The notes under the pieces: generated by a model
Seen by the model: only the letters and a program-made list of their open reading frames with translations
Told to the model about the DNA's origin: nothing
Database searches by the model: none
In this document: positions 1-64,000 of the stretch, one piece after another
How the letters are laid out: every line of letters begins with the position of its first letter
Numbering within the stretch: the first letter of the stretch is position 1
DNA from: Acidithiobacillus sp.
GTDB taxonomy: Bacteria; Pseudomonadota; Gammaproteobacteria; Acidithiobacillales; Acidithiobacillaceae
Length of the DNA: 64,000 nucleotides
Direction: 5' to 3'
Assembly: GCA_028697715.1 (NCBI GenBank)
Contig: JAQVDS010000002.1
Coordinates: 1-64,000 of the forward strand
Translations under genes and position numbers: made by a program

Positions 1-88
1 ATATTTTATTATTTAATATATATGAAAGAGAAAACATATCATGACATTTACTGACAATTATTTTCATGAACGGCTGACTGGCTTACGA

Positions 89-117
89 CATGACATAAAC
101 ATGACATTGTCATGACA
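89..117. promoter_or_regulatory. Phased CATGACA repeats, candidate activator-binding site
   Basis: CATGACA occurs at 89, 100 and 111, exactly 11 bp apart, so all three copies face the same side of the helix. The 102-112 segment reads TGACA-T-TGTCA and 108-117 is the perfect palindrome TGTCATGACA. Further TGACA half-sites lie at 42 and 52. The cluster is about 140-170 bp upstream of the predicted transcription start, the usual distance for an enhancer bound by a sigma-54 activator. The binding protein is unknown. Confidence 0.55.
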
Positions 118-177
118 GTGCGCAGCGAGCCTCTCGACAAATAAGTGGCGCATGGACGTCATTCAGCACATTTTTTC

Positions 178-190
178 AATCAATCAGATA
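178..190 (+). promoter_or_regulatory. Possible IHF-binding site
   Basis: The bases AATCAATCAGATA match the IHF consensus WATCAANNNNTTR except for one base of the final triplet. The site lies in AT-rich DNA between the phased repeats and the -24/-12 element, where IHF commonly bends sigma-54 promoters. The match is short, so this is only suggestive. Confidence 0.3.
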
Positions 191-232
191 GATAAAATAA
201 AATCATAATTACTATATATTCTAACTTTTATA

Positions 233-247
233 TGGCATAAGAACTGC
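233..247 (+). promoter_or_regulatory. Sigma-54 type -24/-12 promoter of the sulfur cassette
   Basis: The sequence TGGCAT-N5-CTGC has the GG (234-235) and GC (246-247) dinucleotides separated by exactly 10 bases, as the sigma-54 consensus requires. It gives a predicted start near 258 and a leader of about 25 nt before the ATG at 284, which is preceded by an AGGAG ribosome site. The rpoN gene is in the same window. Other positions differ from the consensus, so the call rests on the spacing, the invariant dinucleotides and the upstream repeats. Confidence 0.55.
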
Positions 248-283
248 TGTGCATACTCTATCAACTCAAAAACAGGAGTTTTT

Positions 284-670
284 ATGGCGGGAATATTCAT
301 TATTTGTCTCAACGGGGATCGGGAACATCTGCAGTTTGCGGCCATGGCGGCATCGGTGGCAGCGGTTACCGGTATCGATGTCCAGGTGTTTTTATCCATG
401 AATGCCTTTCCCCACTTTATCAAGGGGCATAGTAAAGAAGCGCCTGCTTCCGGCGTGGTGGGCAAGAAAATGGAGGAACACAAGGTTCCAGAATTTTTTA
501 CGATTTTTGAACAAGCCGTAGAGCTGGGCGATGCCAAGATCTGGGCCTGCTCCATGGCCATGGACGTCATGGCGGTTACGGAAGAAGACCTGGAACCCAT
601 TGTCGCAGGCGCCATGGGGCTGACCAAGTTTTTCAGTGACGCCGAAGGGGCACAAATTCTGACCTTCTGA
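284..670 (+). CDS. DsrE/DsrF-like sulfur-carrier protein
   Basis: The 128-residue protein matches the DsrE-like fold (DsrE2 type without membrane helices). It has a beta-strand start with Cys8, an alpha/beta core, and the signature ACSMAMDVM with Cys89, which is the expected persulfide-carrying cysteine. Such proteins pass sulfane sulfur between partners such as TusA and Hdr-like or Dsr enzymes in the cytoplasm. It is the first gene of a cassette with tusA and an SQR-like flavoprotein. The start is the first ATG after AGGAG. The family call is firm; the partner and direction of transfer are inferred. Confidence 0.85.
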
Positions 671-736
671 GGCGTAATCACAATAGGATCGGGTCCATCC
701 CGGTCCAGCGGAGACGAGAGAGTAAGGAGAAAACCA

Positions 737-967
737 ATGGCAGAACGTACAGTGGATGCACGCGGCAGCTTTTGTCCGGGGCCGCTCATGGAGCTCATCA
801 GCAATATGAAGAGCATGCAGGTAGGGGACACCCTCGAGCTGCTCTCCACCGATGCAGGATCCGCCAAGGACGTGCCCGAATGGGTACACAAGGTCGGTCA
901 TGAAATGGTGGATACCAATCAGGATAGTGAAGGAACCTTCCACATCAAGGTTCGTAAAGCCAAGTAA
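737..967 (+). CDS. tusA: TusA-family sulfur carrier
   Basis: This 76-residue protein has the CPGP form of the TusA CPxP motif at residues 13-16, with Cys13 as the persulfide carrier. The length is typical of TusA/SirA proteins. It lies 66 nt after the DsrE-like gene with its own AAGGAG site. In sulfur oxidisers TusA-DsrE pairs move sulfane sulfur toward the Hdr-like or Dsr systems rather than only toward tRNA thiolation. That role is inferred here from the neighbours. Confidence 0.9.
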   Translation: MAERTVDARGSFCPGPLMELISNMKSMQVGDTLELLSTDAGSAKDVPEWVHKVGHEMVDTNQDSEGTFHIKVRKAK

Positions 968-993
968 CGCACTAACGCAAAAGGAGTGACATC

Positions 994-2133
994 ATGAGAA
1001 TTCTAGTCGTAGGCGGTGGTATGGGGGGAACCATTTTTGCCAATCATCTGGCACGGCGGATCCATCACGAGATGAAAACCGGCAAGGCGCGCATCACTAT
1101 GCTCTCGGCAAGCCATGAACATGTGTACCAACCGGGCTGGCTCTATGTGGCGATGGGGCGCGCCACTCCCGACGAACTGGTGCGAGAGCAGGAGAGCCTG
1201 CTGGAGCCCGGAATCGAGTTTCATGTCGATCCCGTCGAAGAATTTCATCTCGCGCAGAATCATGTGAAGTGCAAGAGTGGCAAGGTGCATGAGTATGACC
1301 TGATCGTGATTTCCACCGGATCGCGGGCCATGCCGGAGAATATTCCTGGCCTCAAGGAAAATTCGGTGAATTGCTACACCGCAGAAAACGCTGTGGAGTA
1401 TTACAAGCAGCTTTCGGAATTCAAGGGTGGGCGCATCGTTATCACCGTGGGTCTGCCGCACAAATGCCCGATGATTCCGCTGGAAGTCACCTTTGCCATG
1501 TACGACTTCATCAAGGATCGGGGTCTGCTCGACAAGACCGAATTCTACTACACCTACCCCATCGGCCGGGTGCATAGCCTGGAAAATGTGGCCAAGTGGG
1601 CGGCACCGGAGTTTGACGCCAAGGGCATCAAGTACGAGACCTTGTTCAACATGAAAGAGGTGGACGGCAAGAATGCCAAGGTCCTCAGCGAAGAGGGCAG
1701 CGAAGTGGCCTATGACCTGCTGGTGGCGGTACCGCCGCACAAGGGTCAGGAAGTCATCGAGAAGAATGGTTTGGGGGAGAACGGCTGGATTCCCACCAAC
1801 CGGCATTCCCTGCACATGGAAGGTGAGCACGGCAAAAATGTGATCGTCCTCGGCGACACCACCAATCTGCCCATCTCCAAGGCGGGATCGACGGCCCACT
1901 TCGAGGCGGAAACCGCGGCAGAAAATGTGGCGGCAGTAGTCAAGATGGGACGCCCGGTGAAGAGCTACGACGGCAAGGTCTTCTGCTTTATCGAGGCCGG
2001 CAAGGACCGCGCCACCTATGCCATGTTCGACTATCAGAACCCGCCACAGCCCAAGGCCCCCACCGGCTCGGTGCATGCCTTCAAGATGGCATACAACAAG
2101 CTCTACTGGGCGACCGCGCGCGGCCTGCTCTGA
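994..2133 (+). CDS. Sulfide:quinone oxidoreductase-like flavoprotein
   Basis: The 379-residue protein is an FAD/NAD-fold oxidoreductase. The dinucleotide motif GGGMGG is at 7-12 and the second FAD motif VIVLGDTTNLP near 283-293. Cys127, Cys158 (in KCPMIP) and Cys331 (in FCFIEAG) fall where SQR enzymes carry their three redox cysteines, and a fourth cysteine is at 93. SQR oxidises sulfide to zero-valent sulfur and reduces membrane quinone. I see no C-terminal transmembrane helix, so membrane binding would be peripheral. It is shorter than classical SQR (about 430), so a different sulfur substrate or a route through the neighbouring carriers is possible. Confidence 0.82.
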   Translation: MRILVVGGGMGGTIFANHLARRIHHEMKTGKARITMLSASHEHVYQPGWLYVAMGRATPDELVREQESLLEPGIEFHVDPVEEFHLAQNHVKCKSGKVHEYDLIVISTGSRAMPENIPGLKENSVNCYTAENAVEYYKQLSEFKGGRIVITVGLPHKCPMIPLEVTFAMYDFIKDRGLLDKTEFYYTYPIGRVHSLENVAKWAAPEFDAKGIKYETLFNMKEVDGKNAKVLSEEGSEVAYDLLVAVPPHKGQEVIEKNGLGENGWIPTNRHSLHMEGEHGKNVIVLGDTTNLPISKAGSTAHFEAETAAENVAAVVKMGRPVKSYDGKVFCFIEAGKDRATYAMFDYQNPPQPKAPTGSVHAFKMAYNKLYWATARGLL

Positions 2134-2144
2134 GGAGGTGACCT

Positions 2145-2948
2145 ATGGCAGCCGTACTCGACAGTAGTCAAGAAGACGAATTGCAGCAGGCGCAGTCGGC
2201 TTTGCTGCACTTGGTCCACAACGGTGATTTGGAGCGCATCGTGCATCTGGCCCGCCTCATGGGGGCTGCCGCCGACTCCATGTCCGACGAGATGGTGGGA
2301 CGGATGGCGGAAATCGCCACCGGCGGCCTGGACCTGGTGGACCGGGTGGAGCGCGCCGATCTGACGCGGGCCTTACCCGCCATTTCTGCTCTGGTGCACA
2401 ACGGCGATCTGGACCGCATCGTGCACCTGGCGCGATTGGTAGGTGCCGCCAGCGATTCGATGAGTGATGAGATGGTGGGTCGCCTGGCGGAAATCGCCAC
2501 CGGCGGCCTGGACCTGCTCGACCGTGTGGAGCGGGCGGATTTGGCCAAGGCCCTGCCGGCCATCTCTGCCCTGGTGCACAACGGTGATCTCGACCGCATC
2601 GTGCAGATCGCGCGGACGCTGGGTGCCATGGGCGATTCCATGAGCGACGAGATGGTCACCCGTCTTGCCACTCTGGCCACCGATGCCATGTGCCTGCTGG
2701 ATCGGGCCGTGCGTACTGGGGTGATGGATCGGGTGTTGCGGGTGGTCGAACAGATGGATGCGCAGCACATCCTTACCGACTTTCTCAGTTGCCTGGCAGG
2801 CGCCACCGAGGAAGCGGCCAAGGAGCCCGCCCCCAAGGGCGGCCTGTTCGGGCTTCTGGATATCATGAAAAAGCCCGAGACCCAAGAAACCATCCAGTTC
2901 CTCATGTTGGTCGGCAAGCATTTCCGCTCCTGCCGGCTCAAACACTAA
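2145..2948 (+). CDS. DUF1641-type helical repeat protein
   Basis: The 267-residue protein contains three units of exactly 60 residues, beginning at residues 23, 83 and 143, each with LVHNGDL near its start and DSMSDEMV in the middle. A more divergent C-terminal part follows. This matches the DUF1641 family, which is often encoded next to SQR-like or formate dehydrogenase-like flavoproteins. No catalytic motif, signal or membrane segment is visible. It starts 11 nt after the SQR-like stop with a GGAGG site, so the two are probably co-translated. A scaffold or membrane-docking role for the flavoprotein is a guess. Confidence 0.72.
   Translation: MAAVLDSSQEDELQQAQSALLHLVHNGDLERIVHLARLMGAAADSMSDEMVGRMAEIATGGLDLVDRVERADLTRALPAISALVHNGDLDRIVHLARLVGAASDSMSDEMVGRLAEIATGGLDLLDRVERADLAKALPAISALVHNGDLDRIVQIARTLGAMGDSMSDEMVTRLATLATDAMCLLDRAVRTGVMDRVLRVVEQMDAQHILTDFLSCLAGATEEAAKEPAPKGGLFGLLDIMKKPETQETIQFLMLVGKHFRSCRLKH
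2211..2750 (+). repeat. Three in-frame 180-bp tandem units inside the DUF1641 gene
   Basis: Units begin at 2211, 2391 and 2571. The first two are nearly identical over the LVHNGD to ALPAISA span, and the third diverges in its second half. The period is a multiple of three and codes for a 60-residue module, so this is domain duplication rather than a non-coding repeat. Confidence 0.9.
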
Positions 2949-2958
2949 CGTTTCACTC

Positions 2959-2992
2959 GCCCCGCTTGAGGCTCCAGTACGGGGCCTTTTTT
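2959..2992 (+). terminator. Intrinsic terminator after the sulfur cassette
   Basis: GCCCCG at 2959-2964 pairs with CGGGGC at 2980-2985 across a 15-nt loop and is followed by a run of T from 2987. It lies 11 nt after the DUF1641 stop codon and overlaps the end of the converging def gene. No T run lies on the opposite side, so it should act only on the + strand cassette. Confidence 0.8.
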
Positions 2993-3500
2993 ATTTCTTT
3001 TTCTGGTAGTTCTTGCGCCGAAAGAGATCGGTCTTGCGGGATACCAGGCGGTCTAAAAACAAGAGGCCATCGAGGTGGTCCATCTCGTGCTGCACCGCGC
3101 GGGCCTCGAAGCCCTCGCACTCGTAGACCCGATCCCGTCCATCGGGATCCTGCGCCTGCACCTGAATTCGCTCGGCTCGAATGACATTGCCGGTAAAATC
3201 CGGCACTGACATACAACCTTCGCGGCCCACCGCCATCCCCTCCCAGGCCACCAGCTCTGGGTTGATAAGGACCATCAGGCCATGGCAGTCCTCACCCAGT
3301 TTAGGGCGTACATCGACAATGACGATGCGCTGCAGGCGATCCACCTGGGGTGCGGCAATCCCCACTCCGCCAGGGCCCGCGTACATGGTTTCGGTAAGGT
3401 CCGCAACGAAAGTGCGCAACTCGTCGTCAAATTCCGCCACCGGCTCCGATGGACGTGCCAGACGCGGGTCAGGATAGGTGAGGATGGGCAGTACAGCCAT
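2991..3500 (-). CDS. def: Peptide deformylase
   Basis: Def removes the N-formyl group from nascent proteins using a bound Fe2+ or similar metal. The 169-residue protein has motif 1 GVGIAAPQ (45-52), motif 2 EGCMS with metal ligand Cys96, and motif 3 QHEMDH with His138, Glu139 and His142. It is the last gene of the - strand operon. Its ATG overlaps the stop of the ACT-domain gene in a TGATG arrangement. Def is usually beside fmt; here it ends a methionine-salvage operon. Confidence 0.96.
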   Translation of the reverse strand: MAVLPILTYPDPRLARPSEPVAEFDDELRTFVADLTETMYAGPGGVGIAAPQVDRLQRIVIVDVRPKLGEDCHGLMVLINPELVAWEGMAVGREGCMSVPDFTGNVIRAERIQVQAQDPDGRDRVYECEGFEARAVQHEMDHLDGLLFLDRLVSRKTDLFRRKNYQKKK

Positions 3501-4021
3501 CAGAGCAGCGCCGTATCGATAGCGTGGACACTGATTTCGACCCCCTGCTCCACTTTCAGCGGTTCCAGGGTCTGGCGCACCTGCTCCAGACCTTGCGGAG
3601 CCGACCCCTGGATGATCATGACGTAAATCGGTCGCTCCGGGTTGCCCGATTTCTCGCTTTCCAGATCGATAATGTTAAAGCCGATCTTCGCCAGGGCCTC
3701 GGTCACCCCGGCAACGATGCCCGGATGATCGGCACCATATACCGTCACCCGGACGTTGGCGACGTCCTCCTGCGCGGGTACGCTGGAGATCGGATCGAGG
3801 TGCACGCGCAGATTCAGACGCTTCACCGCCGGGTCGAGAGCTGCCTCCACCGCACCGAAATCGCGGCTGTAATCGATCACCTGCATGATGGTGAAGTAAC
3901 CACCCAAGCGCATCATGGAGGCATCACCAATGGCACAGTCGGCGGCGTAGAGGGCCTGGGTGACGGCAGCGACGATTCCCGGTCGATCTTCTCCGATGAC
4001 CGTCAGTAGGGCTTGACTCAT
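3500..4021 (-). CDS. ACT-domain regulatory protein, GcvR-like
   Basis: The 173-residue protein consists of two ACT modules, roughly residues 3-80 and 88-170. Each starts with a ligand-loop pattern (EDRPGIVAAVT and ADHPGIVAGVT). This is the architecture of GcvR, the glycine-cleavage repressor accessory protein. The ATG at 4021 is chosen because GGGAGGAG precedes it and it overlaps the mtnB stop as ATGA; an ATG further upstream lies inside mtnB without support. The ligand is unknown. In this operon methionine or a salvage intermediate is a reasonable candidate. Confidence 0.75.
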   Translation of the reverse strand: MSQALLTVIGEDRPGIVAAVTQALYAADCAIGDASMMRLGGYFTIMQVIDYSRDFGAVEAALDPAVKRLNLRVHLDPISSVPAQEDVANVRVTVYGADHPGIVAGVTEALAKIGFNIIDLESEKSGNPERPIYVMIIQGSAPQGLEQVRQTLEPLKVEQGVEISVHAIDTALL

Positions 4022-4641
4022 GACTCTCCTCCCAGGCCGTGTAAACGGGCTAATGATAGATACCGAAAACAATATTCGAAAAGTTCCAGATGATGCCGGG
4101 CGGCGTCAAAATCCCTGCCCCAGGCGGTCATGCCGTGCTGGTGGATCAGGGCCCCGGGCAGGCGCGGCAGGCGCTGGAGAAATGCGGCATCCATGTCGGC
4201 AGCAATCTGCGCCACCTCGACATGGTTGGCAAAGACCGGAAGATCGACCGCGGGTTCGGCCTCGGGAATTCCGAGCCCCTTGAGCATCTCCAGTGGCGGC
4301 AGGCGCAACTGGCCCGCCTTGGCGAAATGCCCACAGAGATTGGCCTCCACCGAGTGCACATGAAAGATCACCCGCGCCTCGGGAAAATGCCGATAGATGA
4401 CCTGATGGATGCTGGTTTCCGCCGAAGGACGCCGCCCCGCCGTCGCTTCCTGCACATCTCCTGCCAGATCGACGGCAACGAAGTCTTCCTCGCTGAGGGC
4501 ATCCTTGGGCCGGCCACTGGCGGTGATCCAGAAGCTGTCAGCATCGCACCGAGCCGAAAGATTGCCTGCCGTCCCCAGCATCCAGCCGCGTTGGTAGAAA
4601 TCGCGCGCCGCCGCCGCCAGTTTCGCGCGTGGATCCGTCAT
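4018..4641 (-). CDS. mtnB: Methylthioribulose-1-phosphate dehydratase
   Basis: MtnB converts 5-methylthioribulose-1-phosphate to 2,3-diketo-5-methylthiopentyl-1-phosphate. The 207-residue protein has the class II aldolase/adducin fold. Glycine-rich TAGNLSAR is near 24-31, Glu75 is present, and zinc ligands lie at His94 and His96 (HVH) and in HQHG (167-170). The gene overlaps mtnX and the ACT gene by 4 bp each. Its neighbours encode the next steps of methionine salvage, which separates it from fuculose-phosphate aldolases of the same fold. Confidence 0.92.
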   Translation of the reverse strand: MTDPRAKLAAAARDFYQRGWMLGTAGNLSARCDADSFWITASGRPKDALSEEDFVAVDLAGDVQEATAGRRPSAETSIHQVIYRHFPEARVIFHVHSVEANLCGHFAKAGQLRLPPLEMLKGLGIPEAEPAVDLPVFANHVEVAQIAADMDAAFLQRLPRLPGALIHQHGMTAWGRDFDAARHHLELFEYCFRYLSLARLHGLGGES

Positions 4642-5270
4642 CGATGCTTCTCCAGGGCAGTCAGGACATCGTGAAAATCGTCAAAGGGCGTGAAGGCTCG
4701 ATTCTCGGCACGCAGGTAGTCCTGCAAGCCGTTCCGGGCAAAGACCCGTGGGCACTCTCTGGCCAGGCGCAGGTCGGTCACCGAGTCGCCGATGCAGATG
4801 GCCGCCGCGGGCTGATATTGGGCATAGATGGCCCGCTTGACCACCAGCTCCTCGTCATCTTCCCAAGGCGAAAAGACCCGCAGGGTGGGGCCGGCGAGGT
4901 CCACTTCGAGACCGTGGATGGCCCGGATCTGCCCGCGCAATGGTGCCAGCACGAGTTCGGCCATGCGTGTGAAGCCCCCCGTCACCACCAGCAGCTCCCA
5001 GCCCAGGCCCGGCAGGGCGGCGAGAAACTCCTCGAAACCCGCGCGTAGATGACTCTTGTCGAGAACGAAGCTTTCCATCTCCGGCCATTTTTGACTGGGG
5101 ATGGTCGAGAGGATCTCGGTGAGCCCTTGGCGCAGGGATTTGCGCAGGGCGAGAATCTCGGGCAGGACGCGCGCCGAGATTTCCGGTGCAAACGACCGCA
5201 TCAGGTCGCGAAAGATTTCCTCCACCAGGATCGTGCCGTCAAAATCGCAGAAGATCAGGCGCTCAGCCAT
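4638..5270 (-). CDS. mtnX: MtnX-like HAD phosphatase of methionine salvage
   Basis: The 210-residue protein is a haloacid dehalogenase phosphatase with DFDGT (Asp9, Asp11), VVTGG near 95-99 and GDSVTD at 161-166. In MtnW/MtnX pathways this enzyme dephosphorylates 2-hydroxy-3-keto-5-methylthiopentenyl-1-phosphate to acireductone. The ATG at 5270 is chosen because GGGGGA lies 7 nt upstream and it overlaps the stop of the RuBisCO-like gene. The reading frame runs further upstream without a better start. Close linkage to mtnW supports the specific role. Confidence 0.9.
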   Translation of the reverse strand: MAERLIFCDFDGTILVEEIFRDLMRSFAPEISARVLPEILALRKSLRQGLTEILSTIPSQKWPEMESFVLDKSHLRAGFEEFLAALPGLGWELLVVTGGFTRMAELVLAPLRGQIRAIHGLEVDLAGPTLRVFSPWEDDEELVVKRAIYAQYQPAAAICIGDSVTDLRLARECPRVFARNGLQDYLRAENRAFTPFDDFHDVLTALEKHR

Positions 5271-6444
5271 GTCCATTCCCCCACTTGTCGATAGCAGCGT
5301 GTAAGGGTCCCTCAGGGAGATCTTCCAGAGAGAAGCTCTCTTGCCTCTGATAGCGTTCCCAGGCCTCGAAGAAGGCCAGAACACCGGCAGCCGGCCCTTG
5401 CGGATGGTCCATGATGCCGGTGCCAGCATTGAGAATCACCTCGCTGCCATAGTCGGCGAGGATTTGCGGCAGGATGCCCGGCTGCACCCCAGCCGAGGGC
5501 ACCGCGGCCACGCCGCGCGCACGCAGGGCATCGCGAATGGCGGATTCCTCGGCGGCCGGAAAGGACAGACTGCCATAGTGCGCGGGGTAGAGGACCGCAT
5601 CGGCACCGGCATGGGTCATCAGGGTGCCCAGGGTCAGGGCGTAGGACAGCCCATGCTCCGGCGCCGCGGAAAAGGCCCCGGCGAGGGCCGGGTGGGCAAA
5701 GATCGGCACAGCGATTTCCGGGTCGCTAGCCAGGGCCTCGAGGACCGGATAGCCATAGGCCAAGACATTGAGCAACAGGGCATTGGCGCCCTCGGCGACG
5801 AGCTGGCGGGCGAGGGTTTGCAGTTCCTGGGCATTGCCGGACAGGTTCACCGCGTAGAGCAGATCGCGCCCCAGGCGGTCACGCCGTGCTTCGAGGATGG
5901 GCGCGCAGGCGCGCCAGCGTTCGCGGGTGGGTGCTTCAGCCAGATTGGGCAGGATTTCATCGTCCTTGATGATATCGAGGCCTGCCGGGGCCACCTCGGC
6001 GAGGATGCCGGCATGGTCCTCGGCGCTCAGCCCCAGGGCGGGCTTGAAAATGGCCATAAAGAGCGGACGATCGCTCACCCCCAGACGCGCGCGGATGCCC
6101 GCCATGCCGTAGCGCGCGCGTACTCCGTAGTCTTCCGGCAGGCGCAGGCCGACGACCTTGGCCGTCCCGCCCAGGGAATACTTGCCAAAGATCATGGTCA
6201 GCAGACTGCCGATGCCGCCATCGACGTTGGCGAGGGGAAAGGCAATCGTCGCCTGCTGGCTCCCATCCTGGTTTTCCTGAATCTGCAACACCTCACCCAA
6301 ATGCGCGCGCAGGACATCGTCCCGATACTGGAAACGCGCATCCCAGGAGCCCGCCGTCTGCCCTACGGCAAGGATCTGCGCCTGCTTTTCCGCATCGCTC
6401 CCGACCGGAAAGCGGTAATCGACCTCGATACGCTGGGGATTCAT
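5263..6444 (-). CDS. mtnW: RuBisCO-like protein, diketo-methylthiopentyl-phosphate enolase
   Basis: This 393-residue protein is a form IV RuBisCO homologue. It keeps the carbamylated lysine and metal ligands as KDDE at 160-163, a lysine in FKPALG (Lys134), and HPALAG with His251. The second lysine of the true RuBisCO KPKLG motif is alanine, and the C-terminal phosphate-binding segment reads NAGTGI rather than GGGT. CO2 fixation is therefore not expected. Enolisation of 2,3-diketo-5-methylthiopentyl-1-phosphate fits the residues, and the flanking mtnD, mtnX and mtnB give the steps on either side. It overlaps both neighbours by a few bases. Confidence 0.92.
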   Translation of the reverse strand: MNPQRIEVDYRFPVGSDAEKQAQILAVGQTAGSWDARFQYRDDVLRAHLGEVLQIQENQDGSQQATIAFPLANVDGGIGSLLTMIFGKYSLGGTAKVVGLRLPEDYGVRARYGMAGIRARLGVSDRPLFMAIFKPALGLSAEDHAGILAEVAPAGLDIIKDDEILPNLAEAPTRERWRACAPILEARRDRLGRDLLYAVNLSGNAQELQTLARQLVAEGANALLLNVLAYGYPVLEALASDPEIAVPIFAHPALAGAFSAAPEHGLSYALTLGTLMTHAGADAVLYPAHYGSLSFPAAEESAIRDALRARGVAAVPSAGVQPGILPQILADYGSEVILNAGTGIMDHPQGPAAGVLAFFEAWERYQRQESFSLEDLPEGPLHAAIDKWGNGHG

Positions 6445-6986
6445 GGACGGGGAAATTCCTGCATGCTCCGCTCCTGATAGAGCGGCACCCAGCCGCCGCG
6501 CGCACTGAAGTAACGCACCGCCTTGATGCGCTGCAGTCCGTTGAGGCGGAACCAGTGTTCCACACCCGCGGGGATGTCGATGTAGTCACCGGCGCTGACC
6601 GTCACTTCCAGCTGTCTGCCGTCGGGCAGAACGAAGCCGAAGACCCCTTCGCCATCGACGATGTAACGGACCTCTTCGTCCTCGTGGATGTGGATGCGGC
6701 AAAACTTGGCATCGAGTTCCGCGAGCAGGGGGTGCTGGGGGTAGAGAACCACCAGATCACGGTCCTGATATCCGCGCTCACGTTGCAGTTCCTGGAAGAC
6801 GCCATCGAGGGCGGACAACAGCCGCTCCTGCTCGCTGGCATCGAGCTGCGCGGGCGCGAGCCACGGTGCCGCGACGCGCGCCACGGGATATGCACGCAGA
6901 CGCACGCCCAGAGACGCGAGCTGCGCCGCAAGCTGTGCGCCGTCCGTGGACGACTCCGCAGCATTTCCCCATTGCCAGGATTTCAT
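6441..6986 (-). CDS. mtnD: Acireductone dioxygenase
   Basis: The 181-residue cupin has all four metal ligands of acireductone dioxygenase: His99, His101 and Glu105 in HIHEDEE, and His144 in GVEHWF. With Fe2+ it cleaves acireductone to 2-keto-4-methylthiobutyrate and formate, the last oxidative step before transamination to methionine. The gene overlaps pgeF upstream and the RuBisCO-like gene downstream by 4 bp each, so it is firmly in the salvage operon. Confidence 0.95.
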   Translation of the reverse strand: MKSWQWGNAAESSTDGAQLAAQLASLGVRLRAYPVARVAAPWLAPAQLDASEQERLLSALDGVFQELQRERGYQDRDLVVLYPQHPLLAELDAKFCRIHIHEDEEVRYIVDGEGVFGFVLPDGRQLEVTVSAGDYIDIPAGVEHWFRLNGLQRIKAVRYFSARGGWVPLYQERSMQEFPRP

Positions 6987-7735
6987 GCTTCCTCCCGCCA
7001 GATCAACGACGCCATGCGCCCAGATTGTCCATCCCGACGATAGGAGAAGAAGAGTTGCTCCTCGCTATGCGTGCAGTGCTCTCCGCCCCAGATCGCCGTC
7101 ACCCCAAGTGCTGCCAGGCGCTGCCGTGCCAGCAAATAGAGATCGGCAAGGTAGCCATCTCCCTGGGGCCGAAAGGCCAGCTCTGCCTGCGGCGAATGCG
7201 CCAGAAAGGCGGCGCGAACCTCGGCGCCGACCACATAGCGCTGTGCCCCGATTGCCGGGCCCAAGTATAGCAAAATTTCGCCGGGTGCCACCCGCATAGC
7301 GCGGATTCCCGCCTCCAGAATCCCTGCCGCGAGACCTCGCCAGCCGGCATGGAAGGCGGCAATCACCTGGCCATCGCGGGAGACGGCCAGTACCGGTAGG
7401 CAGTCGGCAGTGAGAATGGAAAGCACGGCCCCTGGACTGCGCGCGACGGCGCCATCTGCCGGCGGCACTCGCCCAAAGCCAGCCTTGACCTCCCAGCGCG
7501 CAATCTCCGTCCCATGCACCTGCTGCAACCACAGCGGTTCGCGGGGCAGGTCCAGGCATTGGCGCAGTAGCTGGCGGTTGGCCGCGACGGCAGCGCTGTC
7601 GTCCCCGACATGGTCAGCAAGATTGAAGGAATCCCAGGGGGCGCGACTGGAACCGCCCTGACGGGTGCTGATGGCAGCGCGGACACCCCTTGGCAACGGC
7701 CAATCGAGGGAAAGGAAGGTGGGCTCAGGAGGCAA
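6983..7735 (-). CDS. pgeF: PgeF/YfiH-family purine nucleoside phosphorylase or editing factor
   Basis: The 250-residue protein is a multicopper-polyphenol-oxidase-like (YfiH, DUF152) protein with TADCLP, HAGWRG and EHCTHSEEQLFFSYRRDG, the zinc-binding and catalytic segments of the family. Members act as purine nucleoside phosphorylases or in removal of wrong amino acids from peptidoglycan precursors. The only upstream in-frame start is TTG at 7735, inside the end of rluD, with GGAGGAA about 20 nt away. Adjacency to rluD is the common bacterial order. A link to methylthioadenosine handling is possible but not shown. Confidence 0.85.
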   Translation of the reverse strand: MPPEPTFLSLDWPLPRGVRAAISTRQGGSSRAPWDSFNLADHVGDDSAAVAANRQLLRQCLDLPREPLWLQQVHGTEIARWEVKAGFGRVPPADGAVARSPGAVLSILTADCLPVLAVSRDGQVIAAFHAGWRGLAAGILEAGIRAMRVAPGEILLYLGPAIGAQRYVVGAEVRAAFLAHSPQAELAFRPQGDGYLADLYLLARQRLAALGVTAIWGGEHCTHSEEQLFFSYRRDGQSGRMASLIWREEA

Positions 7736-8678
7736 GGCGGCGCAGCATCGTCAGCAATTCCTCCATATCGCTGGGCAAGGGACTCTCCCAGGCACAGAGT
7801 GCACCATTGCGCGGATGTTCCAGCTCCAGACGCCAGGCATGCAAGGCTTGCCGGCGGAAGGCCCGCCAAGTACCCAAAGCGGCGGCATCGAGCCCTGGCG
7901 GGACGATAGCGCGGCCACCATACACCGGATCGCCGACCAGGGGATGACCGATGTGGCGCATGTGCAGGCGAATCTGGTGTGTGCGGCCAGTGGCCAGACG
8001 CAGGCGCAAGAGGGTATGGCGTGGAAAGCGTTCGAGCAGACGGTAGTCGGTGCGAGCAAAGCGACCGTCGCTGCGCACGGCCATGCGCAGCCGGTCGTGA
8101 CTGTGGCGGCCAATCGGTGCTTCCACCCGCCCACCGCCGGTCATAGCGCCCTGCACCAGGGCGATATATTCCCGATGCATGCTGCGCTCGGCCAGCTGTT
8201 CCGTGAGATCCTGGCGGGCGTGTTCGGTCTTGGCCACCACCAGCAAACCGCTGGTGTCTTTATCGAGGCGATGCACGATACCGGCGCGCGGGAGCTTGCT
8301 GTTGTCCGGGCAATGGGCAAGTACGGCGTTGGCGAGGGTCCCGCCCGGGTGCCCGGCGCCTGGATGGGTGAGCATGCCAGCGACCTTGTCAAGCACGAGG
8401 ATCTCCTCGTCTTCATGGACGACTTGCAACGGCAGATTTTCTGCCGCCCAGTGCTCAGGTTCCCGCGGCGACAGGCGCAGTTGCACAGCCTCGCCACCCT
8501 GTACCCGGTGGCTGGGACGCAGATTCTCGCCGTTGACGACAATCTCCCCCGCCCCCAGTAATTCCTGGATACGACTGCGGCTGAGATCCGGCAACAGTTC
8601 CGCGAGTAGACTATCGAGGCGCTCCCCCGCCCGCTCCTCTGGCAAAACCAGTGCAATTTCCGTAGTATCGCTGCTCAT
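7725..8678 (-). CDS. rluD: 23S rRNA pseudouridine synthase RluD
   Basis: RluD makes pseudouridines in helix 69 of 23S rRNA. The 317-residue protein has an N-terminal S4 RNA-binding domain (about 17-75) and the RluA-family catalytic motif HRLDKDTSG with Asp139. It opens the - strand operon that continues to def. Its ATG is only 28 nt from the divergent bamD start, so its promoter must overlap the bamD 5 prime end. Members of the RluA family with S4 domains are hard to separate, but the bamD and pgeF neighbours favour RluD. Confidence 0.92.
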   Translation of the reverse strand: MSSDTTEIALVLPEERAGERLDSLLAELLPDLSRSRIQELLGAGEIVVNGENLRPSHRVQGGEAVQLRLSPREPEHWAAENLPLQVVHEDEEILVLDKVAGMLTHPGAGHPGGTLANAVLAHCPDNSKLPRAGIVHRLDKDTSGLLVVAKTEHARQDLTEQLAERSMHREYIALVQGAMTGGGRVEAPIGRHSHDRLRMAVRSDGRFARTDYRLLERFPRHTLLRLRLATGRTHQIRLHMRHIGHPLVGDPVYGGRAIVPPGLDAAALGTWRAFRRQALHAWRLELEHPRNGALCAWESPLPSDMEELLTMLRRLAS

Positions 8679-8706
8679 GGCCCGTCACTATAGATCATTG
8701 TTCGAC

Positions 8707-9444
8707 ATGCGCAAGCGCTCCCTCGCCGTTATGGCAGTCCTGACCCTGGCCGCTGCTGGCTGTGCCTCGGACAAGCCCAAAGACCATCTGCTAAATTCCC
8801 ATGAGGCAGCCGCTGTCATGTATCAGAAGGGCAAAAACGCCCAGAATCGCGGCGATTACGGTATGGCAGTCCGCGATTATCAGGACCTGGAGGCCATGTA
8901 CCCCTATGGTCCCTATGCTGAACAGGCGCAGTTGAATACCGCCTATAGCTATTATCAGCAGGGCGATTCCAAGGCGGCGGCGGCAGCAGCCGAACGCTTC
9001 ATCAAGCTGCACCCGGTCAACCCCCACGTAGACTACGCCTGGTATCTGAAAGGCATCTCTCAGTACCAGGAAATCGAAGGGGCAAACTGGAACCCGGTGC
9101 CCCTGCATCAAGCCTTCGACACCTTCGAGACCCTGGTCAAACGCTGGCCGAAGAGTGCCTACGCCGCCGATGCCCGCCTGCGCATGGAGAAGATCATCGA
9201 CCTGCTGGGCAAGCGCAACCTCGACATCTGCAAGTTCTATTACGTGCGCGACGCCTATGTGGCGTCCGCCAACCGCTGCGCCCAGGTGGTGACCAAATAC
9301 CAGTTGAGCCCAGCCCGCGAAGAGGCGCTCTACTACCTCTATCTATCCTACAAGCACCTAGACTTGGCAAAGCTGGCACAGAATACCGCGGCCATCCTGC
9401 GCTACAACTATCCCCAGGGAAAATATACGCAAAAGCTCGGCTGA
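8707..9444 (+). CDS. bamD: Outer-membrane assembly lipoprotein BamD
   Basis: BamD is the essential lipoprotein of the BAM complex that folds outer-membrane beta-barrels. The 245-residue protein begins with a basic, hydrophobic signal ending in LAAAGC, so Cys19 is the lipid-modified residue. TPR-like helices follow, including GDYGMAVRDYQDLEAMYP and SYYQQGDSKAAAAAAERFI. I choose ATG 8707, which gives a normal lipoprotein signal; ATG 8677 in the same frame would add ten residues. Neither has a clear ribosome site. The opposite rluD start at 8678 is very close. Confidence 0.92.
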   Translation: MRKRSLAVMAVLTLAAAGCASDKPKDHLLNSHEAAAVMYQKGKNAQNRGDYGMAVRDYQDLEAMYPYGPYAEQAQLNTAYSYYQQGDSKAAAAAAERFIKLHPVNPHVDYAWYLKGISQYQEIEGANWNPVPLHQAFDTFETLVKRWPKSAYAADARLRMEKIIDLLGKRNLDICKFYYVRDAYVASANRCAQVVTKYQLSPAREEALYYLYLSYKHLDLAKLAQNTAAILRYNYPQGKYTQKLG

Positions 9445-9454
9445 GGCGCGCGGC

Positions 9455-11421
<1,967 letters not shown>

Positions 11422-11424
11422 GCT

Positions 11425-12300
11425 TCAGACGCCGAGCAGGGCTGCGGCCTGGTTACCCAGATCCGCTGGCGAGGACACGCAGTGCACCCCGGCGGCGCGC
11501 AGAATCTCGTACTTTGCGGCTGCCGTGCCCGCGCCACCATCGATGATGGCACCGGCGTGCCCCATGCGTTTTCCCTTGGGTGCCGTTGAGCCGGCAATGA
11601 AGGCCACTACCGGCTTCGTCATATTCTGGCGAATGAACTCCGCCGCCTCTTCTTCCAGACGTCCGCCGATCTCTCCCACCATGATCACCAATTCCGTCTG
11701 CGCATCGGCCTCAAAGAGACGCAACACCTCGACAAAATCCATACCGATAATGGGATCGCCGCCGATTCCCACACAGCTGCTCTGTCCCAGGCCCAGACGC
11801 GTCGTCTGCTCCACCGCCTCGTAGGTCAAGGTACCGGAGCGCGAGACGATGCCCACCCGCCCGGGGAGATGGATCGAGCCGGGCATGATGCCGATCTTGG
11901 CCTGCCCCGGGGTGATAACTCCCGGGCAATTCGGGCCGATCAGACGGACGTGCGGATGCTTGGCGAGATACTGCTTGACGAGCAGCATGTCATGCACCGG
12001 AATGCCCTCGGTGATGCAAACGATCAGTTCGATCCCGGCTGCCGCTGCTTCGATGATGGCATCGGCAGCGAAGGGCGAAGGCACATAGATCACCGTCGCC
12101 TCGGCCCCGGTCGCAGCTGCCGCCTGCGCCACGGTGTCAAAGACCGGCAGACCCAGATGCTCGCTGCCCCCCTTGCCCGGCGTCACGCCGCCCACCATGC
12201 GCGTACCGTAGGCGATGGCCTGTTCCGAGTGGAAGGTACCCTGCTTACCAGTAAAGCCCTGGCAGATGACGCGGGTATCGTGGCGAAGAAGAATGCTCAT
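11425..12300 (-). CDS. sucD: Succinyl-CoA synthetase alpha subunit
   Basis: SucD carries the CoA-binding Rossmann domain and the phosphorylated histidine. The 291-residue protein has [15 protein letters not shown] near the start, GPNCPGVI, and KRMGHAGAI where the histidine is phosphorylated. It pairs with sucC, but a small membrane-anchored gene lies between them and overlaps its ATG by 4 bp. Succinyl-CoA can be used in either direction, which suits an incomplete TCA pathway in an autotroph. Confidence 0.96.
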
Positions 12301-12638
12301 GAGTGAATCCCGAAATAGAGTAGCAAGGCGATGATGATCAACTCGCCGATAACCAGAAAGAGGAGCAGGGGTCGGCGCCGAGGCAGCCCACGTTGCTCAA
12401 TGAGCGCCCGCAATTCTGCAACTTCGCGGCGTAGGGCATGCAGATCATCGGCCTGGGCCAGATCCTTGAGGCGCTCTTCGAGGACCTGATCGACAATGAC
12501 CGCCGTTCCTGCCAGGTTTTCTGCCGTTTTGCGATCCGCGCCACGTTTGACATAGGTTTCCGCCAGACGCGAGATCAGCGGCCCGGAGTGCCGCAGCAGG
12601 GGCCAGAGCTTCTGCAACCAGACGACATTGATGTCCAC
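12297..12638 (-). CDS. Uncharacterised tail-anchored protein between sucC and sucD
   Basis: I do not recognise this 113-residue protein. Residues 40-85 are charged and helical and could form a short coiled coil. PRRRP at 86-90 precedes one strongly hydrophobic helix at 91-110 that ends three residues from the C-terminus, so it should be tail-anchored with the body in the cytoplasm. It starts with GTG one base after the sucC stop and overlaps the sucD ATG by 4 bp. It is therefore made with both succinyl-CoA synthetase subunits. A membrane tether for the enzyme is one possibility. Confidence 0.72.
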
Positions 12639-12639
12639 A

Positions 12640-13803
12640 TCAAGCCTGGGCGGCCTCTACCGCCTTGCACGCCGCATCGGTCAAGCCCTCGGCGACGATC
12701 ATGCGCAGCCCGCTCTCCCGCAGCATCGCCATCCCCTCCTCCTTCTTGGTGCCTTCCAGACGCACCACCACCGGCAAGTGGATACCCACCTCGCTGGCGG
12801 CCTGGATGATACCCTGGGCGAGAAGATCGCAGCGAGTGATGCCGCCAAAAATATTGACCAGGATGGCCTTTACCCGCTGGTCGGAGAGGATAAGTTTGAA
12901 GGCCTGGGTCACCTTGTCGGCGGCCGCCCCCCCACCAACATCGAGGAAATTGGCCGGTTCCCCGCCATGCAGCTTGATCAGATCCATGGTAGCCATGGCC
13001 AGCCCTGCGCCATTGACCATGCAACCGATATTGCCATCGAGGGAGATGTAATTCAGACCAAACTGCCGCGCCGTGATCTCCCGCGGGTCCTGCTGAGTGG
13101 AATCAAAAAGTTCATCGGACTCGGGGTGGCGGTAAAGGGCGTTATCGTCCATCACCACCTTGGCATCCAACGCGAGAACCTTGCCCTCTTGCGTCAGGGC
13201 CAGCGGGTTGACCTCCACCATCTGCGCATCCAGCCGCCGCGCCAGTTGGTACATGCCCTGCATGACCTTGACCAATTGTTGCACCGCCGCCGCCGGCAAA
13301 CCCCAGGCAAAGCCCAGGTCCCGCGCCTGGTAGGGCAGGAAGCCGATACCGGGATCAAGGACGATGCGCTGGATTGCCTCGGGACGCGTTGCTGCCAGCG
13401 TTTCGATCTCCATACCTCCCTCGGCCGAGGCGATGAAGGTCAGGCGTGCTGCCGCCCGATCCACCAGCAAGGCAAGATAGAATTCGCGCGCAATCTGACT
13501 GGGTTCCTCGATGAGCAGAGCGGCGACATGCTGCCCTTCCGGGCCAGTCTGGACCGTCACCAGGCGTTTTCCCAACAAGGACTGGGCCGCCGCCTCCACT
13601 TCCGCGATGCTGTGTACCCGCTGCACACCACCGGCCTTGCCCCGGCCACCGGCGTGCACTTGTGCCTTCAGCACCCAGTCACCACCACCCAGGGCGCGGG
13701 CCTGATTGACGGCTTCCTTGACGGAAAACGCCGGTATCCCTTTGGGTACCGGCACCCCTTCTTCAGCCAGCAGACGCTTGGCCTGATATTCATGCAGATT
13801 CAA
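12640..13803 (-). CDS. sucC: Succinyl-CoA synthetase beta subunit
   Basis: The 387-residue protein has the ATP-grasp domain of SucC, with NLHEYQAK at its start and QVHAGGRGKAGGV near 44-56. The start is TTG at 13803, because this restores the normal N-terminus NLHEYQAK and gives the usual length. GAGG lies 9 nt upstream and the icd stop is just before it. No ATG gives the family N-terminus. Confidence 0.95.
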   Translation of the reverse strand: MNLHEYQAKRLLAEEGVPVPKGIPAFSVKEAVNQARALGGGDWVLKAQVHAGGRGKAGGVQRVHSIAEVEAAAQSLLGKRLVTVQTGPEGQHVAALLIEEPSQIAREFYLALLVDRAAARLTFIASAEGGMEIETLAATRPEAIQRIVLDPGIGFLPYQARDLGFAWGLPAAAVQQLVKVMQGMYQLARRLDAQMVEVNPLALTQEGKVLALDAKVVMDDNALYRHPESDELFDSTQQDPREITARQFGLNYISLDGNIGCMVNGAGLAMATMDLIKLHGGEPANFLDVGGGAAADKVTQAFKLILSDQRVKAILVNIFGGITRCDLLAQGIIQAASEVGIHLPVVVRLEGTKKEEGMAMLRESGLRMIVAEGLTDAACKAVEAAQA

Positions 13804-13807
13804 TGGG

Positions 13808-15072
<1,265 letters not shown>

Positions 15073-15076
<4 letters not shown>

Positions 15077-17010
15077 GCCGTCTTCTCCAATTGCTCACTG
15101 GCCCAGGACAAGGCGCCACCCTTGCGAATCAGTTCCAGGTCACGCTCGCTGGCCAACTGCGGCTGTACAGTAATCTCGATGCCCTGACTGAGGTCCTGCA
15201 ACAGCCGTGTCTGGCCCAGGCCCAAGCCACGGATGTCTAATGCCAGCTCGTCACCGGCCTGCACCTTCTCATAGTCGGCGGCATTGACGAAGGTCAGCGG
15301 CAGAATGCCGAAGTTGATCAGGTTGGCGAGGTGGATGCGCGCAAAGGACTGCACCAATACCGCCTTCACCCCCAGATAGCGGGGCGCCAGGGCCGCATGT
15401 TCCCGGCTGGAGCCCTGACCATAGTTGTGCCCAGCAACGATGAAGCCGCCGCCGGAACTCTTAGCCCGACTGGGAAAGCTTTCATCGACCACATGAAAGA
15501 CATACTCCGAAATGGCTGGCAGGTTGGAACGCAGAGGCAGGACCTTGGCCCCTGCCGGCATGATGTGATCGGTGGTGATGTCATCACCCAGGCGAATGAG
15601 AACGGAACCGCGAATTTCGTCGGGTGCCGCATGATTCACCGGCAACTTGGCAATATTGGGGCCACGCAGCACCTCCACCTTGTCCGGCTCGCCCGCGGGA
15701 GCCACGATCATGCGGTCGTCCACCAGGAACTGCCCAGGCAAATCCACCTGGATGGGCGCCATACCCAGATCGCGGGGGTCGGTGATCACGCCCGTCAGGG
15801 CGCAGGCAGCGCAGGTCTCGGGACTGGCGAGGTACACCGAAGCATTCTTGGTGCCAGAACGACCGTAAAAATTGCGGTTGAAGGAGCGGATAGAGACCCC
15901 TTCGCTGGGCGGCGCGAAGCCCATACCAATGCAGGGACCGCAAGCCGATTCCAGGATGCGCGCACCAGCGCTAATAAAATTGAGCAGGCCGCCATCCCGG
16001 GTAACCATCTCCATGACCTGCCGGGAACCCGGCGAGATTCCCAGACTCACCCCTTCCGCAACCACCTTGTCCTTGAGCATGGCAGACACCGTCATCAGAT
16101 CAGTATAAGACGAGTTGGTACAGGAACCGATCGCTACCTGCGCCACCGGCGTACCGGCTACCTCGCGCACGGTCTTGACGTTGTCCGGACTATGCGGACA
16201 GGCAATCAGCGGCTCCAGGGTATCGAGATCGATCTCCAGGATCTCGTCATAGCTGGCGCCAGCATCCGCCACCCACTCCGACCAATCGGCCTCCCGGCCC
16301 TGCGCCTTGAGATAGGCGCGGGTAACCCCATCGCTGGGGAAGACGCTGGTGGTGGCCCCCAGTTCGGCACCCATATTGGTAATGGTGGAACGTGCCGGCA
16401 CCGACAGACTGGCGACGCCCGGGCCAAAATACTCGAAGACCTTGCCCACGCCGCCCTTAACGGTCTTGCGGCGCAGCACTTCGAGGATGATGTCCTTGGC
16501 GCTGACGAAAGGCTGCAGGCGGCCAGTCAGTTTGACGCCGATCACCTGCGGCATGTTGAGATTGAAGGCCAAACCGCCCATGGCCAGGGCGATGTCGAGC
16601 CCACCGGCGCCAATGGCGAGCATGCCGGCGCCGCCGGAGGTAGGAGTGTGCGAGTCGGAACCGAGCAGGGTACGCCCCGGCTTGGAGAAGCGTTCCAAGT
16701 GCACCTGATGGCAGATACCATTGCCGGGACGGGAGAAATGGATTCCATACTTGGCAGCGAAACTCTGCAGGAAGCGGTGGTCATCGGCGTTCTCGAAGCC
16801 AGACTGCAACATATTATGATCGACATAGGATACCGACAGTTCGGTGCGCACCTTTGGCAGTCCCAGCGCCTCGAACTGCAGGTACGCCATGGTACCCGTG
16901 GCATCCTGGGTCAGGGTCTGGTCGACGCGGATCGAGATGGGACTGCCGGCCTGCAACTCACCACTAACGAGGTGAGCGGCGATGATTTTCTGCGTGACGT
17001 TGTGGGCCAT
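15073..17010 (-). CDS. acn: Aconitate hydratase
   Basis: The 645-residue enzyme interconverts citrate and isocitrate. The [4Fe-4S] ligands are Cys297 in GSCTNSS and Cys357 and Cys360 in CGPCIG; GSDSHT at 117-122 binds substrate. It is shorter than E. coli AcnA (about 890) and resembles the compact 640-residue aconitases. The ATG at 17010 follows AAGGAG by 7 nt. It starts the TCA gene run that continues through icd, sucC and sucD. Confidence 0.94.
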
Positions 17011-17085
17011 AGCGAAACTCCTTTTCAAGGCGGCAATCCATAAGAAACGATAATGACAAAAGCGGCCGCCTACGCCAAGGGGCAA

Positions 17086-18480
17086 TCATACCCAATCCTG
17101 CGCCCGCCGCAGGCGCCGCAAGGTCTCTTCTCGCCCCAACACCGCCAAGGTCTGATCGAGGGGCGGGGAGACGGCGCAGCCCGCAACCGCCACTCGCAGC
17201 GGTTGCGCCACCTTGCCCAACTTACCTTCTGCATGTTCTTGCGCCAACGCCTGCAACACCGTATGCACGGCGCCAGCCGTCCAGTCCGTGACCTGCTCCA
17301 AGGCGTGCCGCGCCGCCTGCAGCAACGCCCCCTGCCCAGCGAGATGTTTGCTGCGATCCTTTTCCTCTGCCGTTTCCGGTGCCACATAAAACATCTTTGC
17401 GGCAGCGGCCATATCCACCAGGGTCTTCGCACGCTCCTGCAAAAGAGGGACGACCTTCGCTAACGCAGGACCAGCGGCGATTGCCGCGTCGTCCAATCCC
17501 ACCAAATAGGGACGCAGCTGCCGCGCCAGCTCCTCGGCCGACAGGGTCTGCAGATGCTGGGCATTGAGCCATAGCAACTTTTCGGGATTGAAGGCAGAAG
17601 CGGCCTTGTGTACCTCCCCGATACGGAAATGCTCGATCATCTCCGCGCGGCTGAAGACTTCCTGATCGCCATGGGACCATCCCAGGCGCACCAGGAAGTT
17701 AAGCAGGGCATCCGGGAGAAAACCCTGCTCGCGATATTCCAGCACGCTGACCGCGCCATGGCGCTTGGACAGCTTCTGTTTGTCCGGCCCGAGAATCATT
17801 GGCACATGGGCATACTGCGGGACACTGGCACCCAGGGCCTGCAGGATCTGCATCTGCCGCGGGGTATTGTTGAGGTGATCATCACCGCGGATGACCTGGG
17901 TGATACCCATATCCCAGTCATCCACGACCACACAGAAATTGTAGGTGGGGGTACCATCCGAGCGGGCAATGACCAAGTCATCCAGCTCGCTATTTTGGAA
18001 CACCACCCGCCCGTGCACCAGATCCTCGACCACGGTTTCGCCGCTGTCGGGGCTGCGAAAGCGGATGACGGGAGAGACGCCCGGACGGGCCTCCTGACGC
18101 TGCCGGCAGCGACCGTCGTAGCGAGGTTTCTCGCCGCGTGCCCGCTGCTCTTCCCGCATGAGATCCAGTTCTTCCTTGCTGCAATAGCAATGGTAGGCGG
18201 TACCGGCCGCCAGCATCTGCGCCAGCACCTCGCGATAACGCTCCATCCGCTGCGTCTGATAGAACGGACCTTCGTCCCAATCCAGACCCAACCACTGCAT
18301 CCCCTCCAGGATGGCGGCGGTGGCTTCGGGCGTCGAGCGTTCGAGGTCCGTATCCTCGATGCGCAAGATGAACTGGCCCTGCTGTTGACGCGCATGCAAC
18401 CAGGAGAAGAGCGCGGTACGCACTCCACCAATATGCAGGTAACCAGTGGGACTGGGGGCAAAACGGGTACGCACGGTCAT
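17086..18480 (-). CDS. gltX: Glutamyl-tRNA synthetase
   Basis: The 464-residue class I synthetase has the HIGH-type motif in PTGYLHIGGVRTAL at the start and KLSKRHGA for the KMSKS loop. It charges tRNA-Glu. Acidithiobacillus species can carry two GluRS enzymes with different tRNA specificity; a second copy would have to lie outside this window. It lies 75 nt upstream of the aconitase gene. Confidence 0.96.
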   Translation of the reverse strand: MTVRTRFAPSPTGYLHIGGVRTALFSWLHARQQQGQFILRIEDTDLERSTPEATAAILEGMQWLGLDWDEGPFYQTQRMERYREVLAQMLAAGTAYHCYCSKEELDLMREEQRARGEKPRYDGRCRQRQEARPGVSPVIRFRSPDSGETVVEDLVHGRVVFQNSELDDLVIARSDGTPTYNFCVVVDDWDMGITQVIRGDDHLNNTPRQMQILQALGASVPQYAHVPMILGPDKQKLSKRHGAVSVLEYREQGFLPDALLNFLVRLGWSHGDQEVFSRAEMIEHFRIGEVHKAASAFNPEKLLWLNAQHLQTLSAEELARQLRPYLVGLDDAAIAAGPALAKVVPLLQERAKTLVDMAAAAKMFYVAPETAEEKDRSKHLAGQGALLQAARHALEQVTDWTAGAVHTVLQALAQEHAEGKLGKVAQPLRVAVAGCAVSPPLDQTLAVLGREETLRRLRRAQDWV

Positions 18481-18524
18481 CGAGTCTGAATCCTTATCTT
18501 GCTTCTGTACGAGTAGCGGGGCCC

Positions 18525-18533
18525 ATCATATCA
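18525..18533 (-). promoter_or_regulatory. Candidate extended -10 promoter of gltX
   Basis: On the - strand TGATATGAT is an extended -10 element, a TG plus one base before TATGAT (18530-18525). It lies about 45 nt upstream of the gltX ATG. The -35 region at normal spacing (TGTGGC) is poor, which is usual for extended -10 promoters. Confidence 0.4.
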
Positions 18534-18619
18534 GGCTTGTACCCTGCGCCACACTGCGCGACAGAATTGCCGCATTTTGCCGGGCATCGATAGGAAATTT
18601 TGATAGTCCATAATTAGCA

Positions 18620-18648
18620 TTGACGAGCATCGATGGACCCCCTAGTAT
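18620..18648 (+). promoter_or_regulatory. Candidate sigma-70 promoter of mltD
   Basis: TTGACG (18620-18625) and TAGTAT (18643-18648) are separated by exactly 17 bp. The predicted start is near 18655, giving a leader of about 105 nt before the mltD ATG. The rest of the 280-bp divergent region between gltX and mltD holds no gene. Confidence 0.5.
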
Positions 18649-18760
18649 CAGCCGCATGGTCCTCGCGGGGATCGTCCCAGCTTTTTGTTTACATTTGCGA
18701 AAAATCTGCAGATTTGGTAAGGATGCACAACCGGGGCCTCCTCACCAAAGAAGGAGTAGT

Positions 18761-20626
18761 ATGCGAAAGTCGGTCATCGTCCTATCCACGAGCTGCGCGC
18801 TGCTGGGGTCACCACTCACCTGGGCCAGCAACAGCGCGGCCTCCTCACCAGCCAATCATGATCAGCAAGAATCCCTTTCCCAGTTGATCGCCAAACTGCA
18901 AAGCAGCAGTCCAGCCCTGCAAGAGCCCAACACGAATGCGCAGGGAGCCGTTCCAGAGACGGTTGGTGACAGCTCGCAGCTCCTGCAGGAATTCCGCAGC
19001 CTGCAGCGCAGCGACGTGGAGCTGCAAAGCGCGCAGGAGAGCATCTGGGCCGACCTGGTGGATGGTTTTCGTATCAGCGATGTCTCCCGTCCGCGGGTAG
19101 CCAAGTGGCGCAGCTGGTTTTTGCAGCATCAGGGCAAGCTAGAGGAGATCCTCCACAACTCCAGCCCCTTCTTGTACTACGTTGCCAATGCGGTGCACGA
19201 ACGCGGCCTGCCAATGGAGCTGGCGTTGCTGCCTGCCATCGAGAGCGGCTACAACCCCAAGGCGTATTCTCCGGCAGCCGCAGCGGGGCTTTGGCAGTTC
19301 ATCCCCGGCACTGCTAGAAACTTCGGTCTACAGAATACCCGCTGGGGCGACCCCCGCCTCAGCCTTACGGCCTCCACCAATGCCGCCCTCGATTATCTCT
19401 CCTATCTCTACAATTACTTTGGCGGCAACTGGCTCCTTGCCATCGCCGCCTATAATGCCGGTCAGGGTACCGTCTCGGCGGCCATACAGCAGAATGTGGC
19501 AAATGGGCAACCTACCGACTTCTGGGATCTGAACCTGCCAAACCAGACGGAAAACTACGTTGCCGAGTTACTCGGGCTGGCCCAAGTGATTCAGAATGCC
19601 CAGGCTTACCACATTGCCCTGCCAAGCATCCCCAACACCGCGCATATCGCCTTGGTGAATACACCGCGGCGGGTCAATTTGCAGGTTGCGGCGCAGTTGA
19701 TGAACGTTTCCGTGACCGAGCTACAACACCTGAATGCCGGGCTGAGTTACGGGGTGGCGCCAGCCGGTTACTCGCTGGTCGTCCCCAAGGACAAGGCGAA
19801 AACCCTGCGCACTGCCCTGCTGCAGATGCCAGAACCGGAAACTCCGACGCCCGCTCCGATAGCGAGTCCAGTGCCAGCCGTCGCCGTACAGACCGCACGG
19901 CCTACTCCCGCCGTGCATTACACCTCTGTACGATCTGGCGAAACCCTGTCCCAGATTGCCCTTCGGACTGGCGTTTCCGTGCGTGATCTCGAACACTGGA
20001 ATCATTTGCGCTCGGGCCGCTTCCTGCAGGTGGGGCAACGACTCATCATCTATGGCGGCAAACCTATGGCCGTCGCCAGCGGGTACGCGCCACGCAGTAT
20101 CACCGTGCGTCCCGGCGAGAGTCTCTGGCAGCTGGCACAACGCGCCGGAGTCAGCGTAAGCGCCCTGGCCAGCGCCAACGACATGAGCACGCGCAGCATC
20201 ATCCACCCCGGGCAGAAACTGCGGCTACCTGGCACGCATTTGCAAGAGGCTACCTATACCGTCGCCCAAAGCGGTGGCAGCATTCGCGTGCGACCCGGTG
20301 AAACCCTCTGGCAGATTGCCCAACGAGCTGGTGTGAGCGTATCCGCTATCGCATCCTACAACGGTTTGCATAGCAAGAGCATGTTGCATCCCGGACAGGT
20401 ATTGCGCCTCCCCGCCCGCGGGACGGAGGTGGCTGCGTTGAGTCCGCAGCAAGAACGGTTGGCCAGTGCCCCGCATGCTACCACCTACGTCGTCCGCCCC
20501 GGCGACACCGTCTGGCAGATTGCGCAGCAATTTCACGTCTCACCCCACGCCCTGGTGCAGTGGAATCGCCTGGCTTCGGCGAGCGACCTGCAGCCCGGCA
20601 AACATCTCACCATTTTCCTGCGTTGA
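18761..20626 (+). CDS. mltD: Lytic murein transglycosylase D with LysM repeats
   Basis: MltD cleaves glycan strands of peptidoglycan. The 621-residue protein has a signal peptide (about 1-22) and the SLT domain with catalytic Glu161 in AIESGYNPKAYS and AAYNAG at 230-234. Four clear LysM domains follow at about 386-430, 447-490, 508-551 and 576-619, plus a degenerate one at 302-341. ATG 18761 follows AAGGAG. E. coli MltD has fewer LysM units, so the wall-binding tail is long here. The signal has no clear lipobox, so it may be periplasmic rather than a lipoprotein. Confidence 0.93.
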   Translation: MRKSVIVLSTSCALLGSPLTWASNSAASSPANHDQQESLSQLIAKLQSSSPALQEPNTNAQGAVPETVGDSSQLLQEFRSLQRSDVELQSAQESIWADLVDGFRISDVSRPRVAKWRSWFLQHQGKLEEILHNSSPFLYYVANAVHERGLPMELALLPAIESGYNPKAYSPAAAAGLWQFIPGTARNFGLQNTRWGDPRLSLTASTNAALDYLSYLYNYFGGNWLLAIAAYNAGQGTVSAAIQQNVANGQPTDFWDLNLPNQTENYVAELLGLAQVIQNAQAYHIALPSIPNTAHIALVNTPRRVNLQVAAQLMNVSVTELQHLNAGLSYGVAPAGYSLVVPKDKAKTLRTALLQMPEPETPTPAPIASPVPAVAVQTARPTPAVHYTSVRSGETLSQIALRTGVSVRDLEHWNHLRSGRFLQVGQRLIIYGGKPMAVASGYAPRSITVRPGESLWQLAQRAGVSVSALASANDMSTRSIIHPGQKLRLPGTHLQEATYTVAQSGGSIRVRPGETLWQIAQRAGVSVSAIASYNGLHSKSMLHPGQVLRLPARGTEVAALSPQQERLASAPHATTYVVRPGDTVWQIAQQFHVSPHALVQWNRLASASDLQPGKHLTIFLR

Positions 20627-20653
20627 CAGGGACACTCGGAGCATCCACAGACT

Positions 20654-21427
20654 ATGGGTTTTTTACAGAGTAAACAGGCTTTGGTAGTCGGCGTTGCCAA
20701 CGAACGTTCCATTTGCTGGGGCATTGCCCAGGCGCTGGCACGGGAGGGGGCGGAGGTCCTCTTGACCTACCAGAGCGAACGCACCAAAAGCCGGGTGGAA
20801 GACCTAGCGGCGCAGATCCAGGCGCCGGCACCCCTGGCCCTGGATCTGATGGACGAGGCGCAGGTACGTACCGTCGTCGACGACCTGCAGCAACGTTGGG
20901 GAGGCGTGGATATCGCCATCCATGGTGCGGCCTTTGCACCCAAGAACGAGCTGTCCGGAAACTACGCGGACGTCACTACCCGAGAGGGTTTTCGCATTGC
21001 CCACGAAGTGTCGTCCTACAGCTTTACCGCCATGGCCCAAGCCCTGCGTCCATTGATGCAGGGACGCCACGGCGCCCTCCTCTCTCTCAGCTATCTGGGC
21101 GCCGAACGGGCAATGGCCAATTACAATATCATGGGACTGGCCAAGGCCAGTCTGGAGGCAGGTGTACGCTACTTGGCGTACTCCCTGGGGCCTGAGGGGA
21201 TTCGGGTAAACGCTATCTCTGCCGGGCCCATCCGCACCCTGGCAGCCAGCGGCATCAGCGAATTTCGCAGCATCCTCGACCACTATGCCGCGCATGCCCC
21301 GCTGCGACGCAACGTGACACAAGAGGAAGTCGGTAATGTCGCCGCCTTCCTCTGCTCGGATCTCGCCTCGGGCATCACCGGGGAAATCACCTACGTCGAC
21401 GCCGGCTACAACATCGTCGGCTTCTAG
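20654..21427 (+). CDS. fabI: Enoyl-ACP reductase (NADH)
   Basis: FabI reduces trans-2-enoyl-ACP in the last step of fatty-acid elongation. The 257-residue short-chain dehydrogenase has the FabI-type coenzyme motif [13 protein letters not shown] and the YNIMGLAK catalytic Tyr-X6-Lys. It ends with GYNIVGF, as FabI proteins do. The ribosome site is weak. Its stop TAG shares the palindrome CTAG with the stop of the converging tal gene. Confidence 0.95.
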
Positions 21428-22512
21428 GCGCGGCGCTTTTCCACCTCGGCCAGCATCGCCTCGAAGGCATTAGAGAAGGCCTCCAAGCCCTCCTTCTGTA
21501 ACTGGGGGGCGACCTGGCCATCGAGGTCGACCCCAAGAGACGCGAGATCAGCCAGAGTCTGCTCTGCCGCATCGAGGTCATGAGCGATGGTCTGCCCTAA
21601 CTTTCCATGCTCTCGCAGCTTGGCCAGGGTGGCATCGGGCAGGGTGTTGATGGTCTCTGGCCCAATCAGGGGCTCGACATAGAGCAGATCGGAATAGGCA
21701 GGATTTTTGGTGCTGGTGCTGGCCCAAAGCAGATATTGTGGCCGCCCGCCGGCTGCCTTGAGGCGAGAAAAGCCCTGACCGTGGAAGGTCTCCCGATACA
21801 GCGCATAGGCTTTCTTGGCCAGCGCCACTGCGGTTTTGCCCCGCAGCCGCAATGCCTCTTCCGTACCAATTTTTTCCAGCTGCTGATCCACCAGCGTATC
21901 GACGCGCGACAGGAAAAGGCTGGCGACGGCCTTCACCCGTCCAGGCTCACCGCCGGCATCGATCCATGCCACCAGACCTTCCTGGTAGGCAGCGAATACC
22001 TCGCGCACGTGCCGCAGGCCAAACATCAGCGTCACATTCACAGAAATGCCGCGACTGATGAGGGTGCGCAGCGCAGCGATGCCTGCGGGGGTAGCGGGAA
22101 CCTTGATCAGGAGATTTTCGCGCTGGACGATGCTGCGTAAACGCTCCGCCTCGACAACGGTGGCAGCCTCGTCCATCGCCAGCCGGGGGGACTCTTCCCA
22201 ACTCACCCAACCATCATCCCCTTGGGTAGCCACATGGGTGGCCTGCAGCAGATCGCAGGCCATTTGCAGATCGACCTTTACCATCTCTTCATAAAGGCGC
22301 TCCGCCGACTCCGCCGGACGCGCCAAATCTTCTTGATAATATGGGCTCTCGTGAATGGCCTTCTGGAAAATGCTGGGATTGGAGGTCACCCCGGAAACAC
22401 CGTCCTCGGCAATGTAACGGGCAAGAATGCCGTCGTGAATCAGAGTACGAGAGAGATTGTCGAGCCACAGACTCTGCCCCAAGCGTGCATGCACTTCGCG
22501 TAAATCAGCCAT
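21424..22512 (-). CDS. tal: Transaldolase
   Basis: The 362-residue enzyme transfers dihydroxyacetone units in the pentose phosphate and Calvin-linked sugar network. [17 protein letters not shown] and the Schiff-base lysine in NLLIKVPAT identify it. The length fits the longer actinobacterial and cyanobacterial type rather than TalB. It is the last gene of the long - strand run, 27 nt after the EIIA gene. Confidence 0.93.
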
Positions 22513-22539
22513 TACCTTTCTCCTTGCGGACCACTATGC

Positions 22540-22959
22540 CTACCAGTCTAGCGCAGAAACCGATTCGACAACGGATTGCGGATGACACTGAATTGCCGCG
22601 CGGCCACCCTCGGCGACGAGCTCCGGCAGGCCTTCCCACTGTTCGCGCCGCGACAGGGCACGCAACAACATCGGTAGATTCAGCCCATAAATCACCCGTG
22701 CCCAGGGGTTAGTCCAAGTCTTGGGCAGGGCGTTGGCGGGGCTGGCACCGAGAATATCACAGAGAATCAGCAGCGGACGGTCCGGCCCGGCGGCATCGAT
22801 CAGCTCCTGCAGGCGAGCACGCAGGGGCGCAAGATCATCGCCAGCAGGGGACAGGGAAAGCAAGGCCGCGGGACGATCGCCATAGATGTGTTCGACCACT
22901 GCCAGCAGCGCCTCGCCAAGACCGGCATGGGTAAGCAAAGCCACCTGCACCAGGCTCAA
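22540..22959 (-). CDS. Mannose-type PTS EIIA-like protein
   Basis: The 139-residue protein resembles the EIIA-Man domain, with the phosphorylatable His11 in LLTHAGLGEAL and the ILCDILGASPAN segment. The start is TTG 22959, which overlaps the rapZ stop and has AGGAG about 8 nt upstream. In many proteobacteria HPr and enzyme I follow this gene as a regulatory PTS without sugar transport. Here tal follows, so the phosphate donors must be elsewhere or absent. Confidence 0.85.
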   Translation of the reverse strand: MSLVQVALLTHAGLGEALLAVVEHIYGDRPAALLSLSPAGDDLAPLRARLQELIDAAGPDRPLLILCDILGASPANALPKTWTNPWARVIYGLNLPMLLRALSRREQWEGLPELVAEGGRAAIQCHPQSVVESVSALDW

Positions 22960-23852
22960 GAATAGCGCTCCTGAATATCGAGCTCGCGATGCTCGACCAA
23001 GACCTCCTGCCCATCCCGCGCTAGGGATCGCGCCAAGGATTCGACCATGTAGACGCTACGATGTTTGCCACCGGTACAGCCCAGGGAAATGGTGACATAA
23101 TTTCGGTGGTCGCGAGCAAAAGGCGGTAGCCACTCCTGCAAAAAGGCCTCCAGACTGCTGCGCGCCCTCTGCACGGCATCCTGATGGTCAAGGAATTCCC
23201 GCACAGCGGCGTCGCGCCCGGTCAAAGACCGCAGTTCGGGCTCGTAATGGGGATTGGGCAAGGCGCGCAGGTCGAAGACAAAATCGGAATCGGCAGGTAC
23301 CCCGTTGCGGAAAGCAAAAGACTGCAGCAGCAAGATCAGACCCTGCACCCGCGCCACCTGAGCCCAGGCCTGCACACGCAGCCGCAAGGAGTGACTGCGA
23401 ACCTGCGAGGTATCCAGCACACGATCGGCCAGGCGCGCCAAGGGAGCCAGAAGGATGCGCTCGCGCGACAAGACCTGATGCAGCGCGGCTCCTGGGGCTG
23501 CTTCCTGATCACTGAGGGGGTGGCGGCGCCGGGTCTCACTGTACCGGCGTAACAGCGTTTCTTCATCCGCATCGAGAAAGAGTATACGCGGTTGCAGACC
23601 GCATTCCTGCGATATCTGCTGTAATGCCTCGGGCAATGCGTCGAGAAAGGTGCGATTGCGCACATCGATACTCACGGCAACCCGCGGCGGAGCCAATTGG
23701 TGGTGCGCCAATTCCTGCAACAAGGAACCCAGGAGGGTGGCGGGCAGATTGTCTACACAAAAGTAGCCAAGGTCTTCGAGTGCCTGCAAGACGGTCGTCT
23801 TACCGGAACCGGACAGCCCCGTAATGATGACAAAATCACCAGCGGCGCTCAC
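22956..23852 (-). CDS. rapZ: RNase adapter protein RapZ
   Basis: The 298-residue protein has the P-loop GLSGSGKTTV near 13-22, DNLPATLL, and the C-terminal GCTGGKHRSV segment of the YvcJ/RapZ family. In enterobacteria RapZ guides RNase E to the glmZ sRNA and senses glucosamine-6-phosphate. The start is GTG 23852, overlapping the hprK stop. The rpoN-hpf-ptsN-hprK-rapZ order is conserved. Confidence 0.93.
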   Translation of the reverse strand: MSAAGDFVIITGLSGSGKTTVLQALEDLGYFCVDNLPATLLGSLLQELAHHQLAPPRVAVSIDVRNRTFLDALPEALQQISQECGLQPRILFLDADEETLLRRYSETRRRHPLSDQEAAPGAALHQVLSRERILLAPLARLADRVLDTSQVRSHSLRLRVQAWAQVARVQGLILLLQSFAFRNGVPADSDFVFDLRALPNPHYEPELRSLTGRDAAVREFLDHQDAVQRARSSLEAFLQEWLPPFARDHRNYVTISLGCTGGKHRSVYMVESLARSLARDGQEVLVEHRELDIQERYS

Positions 23853-24781
23853 AGCTTGTGGCCTACCGCACGGGTTTGTTGATCAAAAAGCGCCAACATA
23901 TCCACACCGGCTTCACGCAGGTACTGCGCTCGTGCTGCCGCCTCCACGAGTACCGCAAGATTGCGTGCAGCACTGACGGGCAGGCGCAAGCGTGGAAAGG
24001 GCACTCCGAGAATGTCCCAGTGGTCTACCTGGCCCTGCAAACGATCGACGTCGGCCAGTTCCATTTCCGCCATATCACGAATCTCGACCACCAAGCGCAG
24101 TCGCTTGGAATCGATCACGGAAGAGGCACCGAAAAGATGGCGAATATTGATGATCCCCAGCCCACGCACCTCCATGAAATCCTGCAGGGCTGCGGGGCAA
24201 TGGCCAGTGACCACCCCCGGCGCTTCGCGAATGCACAGCACGCTGTCGTCGGCGATCAGGCGGTGATGGCGACTCACCAACTCCAGGGCCAGCTCGGACT
24301 TGCCAATGCCGGCCTCCCCCTGAATGAGGATTCCCACCCCGAGCACGTCAACCAACACCCCATGCAGCAGACAGCGCGGCGCCAGCTCGCGTTGCAGATA
24401 TTGCTGCACGCGCACCAAGATCCGCCGGGCGGGAAGCGCCGAGACGAGGATACTCACCCCTTCGTCCATCAAGCTCGCCAGCCAATCCGAAGCTGGCTGT
24501 ACCCCTTCCGCCAGAACGAGGATGCGCAATCGCTGCACGTGATAGATCTGCTCGGGATGACTATGCAGGTAGTCCAGCTCTGCCTGCCCCAAGATCTGCA
24601 CCGGGTGCGAGCGAATGAAGCTGAGAAATCCCACTAGCGCCGCACCATCACTACTGTGCTGCGAGTCCACACGCAGCAGCGTTTGCGCAGCCGCATGCAG
24701 GATCGTCCAGCCAAGTTCAGTAGCCAGGTCGGAAGCCATCTGGGAAAAACTGACGCTGCGATCCATACCGTCCAACCCCAT
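23849..24781 (-). CDS. hprK: HPr kinase/phosphorylase
   Basis: HprK phosphorylates and dephosphorylates a serine of HPr. The 310-residue protein has His140, the P-loop GEAGIGKS at 155-162, and the signature MEVRGLGIINIRHLFG near 203-218. The start is ATG 24781; ATG 24766, five codons later, is equally possible. No HPr gene lies in the window. The protein belongs to a regulatory PTS with ptsN and the EIIA-Man gene. Confidence 0.93.
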   Translation of the reverse strand: MGLDGMDRSVSFSQMASDLATELGWTILHAAAQTLLRVDSQHSSDGAALVGFLSFIRSHPVQILGQAELDYLHSHPEQIYHVQRLRILVLAEGVQPASDWLASLMDEGVSILVSALPARRILVRVQQYLQRELAPRCLLHGVLVDVLGVGILIQGEAGIGKSELALELVSRHHRLIADDSVLCIREAPGVVTGHCPAALQDFMEVRGLGIINIRHLFGASSVIDSKRLRLVVEIRDMAEMELADVDRLQGQVDHWDILGVPFPRLRLPVSAARNLAVLVEAAARAQYLREAGVDMLALFDQQTRAVGHKL

Positions 24782-24820
24782 GCAAACGGCGCGAACATCG
24801 CTACCGAAAACGGGTACGCC

Positions 24821-25267
24821 TCAAGCAACTAGCAGAGCGCGAAAGGCATCCACATCCTGGACCTGAGCAAGCTGCTGCCGCACGGTTTCCTGCGCCAAAC
24901 GCGCGGCGATATGGGACAGTAGCTCCAGGTGCTCCATAGCTTCTCCGGCGGGTACCAGCACGGCCACAAAGATATGCACGCCTTCCGCATCGGGCGCAGC
25001 AAACCCCACTGCCGTACGAGTGCGCAACGCGGCGACCGCAGCGCTGGCAAGATCCGGCAAACGCGTATGTGGCACCGCCACTCCGAAGCCCAGTGCCGTG
25101 GAACCCTGCATTTCGCGAGCCATAAGAGCGTCATAAATTTTTTGCTGAACGATTCCCGTGCTCTCACTGAGCCTCTCGGCCAGGGCCTGCAAGACCTCCG
25201 TCATACTGGCGGCCGGACTGTCGAGAAGAATCGCCTTTGCGGGGAGCGGCAAAGCAGCCATGGTCAT
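24821..25267 (-). CDS. ptsN: Nitrogen-type PTS EIIA
   Basis: The 148-residue protein has the EIIA-Ntr fold with the phosphorylatable His67 in GVAVPHTRL. PtsN regulates potassium and nitrogen functions through protein contacts. The ATG at 25267 overlaps the hpf stop as ATGA; a second ATG follows at 25261. Its place after rpoN and hpf is the standard one. Confidence 0.93.
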   Translation of the reverse strand: MTMAALPLPAKAILLDSPAASMTEVLQALAERLSESTGIVQQKIYDALMAREMQGSTALGFGVAVPHTRLPDLASAAVAALRTRTAVGFAAPDAEGVHIFVAVLVPAGEAMEHLELLSHIAARLAQETVRQQLAQVQDVDAFRALLVA

Positions 25268-25602
25268 TCGCTTTCGGTGGCAAGGACTGCAGCTACCGGA
25301 CTGCTCCGATGGCGCTGCAGTTTTTCCTTGTATTGACGCACCTGACCGTCAATCTTGTCGGCCAGTTGGTCGATGGCTACGTACATGTCGGCATCACGCG
25401 CCTCGGCGTGAAAATCGTGTCCGGGAGCGCTGACAGTGATCTCCGCCACGTTGGAGAGTTTTTCGTGAGGAAGGAACTTCAACACGACCCGCCCATCGAT
25501 GACGCGATCGAAGTAGTGATCAAGGCGTCCGAGTTTTTCGTGCACTCGGTTCTTGATGGCCTCGGTGAGGTCCAGGTGTTGGCCGGTGATGTGTAATTGC
25601 AT
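25264..25602 (-). CDS. hpf: Ribosome hibernation-promoting factor, short form
   Basis: The 112-residue protein is the short HPF/YfiA type that inhibits idle ribosomes. GQHLDLTEAIKNRV near the start and DADMYVAIDQLADKID are typical. It follows rpoN after a 115-nt gap and has its own AGGAG site. Confidence 0.93.
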   Translation of the reverse strand: MQLHITGQHLDLTEAIKNRVHEKLGRLDHYFDRVIDGRVVLKFLPHEKLSNVAEITVSAPGHDFHAEARDADMYVAIDQLADKIDGQVRQYKEKLQRHRSSPVAAVLATESE

Positions 25603-25659
25603 GGCAAGCTCCTAGCTTTCGTTTATGGGAGTCCATCACTGCTTTACCGCTCCACTCAC

Positions 25660-25665
25660 AGTGTA
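25660..25665 (-). promoter_or_regulatory. Weak candidate -10 element upstream of hpf
   Basis: In the 115-nt gap between rpoN and hpf, TACACT on the - strand is a possible -10 box with TTTGCA 16 bp upstream. It would let hpf-ptsN-hprK be expressed apart from rpoN. The match is modest, and no terminator is visible in the gap. Confidence 0.25.
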
Positions 25666-25717
25666 GCGCCTTGGCCGCCTTTGCAAAAGCCAAAAGCTAG
25701 AGAGCGGGAGACGTTGG

Positions 25718-27139
25718 CTATAAGCGGCGACGCTGGCTGGCGGGCGGAATATTGGCGGCCTCACGATACTTGGCGACGGTACGGCGGGCAATCTGAATGC
25801 CCTGCTCGGCGAGTACCTTGGCGATTTCGGCGTCGCTCAATGGATGCTGGCTATCTTCTGCCTGAACCATCTTGAGAATCACGGCGCGAATGGCGGTGGC
25901 GGAGGCCGCCCCCCCTTGGTCCGTAGCCACATGACTGGAGAAGAAATACTTAAATTCGAACAAACCGCGGGGGGTGGTCATGAACTTTTGGTTGGTGACT
26001 CGGGAGATCGTCGATTCGTGCATCTCCACGGCCTCGGCGATGTCGCGCAGGACCATGGGACGCATCGCCTCCGGCCCGTGCATGAAAAAATCCTTTTGCT
26101 GTTCAACAATCGCCGTCGCTACCTTGAGGATGGTTTCCTGCCGGCTCTGTAGGCTCTTAATGAACCAGCGCGCCTCATTGAGCTGATCCTGGATGTACCG
26201 ATGCGCGGCGTCCTTGCCGCCGGACAGGCCCGCGTAATGACGATTGATACGCAGCCGCGGCATCGCCTCGGCGTTCAGTTCTACCCGCAGCCGTTTGCCT
26301 ACCCAACGCACTATGACATCGGGAATGACGTATTCCGAGGCTCCAGCACCAATTTCGCTGCCGGGTTTGGGATTGAGGGCAGCAATCAGGGCGACAGCAG
26401 CGCGCAACTCCTCCTCGCGCGCATCCAGGGCCTGCGCCAGGCGGACATAGTCATGCTTGGCCAAAAGCTCGAGCTGCTCGTCGACGATGCGGCGGGCGAG
26501 GAGCAGGGCATCATCTTCTTCCTCGATCTGCTGCAACTGCAAGGAAAGGCATTCCGCCAGACTGCGGGCAGCGACCCCTGGCGGGTCAAAATCCTGAATC
26601 TGCCGCAAGATCGCTTCCAGCTCCGCCAGTGGTCGACCAGAGGTCTCCACCAGCTCGGTAAGCTCCGCGCCCAGATAGCCGGTATCGTCGATAGCATCGA
26701 TGATCAACTCCGCCAGATTGCGATCATCGCTCTGGAAAAAGGTGAGGTTAGCCTGCCAGCGGAGGTAGTCCTGCAGGCTTTGTTCGCGGCTGTTGCGCGC
26801 CTCGAAATCGGGCAGATCCTCATCATTGGCCATTGCGCTTCCTGCGGCGCTGCTGCCCATGTCGAACACGTCTTCCCACTGGCTGTCGACGGGCAGTTCT
26901 TCGGGCAGACTGGTTTCCGCCGCGAGATCGAGCTGACGCTCCTCCGGTGCGGGGGATAGGCCATCACTCGCCGCCAGCTCCACGCCTTCCTCCTCATCAA
27001 GGAGTGGATTACTGTCGAGCATCATCTGCACTTCCTGCTGCAGGTCCAGGGTCGACAACTGCAGAAGGCGAATCGCCTGCTGCAACTGTGGGGTCATGGC
27101 CAGATGCTGACCGAGTTTGAGTTCGAGTCCTTGTTTCAT
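25718..27139 (-). CDS. rpoN: RNA polymerase sigma-54 factor
   Basis: The 473-residue protein has the N-terminal activator-interaction region beginning LELKLGQHLAMTPQLQQAI, an acidic region II, and the RpoN box ARRTVAKYR near 450-458 that contacts the -24 element. It lies 3 nt after lptB, the usual order. Sigma-54 would need an enhancer-binding ATPase for the promoter found at 233-247; none is encoded in the window. Confidence 0.96.
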   Translation of the reverse strand: MKQGLELKLGQHLAMTPQLQQAIRLLQLSTLDLQQEVQMMLDSNPLLDEEEGVELAASDGLSPAPEERQLDLAAETSLPEELPVDSQWEDVFDMGSSAAGSAMANDEDLPDFEARNSREQSLQDYLRWQANLTFFQSDDRNLAELIIDAIDDTGYLGAELTELVETSGRPLAELEAILRQIQDFDPPGVAARSLAECLSLQLQQIEEEDDALLLARRIVDEQLELLAKHDYVRLAQALDAREEELRAAVALIAALNPKPGSEIGAGASEYVIPDVIVRWVGKRLRVELNAEAMPRLRINRHYAGLSGGKDAAHRYIQDQLNEARWFIKSLQSRQETILKVATAIVEQQKDFFMHGPEAMRPMVLRDIAEAVEMHESTISRVTNQKFMTTPRGLFEFKYFFSSHVATDQGGAASATAIRAVILKMVQAEDSQHPLSDAEIAKVLAEQGIQIARRTVAKYREAANIPPASQRRRL

Positions 27140-27142
27140 GAT

Positions 27143-27868
27143 TCAGATCTTGAACTGCTCTCCCAGATAGACTTCGCGCACGGCGGGATTGTCGATGAGG
27201 TCTTGCGGGCCGCCCGAGGCCAGCACCTGACCATCATGCAGGATATATGCGCGCTGGCAAATACCCAAGGTTTCACGCACGTTGTGATCGGTGATGAGGA
27301 CGCCGATGCCGCGCGCACTCAGGCCGGAAATCAATTGCTGAATCTCGATCACCGAGATCGGATCAATGCCGGCGAAGGGTTCATCGAGCAGAACGAAGCG
27401 CGGGCTCATAGCCAGGGTGCGGGCAATTTCCACCCGCCGCCGTTCACCACCCGAAAGGCTTTGTCCGCGGGTGTTGCGCAGATTTTGCAGACGCAATTCG
27501 GCGAGCAGCTGCTCCAAACGCTCCTGCCGTTCTTCGCTGCTCAGAGGCAACTGTTCAAGCACTGCCAGGACATTGTCGGCGGCACTGAGCTGACGGAATA
27601 CCGAGGGTTCCTGGGGAAGATAACCAAGCCCCATTCGCGCGCGCTGATGCATGGGGAGTTTGCTGACATCCTGGTCGTTGAGGTAGATCCGACCACTATC
27701 GGGGCGGATCAGGCCTACCATCATATAAAACGTCGTGGTCTTGCCAGCGCCGTTCGGTCCCAGAAGCCCCACCACCTCGCCGGCCTTCACTTCTACCGAC
27801 ACCCCGCGCACCACGGTGCGTCGGCGAAAGCGTTTGACCAGGGATTCCGCGCGCAGCTGGGACGTCAT
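27143..27868 (-). CDS. lptB: LPS transport ATPase LptB
   Basis: LptB powers extraction of lipopolysaccharide from the inner membrane. The 241-residue ABC ATPase has Walker A GPNGAGKTT (about 37-45), signature LSGGERRRVEIAR and Walker B FVLLDEPFAGID. It overlaps lptA by 4 bp. LptF and LptG, its membrane partners, are not in the window. Confidence 0.95.
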   Translation of the reverse strand: MTSQLRAESLVKRFRRRTVVRGVSVEVKAGEVVGLLGPNGAGKTTTFYMMVGLIRPDSGRIYLNDQDVSKLPMHQRARMGLGYLPQEPSVFRQLSAADNVLAVLEQLPLSSEERQERLEQLLAELRLQNLRNTRGQSLSGGERRRVEIARTLAMSPRFVLLDEPFAGIDPISVIEIQQLISGLSARGIGVLITDHNVRETLGICQRAYILHDGQVLASGGPQDLIDNPAVREVYLGEQFKI

Positions 27869-28368
27869 GGCTTGGCACTACCACCCTTGGCCGGATAGAA
27901 GACCGAGCGTACCCGCTGGCCAGGGCTTGCCGTCACGGCCGTCTGTTGGCTCTGCAAAAGATAGGTGACCTGATTCCCGCTGATCTCGTTTTTCCCCTGC
28001 CAAAGGTGAGCGTCGCCGCTGAGGATGATACGGCCGCTGCCGGGTTCATAGGTCAGCTGCTGGCCATAGCCATGGCGCTCGGCACTGGACATAGTGAAAC
28101 TCACCGGGCTGCCCGTGGCTACCGCTTTCTCTACCCTACCGGCGGCGGCGTGGATGGTGAGCTGCGCGGCGTGGATGACGAGATCCCCCTGCTGCATGAC
28201 GACATCACCGCTATAGATGGCTACCTGCACGGGTTTGTTCTGGCCCTGCAGCCGGTCAGCGGAAATGTGGATGGGCCCCTTGCCGAGTCCCGTATCCGGC
28301 GCGTTTGCCGCGCTGACCGAAAGCGGAACTAGACAAGACAGAAGAACGAAGCAACACTTACGGTACAT
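27865..28368 (-). CDS. lptA: Periplasmic LPS bridge protein LptA
   Basis: The 167-residue protein has a signal peptide ending near SVSA (about 1-20) and the OstA-type beta-jellyroll with HISADRLQG and VAIYSGDVVMQQGDLVI. It forms the periplasmic bridge between LptC and LptD. It overlaps lptC by 11 bp and lptB by 4 bp. Confidence 0.93.
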   Translation of the reverse strand: MYRKCCFVLLSCLVPLSVSAANAPDTGLGKGPIHISADRLQGQNKPVQVAIYSGDVVMQQGDLVIHAAQLTIHAAAGRVEKAVATGSPVSFTMSSAERHGYGQQLTYEPGSGRIILSGDAHLWQGKNEISGNQVTYLLQSQQTAVTASPGQRVRSVFYPAKGGSAKP

Positions 28369-28903
28369 AAGTTCCTCGCACCTGATGCAACAAGCGGAAC
28401 TGCTCTGTTTTTACCGACGCCAACAACCCAACCCCCTGCAGGGTACTGCGCCCATGGGTCAGAAAGACCGGATCCCGGGTCTCGATCACGCCGCTCTTGG
28501 GGTCATAACGCAATCTTTCCGTACGCAGGGTGCTGTCAGCCCCCAAAGTCGCAAGCACCTGTCCCCAGGCCAGGAGCTCCTGATCGCCGTTACGCAGAAG
28601 ACCATGCTCGGCCTGCAGGGCAAGGTTCCCCTGACGGCGGAAGCGTTCCAGCGAAAATCCGTTGAGAAAGGTCTGGTTGCCCTCGGGCAGATGGTAGGCA
28701 TCCTGTGCATGGGCGAGTAATTGCAGTTGTCCCTGCGCGTCATACTCGCGCAGAACGACATCGCTCGCGGCCTGATCACCGTGCCGAATGCCACCATGCC
28801 AATCCACGGCAACGAAGGGTATGGATTGTTTTGGCCAAGTCAGCCACAACAGTCCTGCGCCCAGTAGGGCGAGGAACAGGAGTCCAAGCAGACGCAGGTT
28901 CAT
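28358..28903 (-). CDS. lptC: LPS export protein LptC
   Basis: The 181-residue protein has one N-terminal membrane helix (LLGLLFLALLGAGLLWLTW) and a periplasmic jellyroll that hands LPS to LptA. ATG 28903 is chosen because it overlaps the kdsC stop as ATGA and puts the membrane helix at the N-terminus. Confidence 0.9.
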   Translation of the reverse strand: MNLRLLGLLFLALLGAGLLWLTWPKQSIPFVAVDWHGGIRHGDQAASDVVLREYDAQGQLQLLAHAQDAYHLPEGNQTFLNGFSLERFRRQGNLALQAEHGLLRNGDQELLAWGQVLATLGADSTLRTERLRYDPKSGVIETRDPVFLTHGRSTLQGVGLLASVKTEQFRLLHQVRGTYVP

Positions 28904-29430
28904 ACCTGACCCAGGGCGCGCGCCACGATGCCGCTCCAATACCCCTGGACACGCAGGATTTCCTCGCTCAGTTCGCGCACTGCGCCCATACCACCCGGGC
29001 GTTGCGCGACCCAGTGCGCGCGCGCCAGGACTTCGGGGTGCGCATCAGCGGGCGCCGTAGCGAGCCCCACGCGGCCGAGAATACCGAGATCGATCAGATC
29101 ATCCCCCATGTAGGCGACTTCCTCTTCCCGCCGTTGGGTGGCGAAGAGTAATTCGGTGTAGGCGACGATCTTGTCGACACTGCCCTGATACACACGCTGG
29201 ATGCCGAGATCACGGGCCCGATGGGCGAGGGCCGGGGAATAGCGCGCGGTGATCAGGGCCACCTCGATGCCGCAATCCTGCAGGAGGCGGATGCCATGCC
29301 CATCGCGCACATGAAAACTCTTGCTTTCCCGCCCTTCTGCATCGAAGAGCAGGCGGCCATCGGTGAGCACCCCATCAACATCCAGGACCAACAGGCGTAT
29401 CCGCGCACAGCGCTCGCTGCAATCCGTCAT
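28900..29430 (-). CDS. kdsC: Kdo-8-phosphate phosphatase
   Basis: The 176-residue HAD enzyme removes phosphate from Kdo-8-P to give Kdo. It has LDVDGVLTDG (Asp17, Asp19), ALITAR and the late motif GDDLIDL. As usual for KdsC there is no cap domain. It sits between kdsD and lptC with 4-bp overlaps on both sides. Confidence 0.95.
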   Translation of the reverse strand: MTDCSERCARIRLLVLDVDGVLTDGRLLFDAEGRESKSFHVRDGHGIRLLQDCGIEVALITARYSPALAHRARDLGIQRVYQGSVDKIVAYTELLFATQRREEEVAYMGDDLIDLGILGRVGLATAPADAHPEVLARAHWVAQRPGGMGAVRELSEEILRVQGYWSGIVARALGQV

Positions 29431-30413
29431 GCGACCCCCGCATGTAATAGATCATGCATACTGATGGCGCCCGCCAGGCGATCCTCGTCATCGACGATCA
29501 GCAATACCGCCACCCGTTCGGCATCCATCCGCGCCATCGCCTCTGCTGCCAAGGCGTCGGCGCTGATACATAACGGTTTGGGACGATAGAAATCGGCCAT
29601 AGGACGTCCCCAGAGATCCTGTTGCTCGGCGAAGGCTCGGCGTAAGTCGCCATCGGTAAAGATGCCCAAAAGGTGATGATCGTCATCGACCACTGTCGTC
29701 ATGCCCATGCCTTTGCCACTCATCTCCAGGATCGCTTCGTGCACCGGGGTGGAGAGCCGGACCCGCGGCAACTGCTCACCTCGGCGCATCAGGTCTTCCA
29801 CCCGCAGCAATAAACGCTTTCCCAAAGCGCCACCGGGATGGGAGAGAGCAAAATCATCCGCGGAAAAACCCCGGGCACTGAGCAGGGCCATGGCCAAGGC
29901 ATCACCCATGGCGAGACTGGCAGTGGTCGAGGCGGTAGGTGCCAGATTCAGCGGACAGGCCTCGCGCGCTACGGCACAATCCAAATGCACGTCTGCCCGT
30001 CGCGCCAGGGTAGAGTCCGCCTTGCCGGTAAGGGCGATCAGGGGGACGCCGATGCGTTTTACCACCGGCAGAATGGCAAGCAGCTCCGCGGTTTCGCCGG
30101 AATTGGACAGGGCCAGGAGCAGATCGGACGCGGTGAGCATGCCAAGGTCGCCATGACTGCCCTCGGCAGGGTGGAGAAAAAGGGCGGGACTCCCCGTACT
30201 GGCCAGAGTCGCGGCGATCTTCTTACCGATGATCCCGGATTTTCCCATGCCGCTGACGACAATGCGGCCCGAACAGGCAAGCAGCAATCGACAGGCTGCG
30301 ACGAAGGCATCGTCGAGTCGCGCCTCGAGGCCCTCCAGTGCTTCCCGCTCCAGACGCAGGGTTTCACGGCCGGTGCGCAGCAGGAGTTCACTATTGGTGG
30401 AAGCTTCAGTCAT
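29427..30413 (-). CDS. kdsD: Arabinose-5-phosphate isomerase
   Basis: The 328-residue protein has a SIS domain with SGMGKSGIIGKKIAATL (54-70) and ALSNSGET, followed by two CBS domains. It makes arabinose-5-phosphate, the precursor of Kdo. ATG 30413 overlaps the end of the small upstream gene; a slightly earlier in-frame ATG at 30437 is possible. GAGG lies 12 nt upstream, a loose fit. Confidence 0.93.
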   Translation of the reverse strand: MTEASTNSELLLRTGRETLRLEREALEGLEARLDDAFVAACRLLLACSGRIVVSGMGKSGIIGKKIAATLASTGSPALFLHPAEGSHGDLGMLTASDLLLALSNSGETAELLAILPVVKRIGVPLIALTGKADSTLARRADVHLDCAVAREACPLNLAPTASTTASLAMGDALAMALLSARGFSADDFALSHPGGALGKRLLLRVEDLMRRGEQLPRVRLSTPVHEAILEMSGKGMGMTTVVDDDHHLLGIFTDGDLRRAFAEQQDLWGRPMADFYRPKPLCISADALAAEAMARMDAERVAVLLIVDDEDRLAGAISMHDLLHAGVA

Positions 30414-30669
30414 TGCTACGACTCGCCTCATAGGCAATCCGACACTCGGGATGCGCCCCCATCACCTTGTCGACGTCAGCAAAGCTGCTCTGCTGCAAGA
30501 GTTCCCAACATTTCAGATTGACGGCGGCCAGCTCTCGCGGGTGCTGACGATACCAGGCCACCGATCCACTCTCCGGGCTACCACTGAGGATCTGCGGGCG
30601 ATCGGCCCAGAACAGTAGAACGAACAGGGCGACTGCCCCTAGAAAAATGAGCCCATAAACGATCTTCAT
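30406..30669 (-). CDS. Small single-pass protein, distantly EexN-like
   Basis: The 87-residue protein starts with a membrane helix (about 4-21). Its C-terminal part has VAWYRQHPRELAAVNLKC, a second cysteine and IAYEAS, a pattern like the EexN family of entry-exclusion lipoproteins (WY, HP, EL, Cys, Cys, A). There is no lipobox. ATG 30669 puts the helix at the N-terminus; ATG 30717 would add 16 residues and overlap the upstream gene. It is coupled to kdsD. The function is unknown, and the EexN similarity is only a pattern match. Confidence 0.5.
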   Translation of the reverse strand: MKIVYGLIFLGAVALFVLLFWADRPQILSGSPESGSVAWYRQHPRELAAVNLKCWELLQQSSFADVDKVMGAHPECRIAYEASRSND

Positions 30670-30697
30670 CGACGCGCAAACCCGCGAACCACATTTC

Positions 30698-31135
30698 TCA
30701 CTCGATCTCTTCCCCATACTGTGTATTCAGAAGCGCTACCAGCCGCTCCTCACGTTTCTGGAGATCGGCGAGCAAATTTTCGGCCAAATTATCCCACAAG
30801 CCGCGCAAAGGCACGAGTGCCGCCCCAGCTTCCATCTCCTGCAGGAGCTCGGCGACCTTGTCGAGACTCTCCCGCAACTGCAGACCGCTACTCAGGCAAT
30901 TCTTGATCCGTTCGCGCGGGTGCGGGATCCAGGAACGATCCGCACTGTAAGAGCGTATTTTTTCTCCACACTCCAGAATACGCCGCCGCAGCTTGCCCAG
31001 AGCGCCGATCTTGCTGCTCTTTAGTTCGCCCCACAGCGCCAGATCCATCGCCGCCAACCAGTGCTCGCGCCACTCCTGTACCTGGGCAACACTTGGCTGC
31101 ACCCAGATGGTCACTTCCGCTTCGTCAAAGGCCAC
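30698..31135 (-). CDS. Uncharacterised helical protein after murU
   Basis: I do not recognise this 145-residue protein. It is mostly helical and charged with no signal or membrane helix. The N-terminal part is tryptophan-rich (IWV, EWREHW, LALW). The start is GTG 31135, with a strong GGAGGAG site and a 1-bp overlap with the murU stop, so it is surely translated in this operon. Its position between muropeptide recycling and Kdo genes suggests an envelope role, but nothing in the sequence shows it. Confidence 0.7.
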   Translation of the reverse strand: MAFDEAEVTIWVQPSVAQVQEWREHWLAAMDLALWGELKSSKIGALGKLRRRILECGEKIRSYSADRSWIPHPRERIKNCLSSGLQLRESLDKVAELLQEMEAGAALVPLRGLWDNLAENLLADLQKREERLVALLNTQYGEEIE

Positions 31136-31797
31136 TACGCTCCTCCATAGTGCAGGCGGGCGGCCTGCAAACGCTCCGGCGTACCAACGTCACACCAATA
31201 TCCTTGCTGAAGATAAGCACGGAGAAGACCTTTCGCCACCCATTGTCGCAGCCATGGTGCCAGGGGCGCGGGGCCGCTCGGAAAATTCGCCAGCCAGGCA
31301 GCGTCCAGAAGGGCAAGGCCAGAATAGGTGTAGGTCGGCGGCCCTGCAGCGGGCACTGTCACGCGTCCTTTCTCCATGGCGAAATCACCTTCGGGATGGT
31401 GCGCGGGGTTATCCACCATAACCAGGCCCGGATCGCCGGCCAACAACTGCGCCAGGGGATGCTCCGTGCAAATGTCGCCATTGAGCAGAAGAAACGGGGC
31501 ATTTTCCAGACGCTCGCGCAGGGCGATGAGTGCTCCTCCGGTTTCCAGGCGCTGCGCCCTTTCGTCGCTATACTCCAGCGACATCCCTTGCCACTGCCGG
31601 CCCAGGAAGCGCGGCAACAGGGCTCCCAAATGCGAGAGATTGATGAAGATCCGTTCCACTCCGGCGGCGGCCAGATGGTCCAGGTGGCGGACGATGAGCG
31701 GACGCCCGGCAACGCTCAACAGCGGCTTGGGGAGAAAGTCGGTGCGCGGGCGCAGGCGCTCACCCCGCCCGGCTGCGAGGATCACCGCCTGTCGCAT
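31135..31797 (-). CDS. murU: MurNAc-1-phosphate uridylyltransferase
   Basis: The 220-residue nucleotidyltransferase starts with MRQAVILAAGRGERLRPRT and has KPLL and LLLNGDI, the sugar-nucleotide transferase motifs. MurU makes UDP-MurNAc from recycled MurNAc-1-phosphate and so bypasses de novo MurA. ATG 31797 is chosen because it places the nucleotide motif at the N-terminus; it overlaps amgK by 16 bp. The amgK neighbour makes the MurU call secure against related GMP-transferases. Confidence 0.92.
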   Translation of the reverse strand: MRQAVILAAGRGERLRPRTDFLPKPLLSVAGRPLIVRHLDHLAAAGVERIFINLSHLGALLPRFLGRQWQGMSLEYSDERAQRLETGGALIALRERLENAPFLLLNGDICTEHPLAQLLAGDPGLVMVDNPAHHPEGDFAMEKGRVTVPAAGPPTYTYSGLALLDAAWLANFPSGPAPLAPWLRQWVAKGLLRAYLQQGYWCDVGTPERLQAARLHYGGA

Positions 31798-32783
31798 GGC
31801 GACCAGCCCTGGAACAGGGGCACGAAGCACCGCCAGGCCTCCTGCCCGGCAAGCAGGTCCTCGACGTAGGCCCAAAAGCGTGGCAACAATTCGAGATATC
31901 CGCTCTTGCCATCGCGGTACGCCAAGCGGCAAAAAATACCGAGGATTTTCAGATTACGTTGTAGCGCCATGACCTCTACCTGCACGCGAAATGCCTCGCC
32001 GTCGGGGACGGCCAATCCGTGTCGCTGCAGCAGGCAGCGATATTGCTCGATCCAGCCATCGCGCCGTGCCCGTCCCCAGTCCCAGTAACGATCCCAGAGC
32101 AGGGAGGCAAGATCGTAGGTCCACGGCCCAAGCACGGCGTCCTGAAAGTCGATCAGTACCGGCGCGCCGACGGGCCGCAGCAGGAGATTACGGGCATGGA
32201 AATCGCGGTGTACCCAGATGCTGGGCTGCTGACGCGCTCCGTCCCGCAAAGCGGAAAACAGCATGCCGATCTGATCCTGCTCGGCACTCGACAAGGTAAT
32301 ACCGAGATGCCGCCGGAGATACCAGTCGGGGAAGAGCGACAGCTCCTGCTGCAGCCGCTGCGCATCATAGGGCGGAAAGGGCGGGCGGAGAACCCTATCT
32401 TGCGCTGCCGCCGCCAAGCCCAGCAGCAGGGGGAATACCCTGGCCATAATGGCATCCGGCGACTCACCCGCATCCAGCGCGCTCTTGAGGTCACGGGAAC
32501 CCAAATCCTCCTGCAGGAGCAGACGATACCGCAGAGAAACCGCAAGGATGCGCGGCACGGGCAGGCCCGCCTCGGCAAAGCGATGCTGCACGCGCAAGAA
32601 GGGTAAGAGCTCGTCGGCGTGGGGCACCTGTGCCAGGACGCGTTCACCAGGTGCCCGCCAATAGCGGCGCGCGCTGGCATCGCCAGGAATCGGCTGCAGA
32701 GTGGTCGGCTCGACGCCATGGGTACGCAAGAAGCGTTCGGCGGCGGCACCGAGCTGAGGAAGGTGGCTGGGAGATTGCGACAT
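31782..32783 (-). CDS. amgK: Anomeric MurNAc/GlcNAc kinase
   Basis: AmgK phosphorylates MurNAc at the anomeric carbon. The 333-residue aminoglycoside-phosphotransferase-fold protein has WVHRDFHARNLL (catalytic Asp) and LIDFQDAVLGPWTYDLASL. It overlaps murU, giving the two key steps of the recycling shunt first described in Pseudomonas. NagZ is encoded at 59.9 kb. It lies divergent from lptD, 53 nt away. Confidence 0.93.
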   Translation of the reverse strand: MSQSPSHLPQLGAAAERFLRTHGVEPTTLQPIPGDASARRYWRAPGERVLAQVPHADELLPFLRVQHRFAEAGLPVPRILAVSLRYRLLLQEDLGSRDLKSALDAGESPDAIMARVFPLLLGLAAAAQDRVLRPPFPPYDAQRLQQELSLFPDWYLRRHLGITLSSAEQDQIGMLFSALRDGARQQPSIWVHRDFHARNLLLRPVGAPVLIDFQDAVLGPWTYDLASLLWDRYWDWGRARRDGWIEQYRCLLQRHGLAVPDGEAFRVQVEVMALQRNLKILGIFCRLAYRDGKSGYLELLPRFWAYVEDLLAGQEAWRCFVPLFQGWSPCDRR

Positions 32784-32836
32784 ACGCGCATTCTGTGCGA
32801 TTTTACGCGCCTATGCCTAGCCCTGGGACATGCTCG

Positions 32837-34978
32837 ATGGCCGTCGGCCGGTTACGCCCGCGGCGCTGGTCCCTGACCTGCGCGGCAGCGGTCTTCTGCG
32901 CTTTTGCCTCGCCGGCCTGGGCGCAGGATGGGCCGGTGACCCTCTACGCCGACCAGATTCAGGGCCTGGGCAGCGGCCAATGGACGGCCTCGGGTAATGT
33001 GGAGGTGCTCTACGGCGATCGTCGCCTCTATGCCCATCAGGCCCATTACGACGAGAAGAAGGACGAGATCATCGCCAAAGGGCAGGTACGCCTGGTCAGC
33101 CCCGGAATCGTCACCAATGCGCCGGAGGCAACCCTGAAGATCCACAGCAATCAGGGTATCGTTCTCCATCCGCGTTTCCTGCTGCCGAGTCAGGATGGCC
33201 ATGGACAGGCGAGCAGCGGGCAGGAGCTTGGCAAGAATCACTACCGCCTCAACGAAGCCTGCTACACCACCTGCCACGGGCATGTCCCGGCCTGGCAGAT
33301 CTACAGTCAGCAGCTGGATCTCAACCAGAACGACCAATACATCAGTACCTACAACAGCACCCTGAATGTCTACGGCCTTCCGGTCCTCTGGCTGCCCTAT
33401 TTCAGTTTTCCGCTGCAGCGCCATTCCGGATTTCTGCCACCCACCATTGGCAGTTCCACCATCAATGGTTTTACCCTGGGCATTCCCTACTATTTCGACA
33501 TCGCCAGCAATCTGGATGACACCCTCACTGTAGAAGGACTGACCAAGCGCGGCGTATTGCTACAAAACCAGTTCCGTTACCTGGAGCCCGACTATAGCGG
33601 ACAGTTGCTTCTCGCTTTGCTGCCCCACGACAAGCTCACCGGCAGCAATGTCTGGGCGGTATCCTGGCAGCACCAGCAGAATCTGGGCGATGGTTTTGCG
33701 CTCTCGGTCAACTACAATCGCGTCAGCTATCGGAATTTCCTCGCTGATCTCTCCGGGGTTACCGGCTTCAACGGCGGGTACATCGGCGGGGTCGGCAATG
33801 CGCCATATCTGACCTCCACCGGCGCCATCAGCTATGGCAATCGGCATCTGCAGGCGGGTGTCATGCTGCAGGGCTATCAGGAACTGCTCCAAGGAGAAGC
33901 TGCGCCCTATGCGCAACTTCCCTATGTCTACGCCAATGGCTATTGGCGCCTGGGCAGAACCGGCTATTTCGATTGGCGCAGCAACTTCAATTATTTCTAT
34001 GCCAGCACCGGCCCTATTGGCCAGCGTCTCGACCTCACCCCAACCATCAGTTGGAAATGGAGTCGCGCCTGGGGCTACCTGGAACCGCAGGGGCGGCTCT
34101 ATTTCAGCCATTACCAGATCCAGCGCAATGGCCCTTACGCCCGCGTCAGCAACCGCAGTCTGCCCGCCCTAAGCCTGCGCGGCGGTCTCAACTTCGTTCG
34201 CGATGCCCAGGATGGCAGCAGTATCGTCCTGCATCCCATGTTCAAATACCTGTTTATCCCCCTGCAGGCACAGAACCAGATCCCGAATTTCGATTCCAGC
34301 ACACCCTTCCAGAATTATGATTCCATCTTTACCGACAACTCGCTATTTGACGGCAGCGATCGGATCAACGCGGCCAATCAGTTGGCCTATGGCCTGGAGG
34401 GATCGGGCTACAATCCCAATGGACGGGAAGTCTGGAGCGCCGCCATCGGCCAGATCCAGTATTTCAACCGGCGGCAGATCGACCTTGCCGGCAATATCGT
34501 GGCGCAGAACAGCCGCTCCAATTATTTCTGGCAGGCCCAGTACGCGCCCCGGGCCAATCTCAATTTCCTCGCCAGCTCCGAAACCGACTCCGACTGGCGG
34601 CGTTTCGAGCGCATGGATTTCCGCGCGCAATGGTTGGCCCACAATGGGACGGTGCTCAATCTCGATTATCGCTATACGCGCAACTACGTGGATCAGGCGG
34701 GCGTCTCTGCAGCGCTTCCCATCGGCAAGCAGTGGCGGGTTCTGGGCAGCTACCAATATGATGTTCAGAATAACAAGCCCTTGGAGGAGCTGGTCGGGAT
34801 CGGCTATGATGGCGGTTGCTGGACGGCTCAACTGATGATGTTCCACCAGATTCTGCTGGGGGGGCAGACGAACAACGCCGTCTACCTGGAAATCGTGCTG
34901 CGCGGTTTGACCAGCATTGGCAATAGTTCCAACGGTTTCCTCGATCAATACGTGCCCGGCGCCAGCATGGAGTTCTGA
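32837..34978 (+). CDS. lptD: LPS-assembly outer-membrane protein LptD
   Basis: LptD is the beta-barrel that inserts LPS in the outer leaflet. The 713-residue protein has a signal peptide ending SPAWA, an OstA-type jellyroll (about 30-150) and a long barrel region rich in aromatic, alternating strands. It carries a CxxC pair in ACYTTCHG and a late cysteine in GGCWTAQL, as in LptD disulfide pairs. ATG 32837 is chosen (GGGA 8 nt upstream); ATG 32813 in frame would add eight residues. The stop overlaps the surA start as TGATG. Confidence 0.93.
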   Translation: MAVGRLRPRRWSLTCAAAVFCAFASPAWAQDGPVTLYADQIQGLGSGQWTASGNVEVLYGDRRLYAHQAHYDEKKDEIIAKGQVRLVSPGIVTNAPEATLKIHSNQGIVLHPRFLLPSQDGHGQASSGQELGKNHYRLNEACYTTCHGHVPAWQIYSQQLDLNQNDQYISTYNSTLNVYGLPVLWLPYFSFPLQRHSGFLPPTIGSSTINGFTLGIPYYFDIASNLDDTLTVEGLTKRGVLLQNQFRYLEPDYSGQLLLALLPHDKLTGSNVWAVSWQHQQNLGDGFALSVNYNRVSYRNFLADLSGVTGFNGGYIGGVGNAPYLTSTGAISYGNRHLQAGVMLQGYQELLQGEAAPYAQLPYVYANGYWRLGRTGYFDWRSNFNYFYASTGPIGQRLDLTPTISWKWSRAWGYLEPQGRLYFSHYQIQRNGPYARVSNRSLPALSLRGGLNFVRDAQDGSSIVLHPMFKYLFIPLQAQNQIPNFDSSTPFQNYDSIFTDNSLFDGSDRINAANQLAYGLEGSGYNPNGREVWSAAIGQIQYFNRRQIDLAGNIVAQNSRSNYFWQAQYAPRANLNFLASSETDSDWRRFERMDFRAQWLAHNGTVLNLDYRYTRNYVDQAGVSAALPIGKQWRVLGSYQYDVQNNKPLEELVGIGYDGGCWTAQLMMFHQILLGGQTNNAVYLEIVLRGLTSIGNSSNGFLDQYVPGASMEF

Positions 34979-36381
34979 TGTCTCGATACCGCTCTGCCCT
35001 TTTCCTCGCTGCTTTGGCTAGCAGTTGCTCTGCCTGGGCCACAACCCCTTTTGTCAACCGGGAGACACTCCTGGCTGCACCCCCGCCGTCGCGGGTCTTT
35101 TCTGCCCGCTCCACGGTGGCAGCGCAAGCCGCGCCCCTGCCACAGAACCTCGACACCCTCAACAAGGTAGTGGCAGTGGTGAACGATCAGATCATCACCT
35201 CGCTGCAACTCAATCAGAAGGTCGACGCCATCAAGGCGCAACTGCAGCAACAGGATCCCGGCCAGTTGCCACCGGATGCGATCCTGCGCCGTCAGGTACT
35301 GCAACAGATGATCCTGCAGGACATCGAGGTGCAGATGGCCAAACGCATGGACATAAACGTCGATCAGGCCACGCTGGACCAAGCCATTGCCAATATCGCC
35401 CACAGCAACAACCTGACCCCCGACCAGCTGCGCGAGGCATTGACTCAGCAGGGACAGTCCTGGTCGGAATTCGAGGACAATCTACGTGAACGGATCTTGG
35501 TGGACCGTCTGCAGCAACAGGAGGTCGAGGCGCGGGTGCATCTCGGAAAAGACGAGATCCAGACCTTTGCTCGCCAGCTCAAACAAACTGCAGGGGTGAG
35601 TTTTGAATTGCAGCAGATCTTCCTGCCCTTGCCCGGCGACCCCAGCCCGGATGCCGTGACTCAGGTGCGCCAGGATATCGAGCGCGTGCACCAGCAACTG
35701 GTAAACGGCGCCAGCTTCACCCGTCTAGCCACCGAGGTTAGCGCTGCCCGCGACGCCCTGCAGGGCGGTCGCCTGGGCTGGATCAAGGCCGCCGAGCTGC
35801 CCAGCGCTGTCACCCAGGCCCTGCTCAAATTGCAGCCTGGCGATATCAGCCCGGTGATCCCCAGCGCCACCGGCTATCACATTTTCAAGCTCCTCGATGT
35901 CAAGCATCAAGAGCCGTCGGTGACTGAGGTCAAGGCAGCGATGATCGTGTTGCACGCCGGCAAAGGGATCGAGGAGCAGGAGGCACAATCCCAGGCCAAG
36001 GACATCGAGTCGAGCCTGCAATCGGGGGTGAATTTCAGCGCGCTGGCTCGGCGCTACAGTCAGGATCGTGCCACCGCAGCCAATGGTGGCGAATTGGGCT
36101 GGGTGGCACCGGGAAGCTTGCCAGACGAGCTGGAACGCGCGTTGATGAGCTTGCCGATGGGCAATGTAAGTGCCCCCATCCAGATCGGCGATGCCATCTA
36201 CATCGTGCAGTCGCAAGGCCGGCGCGAGGCTGCCCTGAGTGATACGCAACTGGAGTCGGTCGCACGCATGCAGCTTTTCAACCGCACCGTACGCGAGCGT
36301 ATGGAGGAGTGGCAGCGGCGCATCCGCGATGGTGCCTATGTCGAAATTCTCGACCCGAATCTGCGCTTGCGCAACACCTGA
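34978..36381 (+). CDS. surA: Periplasmic chaperone and peptidyl-prolyl isomerase SurA
   Basis: SurA chaperones outer-membrane proteins, including LptD. The 467-residue protein has a signal peptide (to about ATT at 23), an N-terminal chaperone core starting NKVVAVVNDQIIT, and two parvulin domains whose cores read GGRLGWI and GGELGWV. The adjacent lptD-surA pair is common. A Gln-rich and basic linker is visible. It is longer than E. coli SurA (428) mainly at the N-terminus. Confidence 0.95.
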   Translation: MSRYRSALFLAALASSCSAWATTPFVNRETLLAAPPPSRVFSARSTVAAQAAPLPQNLDTLNKVVAVVNDQIITSLQLNQKVDAIKAQLQQQDPGQLPPDAILRRQVLQQMILQDIEVQMAKRMDINVDQATLDQAIANIAHSNNLTPDQLREALTQQGQSWSEFEDNLRERILVDRLQQQEVEARVHLGKDEIQTFARQLKQTAGVSFELQQIFLPLPGDPSPDAVTQVRQDIERVHQQLVNGASFTRLATEVSAARDALQGGRLGWIKAAELPSAVTQALLKLQPGDISPVIPSATGYHIFKLLDVKHQEPSVTEVKAAMIVLHAGKGIEEQEAQSQAKDIESSLQSGVNFSALARRYSQDRATAANGGELGWVAPGSLPDELERALMSLPMGNVSAPIQIGDAIYIVQSQGRREAALSDTQLESVARMQLFNRTVRERMEEWQRRIRDGAYVEILDPNLRLRNT

Positions 36382-36382
36382 G

Positions 36383-37219
36383 ATGAATAGCCCCGTTTCG
36401 ACTGGAAAGGCGCAACAGAGTCCAGAGTCGCTCCTAGGACACCGGCCTTTACCTGCCATCGCCTGGACACCAACCTGGACCCTGTTTCGCAAAGAGGTCT
36501 TGCGCTTCGCCCGCGTCTGGTTACAGACGATTGCCGCGCCCCTGGTTACCACTCTGCTGTATTTGCTGGTTTTCGGTCATGCCTTGGGGGGGCACATCCA
36601 TATCTACCCCGGAGTCTCCTACATCGCCTTCATCGTTCCCGGCCTGATGATGATGTCGGTGCTGCAGAATGCCTTTGCCAACAGCTCTTCCAGTTTGATT
36701 CAGGCCAAGGTGACGGGCAACATCATTTTTCTTCTGCTCAGTCCCCTGCGGCCGACGGAGATCTTTTTGGCGATGACCGCGGCGTCCATTGTCCGCGGCA
36801 TCGCCGTGGGATTGGCCATCCTGTTGCTGGCCCTGCTGTTCCTCCACCTACCCCTGCAACATCCGGTCTGGATATTGCTATTTGCCGTTTTCGGTGCGGG
36901 AGGAATGGGAGCACTGGGCATCGTCGCCGGGCTTTGGGCAGAAAAATTCGACCAGATTGCCGGCTTTCAGAATTTTCTGATCATGCCTTTGACCTTTCTT
37001 GCCGGGGTATTCTATTCCGTGCAGTCGTTACCGGGGATCTGGCGTCACCTGTCCATGGTCAATCCTTTCCTCTACATCGTCGATGGTTTCCGTTATGGTT
37101 TCTTTGGCGATGGGGACGTCTCGGTCTGGGCTTCTCTCGCCGTCGCTCTGGCCTTTTTTCTGCTCAGCTCGGCGGTAGCCTGGCGCCTCTTGGCTAGCGG
37201 ATACAAGCTGCGTCCCTGA
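36383..37219 (+). CDS. ABC-2 type transporter permease without its ATPase
   Basis: The 278-residue protein resembles YadH-type ABC-2 permeases, with six hydrophobic segments, the FIVPGLMMMSVLQNAF segment and NPFLYIVDGFRYGFFG near the end. Its start is one base after the surA stop. In betaproteobacteria the order is ATPase, permease, bolA, murA, hisG. Here the ATPase is missing and surA stands in its place. The substrate is unknown. Confidence 0.88.
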   Translation: MNSPVSTGKAQQSPESLLGHRPLPAIAWTPTWTLFRKEVLRFARVWLQTIAAPLVTTLLYLLVFGHALGGHIHIYPGVSYIAFIVPGLMMMSVLQNAFANSSSSLIQAKVTGNIIFLLLSPLRPTEIFLAMTAASIVRGIAVGLAILLLALLFLHLPLQHPVWILLFAVFGAGGMGALGIVAGLWAEKFDQIAGFQNFLIMPLTFLAGVFYSVQSLPGIWRHLSMVNPFLYIVDGFRYGFFGDGDVSVWASLAVALAFFLLSSAVAWRLLASGYKLRP

Positions 37220-37262
37220 GCGACGGGATCACAGACACGACAATTTCAGGTAAGATGAAGAG

Positions 37263-37505
37263 ATGATGCAAGCAGATACGATCCGTTCCCTCATCGAGTC
37301 TGGTCTTCCCGGCGCCGAGGTGCATGTATTCGGTGACGATGGAGCCCATTTCGAGGCTGTGGTCATCGCTGGGCAATTTCAGGGCCAGAGCCTCGTCAAA
37401 CGGCACCAGGCGGTGTATGCCTGTCTGGGCGACCGCATGCGTGAGGAAATCCACGCCCTACAGCTACGCACCTTGTCCCCGGACGAAGCTGCGGCTCGTT
37501 CCTAA
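37263..37505 (+). CDS. ibaG: BolA/IbaG-family protein
   Basis: The 80-residue protein has the BolA signature HQAVYACLGDRMREEIHAL near its C-terminal end. BolA-type proteins bind [2Fe-2S] together with CGFS monothiol glutaredoxins. The next gene is exactly such a glutaredoxin. ATG 37263 or 37266 could start it. IbaG beside murA is the typical place. Confidence 0.88.
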   Translation: MMQADTIRSLIESGLPGAEVHVFGDDGAHFEAVVIAGQFQGQSLVKRHQAVYACLGDRMREEIHALQLRTLSPDEAAARS

Positions 37506-37532
37506 TTTTTCACTCTCATTCGAGGTACAGTC

Positions 37533-37853
37533 ATGGCCGACATTCAAGACATCATCCAGGATCAGGTAAGTAAACACCCCATCACCCTCTACATGAAGGG
37601 CAATCCGCGGGCGCCGCAGTGTGGCTTTTCCGCCCGCGCAGTGCAGCTCCTGCAGCAGGCGGGCGTGAAAGAGCTCTTCACCGTCGACGTGCTCGCTGAC
37701 CCGCAGATCCGCGACGGCATCAAGAAATTCTCCAACTGGCCGACCATCCCGCAGCTCTATATCAATGGCGAATTCGTGGGTGGCTCCGACATCATGGCCG
37801 ATCTGTTCCAGCAGGGCGAGTTGCAGAAGCTGGTCAGCAAGGCCCAGGGCTGA
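37533..37853 (+). CDS. grxD: Monothiol glutaredoxin Grx4
   Basis: The 106-residue protein has the CGFS active site in PQCGFSARAV and the GSH-binding WPTIPQLYINGEFVGG segment. It stores and transfers [2Fe-2S] clusters, probably with the BolA-type protein encoded just upstream. Confidence 0.95.
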   Translation: MADIQDIIQDQVSKHPITLYMKGNPRAPQCGFSARAVQLLQQAGVKELFTVDVLADPQIRDGIKKFSNWPTIPQLYINGEFVGGSDIMADLFQQGELQKLVSKAQG

Positions 37854-39777
<1,924 letters not shown>

Positions 39778-39781
<4 letters not shown>

Positions 39782-41076
39782 AGCGTCTCGACACCCGGCA
39801 AGAGGATTTTGCAGCGGCCTTTGCCGCCCTGCACGGCTGGGAGGCCAGCGGAGATCAGCAGGTGGAAGAACGGGTGCGGGAGATCCTGCACGCCGTGCGC
39901 GAACGCGGCAATGCCGCGCTGCTTGAGTACAGCGCTCGCTTCGATCGCCTGGAGCTGGCGGATGCCGCGGCCCTGGAAATCCCACTGGGCGATTGCGCCG
40001 CTGCCCTGGCTGCCCTACCGGCAACGGGGCGCGCCGCCCTGCAAGCCGCCGCCAAGCGGATTCGGGAGTATCACCAGCAGCAGCTCGTGCAGAGCTGGGA
40101 AATCACCGATGCCGCCGGCAATCAGCTCGGCCAGCGGGTTTTGCCCCTGCAGCGGGTAGGAATCTATGTGCCAGGTGGCAAGGCGGCCTATCCCAGCTCG
40201 GTACTGATGAATGCCCTGCCCGCCAAAGTGGCTGGGGTGGAAGAAATCATCATGACCGTGCCCACGCCAGGCGGGGAGATCAATCCTTGGGTGCTGGCTG
40301 CAGCTGCCGTAGCGGGGGTCGATCGCGTCTTTCGCGTCGGTGGCGCGCAAGCCATAGCCGCCCTCGCCTATGGAACCGAGTCGGTGCCGGCAGTCGACAA
40401 GATCGTCGGCCCAGGCAACATCTACGTGGCTACCGCCAAGCGAATGGTCTTTGGCAAAGTCGGCATCGACATGATTGCCGGCCCGAGTGAAATCCTCGTG
40501 CTCAGTGACGGCTCGGCACCCGCCGAATGGCTGGCCTGGGATCTGCTGTCTCAGGCGGAGCATGATGAGATCGCCCAGAGCATCTTCATCACCTGGGACG
40601 CCGCCCACCTGGAGGCGGTGGCCAGCGCCGTCGACAAGGCCCTGACGGAACTCGATCGCGCCCCCATTGCCCGCACGAGTTGGCAGAATCGCGGTGCCCT
40701 GATCCTTGCCCGCGATGCGTCGGAGGCCTGCACCCTGGCCAATCAGGTAGCGCCAGAACACCTGGAACTGGCCGTAGAGGAAGCGCGTGCCCTGCTGCCG
40801 CAAATCACTAATGCCGGCGCGATCTTCCTCGGCATCCATACCTGCGAGGCCCTCGGGGATTATGTGGCCGGGCCAAATCATGTGCTGCCTACCGGTGGCA
40901 GTGCCCGCTTCTCGTCGCCCTTGGGGGTCTATGACTTCATCAAGCGTACAAGCCTGATCGAAGCCAGTCCCGCGGGAGCGGCCGAATTAGGGAACCTCGC
41001 CAAGACCATGGCCGAGGCCGAGGGTTTGACGGCGCATGCACGTTCGGCCGCAGCACGGATACAGAGCGGCCAATGA
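39778..41076 (+). CDS. hisD: Histidinol dehydrogenase
   Basis: The 432-residue zinc enzyme oxidises histidinol to histidine. It contains [26 protein letters not shown] and the late segment [16 protein letters not shown]. It overlaps hisG and hisC by 4 bp. Confidence 0.96.
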
Positions 41077-42143
41077 GCACAAGATCCCTTCAGGAACGAC
41101 TGCTGCGCCCGGCGGTACTCGAAAGCCAGGCCTATGCGGTTGCCGAGAGCGCGGGCTTGATCAAACTCGATGCCATGGAGAATCCCTACGGCCTGCCCGA
41201 CAGCCTGCGCAGTGCCTGGCTGGAAAACCTGCGGGAGGCCGAGCTCAACCGCTATCCCGCGCCGCGCCCGACGGAATTGTTGCATGCCCTGGCCGAGCAC
41301 GGTGGCATCCCTGCGGGCATGGAGCTCATGCTCGGCAACGGTTCCGACGAGCTGATCCAGGTTCTGATCAGTGCCGTAGCCGGTGCCGGACTACCGATCC
41401 TAGCCGTCGATCCTTGCTTCGTCATGTATCGTGTCATCGCCGAACAGCAGGGGCTCGCCTATCACTCCGTGCCCCTGGATGACAACTTTCAGTTGGATCT
41501 CCCAGCCTTTCTGGACGAGATGGCGCGCCGCAACCCGGCCATTGTCTTCCTCGATTGGCCGAACAACCCCAGCGGACAGATGTACCCCATGGAAAGTCTT
41601 GAAGTCATCTGTGCCGCAGCGCCGGGATTGGTAGTGGTCGACGAGGCCTATCACGCCTTCAGTGAGGAGAGCTTTGCCAGGCATCTCGGACGCTGGCCCA
41701 ATCTGCTGCTCCTGCGCACCCTCTCCAAAGAGGGGCTAGCCGGGCTACGTCTGGGCTATCTCGCTGGCCCGAGGGCCTGGATTCAGGAACTCGACAAGCT
41801 GCGTTTGCCCTATAACATCAACATCCTCACGCAAAGGAGCATCGCCTTCGCCCTGCAGCACGCCGAGGTCTTGGCTTTGCAGGCGGCAGAGATCCGCGCC
41901 CAGCGCGAGGTCGTCCTGCAGCGCCTGCAAGAGCTGGGCGTGCAAGTCTGGCCCAGCCGTGCCAATTTCCTGCTCTTTGCCGTACCTGGTCGCGCCGCTG
42001 CCATCCACTCCGGACTGAAAGGCGCCGGGGTACTGATCAAGGCCTTTACAGGACATCCCCGCCTCGGTGACTATTTGCGCGTGAGCATCGGCACACCCGC
42101 CGAAAATCGCACATTTCTTGCTGCCCTGGAAAAATTGCTATGA
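41073..42143 (+). CDS. hisC: Histidinol-phosphate aminotransferase
   Basis: The 356-residue PLP enzyme has the cofactor lysine in [15 protein letters not shown] and the ANFLLF segment. It overlaps both neighbours by 4 bp, within the compact his operon. Confidence 0.95.
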
Positions 42144-42736
42144 GCCGTGTTGCGGAAGTCCGTCGTGATACCCTCGAAACCCAGATCGCTGTGCGTCTGG
42201 ACCTGGACGGCTCAGGTCAGGTGAAATTGCAGACCGGGCTGCCTTTTCTGGAGCACATGCTGCACCAGATCGCCCGCCACGGACTCTTTGACCTGCAGAT
42301 CGAGGCACACGGCGATCTCGCAATCGACGCGCACCATACCGTTGAGGATATCGGCATCACCCTGGGACAGGCCTTTGCCCGGGCGCTGGGGGACAAGGTC
42401 GGCCTCACCCGCTATGGCCATGCCTATGTCCCCCTCGACGAGGCGCTATCAAGGGTAGTGGTAGATCTCTCCGGACGTCCGGGGCTGGTCTACGCGGTCG
42501 AGTTTCCCCGTGCCCAGATTGGCACTTTCGATGTCGACCTCTTGCATGAATTCTTTCAGGGCTTCGTCAATCATGCCCAGGTCACACTGCATCTCGATGC
42601 CCTGCGCGGCAACAACGCCCACCACATTGCCGAGACCCTCTTCAAGGCCTGTGGGCGGGCGCTGCGCATGGCGGTCAGCGCCGATCCACGGGCTGGCGAC
42701 AGCATTCCCAGCACCAAAGGGACACTGAATCGATGA
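42140..42736 (+). CDS. hisB: Imidazoleglycerol-phosphate dehydratase
   Basis: This 198-residue protein is the monofunctional dehydratase without the N-terminal HAD phosphatase of E. coli HisB. It has [21 protein letters not shown] and [11 protein letters not shown], which bind Mn. A separate histidinol-phosphate phosphatase is therefore needed and is not seen here. Confidence 0.96.
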
Positions 42737-43404
42737 GTTATCGCAGTTCCGTCGGTATCGTTGACTATGGCATGGGTAATCTGTATTCGGTAGCCAAGGC
42801 GATCGAACATCTGGGGGGCAAGGCAGTGATCAGCGCCAAACCCAACGAGTTGGCCGCCTGCGATCGCATCATCTTCCCCGGCGTGGGTGCCTTTGGTGAT
42901 TGCATGGCAGCTCTGGAAGAGCGTGAACTGGATGAATTTCTTCGGATTGCCGCGCAGAACCGGCCCTTTCTCGGCATCTGTCTGGGGATGCAGGCCTTGA
43001 TGGAATCCAGCGTCGAACATGGCGAACACGCGGGGCTCAGTCTTTTGCCAGGCCGGGTCCTACCCTTCCCTGAAGAGGCGCTGCAAACTCCGCAGGGGCA
43101 GCCCCTGAAGGTTCCGCACATGGGCTGGAATCAGCTCCACCAGCTGGTACCCCATCCCCTCTTTGCCGGCGTCCCGCAGGATGCCCATTTCTATTTCGTG
43201 CATTCCTTCTATGTCGAGCCGGCGCATCCCGACCTGCTCGCTGCCTTTGCCGACTACGGCTTTCCTTTCTGTGCAGCGATTGCCGCCGACAATCTCTTTG
43301 CCCTGCAGTGCCATCCGGAAAAGAGTGGCACCGCTGGCCTGCGCTTGCTGGGCAATTTTCTGGAATGGTCTGGCGAGTGCGGCAGCGGCTGCAATATTGC
43401 GTGA
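42733..43404 (+). CDS. hisH: Imidazole glycerol phosphate synthase glutaminase subunit
   Basis: The 223-residue glutamine amidotransferase has the nucleophile cysteine in FLGICLGMQ and the late CHPEKSG catalytic pair. It works with HisF. Confidence 0.95.
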
Positions 43405-43420
43405 ACATGGAGAAAAGAGC

Positions 43421-44161
43421 ATGTTGTTGATACCCGCCATCGACCTCAAGGAGGGTCATTGCGTGCGACTGCGGCAAGGGCGCATGGATGACGATACCAT
43501 CTTTTCCGAGGATCCTGTGGCTACCGCCCAACGCTGGGTGGAGGCCGGGGCGCGGCGCCTGCACATTGTCGATCTCGACGGTGCCGTCAGCGGGGAACCG
43601 GTGCATGCCGAGACCATCGGGGAAATCTCCCGCACTTTCCCCGATCTGGAAATTCAGGTGGGCGGGGGCATCCGTACGGAAGAGCAAATCGAACGCTACA
43701 TCCTTGCCGGGGTAAACTTTGTCATCATCGGTACGCAGGCGGTCAAGGCGCCCGGCTTTGTTGCCGAGGCAACGCTGGCCTTTCCCGGACATATCATCGT
43801 CGGCATCGATGCCCGCGATGGCAAGGTAGCCACCGAGGGTTGGTCCAAGCTCTCCCGGCATGACCCCATCGACCTGGCAAAGCATTTTGCCAACGATGGC
43901 GTCGAGGCCATTATCTACACCGACATCAGCCGCGACGGCATGCTGAGCGGCCCCAATATCGAGGCCACGGTTGCCTTGGCGCGCAGTATCCCGGTGCCGG
44001 TGATCGCCTCGGGAGGCATCGCCAACCTGGAGCAGGTGCTCGCGCTTCAGGCCCATGAAGAAGACGGAATCCTCGGCGCCATAAGCGGGCGTGCCATCTA
44101 CGAAGGCACCCTCGATTTTGCCAGTGCCCAGCGCCGCTTGGATGCAGGTCATGCTCAGTAA
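43421..44161 (+). CDS. hisA: ProFAR isomerase
   Basis: The 246-residue TIM barrel has the first catalytic aspartate in IPAIDLKEG and the second in [12 protein letters not shown] 43421 follows GGAGAAAAGAGC and sits at the normal N-terminus. It overlaps hisF by 11 bp. Confidence 0.95.
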
Positions 44162-44912
44162 GCGCATCATCCCCTGCCTCGATATCGACCAGGGACGCGT
44201 GGTCAAAGGGGTGCAGTTTCTTTCCCTGCGCGATGCCGGCGATCCGGTCGAGACCGCTGCTCGCTACAACGCCGAGGGCGCCGACGAACTGACCTTCCTG
44301 GATATTTCTGCCAGCCACGAAGGGCGGCAGACCATGGCCGATGTGGTGGCAGCGGTCGCCGCCGAGGTCTTCATTCCCCTGACGGTGGGTGGTGGCGTGC
44401 GCAGCGTCGAAGACGTCCGGACCCTACTACTGGCCGGGGCCGACAAGGTCAGCATCAACAGCGCGGCGGTCGCCAAGCCCGAGCTGGTGCAACAGGCGGC
44501 GCAGCGCTTTGGCAATTCCTGCATCGTAGTGGCCATCGATGCGCGCCGTAGTGGCGAGCACTGGGAGGTCTTTACCCATGGCGGACGCCGTCCCACCGGG
44601 CTCGATGCCGTAGCCTGGGCCCAACGTATGGCCAGCCTCGGCGCCGGCGAGATTCTGCTGACCAGCATGGATCGTGATGGTACCGGCGAAGGTTTCGACA
44701 TCGAGCTGACCCGCGCCGTGGCCGATGCCGTGCCCGTGCCGGTCATCGCCTCAGGTGGGGTTGGCAAGATCGAGGATTTTGCCGCCGGTATCGTGCACGG
44801 CCATGCCGATGCCGTCCTGGCTGCCAGTGTCTTCCATTTTGGCCAATTCCGCATCGCGGAAGTGAAAAATACCCTGGCGCTGCAGGGCATTCCCATGCGT
44901 CTGGATGCCTGA
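44151..44912 (+). CDS. hisF: Imidazole glycerol phosphate synthase cyclase subunit
   Basis: The 253-residue TIM barrel begins [12 protein letters not shown] with catalytic Asp11 and has TSMDRDGT for the second aspartate. ATG 44151 is chosen because it gives the universal HisF start; an ATG at 44142 would add three residues. Confidence 0.95.
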
Positions 44913-44948
44913 TGCATCCGCGAAGCGCCCGTTTGCGTAGAGAAATTT

Positions 44949-45632
44949 ATGGATAGTCAATACGAAAAGCTGCTTGCTGCGGTGCACTGGAATGAGCAGG
45001 GCTTGGTTCCTGCCATTGCCCAGGATGCGCGCAGCGGACAGGTATTGATGCTCGCCTGGATGAATGCCGAGGCCCTGCGCCTGAGCCTCGCGGAGGGGCG
45101 TGGCATTTACTGGTCGCGCTCGCGTCAGGCCCTGTGGCGCAAGGGTGAAAGTTCTGGACATGTGCAGCATTTACAAAGCATTCATCTGGACTGTGATGGG
45201 GATACTCTGCTCTTGCGCGTACTGCAGGAGGGCGCTGCCTGTCACACTGGGGCCGTCACCTGCTTCTTTCGCGACGCTAGCGAAGATGGTTGGCAAGACA
45301 GCAGCCCACCCGGGGGCAGTGTGCTCGACGCGCTGCAGGCCACCATTCATCGCCGACGCCAGTCCGACCCAGGACAGTCCTACGTGGCCAAACTGCTCCA
45401 TGGGGGCCGCGATCGGATCCTGAAAAAGGTGGGAGAAGAAGCGGCAGAGTTCCTCATTGCCTGCAAGAATCCCGAGACGCAACCGGTGCTTGGCGAGGCT
45501 GCGGACTTGCTGTTCCACCTCTTGGTGGCGTTGGAGGAACGAGATTTGCATATTGATGAAGTATTGGGCGAGCTGCAACGCCGCGAAGGGATGTCTGGTC
45601 TGGTCGAAAAGGCATCGCGCAAGTCGGCTTGA
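44949..45632 (+). CDS. hisI: Fused PR-AMP cyclohydrolase / PR-ATP pyrophosphohydrolase
   Basis: The 227-residue protein carries the HisI domain (about 1-120) with zinc ligands in DCDGD and CHTGAVTC, then the HisE domain (about 128-220) with [10 protein letters not shown]. The fused HisIE form is usual in enterobacteria, while many betaproteobacteria have separate genes. Confidence 0.95.
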
Positions 45633-45646
45633 CGCTGTCCCATTAC

Positions 45647-45660
45647 TTGACTATGGTCAA
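45647..45660. promoter_or_regulatory. Crp/Fnr-family palindrome upstream of tatA
   Basis: TTGAC-TATG-GTCAA is a perfect inverted repeat in the spacing used by Crp/Fnr-type regulators (TTGA[T/C]-N4-[A/G]TCAA). It lies 41 nt before the tatA ATG in the only gap between hisIE and tatABC. The cognate regulator is unknown. Confidence 0.4.
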
Positions 45661-45701
45661 AAGAGTATTGCCGCATCGTCCCGCATGGGAAGGAGATCAG
45701 T

Positions 45702-45935
45702 ATGGGCGCTTTCAGTATCTGGCATTTGATTATCATCCTGTTGATCGTGGTGGCCCTCTTCGGCACTGCCAAGCTGCGTAACGTCGGCTCCGATCTAGGT
45801 TCGGCCATCAAGGGCTTCCGCTCTGCGGTCAAGGAAGAAGAGGAAAAAAAGAAAGAAAAAGATGCGGCCATCGGGCATACCATCGAGGCCGAGGTTAGCC
45901 CGAAGACCGAACAGGAAAGCATTCACCACGGCTAA
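45702..45935 (+). CDS. tatA: Twin-arginine translocase subunit TatA
   Basis: The 77-residue protein has one N-terminal membrane helix (about 6-21), the [10 protein letters not shown] hinge and an amphipathic helix, then a charged tail. TatA forms the translocation pore for folded proteins such as cofactor-bearing enzymes. Confidence 0.95.
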
Positions 45936-45938
45936 GCC

Positions 45939-46331
45939 ATGTTTGATTTCAGCTTTGGCGAACTCGCCCTTCTCGCAGTCATTGCCCTATTGGTAGTAGG
46001 GCCGGAAAAATTGCCCGAGTTGGCGCGTACTGCGGGTAAATGGGTGGGCTATTTCCGGCGCACGGTGAACAACGTGCGCTCGGAAGTGGAACAGCAGTTG
46101 CTGCTCGACGAGATGCGCAAGGAGGCGGAGAAACTCAAGGGCTTTGCCAATGAGCCACTGCAGGAAGTGGAGAAGTTCAAGGCAAGCATCGAGGAGCCTC
46201 TGCTGGCAACGGAGGAACCAAGTACGGTAAGTGCTGAGTCTGGTTCCACGGTTGCAGAAGGCGAACCAGAGGTGACGCTACCGCCCGGGAGCAGTGGTTC
46301 CTCCCGTCCTCAAGGGCAGCTCCTACACTGA
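45939..46331 (+). CDS. tatB: Twin-arginine translocase subunit TatB
   Basis: The 130-residue protein has the TatB N-terminus FDFSFGELALLAVIALLVVGPEKLP and a longer amphipathic helix. TatB with TatC recognises the signal. It follows tatA after three bases. Confidence 0.94.
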   Translation: MFDFSFGELALLAVIALLVVGPEKLPELARTAGKWVGYFRRTVNNVRSEVEQQLLLDEMRKEAEKLKGFANEPLQEVEKFKASIEEPLLATEEPSTVSAESGSTVAEGEPEVTLPPGSSGSSRPQGQLLH

Positions 46332-46340
46332 CGAGCCAAC

Positions 46341-46360
46341 CAGGGGTGTTGCCACCCCTG
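46341..46360 (+). other. Perfect hairpin between tatB and tatC
   Basis: CAGGGGTG and CACCCCTG form an 8-bp stem with a TTGC loop, 10 nt after the tatB stop. No T run follows, so it is not a classical terminator. It may stabilise or process the tatAB mRNA end, or limit tatC expression. Confidence 0.55.
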
Positions 46361-46388
46361 CCGACACACCGATAGCCCCTGGAATTTC

Positions 46389-47213
46389 ATGGCGAGTGCA
46401 GACAAACTGAGCGAGTCCGCAGAAAATACCTTCATCGGCCATCTCCTGGAGCTGCGTCGCAGAGTCCTCTTTGCGGTCATCGCGATCTTCGTGGGTTTCC
46501 TTGTCTCCTATCCCTTCGCCCAGCAGATCTATGGCATTCTTGCCCAGCCGTTGATTTCGGTCCTGCCCAAAGGCAGCCATCTGATCTACACCAGCTTGCC
46601 CGAGGTCTTTCTGACCTATGTGCAGCTATCGCTCATTTCCGGTTTTATTCTCGCCCTGCCGGTCATTCTGTACCAGTTCTGGGCCTTCGTCGCGCCCGGT
46701 CTCTATACCCACGAACGACGAGTTTTTTTTCCGATTCTGTTCACTTCCCTCGCGTTATTCGTGGCGGGCATCGTCTTCGCGTATTTCGTCGTCTTTCCCA
46801 ACGCCTTTCGCTTCTTTGCCAGCTTTTCCGGAAACGACATCAGCGCCATGCCCAAGGTCAGCAATTATCTGGCGCTGATCGTCAAGTTTTCCCTGGCCTT
46901 TGGCCTCGCCTTTCAGATTCCGATTCTGGTGGTGGTACTGGTACAGATCGGCGTTCTGCAGCTCGATACCCTGCGGCGTGGGCGGCGCTATGCCTTCCTC
47001 GTCTGCGCCATTGCCTCGGCCATCCTCAGTCCGCCGGATGTCTTGTCGATGGTCCTGCTGATGATCCCCATGTATATGCTGTTTGAAATGGGGCTGCTAT
47101 TTTCCGCCTATTTTGAACGTCGACGTGCCTGCATGGCCGGCAAGGCGCCGGAAGAGGAGAGCGACCCCGAGCGCGTCATGAAGGACGCCGAGGATAGTTT
47201 CCGCGACGACTAG
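46389..47213 (+). CDS. tatC: Twin-arginine translocase subunit TatC
   Basis: The 274-residue protein has six hydrophobic segments and the TatC features HLLELRRR near the N-terminus and the FWAFVAPGLYTHERR loop. It binds the twin-arginine signal. The C-terminal tail of about 30 residues is charged. Confidence 0.95.
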   Translation: MASADKLSESAENTFIGHLLELRRRVLFAVIAIFVGFLVSYPFAQQIYGILAQPLISVLPKGSHLIYTSLPEVFLTYVQLSLISGFILALPVILYQFWAFVAPGLYTHERRVFFPILFTSLALFVAGIVFAYFVVFPNAFRFFASFSGNDISAMPKVSNYLALIVKFSLAFGLAFQIPILVVVLVQIGVLQLDTLRRGRRYAFLVCAIASAILSPPDVLSMVLLMIPMYMLFEMGLLFSAYFERRRACMAGKAPEEESDPERVMKDAEDSFRDD

Positions 47214-47235
47214 CGCGAGACTTTTCCTTCCCCTG

Positions 47236-47244
47236 TGCTATGCT
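47236..47244 (+). promoter_or_regulatory. Candidate extended -10 promoter of glgB
   Basis: TGCTATGCT has an extended TG and a -10 TATGCT (47239-47244), about 30 nt before the glgB start. The -35 is poor. The same nine bases occur before the pqiA-like gene at 63546-63554. Confidence 0.4.
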
Positions 47245-47273
47245 GACCGGAAGATGCCCGAGGGAGCTGAGTG

Positions 47274-49460
47274 ATGGTGACCGAGATACTGAGCATGAAC
47301 ACCAGTGACGTAGACGCCATTCTTGCTGCACGTCATCACGATCCCTTTGCCTTCCTCGGCCAGCATCCTGTGGGTAACGGTTGGGTACAACGCGCCTACC
47401 TGCCTCATGCCCAACAGGCGGAACTGTTGCCCAAACGCGGGAAGGCGCGTCCCATGCACTGCGTAACCGAGGGCGGGATCTTCTTCTGCGAATCGCGCAC
47501 GCGACTGGCGCAACCCTACCGCTTGCGTTGGCAGGATGGCGCCGGGAACTGGCACGAACAGCATGACCCGTACAGCTTCCAGCCGGTGCTCGGCGAGATG
47601 GACATCTACCTCTTCGGCGAGGGTCGCTGGCTGGATGCGTACCGTAGCCTGGGTGCGCATCGACGCCAATGCGAAGGGATCGACGGAGTTTTTTTCGCCG
47701 TCTGGGCGCCCAACGCCGAACGCGTCAGTGTGGTGGGCGATTTCAACGCCTGGGATGGTCGAATCCACCCCATGCGCGCACGCGGCCAGAGTGGTCTCTG
47801 GGAGCTTTTCCTGCCGGGGCTCAGCGCGGGAATTCTCTACAAGTTCGAGCTCCGTCATCGCGAATCCGGCAATGTCTTCGTGAAGACCGATCCCTATGCC
47901 CAGAGCTTCGAAGCACGCCCAAAAACCGCTGCGCGCGTGGTAGAATCCCAACATCAGTGGCAAGACAAAGCATGGTTGCAAGAGCGCGCCGAGGCAGACT
48001 GGCAGGCAGCACCCATGAGCATTTACGAGGTGCATCTCGGCTCCTGGCGGCGCCATGCCGATGGCAGCTTTTGCAGCTATAGCGAGCTCGCCGAAGAACT
48101 GGTGGCCTACTGTAAGGAAATGGGCTTTACCCACCTGGAGCTGCTACCCGTCATGGAACATCCCCTGGATGAATCCTGGGGCTACCAGGTCAGCGGCTAC
48201 TTTGCCCCCACCAGTCGTTTTGGCAGCCCCGACGAGTTCCGTGCCTTCGTCGACCATTGCCATCAGCAGGGCATCGGCGTGCTGCTCGACTGGGTACCCG
48301 GGCATTTTCCACGCGACGATTGGGGACTGGCACGCTTCGACGGTACGGCCCTCTACGAGCACGCCGATCCGCGCGAAGGCGAGCACAAGGATTGGGGCAC
48401 CTATATCTTCAATTTTGGGCGCAACGAGGTGCGCAACTTCCTCCTCAGCAATGCCCTCTACTGGGCCGAAGAGTTTCACATCGACGGCTTTCGCGTCGAT
48501 GCCGTCGCCTCCCTGCTCTACCGCGATTATTCTCGCAAGGAGGGCGAATGGATCCCCAACCAGTATGGCGGACGGGAAAATCTGGAGGCGATCGACTTTC
48601 TGCGCGAACTGCACGTCGCCCTGCACGAACGGCATCCGGGAATCCTGAGCGTTGCCGAGGAATCCACCGCCTGGCCCATGGTCTCCCGCCCCACCTACCT
48701 CGGCGGTCTGGGGTTCTCCATGAAATGGAACATGGGCTGGATGCACGACACTCTGAGTTATCTGCAGCTCGATCCCATCCATCGCCAGTATCATCACGAT
48801 GCCCTGACCTTCAGTCAGCTCTATGCCTACACGGAAAACTTCGTCCTGCCACTCTCCCACGACGAAGTCGTACATGGCAAAGGTTCCCTCCTCGACAAGA
48901 TGCCCGGTGATACCTGGCAGCGCTTCGCCAATTTGCGCCTACTGTTCAGCTACCAGTTCGCCCATCCCGGCAAGAAACTCAATTTCATGGGCAACGAATT
49001 CGGCCAGGGACGAGAATGGGATAGCAGTTCTGCCCTGGACTGGGGGCTATTGGACGTCGATTGGCACCGTGGCGTTCGGCAGATGTTTCGCGATCTGAAT
49101 CGACTGCACCAAGACATCGCCGCCTTGCATGAACAGGACTTTCAGCACGAAGGGTTTCAGTGGATCGATTGCCACGACGCCCGGCAGTCGGTACTGAGCT
49201 TTCTGCGCTGGGATCGTAACGGTGATTTTGTGGTCGTCGTCTGCAACTTTACGCCCGTGCCGCGCGAGCAGTACCGCATTGGCGTACCCCACGCCGGGAC
49301 CTACCGAGAGATCTTCAATAGTGACGCCGCTGCCTACGGCGGCAGCAATATGGGCAATGCGCCGCGGGACAGTGAGGCATTGTCCTGGTCCGGGCTCCCG
49401 GCCAGCCTGTCGCTGACCCTGCCACCGCTGGCGGTGGTCTACCTGCGATGCGGTGACTGA
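47274..49460 (+). CDS. glgB: 1,4-alpha-glucan branching enzyme
   Basis: The 728-residue GH13 enzyme makes alpha-1,6 branches in glycogen. It has the CBM48-type module with [11 protein letters not shown], the nucleophile in GFRVDAV (Asp409), the acid/base in VAEEST (about Glu462) and [14 protein letters not shown] 47274 follows AGGGAG by 7 nt; a GTG lies directly before it. No other glg gene is in the window. Confidence 0.96.
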
Positions 49461-49463
49461 GCC

Positions 49464-49931
49464 GTGCTCCTGCTCTACCTGATCATTGCCGTGGTCGCCG
49501 GTCTGGCAGAGCTCTTTACCGGTACCTTCTACCTCGCTGCGGTCGCCATCGCTGCCCTCATCGCCCTTCTTGCCGGGCTTTTCCTGCCACATATCACTCT
49601 GCACTGGGTCTTTCTCGCCAGCAGTGTGCTCCTCATTATCGCTAGCGCCTGGCTGCGCCATCGGCTGGCGCGCAAAGCCAGCGGCGTCGACGACCTCGAT
49701 CTCGGCCAGGCGGTGGAGGTGCTCCGTGGTCCCGACGCCCAGGGCCGCTACCGGGTCCGCTATCGTGGCAGTGAGTGGCCGGCAGTGCTGGAAGAAGGCA
49801 ATGGTGCCTGTCCCGGCGCCGCCGCGCTCATCGTCGCGCACGAGGGAAATCTCTTGCACATTGCCGTCGTTCCGCCATCGTCCAGGGAATCGCTATGCCC
49901 ACCACCCTCCTCAGCATCGTCGTCGTCCTGA
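49464..49931 (+). CDS. nfeD: NfeD-like membrane protein
   Basis: The 155-residue protein has N-terminal hydrophobic segments (about 1-60) and a C-terminal OB-fold domain (GQAVEVLRGPDAQGRYRVRYRGSEWPA). It starts at GTG 49464. NfeD partners with stomatin/SPFH proteins, and its gene overlaps the next, SPFH, gene by 37 bp. The last 20 residues are low-complexity, forced by that overlap. Confidence 0.88.
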   Translation: MLLLYLIIAVVAGLAELFTGTFYLAAVAIAALIALLAGLFLPHITLHWVFLASSVLLIIASAWLRHRLARKASGVDDLDLGQAVEVLRGPDAQGRYRVRYRGSEWPAVLEEGNGACPGAAALIVAHEGNLLHIAVVPPSSRESLCPPPSSASSSS

Positions 49932-50845
49932 TCGTCGTCTTTTTTGTACTGCGGGCCACGATTCGCGTCGTGCCGCAGCAGCGCGCCTGGGTCGTCGAAC
50001 GCCTGGGGCGCTACCACGTCACTTTGCAGCCCGGCCTCAATATCATCGTTCCCTTCATCGACCGCATCGCCTACCGCTTCGATATGCGTGAGCTGCCGAT
50101 GGAGGTGCCGGCCCAGGTCTGCATTTCCCTCGATAACACGACCATGACCGTCGACGGGGTGCTCTACGTGCAGATCACCGATGCCGTCAAGGCCGCCTAT
50201 GGCTCCAGCAATCCCTTCACTGCCGTGGTACAACTGGCGCAGACGAGCATGCGCTCGGAGATCGGCAAGCTGCATCTGGATGCCGCGCTTTCGTCGCGGC
50301 AACTCCTGAATGCGGCGGTGGCCGAAGCGGTGGATGAGGCGGCCCTGAATTGGGGTGTCAAGGTACTGCGCTACGAGATCAAGGACATCACCCCTCCGGC
50401 GGAAATCATTCGCGCCATGGAGCTGCAGATCACTGCCGACCGGGAAAAGCGCGCCATCATTGCCAAGTCCGAAGGACAGCGCCAGCAACAGATCAATACC
50501 TCCGAAGGACAACGGCAGCAGGAGATCAACGTCGCCGATGGGCGCAAGCAGGCGGAGATCCTGCGCGCCGAGGGCGAGGCGCAGGCCATTGCGCTGGTGG
50601 CCGAAGCGACCGCCAAGGCGATTGCCACCATCGGCGCCGCCGCCCGCGAGCCGGGCGGTATCGAGGCCCTGCAGATGCAGCTCGCCAAGGATTACATCGA
50701 GAAATGGGGCAATCTGGCCAAGGCCAGCACCAACCTGGTGATCCCTGCCGATCTCGGCAACGTCGGTGCCCTGGTCTCCACAGCTCTTGCCATCGTGCAG
50801 AAAAACACTGGAGCGGCGACCAATCCCGCCGGGGGGAAGAGCTGA
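49895..50845 (+). CDS. qmcA: SPFH/stomatin-family membrane protein QmcA
   Basis: The 316-residue protein has one N-terminal membrane helix, the SPFH/band-7 domain (RVVPQQRAWVVERLGRYH to about residue 200) and a coiled-coil with repeated SEGQRQQ. QmcA scaffolds membrane microdomains. ATG 49895 has AGGGA before it; the frame extends further upstream only inside nfeD. Confidence 0.92.
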   Translation: MPTTLLSIVVVLIVVFFVLRATIRVVPQQRAWVVERLGRYHVTLQPGLNIIVPFIDRIAYRFDMRELPMEVPAQVCISLDNTTMTVDGVLYVQITDAVKAAYGSSNPFTAVVQLAQTSMRSEIGKLHLDAALSSRQLLNAAVAEAVDEAALNWGVKVLRYEIKDITPPAEIIRAMELQITADREKRAIIAKSEGQRQQQINTSEGQRQQEINVADGRKQAEILRAEGEAQAIALVAEATAKAIATIGAAAREPGGIEALQMQLAKDYIEKWGNLAKASTNLVIPADLGNVGALVSTALAIVQKNTGAATNPAGGKS

Positions 50846-50873
50846 GGACCCGCTAACCCTCTTCGGGCGCTTG

Positions 50874-51575
50874 CTAGGTTTCGTAGCGCGCAGCAGGCGC
50901 GCCCCAGGCTTCCGCATCGAGCCATACATCGAAGCCGGCGCCCACCCGGGTGGCAGGGAGATCTTCCCCGGCCCGCCAACGCTGGATGGCGGGAGCCTTA
51001 GCGGCACCGGTTATGACGAAGAACAGGGCGCGTGTCTGGCGCAATCTCGCAGCACTGAGAGAAACGCGATCGGCGGGCGGTTTGGGACTGTGGTGCACTG
51101 GCAGAACAGCCGGGGCATCAGGCGCGAATCCCTGCTCCTGGCCGGGGAAGAGACTGGCGCAGTGACCATCCTCGCCCATTCCCAGTAGCACCAGATCAAA
51201 GCGCTGCGCAGGGAGCATGTGAGCGTAGGCGGCCGCTGCGGCCTCCGCACCCAACTCCGCGGGAATGGGATGATGTTGCCGGGTAGGAATCGAAGATTTT
51301 GCCAGGAGCGTGTCCTGTACCAATCGCGAGTTCCGTTCCCGGTCATCTGGCGCCAAACAGCGCTCGTCACCATAGTAGAGATGCCAATGCTGCCAGCTGG
51401 CGCCGAGACGCGGCAGGACTTCGTAGACGGCCTTGGGTGTATGCCCACCGGCAAGGACCAGGTGAAAGGCTCCACGAGCTGCGATGGCCTCGACGGCCAT
51501 GCGCGCGATGGCAGCCGCCAGACGTTCGGCGAGCTGGCCGGCGCCGGGATACAGATGCCAGACGGGGACGCTCAT
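50874..51575 (-). CDS. pgl: 6-phosphogluconolactonase
   Basis: The 233-residue DevB-type enzyme hydrolyses 6-phosphogluconolactone in the oxidative pentose phosphate path. It has LAGGHTPKAVY, YYGDERCL and LGMGEDGHCASLFPG. It overlaps the VIT transporter gene by 4 bp and converges on qmcA. Confidence 0.93.
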   Translation of the reverse strand: MSVPVWHLYPGAGQLAERLAAAIARMAVEAIAARGAFHLVLAGGHTPKAVYEVLPRLGASWQHWHLYYGDERCLAPDDRERNSRLVQDTLLAKSSIPTRQHHPIPAELGAEAAAAAYAHMLPAQRFDLVLLGMGEDGHCASLFPGQEQGFAPDAPAVLPVHHSPKPPADRVSLSAARLRQTRALFFVITGAAKAPAIQRWRAGEDLPATRVGAGFDVWLDAEAWGAPAARYET

Positions 51576-52297
51576 GCGACTGCGGTACCCAGCAAATGGC
51601 CGATCAAGGTCGTGGCACCCAGAGACAGCGCACCCCAGATCAGTACGCGGATGGCCCCGCGCCAGACCGATGCACCGCCAGCCCAGGCAGCCACTCCCCC
51701 CAAGATGGCAAGCAAGAGCAACGTCAGGATATAAAGCACTGGCAGGAGTGCGGCCGCTGGCGCCAGAAAAACCGCCAAGATCGGAAAGATAGCACCCAGG
51801 GAAAAGGAGAGCGCAGAAGCCGCAGCGGCTTGAACCGGCCGGGCGGCGGCCACCTCCGTCAGGCCCAGTTCGTCACGGGCATGGGCCGCCAGGGCATCAT
51901 GCTGCATCAACTGCTCCGCTACCTGGCGCGCGAGAGGCTCGTCCAGTCCGCGCTGCATGTAGATATGGGTGAGCTCCTGCAGTTCCAGATCCGGATTTTT
52001 GTGAATCTCACGAGCCTCAATGGCAAGGTCGGCGGCCTGGGTATCGGCCTGGGAGCTGACGGAGACGTACTCCCCCGCCGCCATGGAGAATGCCCCAGCC
52101 ACCCAGGCGGCAACTCCAGCCAGAAGCAGAGCGTGTGTGCCTGCCTGGCCAGCAGCGACACCGGTCAGCAGGGCCGCGGTGGACAGCAGACCATCATTGG
52201 CACCCAGCACACTGGCGCGCAACCAACCGATTTGGGTATGGTGATGATGCTCGTGGTGATGCGCCGGTTGTACCGCAGCACTAGTACTCATTAGCAT
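51572..52297 (-). CDS. VIT1/CCC1-family iron or manganese transporter
   Basis: The 241-residue protein has VIT-family membrane segments, including ASVLGANDGLLSTAALLTG, AAGEYVSVSSQ and SFSLGAIFPI. A histidine-rich HHHEHHHH lies at residues 13-20 and may bind metal. Such proteins move Fe2+ or Mn2+ out of the cytoplasm. Its overlap with pgl gives no functional clue. Confidence 0.88.
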   Translation of the reverse strand: MLMSTSAAVQPAHHHEHHHHTQIGWLRASVLGANDGLLSTAALLTGVAAGQAGTHALLLAGVAAWVAGAFSMAAGEYVSVSSQADTQAADLAIEAREIHKNPDLELQELTHIYMQRGLDEPLARQVAEQLMQHDALAAHARDELGLTEVAAARPVQAAAASALSFSLGAIFPILAVFLAPAAALLPVLYILTLLLLAILGGVAAWAGGASVWRGAIRVLIWGALSLGATTLIGHLLGTAVA

Positions 52298-52400
52298 GGA
52301 TCCCTCGCTTGCTCTTTACAATCATCATAGTCAGACACAGCGCTTGGGTCTACGGGCAGGCAGTGCTAGCCTAGGCTCTGCAGACAGGAGAGAAAATGCG

Positions 52401-53285
52401 ATGAGCGGCCTTGCAGATTTCGTTGGTAATACCCCGCTGTGCGAATTGCGGCGGCTGAGTCCCAATCCACGGGTGCGGATCTTTGGCAAACTGGAGGGAA
52501 ACAACCCCGCCGGTTCGGTAAAGGATCGCCCAGCTCTCAACATGATCCGCTGCGCGCTGGAGCGGGGCACGATCCGGCCGGGAGATCGTCTGGTGGAAGC
52601 CACCAGTGGCAATACCGGCATCGCCCTGGCCATGGCAGCCTCTGTCGAGGGCCTGAAAATCACGCTGATCATGCCGGAAAACATGAGCATTGAGCGGCGG
52701 CAGGTGATGCGCGCCTTTGGTGCAGATATCGAGCTCACTCCGGCCGAGGCGAGCATGGAAGGGGCCATCGACCGTGCCCGCGCCATGGTCGACGCTGGCG
52801 AGGCGATCATGCTCGATCAGTTCTCCAACCCCGATAATCCTGACGCACATGCGCGGACGACGGGTCCGGAAATCTGGCGCGACAGCCGTGGGCAGATCAC
52901 CCATTTCGTCTCGGCGATGGGGACGACCGGCACCATCATGGGCACCAGTCGTTACCTGCGCCAGGTCCACCCAGCTATCCAGATCGTCGGGGTGCAACCT
53001 GCCGCCGGCGCCAAGATCCCGGGGATCCGTCGTTGGCCCAAGGAATACATGCCCAAGATCTACCAACCCGAATTGGTCGATCGGGTCATCGATATCGGCA
53101 CGGCGGAGGCGGAGGAAATGACCCGCCGACTGGCACGCGAGGAGGGCATCCTGGCCGGCATCTCCTCCGGCGGCGCGGTTGCTGCTGCCTTGCGGGTGGC
53201 CGAGACTCTGGAGCAGGGTTTTCTGGTGGCGATCATCTGCGATCGCGGCGACCGTTATCTGTCCACCGGGGTCTTCCCCGCCTAG
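52401..53285 (+). CDS. cysM: Cysteine synthase B
   Basis: The 294-residue PLP enzyme has the cofactor lysine in NPAGSVKDRPA and the ATSGNTGIALA loop. The length and AMGTTGTIMGTSRYLR favour CysM over CysK; CysM can use thiosulfate. ATG 52401 follows ACAGGAGA. Confidence 0.92.
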   Translation: MSGLADFVGNTPLCELRRLSPNPRVRIFGKLEGNNPAGSVKDRPALNMIRCALERGTIRPGDRLVEATSGNTGIALAMAASVEGLKITLIMPENMSIERRQVMRAFGADIELTPAEASMEGAIDRARAMVDAGEAIMLDQFSNPDNPDAHARTTGPEIWRDSRGQITHFVSAMGTTGTIMGTSRYLRQVHPAIQIVGVQPAAGAKIPGIRRWPKEYMPKIYQPELVDRVIDIGTAEAEEMTRRLAREEGILAGISSGGAVAAALRVAETLEQGFLVAIICDRGDRYLSTGVFPA

Positions 53286-53287
53286 GA

Positions 53288-55270
53288 ATGATCGGTCCGG
53301 CGCCGGCCACGGTCCTGGAAATCCGAGCGGCGAGCCTCAGCGGCCCGCAGTTGCAGCTGCATAATTTGCAGATCCAGGCGCAGGGGACGAGCCCTCGCGA
53401 CCTGCACTGGCAAATCCAAACTGGCGCCGAGCAGGGTTCCAGTCCAATGCACTGGGAGACCTTGCAGGCGCAGGGGCGACTACGGTCCCGCGCTGGGGGC
53501 GACGAAGTGCAGGTGCAGGCAAGCGTTCAGGCCAGTCCCCTGGGAAACCTGCAGGTACGCGGCCAAGGAAAAGTTGGCAAAAGCGGCGGGCAACTGCGAC
53601 TACAGCTCCAGAGCCAGCAGATCGGTTCCTGGCACGCCTGGTGGCGAAGCGCAGTGCAAGGGAGCTGGTCGGCTCGGCTGATGGGAGGAGGCAATGCCCA
53701 GTACCTATTACAAACAGTACTCCCGAAAACTTGGCACCCCCAGGGAACGCTACAAGCACAACTCACTGCGCGGGGAGTGAACTGGACTAGGCTGCACGAG
53801 GCAGCCCTGCAGGCCTCGCTCAACAGGCTGCAGTTCAGCAGTCCCAGTGGGCTGCAAGCGGCCCAGGACGGCGTCTTGCATCTGCGTACCCAGGTCGAGC
53901 AGCGACAGGGCATCTGGCGGGGCCAATCCACCTTGCAGTGGCGCGCTGGCGCGGCGCTCTGGAGTCCATGGTACGCGAGCGCACCCGCCGCAGGAGTCAC
54001 GCTGCGAGGAAACTGGCAATATGGAACGCAGGACTGGCGGATAGCAGAAGCCACGCTGCGCTGGCCAGAGATGGGGCAGGCACGCTTTTCTGCTGCTTCC
54101 AGAGCCAGCTCTGCAGCGCCAGAGATTCACTTGCAGGAAGCGACTTTGGCGGTGCAGCCATTATGGCAAACCTGGCTGCGTCCAATACTCCCGAGTAGCG
54201 GTTTGGCCCATCGACTCGAGGCAAGTGGCACACTGAAGATTTCCGGGAGCTATGCCGCTGGCCTCGACAAGCTGCGCTGGCAGCTCGAGGATGGCGGCCT
54301 GCGCGATCCGCAGGGCCAATTCACTCTGCAAGACCTGCGTTCCAGCGGCACCTGGCAACGACAAGGAGGCGACTCCAAGGCCGAACTGCAGTGGCTCTAT
54401 GGTGGCTTTTATGGCATCCCTTTCGGGCCCCTCGATGCGCAGTTTCTGCTGCGCAGCCATGTCGCCGAGCTGCGCGCACCAGCCGCGCTTTCCGTGTTGG
54501 GTGGTCGTGTCCATATCCAGCATTTGCAGGCCAACTGGCAGGGCGGTTCGCCCAGCTTCGTTCTTGGTGGCGGGGTCGATCACATGCAGCTGGGTTCTCT
54601 CACCCGCACTTTTGGCTGGCCGCACTTCACCGGCACCCTTGATGCCGAGATTCCGCAATTGCGCTATCAGCAGGGCACTCTTAGCACCAGCAGCGTGATG
54701 CGCGCCCATGCCTTTGGGGGCGAAATCAGCATCGACGGACTCTCCGTGACGGGTCTCTTTACCCCCGCTCCCCTCCTGCAGACCAGCATTCGCCTGCAAA
54801 ATCTACAACTCAAACCGCTTACCGATGTCTTTCCGGTGGGTTACATCAGCGGCGTGCTCGATGGCAGCGTCCAGCATCTCACGCTGCTGGATTGGCAGCC
54901 GGTGGCCTTTGATGCGCGCATCGCGACCCGTCGCGCTCCCGGCATCCCGCAAAAAATCAGTGCCGCCGCCATCGAAAAGCTGACCAAACTGGGAGGTGGT
55001 GGCATCAGCGGCTTTTTCCAGAATATCTTCTTGCGGTTTTTCCATACGTTTTCTTATGCCAAACTGGGCTTCGGGGTAGATTTGCGAGATGGAGTCGCGA
55101 CCTTATCGGGGGTAGCCAATGCCAAAGATGGTGGATTTTATCTGCTCCGAGGCCAGGGACTGCCGCAGGTGAACATCATCGGCTACAATCGGCGCAGTAA
55201 CTGGCAGGAGCTGCTCAGCCGCCTGCACGCCGTCATGGAAGGTAAGGCCCAGGTTGCCACAGGAGACTAA
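53288..55270 (+). CDS. ydbH: YdbH-like AsmA-family protein lacking an N-terminal anchor
   Basis: The 660-residue protein is rich in beta-strand repeats and its C-terminal part matches the YdbH/AsmA-like intermembrane lipid-transport fold (QLYGGFYG-type segment and RRSNWQELLSRLHAVMEG). The E. coli protein has an N-terminal inner-membrane helix. This one begins two bases after the cysM stop with no hydrophobic segment, and upstream DNA is cysM coding. It is followed by a YnbE/YdbL-like lipoprotein, as in the ydbH-ynbE-ydbL locus. The frame is otherwise intact. Confidence 0.72.
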   Translation: MIGPAPATVLEIRAASLSGPQLQLHNLQIQAQGTSPRDLHWQIQTGAEQGSSPMHWETLQAQGRLRSRAGGDEVQVQASVQASPLGNLQVRGQGKVGKSGGQLRLQLQSQQIGSWHAWWRSAVQGSWSARLMGGGNAQYLLQTVLPKTWHPQGTLQAQLTARGVNWTRLHEAALQASLNRLQFSSPSGLQAAQDGVLHLRTQVEQRQGIWRGQSTLQWRAGAALWSPWYASAPAAGVTLRGNWQYGTQDWRIAEATLRWPEMGQARFSAASRASSAAPEIHLQEATLAVQPLWQTWLRPILPSSGLAHRLEASGTLKISGSYAAGLDKLRWQLEDGGLRDPQGQFTLQDLRSSGTWQRQGGDSKAELQWLYGGFYGIPFGPLDAQFLLRSHVAELRAPAALSVLGGRVHIQHLQANWQGGSPSFVLGGGVDHMQLGSLTRTFGWPHFTGTLDAEIPQLRYQQGTLSTSSVMRAHAFGGEISIDGLSVTGLFTPAPLLQTSIRLQNLQLKPLTDVFPVGYISGVLDGSVQHLTLLDWQPVAFDARIATRRAPGIPQKISAAAIEKLTKLGGGGISGFFQNIFLRFFHTFSYAKLGFGVDLRDGVATLSGVANAKDGGFYLLRGQGLPQVNIIGYNRRSNWQELLSRLHAVMEGKAQVATGD

Positions 55271-55273
55271 CGG

Positions 55274-55951
55274 GTGAACGCTTATCGATTTCGACACGGC
55301 CTTCGGGTCCTTCTCGTTTTGGGTCTTTCTCTGACCCTGGCGGCTTGCGTGACGGTCAACATCTATTTTCCGGCTGCTGCAGCACAAAAGCTCGCCGATC
55401 AGGTCGTCGACCAGGTCTACCACGCCGCCCAGCAAGGACGGGTGGACATCCAGACCGAGCCCCAAGCCAAGACCACCGCGCCGGCAGCCTCGGCAGCACC
55501 CAGTGCCTGGCATCGGCCGCAAGAACTGCATCCCGGTCAAATTCTAGGATATATGACCAATGTCGCGTTCCGTTCTGTCAGCAGTACAGCGCATGCTGCC
55601 GCCAATCTGGATGCCTCCAGCCCTGCCGTAATTGCCGCCAAGGCCAACGTAGAAAATCAGGCGCGCAATTTGGGCCCGTACTTTGCCAGCGGCGCCATTG
55701 GCTACACCAGCAATGGACTCGTCGCCATCCACGATGCCGCGGCGGTGCCTCTGGCGCAGCGCGGCGCGCTGGCGGGTTTGGTGGCAGGCTACAACTCTGC
55801 CCTGCAAAATCTTTATGCGCAGATTGCTGATGCCAACGGCCATCCCGAATGGGCCAGTCAGATTCAGGATAGCTTTGCCCGTGCCTGGATCGCGAAGGCC
55901 CCCGCAGGCTACTGGTACCAAGGCCCCAGTGGCCAGTGGCAACGCAAATAA
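55274..55951 (+). CDS. YnbE/YdbL-like (DUF1318) lipoprotein
   Basis: The 225-residue protein has a signal and lipobox LTLAAC (Cys25), directly followed by VTVNIYFPAAAAQKLAD as in YnbE-type lipoproteins. A linker follows, and then a DUF1318/YdbL-type domain (about 120-225) with ARANGHPEW-like IADANGHPEW and GYWYQGPSGQW. E. coli has YnbE and YdbL as separate proteins, so this looks like a natural fusion. GTG 55274 follows AGGAG by 8 nt. It would sit in the outer membrane with YdbH as partner. Confidence 0.8.
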   Translation: MNAYRFRHGLRVLLVLGLSLTLAACVTVNIYFPAAAAQKLADQVVDQVYHAAQQGRVDIQTEPQAKTTAPAASAAPSAWHRPQELHPGQILGYMTNVAFRSVSSTAHAAANLDASSPAVIAAKANVENQARNLGPYFASGAIGYTSNGLVAIHDAAAVPLAQRGALAGLVAGYNSALQNLYAQIADANGHPEWASQIQDSFARAWIAKAPAGYWYQGPSGQWQRK

Positions 55952-55969
55952 CGTCATCTTTTACCGCTC

Positions 55970-57292
55970 ATGACTCGTCCCAAGCCCATACGCGGCACAG
56001 CACCTTGTACTCTGCGGATTGACTCCCTGGATGGGGAAGGTGTGGGGGTTGCTCGGGTCGACGGCAAAGTCACTTTCGTCGCCGGTGCCCTGCCAGGGGA
56101 AGAGGTCGTAGCGCAGGTATACGAAGGTACTCCGCGTTACGATCGTGCCCGCTTGCTGGACGTGCAGCGGGCCGCGTCGCAACGGGTGACGCCACGCTGT
56201 CCCCATGCCGGGGTCTGCGGCGGCTGCAGCCTGCAACACCTGGAAGCATCGGCACAGATAGCGGTCAAACAACGGCATCTGGAAGAACAACTCTGGCAAA
56301 TCGGCAAGGTGCGAGCGGAGCGCATCCTGCCACCCATTGCCGGGCCGAGCTTCGGCTATCGCCGCAAGGCACGCCTCTCGGTCCGGGTGCCGGCCACGCG
56401 CGGGGTGTTGGTGGGCTTTCGCGAATACCATTCCAGCTATGTGGCAGAAATGGAGAGCTGCGCGGTACTCGACCCGCGCATCGGTGAGCGGATTCTCGAC
56501 CTGCGAGCGCTGATCGCGCGCTTGCACAATCCGCGCATCATTCCGCAAATCGAAGTGGCTTGCAGTGACGAAGTCGCGGCACTGGTGTTCCGTCATCTGG
56601 AAGCGCTGCCCCCCGCGGATGAGGAATTGCTCACTCTCTTTGGGCAGACCCATAACTTGCAGATCTGGTTGCAGAGTGCGGGACCCGACAGCCTGCGTTG
56701 CATCAGCGAGAGCGATCCCCCGGCATTGTTCTACGACTTGCCGGAATATGACGTCCGCCTCGCCTTCTCTCCTCTCGTCTTCACCCAGGTCAACGCCAGC
56801 ATCAATCCGGTTCTCATCCACCGCGCCCTGGCGCTGCTCGATCCCCAAGCAGGGGAACGCATTGCCGATCTTTTCTGCGGTCTGGGGAATTTTACCCTGC
56901 CCATCGCGCGCGCCGGAGCGAAGGTTCTGGGGATCGAGGGAGAGCGTCGCCTGACGGCCTTGGGCAGCGCCAACGCGGCAGCCAATGGCCTGGCGGAGCG
57001 AGTGGAGTTTCGCTGTGCGGATCTTGCCCAGGAGAGTCTCGATGAAGTGCTGGCCGGACACCCCGTGCGTAAACTTCTCATCGATCCTCCGCGCAGTGGC
57101 GCCATCGAGATCCTCAAGGACATTGGTCCCGCCATCGAGCGTTTGGTCTATGTGTCCTGCAACCCGGATACCCTCGCTCGGGATGCCGGGTATCTGGTGC
57201 AGCAGCTTGGCTTTCGTTTGCGCAGCGCAGGCATCGTCAACATGTTTCCGCATACCGCCCATGTCGAGTCCGTCGCCCTTTTTACCCGCTGA
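55970..57292 (+). CDS. rlmD: 23S rRNA (uracil-1939) methyltransferase
   Basis: The 440-residue protein has a TRAM domain, the [4Fe-4S] cysteines Cys77, Cys83 and Cys86 in [10 protein letters not shown], and a C-terminal methyltransferase with the nucleophile in [13 protein letters not shown]. RlmD, formerly RumA, makes m5U1939. It overlaps the next gene by 32 bp. Confidence 0.93.
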
Positions 57293-57803
57293 GGCGCCTG
57301 CGCACTGGCTCTGGGTGCAGCCGACCCGGCAACGCCTGCTGGAGCTGCGCGGCAGTGCAGCAACGGCAGAGTGGCCCGTATCCACCGCTCGCGCCGGTCT
57401 CGGCGAGGAGATCGGCAGCGGCAAGACCCCGCGCGGCTGGCACTATGTGCGCGCCCGCGTGGGCGCAGGGCTGCCGGCAGACGCGGTGCTGCGCGGGCGG
57501 CGCTGGCAAGGCGAGCGCTGGCAACCTGGCGCCACCCTGACCGACCCGATTCTTGCCCGCCTGCTCTGGCTCTGCGGCCTGGAGCGGGGACGCAACCGGG
57601 GCGGTCAAGTCGATACCTTTCGCCGCTATATCTACCTACATGGCACGGCAGACGTCGAACATCTGGGGCAACCCGTTTCGGCTGGCTGCATCCGCCTCGA
57701 TCCCGCTGCCATCATCGATCTTTTTTCTCGCTCCCCCGCGGGCCTACCCGTGCTCATTGCTGACACCTTCGCGTCCTATCCTCGGCCGAACAGGAGAACC
57801 TGA
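57261..57803 (+). CDS. L,D-transpeptidase-like YkuD protein without a signal peptide
   Basis: The 180-residue protein has the YkuD signature, with HGT near the middle and [12 protein letters not shown] with the nucleophile cysteine. These enzymes form or cut 3-3 crosslinks in peptidoglycan. ATG 57261 is the nearest start, inside rlmD, and gives no signal peptide, which is unusual for a periplasmic enzyme. A cytoplasmic short form is one explanation, an unseen start another. Confidence 0.82.
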
Positions 57804-59876
57804 ATGGCACGTTTTCGCTTTCCTCGCTTTCAGCGCGCGGTCAATGTCTTTAGTCCGCACCTCTTCGAAAATCTCTCCCTGGCCGCCTTTCTCGCCTGGG
57901 TCGGCCTCGGATCCGACGCCCTTTCCTCCTCGGCCTACGGCCCACCGGAAATCTATTATGCCCTGCACGGTCATGAATATTTGTCGGTAGTCCTCGCGAT
58001 AGCCATTCCGGTTACGGTATTCATCATTGCGGCGGGTTACAAACAGGTCATTGCCCTCTTCCCCGAGGGTGGTGGCGGGTATCACACCGCCACCACCTTG
58101 CTCGGCCCCTTCGCCGGCCTGGTCAGCGGCGCCGCCCTGATTGTCGACTACATCCTCACCGCCGCCATCTCGGTGGCCTCCGGTACCGAGGCAGTGCTCA
58201 GCATCCTGCCCGCGAGCTGGTACCAGGAGCGCATATTACTGGATCTGCTGGTGCTGCTCTTCCTGATCTTCCTCAATTTGCGCGGCATGAAGGAATCGAT
58301 CAAGATTCTCTTGCCGATCTTTGTCGGCTTCCTGATCAGCAACGGGATCATCCTGGCCTGGGGCCTGCTCAGCCATGCCGGCGACTTCCCCCACATTGCG
58401 CTGGCGACCGTCCATGGGGTGCAACAGGACAGCATGAGCTATGGCTGGATCTTCATCATTGCCCTGTTACTGCGCGCGTTCAGTCTCGGCGGCGGCACCT
58501 ATACTGGTCTGGAAGCCGTCGCCAACGGCGTGCACATCATGCGTGAGCCCCGGGTACAGACCGGCCAGCGGACCATGACCCTGCTCGCCACCTCGCTGTC
58601 GCTGGTTGCCGGCAGCCTGATATTTCTCTATCTGCTCTACCACGCCGAGGCCCGCGCCGGGGAAACCCTGAATGCCGCGCTGTTCCACAGCATCACCGCC
58701 AACTGGCAGGGCTTTGGCATCCATTGGGGCAACTGGGCCACCCTGCTCGCTTTGCTGACCGAGGGGCTGCTTCTCTTCATTGCTGCCAACACGGGTATTA
58801 TCACCGCCCCCATCGTCATGGCCAATATGGCCGTCGACCGCTGGCTGCCGGAGCGTTTCTCCTACCTGTCCGACCGCTTCGTCTCGCGCAATGGCATCCT
58901 GCTCGTCGGCTTCGCGTCGATTGCCATTCTTCTGGCCACCCAAGGCCATGTGCGCATCCTGGTGGTGCTCTACAGCATCAACGTGTTCATCACCTTCACC
59001 CTGACCATGGCGGGCCTCAGCCGCCATTGGTTTGCTCAGCGCAAGGGCAACAAGCCATGGCTGGGCAAACTGATCATCAGCGTACTCGGTCTGATCGTCA
59101 CCGGCTCCATTCTGATCATTACCACCTTTGAGAAATTCGATGCCGGCGGCTGGTTTACCCTGCTCATCACCAGCGTTGTCATCTTGCTCGGTTACTTCAT
59201 TTATCGCCATTACCGCTCCATCAGCAAGCGTACCCGCGAGCTGGACGAAACCATGCTCGACGTCGTCCCGGAAAACATGGAACCTGGGCCGGCGCTGCCC
59301 CTCGACCCGCGTGCTAGTACGGCAGTGTTCTTCGTGAACAAATTCGATGGCGTCGGTCTGCATACCCTGCTCACCGCGCACCGCATGGTGAAGGGCTTTG
59401 TCAAAAACTATGTATTCCTGGTGGCGGGCATCGTCGGTCAGGGCGAGTTCAAAGGCATGGAGGCGGTCGAGCAGCTCAAGGTGTACACCGAAGCCGAAGC
59501 CAATCAATACATCGCCTACTGTCGCGCGCAGGGCATGGCCGCCACCTGGTTTGCCACCTACGGCACCGACCGCATTCAGGCCATGGAAGACCTCGCCAGT
59601 GCGGCTATCCGCTATTTTCCCAACAGTATCTTTTTTGCCGGACGGGTCATCGACTCCAGTCAAAACAGTGCATTGTGGAGCATCCTGCACGATGAAGTGT
59701 CGTTCATCATCCAGGATCGTCTCCAGAAAGATGGCTTCAGCATGATGATCGTCCCCGTCCATGTGCACGGCATGCCCAACAAACTCCCATCCATTTCCCT
59801 GCCTATCGATATGCCGCCGGATATGGAACTGATACAGCCGGAAAAAAGGGGGGAGGAAAATGCTAAATCCAGCTGA
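57804..59876 (+). CDS. KimA-like APC-superfamily transporter
   Basis: The 690-residue protein resembles the KimA potassium importer and related APC permeases: LGSDALSSSAYG, LFPEGGGGYHTATTLLG, VDYILTAAISVASGTEA and LNLRGMKES line up with that family. About a dozen membrane segments are followed by a soluble C-terminal domain (about 480-690). Potassium import suits an acidophile with a reversed membrane potential, but the substrate is inferred. It overlaps nagZ by 17 bp. Confidence 0.85.
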   Translation: MARFRFPRFQRAVNVFSPHLFENLSLAAFLAWVGLGSDALSSSAYGPPEIYYALHGHEYLSVVLAIAIPVTVFIIAAGYKQVIALFPEGGGGYHTATTLLGPFAGLVSGAALIVDYILTAAISVASGTEAVLSILPASWYQERILLDLLVLLFLIFLNLRGMKESIKILLPIFVGFLISNGIILAWGLLSHAGDFPHIALATVHGVQQDSMSYGWIFIIALLLRAFSLGGGTYTGLEAVANGVHIMREPRVQTGQRTMTLLATSLSLVAGSLIFLYLLYHAEARAGETLNAALFHSITANWQGFGIHWGNWATLLALLTEGLLLFIAANTGIITAPIVMANMAVDRWLPERFSYLSDRFVSRNGILLVGFASIAILLATQGHVRILVVLYSINVFITFTLTMAGLSRHWFAQRKGNKPWLGKLIISVLGLIVTGSILIITTFEKFDAGGWFTLLITSVVILLGYFIYRHYRSISKRTRELDETMLDVVPENMEPGPALPLDPRASTAVFFVNKFDGVGLHTLLTAHRMVKGFVKNYVFLVAGIVGQGEFKGMEAVEQLKVYTEAEANQYIAYCRAQGMAATWFATYGTDRIQAMEDLASAAIRYFPNSIFFAGRVIDSSQNSALWSILHDEVSFIIQDRLQKDGFSMMIVPVHVHGMPNKLPSISLPIDMPPDMELIQPEKRGEENAKSS

Positions 59877-60897
59877 ACTCCCCCTTGGCCCCCTGATGAT
59901 CGACATGCCCGGCCCAACCCTTGGAGCGGAGGATCGCGAGCGGCTGCTGCACCCAACGGTGGGTGGCGTCATCCTCTTTGCGCGCAACTGTGTCAGCCAT
60001 AGCCAAGTACGGGAACTCTGCGACGAAATTCACGCCCTGCGCCAGCCGGCGCTCCTCGTCGCCATCGATCAAGAAGGAGGGCGAGTGCAACGCCTGCGCG
60101 ATGGTGTCACGCGTTTTCCGCCCCAGGCCAGCCTCGGACTCGTTGCCGATCGCGAGGGACTGGATCGTGCCCGCACTCTTGCGGGAATTTGGGGCGAGCT
60201 GTTGGGATACGAACTCCGACAATTGGGCATCGACATCGACTTCACGCCGTGTATCGATCTTGCCTCCGGTGTCTCTGCAGTGATCGGGGATCGTGCCTTG
60301 CACAGCGATCCGCACATTGTTGGTGAGCTGGCAAGCCATCTCTGGCAAGGTATGGACCGTCAGGGCTTGACCGGTGTAGCCAAACATTTTCCCGGTCACG
60401 GTAGTGTGGCAGCCGATTCCCATCATGAGCTTCCCATAGACTCCCGCCCGCTAGAGGCGTTGGCAAGCGATCTGCGTCCCTTCCGGCGCCTAGTCGCGGC
60501 CGGTATTCCCGCCATCATGCCGGCGCATGTGCGCTATTCTGCCGTGGATGAGGCCCCGGCCGGGTACTCGTCCTACTGGCTGCACACGGTATTGCGCGGC
60601 GATCTCGGTTTTACCGGAGTCATTGTCAGCGACGACCTCAGCATGGCTGGTGCGCTCGGGGTCGGCGCGATCAGCGAGCGCGTCGATACTGCCCTCGCCG
60701 CCGGTTGCGAGATGCTGCTCATCTGCAATGATATGGCCGCCGCCAATCAGGCCATGCAACATTGTCTGACCTGCGATTTACCGCCGTCGCGCCTCGGTGG
60801 TTTGCGCGGTCAGGAAGGCCAGCTCGATCCCGAACGCTATACCGCCTACCGTGCCGAGATCGACAAGCTCCGGGAGCGCTGCAGCAAGCCCTTGTAA
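59860..60897 (+). CDS. nagZ: Beta-N-acetylhexosaminidase NagZ
   Basis: The 345-residue GH3 enzyme removes GlcNAc from anhydro-muropeptides in the cytoplasm. It has KHFPGHG (catalytic His) and VSDDLSM (nucleophile Asp). ATG 59860 follows GGGAGGAAA. It supplies substrate for the AmgK/MurU recycling pathway encoded at 31-33 kb. Confidence 0.94.
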
Positions 60898-60919
60898 TTC
60901 CTCTGTCAGCGCGTAGAAT
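60892..60919 (+). promoter_or_regulatory. Candidate promoter of the rpsF operon
   Basis: TTGTAA (60892-60897) and TAGAAT (60914-60919) are 16 bp apart. The start would be near 60926, giving a leader of about 73 nt. Confidence 0.4.
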
Positions 60920-60952
60920 ACGCGTTCCTCCCTTGTGGTGGTTAACTCCTTG

Positions 60953-60973
60953 TTCGGACGATGGGCGTCCGGA
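60953..60973 (+). promoter_or_regulatory. Leader hairpin before rpsF, possible S6:S18 control site
   Basis: TTCGGACG and CGTCCGGA pair around an ATGGG loop, about 25 nt before the rpsF start. Many bacteria carry an S6:S18-binding RNA structure in this leader that shuts off its own translation. Only the position and stem are seen; match to the known CCG-bulge motif is not established. Confidence 0.35.
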
Positions 60974-60998
60974 CTCTATGATCCGTAAGGAGAATGCA

Positions 60999-61382
60999 TT
61001 GCGGCATTATGAAATTGTGTTTCTGGTCCACCCTGACCAGAGTGAGCTGGTACCCCAGATGATCGAGCGCTACCGCGGCATGATCGAGGGCGACGGTGGG
61101 CAGATTCATCGTTTGGAAGACTGGGGTCGCCGTCAGCTCGCGTATCCCATCAAAAAGGCCCACAAGGCGCACTACGTTCTCATGAATGTGGAGTGCAGCG
61201 CAGCCGCCCTGGCTGAGTTGGAAGACGCCTTCCGCTTCAGTGATGCCGTATTGCGCCACCTGACCCTGGCACGCGACGAAGCCATCACCGAGGCATCGCC
61301 GCTGGCGCGCGACGAAAGCGATCGCCACGAGCGCAGCGGCGATGAAGAGCGGACAGACAGCATTCCAGCAAGCGTAGAGTAA
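60999..61382 (+). CDS. rpsF: Ribosomal protein S6
   Basis: The 127-residue protein begins [15 protein letters not shown], the standard S6 N-terminus, if translation starts at TTG 60999. AAGGAG ends 6 nt before this TTG. ATG 60978 in frame would add seven unusual residues and overlap its own ribosome site, so I reject it. Confidence 0.93.
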
Positions 61383-61392
61383 GGAACCGACA

Positions 61393-61665
61393 ATGGCATT
61401 TCATAAAGATAGAGACAGAGATAATGATGGTGATCGTCGCGGCGGCGGTGGCTTTTCGCGACGGCGCAAGACCTGCCGCTTCAAGGCCGAAGGTGTCAAG
61501 GAAATCGACTATAAGGACCTGAAAACCTTGCAGGCTTTCGTTGGCGAAACGGGCAAGATCGTACCCAGCCGGATCACCGGCACCAGCGCCCTCTACCAGC
61601 GGCAACTGGCAACCGCCATCAAGCGCGCACGCTTCCTGGCACTGTTGCCCTACGTCATCCGCTAA
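61393..61665 (+). CDS. rpsR: Ribosomal protein S18
   Basis: The 90-residue protein has the S18 core [19 protein letters not shown] in part and [16 protein letters not shown]. The first 20 residues are a charged, glycine-rich extension. It pairs with S6 in the 30S platform. Confidence 0.95.
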
Positions 61666-61689
61666 CCCGCTGGCGACAAGGACAAGATC

Positions 61690-62136
61690 ATGAAAGTCAT
61701 TTTATTGGAACGCATCAACAAACTGGGCCGCCTGGGAGATGTCGTCGAGGTTCGCCCCGGCTACGGACGCAATTTCCTGATCCCCCAGGGCAAGGCAGTG
61801 GCCGCCACGCCCAGCAATTTGGCCGATTTTGCCGAGCGCAAGGCGCAGCTGGAAGCAGTCGAGGCCGAGCGCCTGCAGGCGGCGCGGGCACGGGCCGAGG
61901 CCCTGGCAGAGACCACTCTGCGCATTGCCCTGCAGGCTGGCGAAGACGGACGCCTCTTTGGCTCCGTGGGTCATCATGAGGTCGCCCGGATGCTCGAAGA
62001 ACTGGGTCATACGGTGAGTCATGGCGAGGTCCGTATGCAGGAAGGCCCCATCAAGCGCACTGGCGAGTATCCGGTACGTCTGCATCTCCACCCCGAAGTC
62101 GAGATCGACATCCAGGTCGTCGTCGAACGCGCCTGA
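61690..62136 (+). CDS. rplI: Ribosomal protein L9
   Basis: The 148-residue protein starts MKVILLERINKLGRLGD and has GYGRNFLIPQGKA, the L9 N-terminal domain, then a long helix and a C-terminal domain. Confidence 0.96.
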   Translation: MKVILLERINKLGRLGDVVEVRPGYGRNFLIPQGKAVAATPSNLADFAERKAQLEAVEAERLQAARARAEALAETTLRIALQAGEDGRLFGSVGHHEVARMLEELGHTVSHGEVRMQEGPIKRTGEYPVRLHLHPEVEIDIQVVVERA

Positions 62137-62160
62137 TTTCGCGAGTCCAGAGGCAGAGCA

Positions 62161-63522
62161 ATGGCGGCCCATCTGGACCAGGAAGTCAAGGCAACCCCCT
62201 ACTCCCGGGAGGCCGAGCAGTCGGTCCTCGGGGGCTTGTTGATCGACCCGGAAGCTTGGGAAGCGGTCAGCGAGGCCCTTGCCGTCCACGATTTTTACGA
62301 GCGCCGTCATCAAACCATCTTCGCCGCGTCTGCCGAAATTTGTAATGCCGGCAGCGAACTCGACGCCGTCACCCTTGCTGAGCATCTCGAGGCCCGCGAG
62401 CTCCTTGCCGAGGTGGGCGGCCTCACCTACCTGATTGAACTCGCCAACCTCACCCCCAGTGCCGGCAATATCCTGGCCTACGCGCGTATCGTACGTGAAC
62501 GCTCGGTCCTGCGCTCGCTGCTCCGTGCCGGCCGTGAGATCGCCGATCTGGCCTATCGCCCCGAAGGGCGGGAGGCGCGTCTGCTGCTCGACGAGGCAGA
62601 GCGCAAGATTTTTGAGCTGGCACAAGGCGAAGATCGCGGCGGCGCCCATTTTCAGCAAATCAAGGAGGTCTTGCCTGCGGTCATCGATCGGATCGAACAG
62701 ATCGCCAAGGAACGCAAGCAGATCACCGGACTGCCCACCGGTTTTGTCGATCTTGACGAAAAGACCTCGGGTCTGCACCCAGGTCAGCTGGTAATCGTTG
62801 CCGGCCGCCCAAGTATGGGGAAGACGGCCTTTGCCATGAACATTGCCGAGCACGTTGCCTGTGTGGAAAAACGCGCGGTGGCGGTGTTCAGCATGGAGAT
62901 GCCGACGGAAGAGATCGTCCTGCGTGCACTCTCCTCGCGCGGGCGGGTCGATCAACACCGCCTGCGCAATGGCAGTCTCAATCGCGACGACTGGCCCCGC
63001 ATTGCCCAGGCCGTCGGCGAACTGAACACCGCTCCACTCTTTGCCGACGACTCGGCCGCCCTCTCTCCTGCCGAGCTGCGCTCCCGCGCCCGACGTCTCA
63101 AACGCGAGCATGATATCGCACTGATTGTCGTCGATTATCTGCAGCTGATGCAGGTGCCCGGACGCGGCGACAACCGGGTGGCGGAAATCTCTGAGATCAG
63201 TCGTTCACTGAAGGCACTGGCCAAGGAGCTGGGCCTGCCCATCATCGCCCTTTCCCAGCTCAACCGCAGTCTGGAGAACCGTACCGAAAAACGTCCGCAG
63301 ATGTCAGACCTGCGCGAGTCCGGCGCCATCGAACAGGACGCCGATCTGATCCTTTTCCTCTACCGCGACGAGGTGTATCACAAGGACAAGGAAGAGGTGA
63401 AGGGATTGGCCGAGGTCATCATCGGCAAACAGCGTAATGGACCCATCGGGACCGTGCGTATGAGCTTTTTTGGCGAATACACGCGCTTCGAGAACTACGC
63501 GCCCCTGGATGGCGGGGCCTGA
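62161..63522 (+). CDS. dnaB: Replicative DNA helicase
   Basis: The 453-residue protein has the DnaB N-terminal domain and the RecA-type helicase with Walker A AGRPSMGKTAFA, LIVVDYLQLM and a late arginine-finger segment. The rpsF-rpsR-rplI-dnaB order is common. It is not disrupted by an intein. Confidence 0.96.
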   Translation: MAAHLDQEVKATPYSREAEQSVLGGLLIDPEAWEAVSEALAVHDFYERRHQTIFAASAEICNAGSELDAVTLAEHLEARELLAEVGGLTYLIELANLTPSAGNILAYARIVRERSVLRSLLRAGREIADLAYRPEGREARLLLDEAERKIFELAQGEDRGGAHFQQIKEVLPAVIDRIEQIAKERKQITGLPTGFVDLDEKTSGLHPGQLVIVAGRPSMGKTAFAMNIAEHVACVEKRAVAVFSMEMPTEEIVLRALSSRGRVDQHRLRNGSLNRDDWPRIAQAVGELNTAPLFADDSAALSPAELRSRARRLKREHDIALIVVDYLQLMQVPGRGDNRVAEISEISRSLKALAKELGLPIIALSQLNRSLENRTEKRPQMSDLRESGAIEQDADLILFLYRDEVYHKDKEEVKGLAEVIIGKQRNGPIGTVRMSFFGEYTRFENYAPLDGGA

Positions 63523-63545
63523 TTCCGGCAGGCAAGCCGATCCTC

Positions 63546-63554
63546 TGCTATGCT
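63546..63554 (+). promoter_or_regulatory. Candidate extended -10 promoter of the pqiA-like gene
   Basis: TGCTATGCT, identical to the element before glgB, gives a -10 TATGCT at 63549-63554 and a start near 63561, about 30 nt before the ATG at 63590. Confidence 0.4.
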
Positions 63555-63589
63555 CAAAGCACTTGTGATCAAGAAAAGTGAGTGAGTCG

Positions 63590-64000
63590 ATGAGCACTGT
63601 GCTCATGGGCAGCGCCGATGTCGATCCGCATTCCGAGCATGGATACCTTTGCTGTCCCGACTGCGGCCTGCTGCAAAAATTGCCACGCACCGGTATCCGC
63701 GGGCTGAACACCTACTGTGGACGCTGTGGCGCCACCCTGGAGCGCACTCGCGGGCGCAGCATCAATGCTGCCCTGGCCATGTGCCTGAGCGCCTTGTTCC
63801 TTCTGCTGCCGATGAATCTTCTCCCGTTTTTGTCGGTAGATATTTTTGGCGTTCACCACACCAGTATCGTCTATTCCGGCATTGCCGGGATCGCGGCCCA
63901 GGGCTGGCCAGTGGTTGCCGTGATCCTGGCACTGGAACTCATCATCCTGCCTTTTTTTCGCTTCGGCTTTTTGGCCGCTGTCTTGCTCGGCATCTATCAC
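63590..64000 (+). CDS. pqiA: PqiA-like membrane protein, cut by the window end
   Basis: The open frame runs to the end of the window, giving 137 residues of an incomplete protein. It has a zinc-ribbon-like CPDCG and CGRCGATL, then hydrophobic segments including LPFLSVDIFG, the paraquat-inducible protein A pattern. PqiA works with MCE-type lipid transporters. ATG 63590 is preceded by AGTGAGTGAG. Confidence 0.82.
   Translation, partial: MSTVLMGSADVDPHSEHGYLCCPDCGLLQKLPRTGIRGLNTYCGRCGATLERTRGRSINAALAMCLSALFLLLPMNLLPFLSVDIFGVHHTSIVYSGIAGIAAQGWPVVAVILALELIILPFFRFGFLAAVLLGIYH

Follow-up and report, generated by a model that had tools for sequence, protein, structure and literature searches.

A short YdbH-like bridge protein has lost its export signal throughout one Acidithiobacillaceae genus without losing constraint

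In one genus of the Acidithiobacillaceae, a bridge protein of the YdbH kind has lost its export signal without losing selective constraint. Because the signal is gone and the constraint is kept, the protein either is exported in another way or has acquired a new job. The gene lies in a window of 64,000 nucleotides (contig JAQVDS010000002.1 of assembly GCA_028697715.1, forward strand), and the unusual feature is the loss of the signal across the whole genus rather than at this locus alone. The window genome (G000) is grouped in the genus that includes Acidithiobacillus sp. YTS05, a strain assigned to ‘Igneacidithiobacillus’ (PMC11021618). Two readings of the loss are live. The first, to which a probability of roughly 0.5 is given, is that the protein still works in the periplasm and arrives there without a classical N-terminal signal. 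The second and main rival is relocation to the cytosol, which is possible though on the unlikely side. The features of the locus are summarized in Table 1.

Table 1. Features of the cysM, ydbH-like and lipoprotein locus in window coordinates
Feature	Position	Strand	Basis or remark
cysM, cysteine synthase B	52401..53285	+	NCBIfam cysteine synthase CysM 3.6e-146; ancestral upstream neighbour of the ydbH-like gene
cysM/ydbH-like junction TAG-GA-ATG	53283..53290	+	junction sequences of 6 genus members and 7 relatives
Signal peptide of ~20-30 codons in signal-bearing relatives	starts at the equivalent of the 53283..53290 junction		
Short YdbH-like protein, predicted beta-taco, 660 aa	53288..55270	+	without signal peptide, membrane helix or cysteine
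IGPAPA, apparent remnant of the lost signal peptide's cleavage region	53291..53308	+	alignments
Residues 63 (Gly) and 73 (Glu), positions of the lost cysteine pair	53474..53506	+	alignments
Fused YnbE/YdbL-type lipoprotein, 225 aa	55274..55951	+	own lipoprotein signal (lipobox LAAC, Cys25)
YnbE-like segment CVTVNIYFPAAAAQKLADQVVDQVYHAAQQ	55346..55435	+	near-invariant in 25 homologues; T-[IV]-N motif
YdbL / DUF1318 domain	55655..55948	+	PF07027 2.7e-16; fold match to E. coli YdbL 28oj, probability 1.00
rlmD-type RNA methyltransferase, conserved downstream neighbour	55970..57292	+	synteny

The window locus belongs to the short YdbH-like type. Its protein has the length of that type (~630-700 amino acids), clear sequence homology to it and a fused lipoprotein encoded downstream, and it lacks two of the type's traits, the N-terminal signal peptide and the N-terminal cysteine pair. 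Long YdbH proteins (PF11739) are mostly 800-1000 amino acids in length, carry an inner-membrane helix and are followed by a separate YnbE of ~60-80 residues and usually by a separate YdbL, whereas short YdbH-like proteins carry a signal peptide and are followed by one fused lipoprotein. Both architectures occur within the class, the long anchored YdbH with separate YnbE and YdbL in L125-L140 and the short type with the fused lipoprotein in L029-L062.

The name ‘YdbH-like’, used in an earlier note on this DNA, stands by profile-profile comparison and fails by Pfam. Alignment of the short family with long YdbH by hhalign gave a probability of 94.5 and an E-value of 7.5e-8, spanning residues 148-495 of the window protein and 384-783 of E. 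coli YdbH. PF11739 matched neither the window protein nor the ydbH-like locus in the relatives searched, and among short-type members it matches 1 of 29 (4.5e-06). The AlphaFold2 model (mean pLDDT 86) is made almost entirely of beta strands, with a long beta structure from residue 8 onwards. Foldseek against the PDB returned weak matches only, the ApoB100 belt first and LptD among the rest, and a family-profile sequence search of the PDB gave no match. Compared with the E. coli YdbH-YnbE-YdbL bridge (AsmA-like superfamily, PF11739), the window locus has the same order of bridge protein, YnbE-type segment and YdbL domain, the predicted beta-taco fold, homology at the profile level and the YdbL fold. 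It differs in that its bridge protein has 660 rather than 879 amino acids, is without the inner-membrane helix and falls below Pfam detection, and in that the YnbE and YdbL parts are fused in one lipoprotein. With the short YdbH-like proteins of Acidithiobacillia and Lysobacterales it shares length, fold region, the fused lipoprotein and, in many of them, the upstream cysM; what they alone have is a signal peptide, predicted to be cleavable, and the pair of cysteines near the N-terminus.

The YdbL part of the lipoprotein is supported both by profile and by fold, the predicted model of its C-terminal domain matching the E. coli YdbL crystal structure (PDB 28oj) with a target TM-score of 0.81. 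Its YnbE-like start, which the earlier note had also proposed, is recognized by position, lipobox and the T-[IV]-N motif, which is common to this segment and to the free YnbE proteins that follow long YdbH. Short-type fused lipoproteins start with C-V-T-[IV]-N-[IV]-Y-F-P. When the window lipoprotein is set against the YnbE motif PITINLNVKIEHE, the lipobox and T-V-N-I are present and the remainder of the motif differs. The fusion is not special to this locus; such a lipoprotein is the standard partner of the short YdbH-like type. In several fused lipoproteins (L056:5632-6231, L040:5393-5977 and others), the YdbL domain is preceded by an internal hydrophobic stretch with AHAQ at its end, apparently what is left of a former YdbL signal peptide.

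No hydrophobic N-terminal segment was found in any of three frames across the cysM junction, either in the window or in the genus members, in agreement with the previous observation of a bridge protein without its inner-membrane helix. The reported start 2 bases past cysM was also confirmed: the TAG stop of cysM occupies 53283-53285, the next ATG stands at 53288, and the open reading frame that begins there (53288-55270) is free of stops. The same signal-less layout is found in five further species of the genus, giving six gene-bearing species in total, and the signal-less set includes YTS05 (NZ_CP094359.1, complete chromosome) and G003 (4 contigs). Since six species share this layout, a sequencing error, frameshift or assembly artefact at the junction is ruled out. 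The proteins of the genus start with MIGPAPATVLEI (G000, G007, G002), MMASAPATELVI (G003), MLAPTTVLEI (G001) and MIPTPPPLLQI (G006), and the predicted N-terminal peptide of the window-genus protein is (M)IGPAPATVLEIR.

In the other genera of the family, the protein has a signal peptide, 20-35 residues in length, whose end is marked by motifs such as GSAWA/QTLEI. An AxA motif stands behind the hydrophobic stretch in 41 of 51 short-type sequences outside the genus, and among the 10 without it the automatic choice of start is clearly wrong in a few. Given this cleavage motif, rule-based prediction suggests that the short-type relatives are probably secreted soluble proteins rather than anchored ones. 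Alignment of the cleavage regions sets GSAWA/QTLEI of the relatives against GPAPA/TVLEI of the window, a pattern that points to a deletion of the signal peptide's n- and h-regions that spared some of the cleavage region.

The earlier note offered two options: the arrival of cysM upstream had cost the protein its anchor, or the protein works differently. The second is the question that matters; the first is contradicted by gene order. In all readable family members, cysM is directly upstream of the ydbH-like gene and the DUF1318 lipoprotein gene directly downstream, and the same arrangement recurs in the order's other families and, at class level, in some relatives, Sedimenticola and endosymbiont genomes among them. 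Of 40 relatives, 27 were found to have a homologue, one in each genome. Because cysM is at this position in family-, order- and class-level relatives that still have the signal, it was already there when the signal was lost. The truncation of an anchored YdbH by the arrival of cysM is therefore hardly credible, although the start 2 bases after cysM would suit it. The ancestor with an E. coli-type anchor that it implies is not supported either, since the signal of the short-type relatives looks cleavable and these proteins were probably never anchored.

The junction itself bears on another explanation, namely that an export signal exists unseen and is supplied through an unusual start, through recoding or at some other step of expression. 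A short stop-to-start gap such as that at the cysM junction suits termination-reinitiation coupling (PMC10666635), and translation of the ydbH-like gene is probably tied to cysM. Such a tight junction, together with a composition of the exported type in a protein without a visible signal, could accommodate a hidden signal, but the explanation is improbable given what lies upstream: the three frames there are cysM coding sequence without any conserved hydrophobic stretch, and in-frame stops close off an upstream extension near the start in G006, G003 and G001. In G006 the ydbH-like frame is closed up to the cysM stop, so that a longer N-terminus could not be accommodated. Each genome gave a single match, which rules out a second copy with a signal elsewhere.

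Selection on the signal-less gene is not relaxed. Within the genus its dN/dS is ~0.2, and dN(ydbH)/dN(cysM) is 3.4-4.4. In the sister genus, where the signal peptide is present, most pairs give 3.9-4.5. Reading frames of 660 codons are intact in five species at 49-93% identity. The possibility of a pseudogene, raised in advance, is ruled out by the dN/dS value, and the intact frames agree with this. That the loss of the signal ended the function and the frame is now decaying is very improbable as well. It might be read from two sister species, G004 and G005, in which the lipoprotein gene is absent and ydbH is reduced to a C-terminal remnant (GLPRVDIVGYNRR) between cysM and the rlmD-type gene, which by synteny shows where the lost gene pair used to lie. 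It might also be read from the fast divergence of the N-terminal part, the first 120 residues seeming somewhat less conserved within the genus (0.37) than in the sister genus (~0.5), in sets that are unequally divergent; this also weighs against the periplasmic reading. However, the dN/dS of the intact frames is at the level of the signal-bearing orthologues, and the tree places G004 and G005, with full support, outside the clade that lacks the signal. From this branching it follows that the signal was lost before G006 split from the others. In the small genomes of G004 and G005 (L081:5900-6700, L082:5250-5950), ydbH, the DUF1318 lipoprotein, TamB, YhdP and DsbB were undetected and LptD is kept; these species are apparently without a known AsmA-type phospholipid bridge, as judged from assemblies that are incomplete (91% and 61%).

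Relocation to the cytosol would give the protein a new job there, e.g. lipid binding or acting with CysM, and would leave the lipoprotein to work alone. The disappearance of the signal peptide from all six gene-bearing species, together with a cysteine pair that relatives keep, is in line with such a move, as is translation that is probably tied to a cytosolic enzyme; unrelaxed selection would be expected of a new function too. Set against this is the composition of the protein, whose very low acidic content and lack of cysteine are unlike those of any large cytosolic protein sampled. Periplasmic proteins of acidophiles are exposed to low pH. Aspartate and glutamate together make up 4.0-7.4% of the genus proteins and 4.4-7.7% of their signal-bearing acidophile relatives, compared with 9.0-13.6% in the sampled neutrophile homologues and ~11% in cytosolic neighbours (~10-13% in CysM and RlmD). 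A rough calibration on 343 kb of the window genome used a basic purpose-built gene caller and a simple rule for signals. Among 111 proteins predicted to be cytosolic, none was as low as 6.1% D+E, and cysteine was present in all 33 that were predicted to be cytosolic and reach 400 amino acids; five full-length orthologues of the bridge protein have none. At the sites substituted between G000 and G003, cysteine accounts for 0 of 474 residues where ~6 are expected at the cytosolic rate of 1.25% (Poisson P ~0.003), and D/E for 10.3% versus 12.7% in cytosolic proteins, a modest difference. The signal-bearing relatives have the same cysteine pattern, and the composition is partly inherited. As far as composition can indicate a compartment, it favours a protein that is still exported.

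Other observations also argue against the cytosol. The rate relative to cysM is unchanged, the best-conserved C-terminal region is the same in the genus and its relatives, and within the genus the signal, the lipobox and the conserved segment of the partner lipoprotein are all retained. The loss of both the ydbH-like and the lipoprotein gene in G004 and G005 counts in the same direction and in favour of the periplasmic reading, although these sister species also count against that reading in that they manage without the gene.

The N-terminal cysteine pair is kept in 27 of 28 relatives outside the genus and is absent throughout the genus. Lost disulfide machinery was considered as the reason and rejected, since DsbB is present. 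The missing pair would suit relocation to the cytosol, a reducing compartment, and to that extent speaks against the periplasmic reading; it would also suit a different way of folding. A second pair, close to the C-terminus at residues 597 and 604 of the window protein, is found in other Gammaproteobacteria (L023, L030, L034-L049 and similar) and is absent from the aligned Acidithiobacillales sequences.

A precedent for a normally exported protein crossing the Sec channel without its signal sequence is found in E. coli, where prlA (SecY) mutants allow such export (Derman et al. 1993, cited in PMC4826270). The window genome differs from these mutants in that it has no prlA-like change in SecY and its other proteins retain their signals. 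In SecY the plug is unchanged, and no genus-specific change was found where prlA mutations cluster (PMC4826270). The search for a route of export gave none, which counts against the periplasmic reading. A general loss of Sec signals and a prlA-like SecY are both rejected on these grounds. Co-export with the lipoprotein through Tat was rejected as well, as the genus lipoproteins that were read have no twin-arginine motif.

TamB and YhdP are bridge-like proteins of the AsmA superfamily, as YdbH is, but their families are separate from it. TamB (PF04357) is present in the gene-bearing species except G001, the assembly of which is 69% complete, and YhdP (PF13116) was undetected in the window genus; few substitutes for the YdbH-like protein therefore remain. 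YhdP, TamB and YdbH are jointly essential and redundant in E. coli (PMC8593681), which makes it less likely that a loss of YdbH function would be neutral here. YhdP was also undetected in genus g4 (g1 and g4 genomes: G000, G002, G003, G007, G010, G013) and is present in g2, g3 and the neighbouring families.

On the periplasmic reading, the locus would be a short YdbH-type lipid-bridge module, in which the beta-taco protein would hold lipid tails in its groove and the fused YnbE/YdbL outer-membrane lipoprotein would dock its C-terminal end. Lipid transport is inferred here from YdbH, and the periplasmic location is likewise a deduction. A deletion in the ancestor of the species that carry the gene would have removed the n- and h-regions of the signal, so that the start codon came to stand directly after cysM; the cysteine pair near the N-terminus would also have been lost. 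The protein and the lipoprotein would still work in the periplasm, the former crossing the inner membrane without a classical N-terminal signal. The fuller proposal, that a lipid-bridge protein is exported genus-wide without an N-terminal signal peptide and by a route independent of classical Sec/Tat signals, is put forward tentatively.

If the protein is periplasmic, the genus as a whole would provide a natural example of a large envelope protein whose export needs no signal peptide, and relatives that still have the signal would allow a direct comparison. If it is cytosolic, a bridge-type protein would have been relocated by a single deletion and kept under equal constraint. The combination of a short YdbH carrying a signal peptide with a fused lipoprotein is found in many Gammaproteobacteria and Acidithiobacillia, and for these carriers the anchored-bridge model of E. 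coli may not hold.
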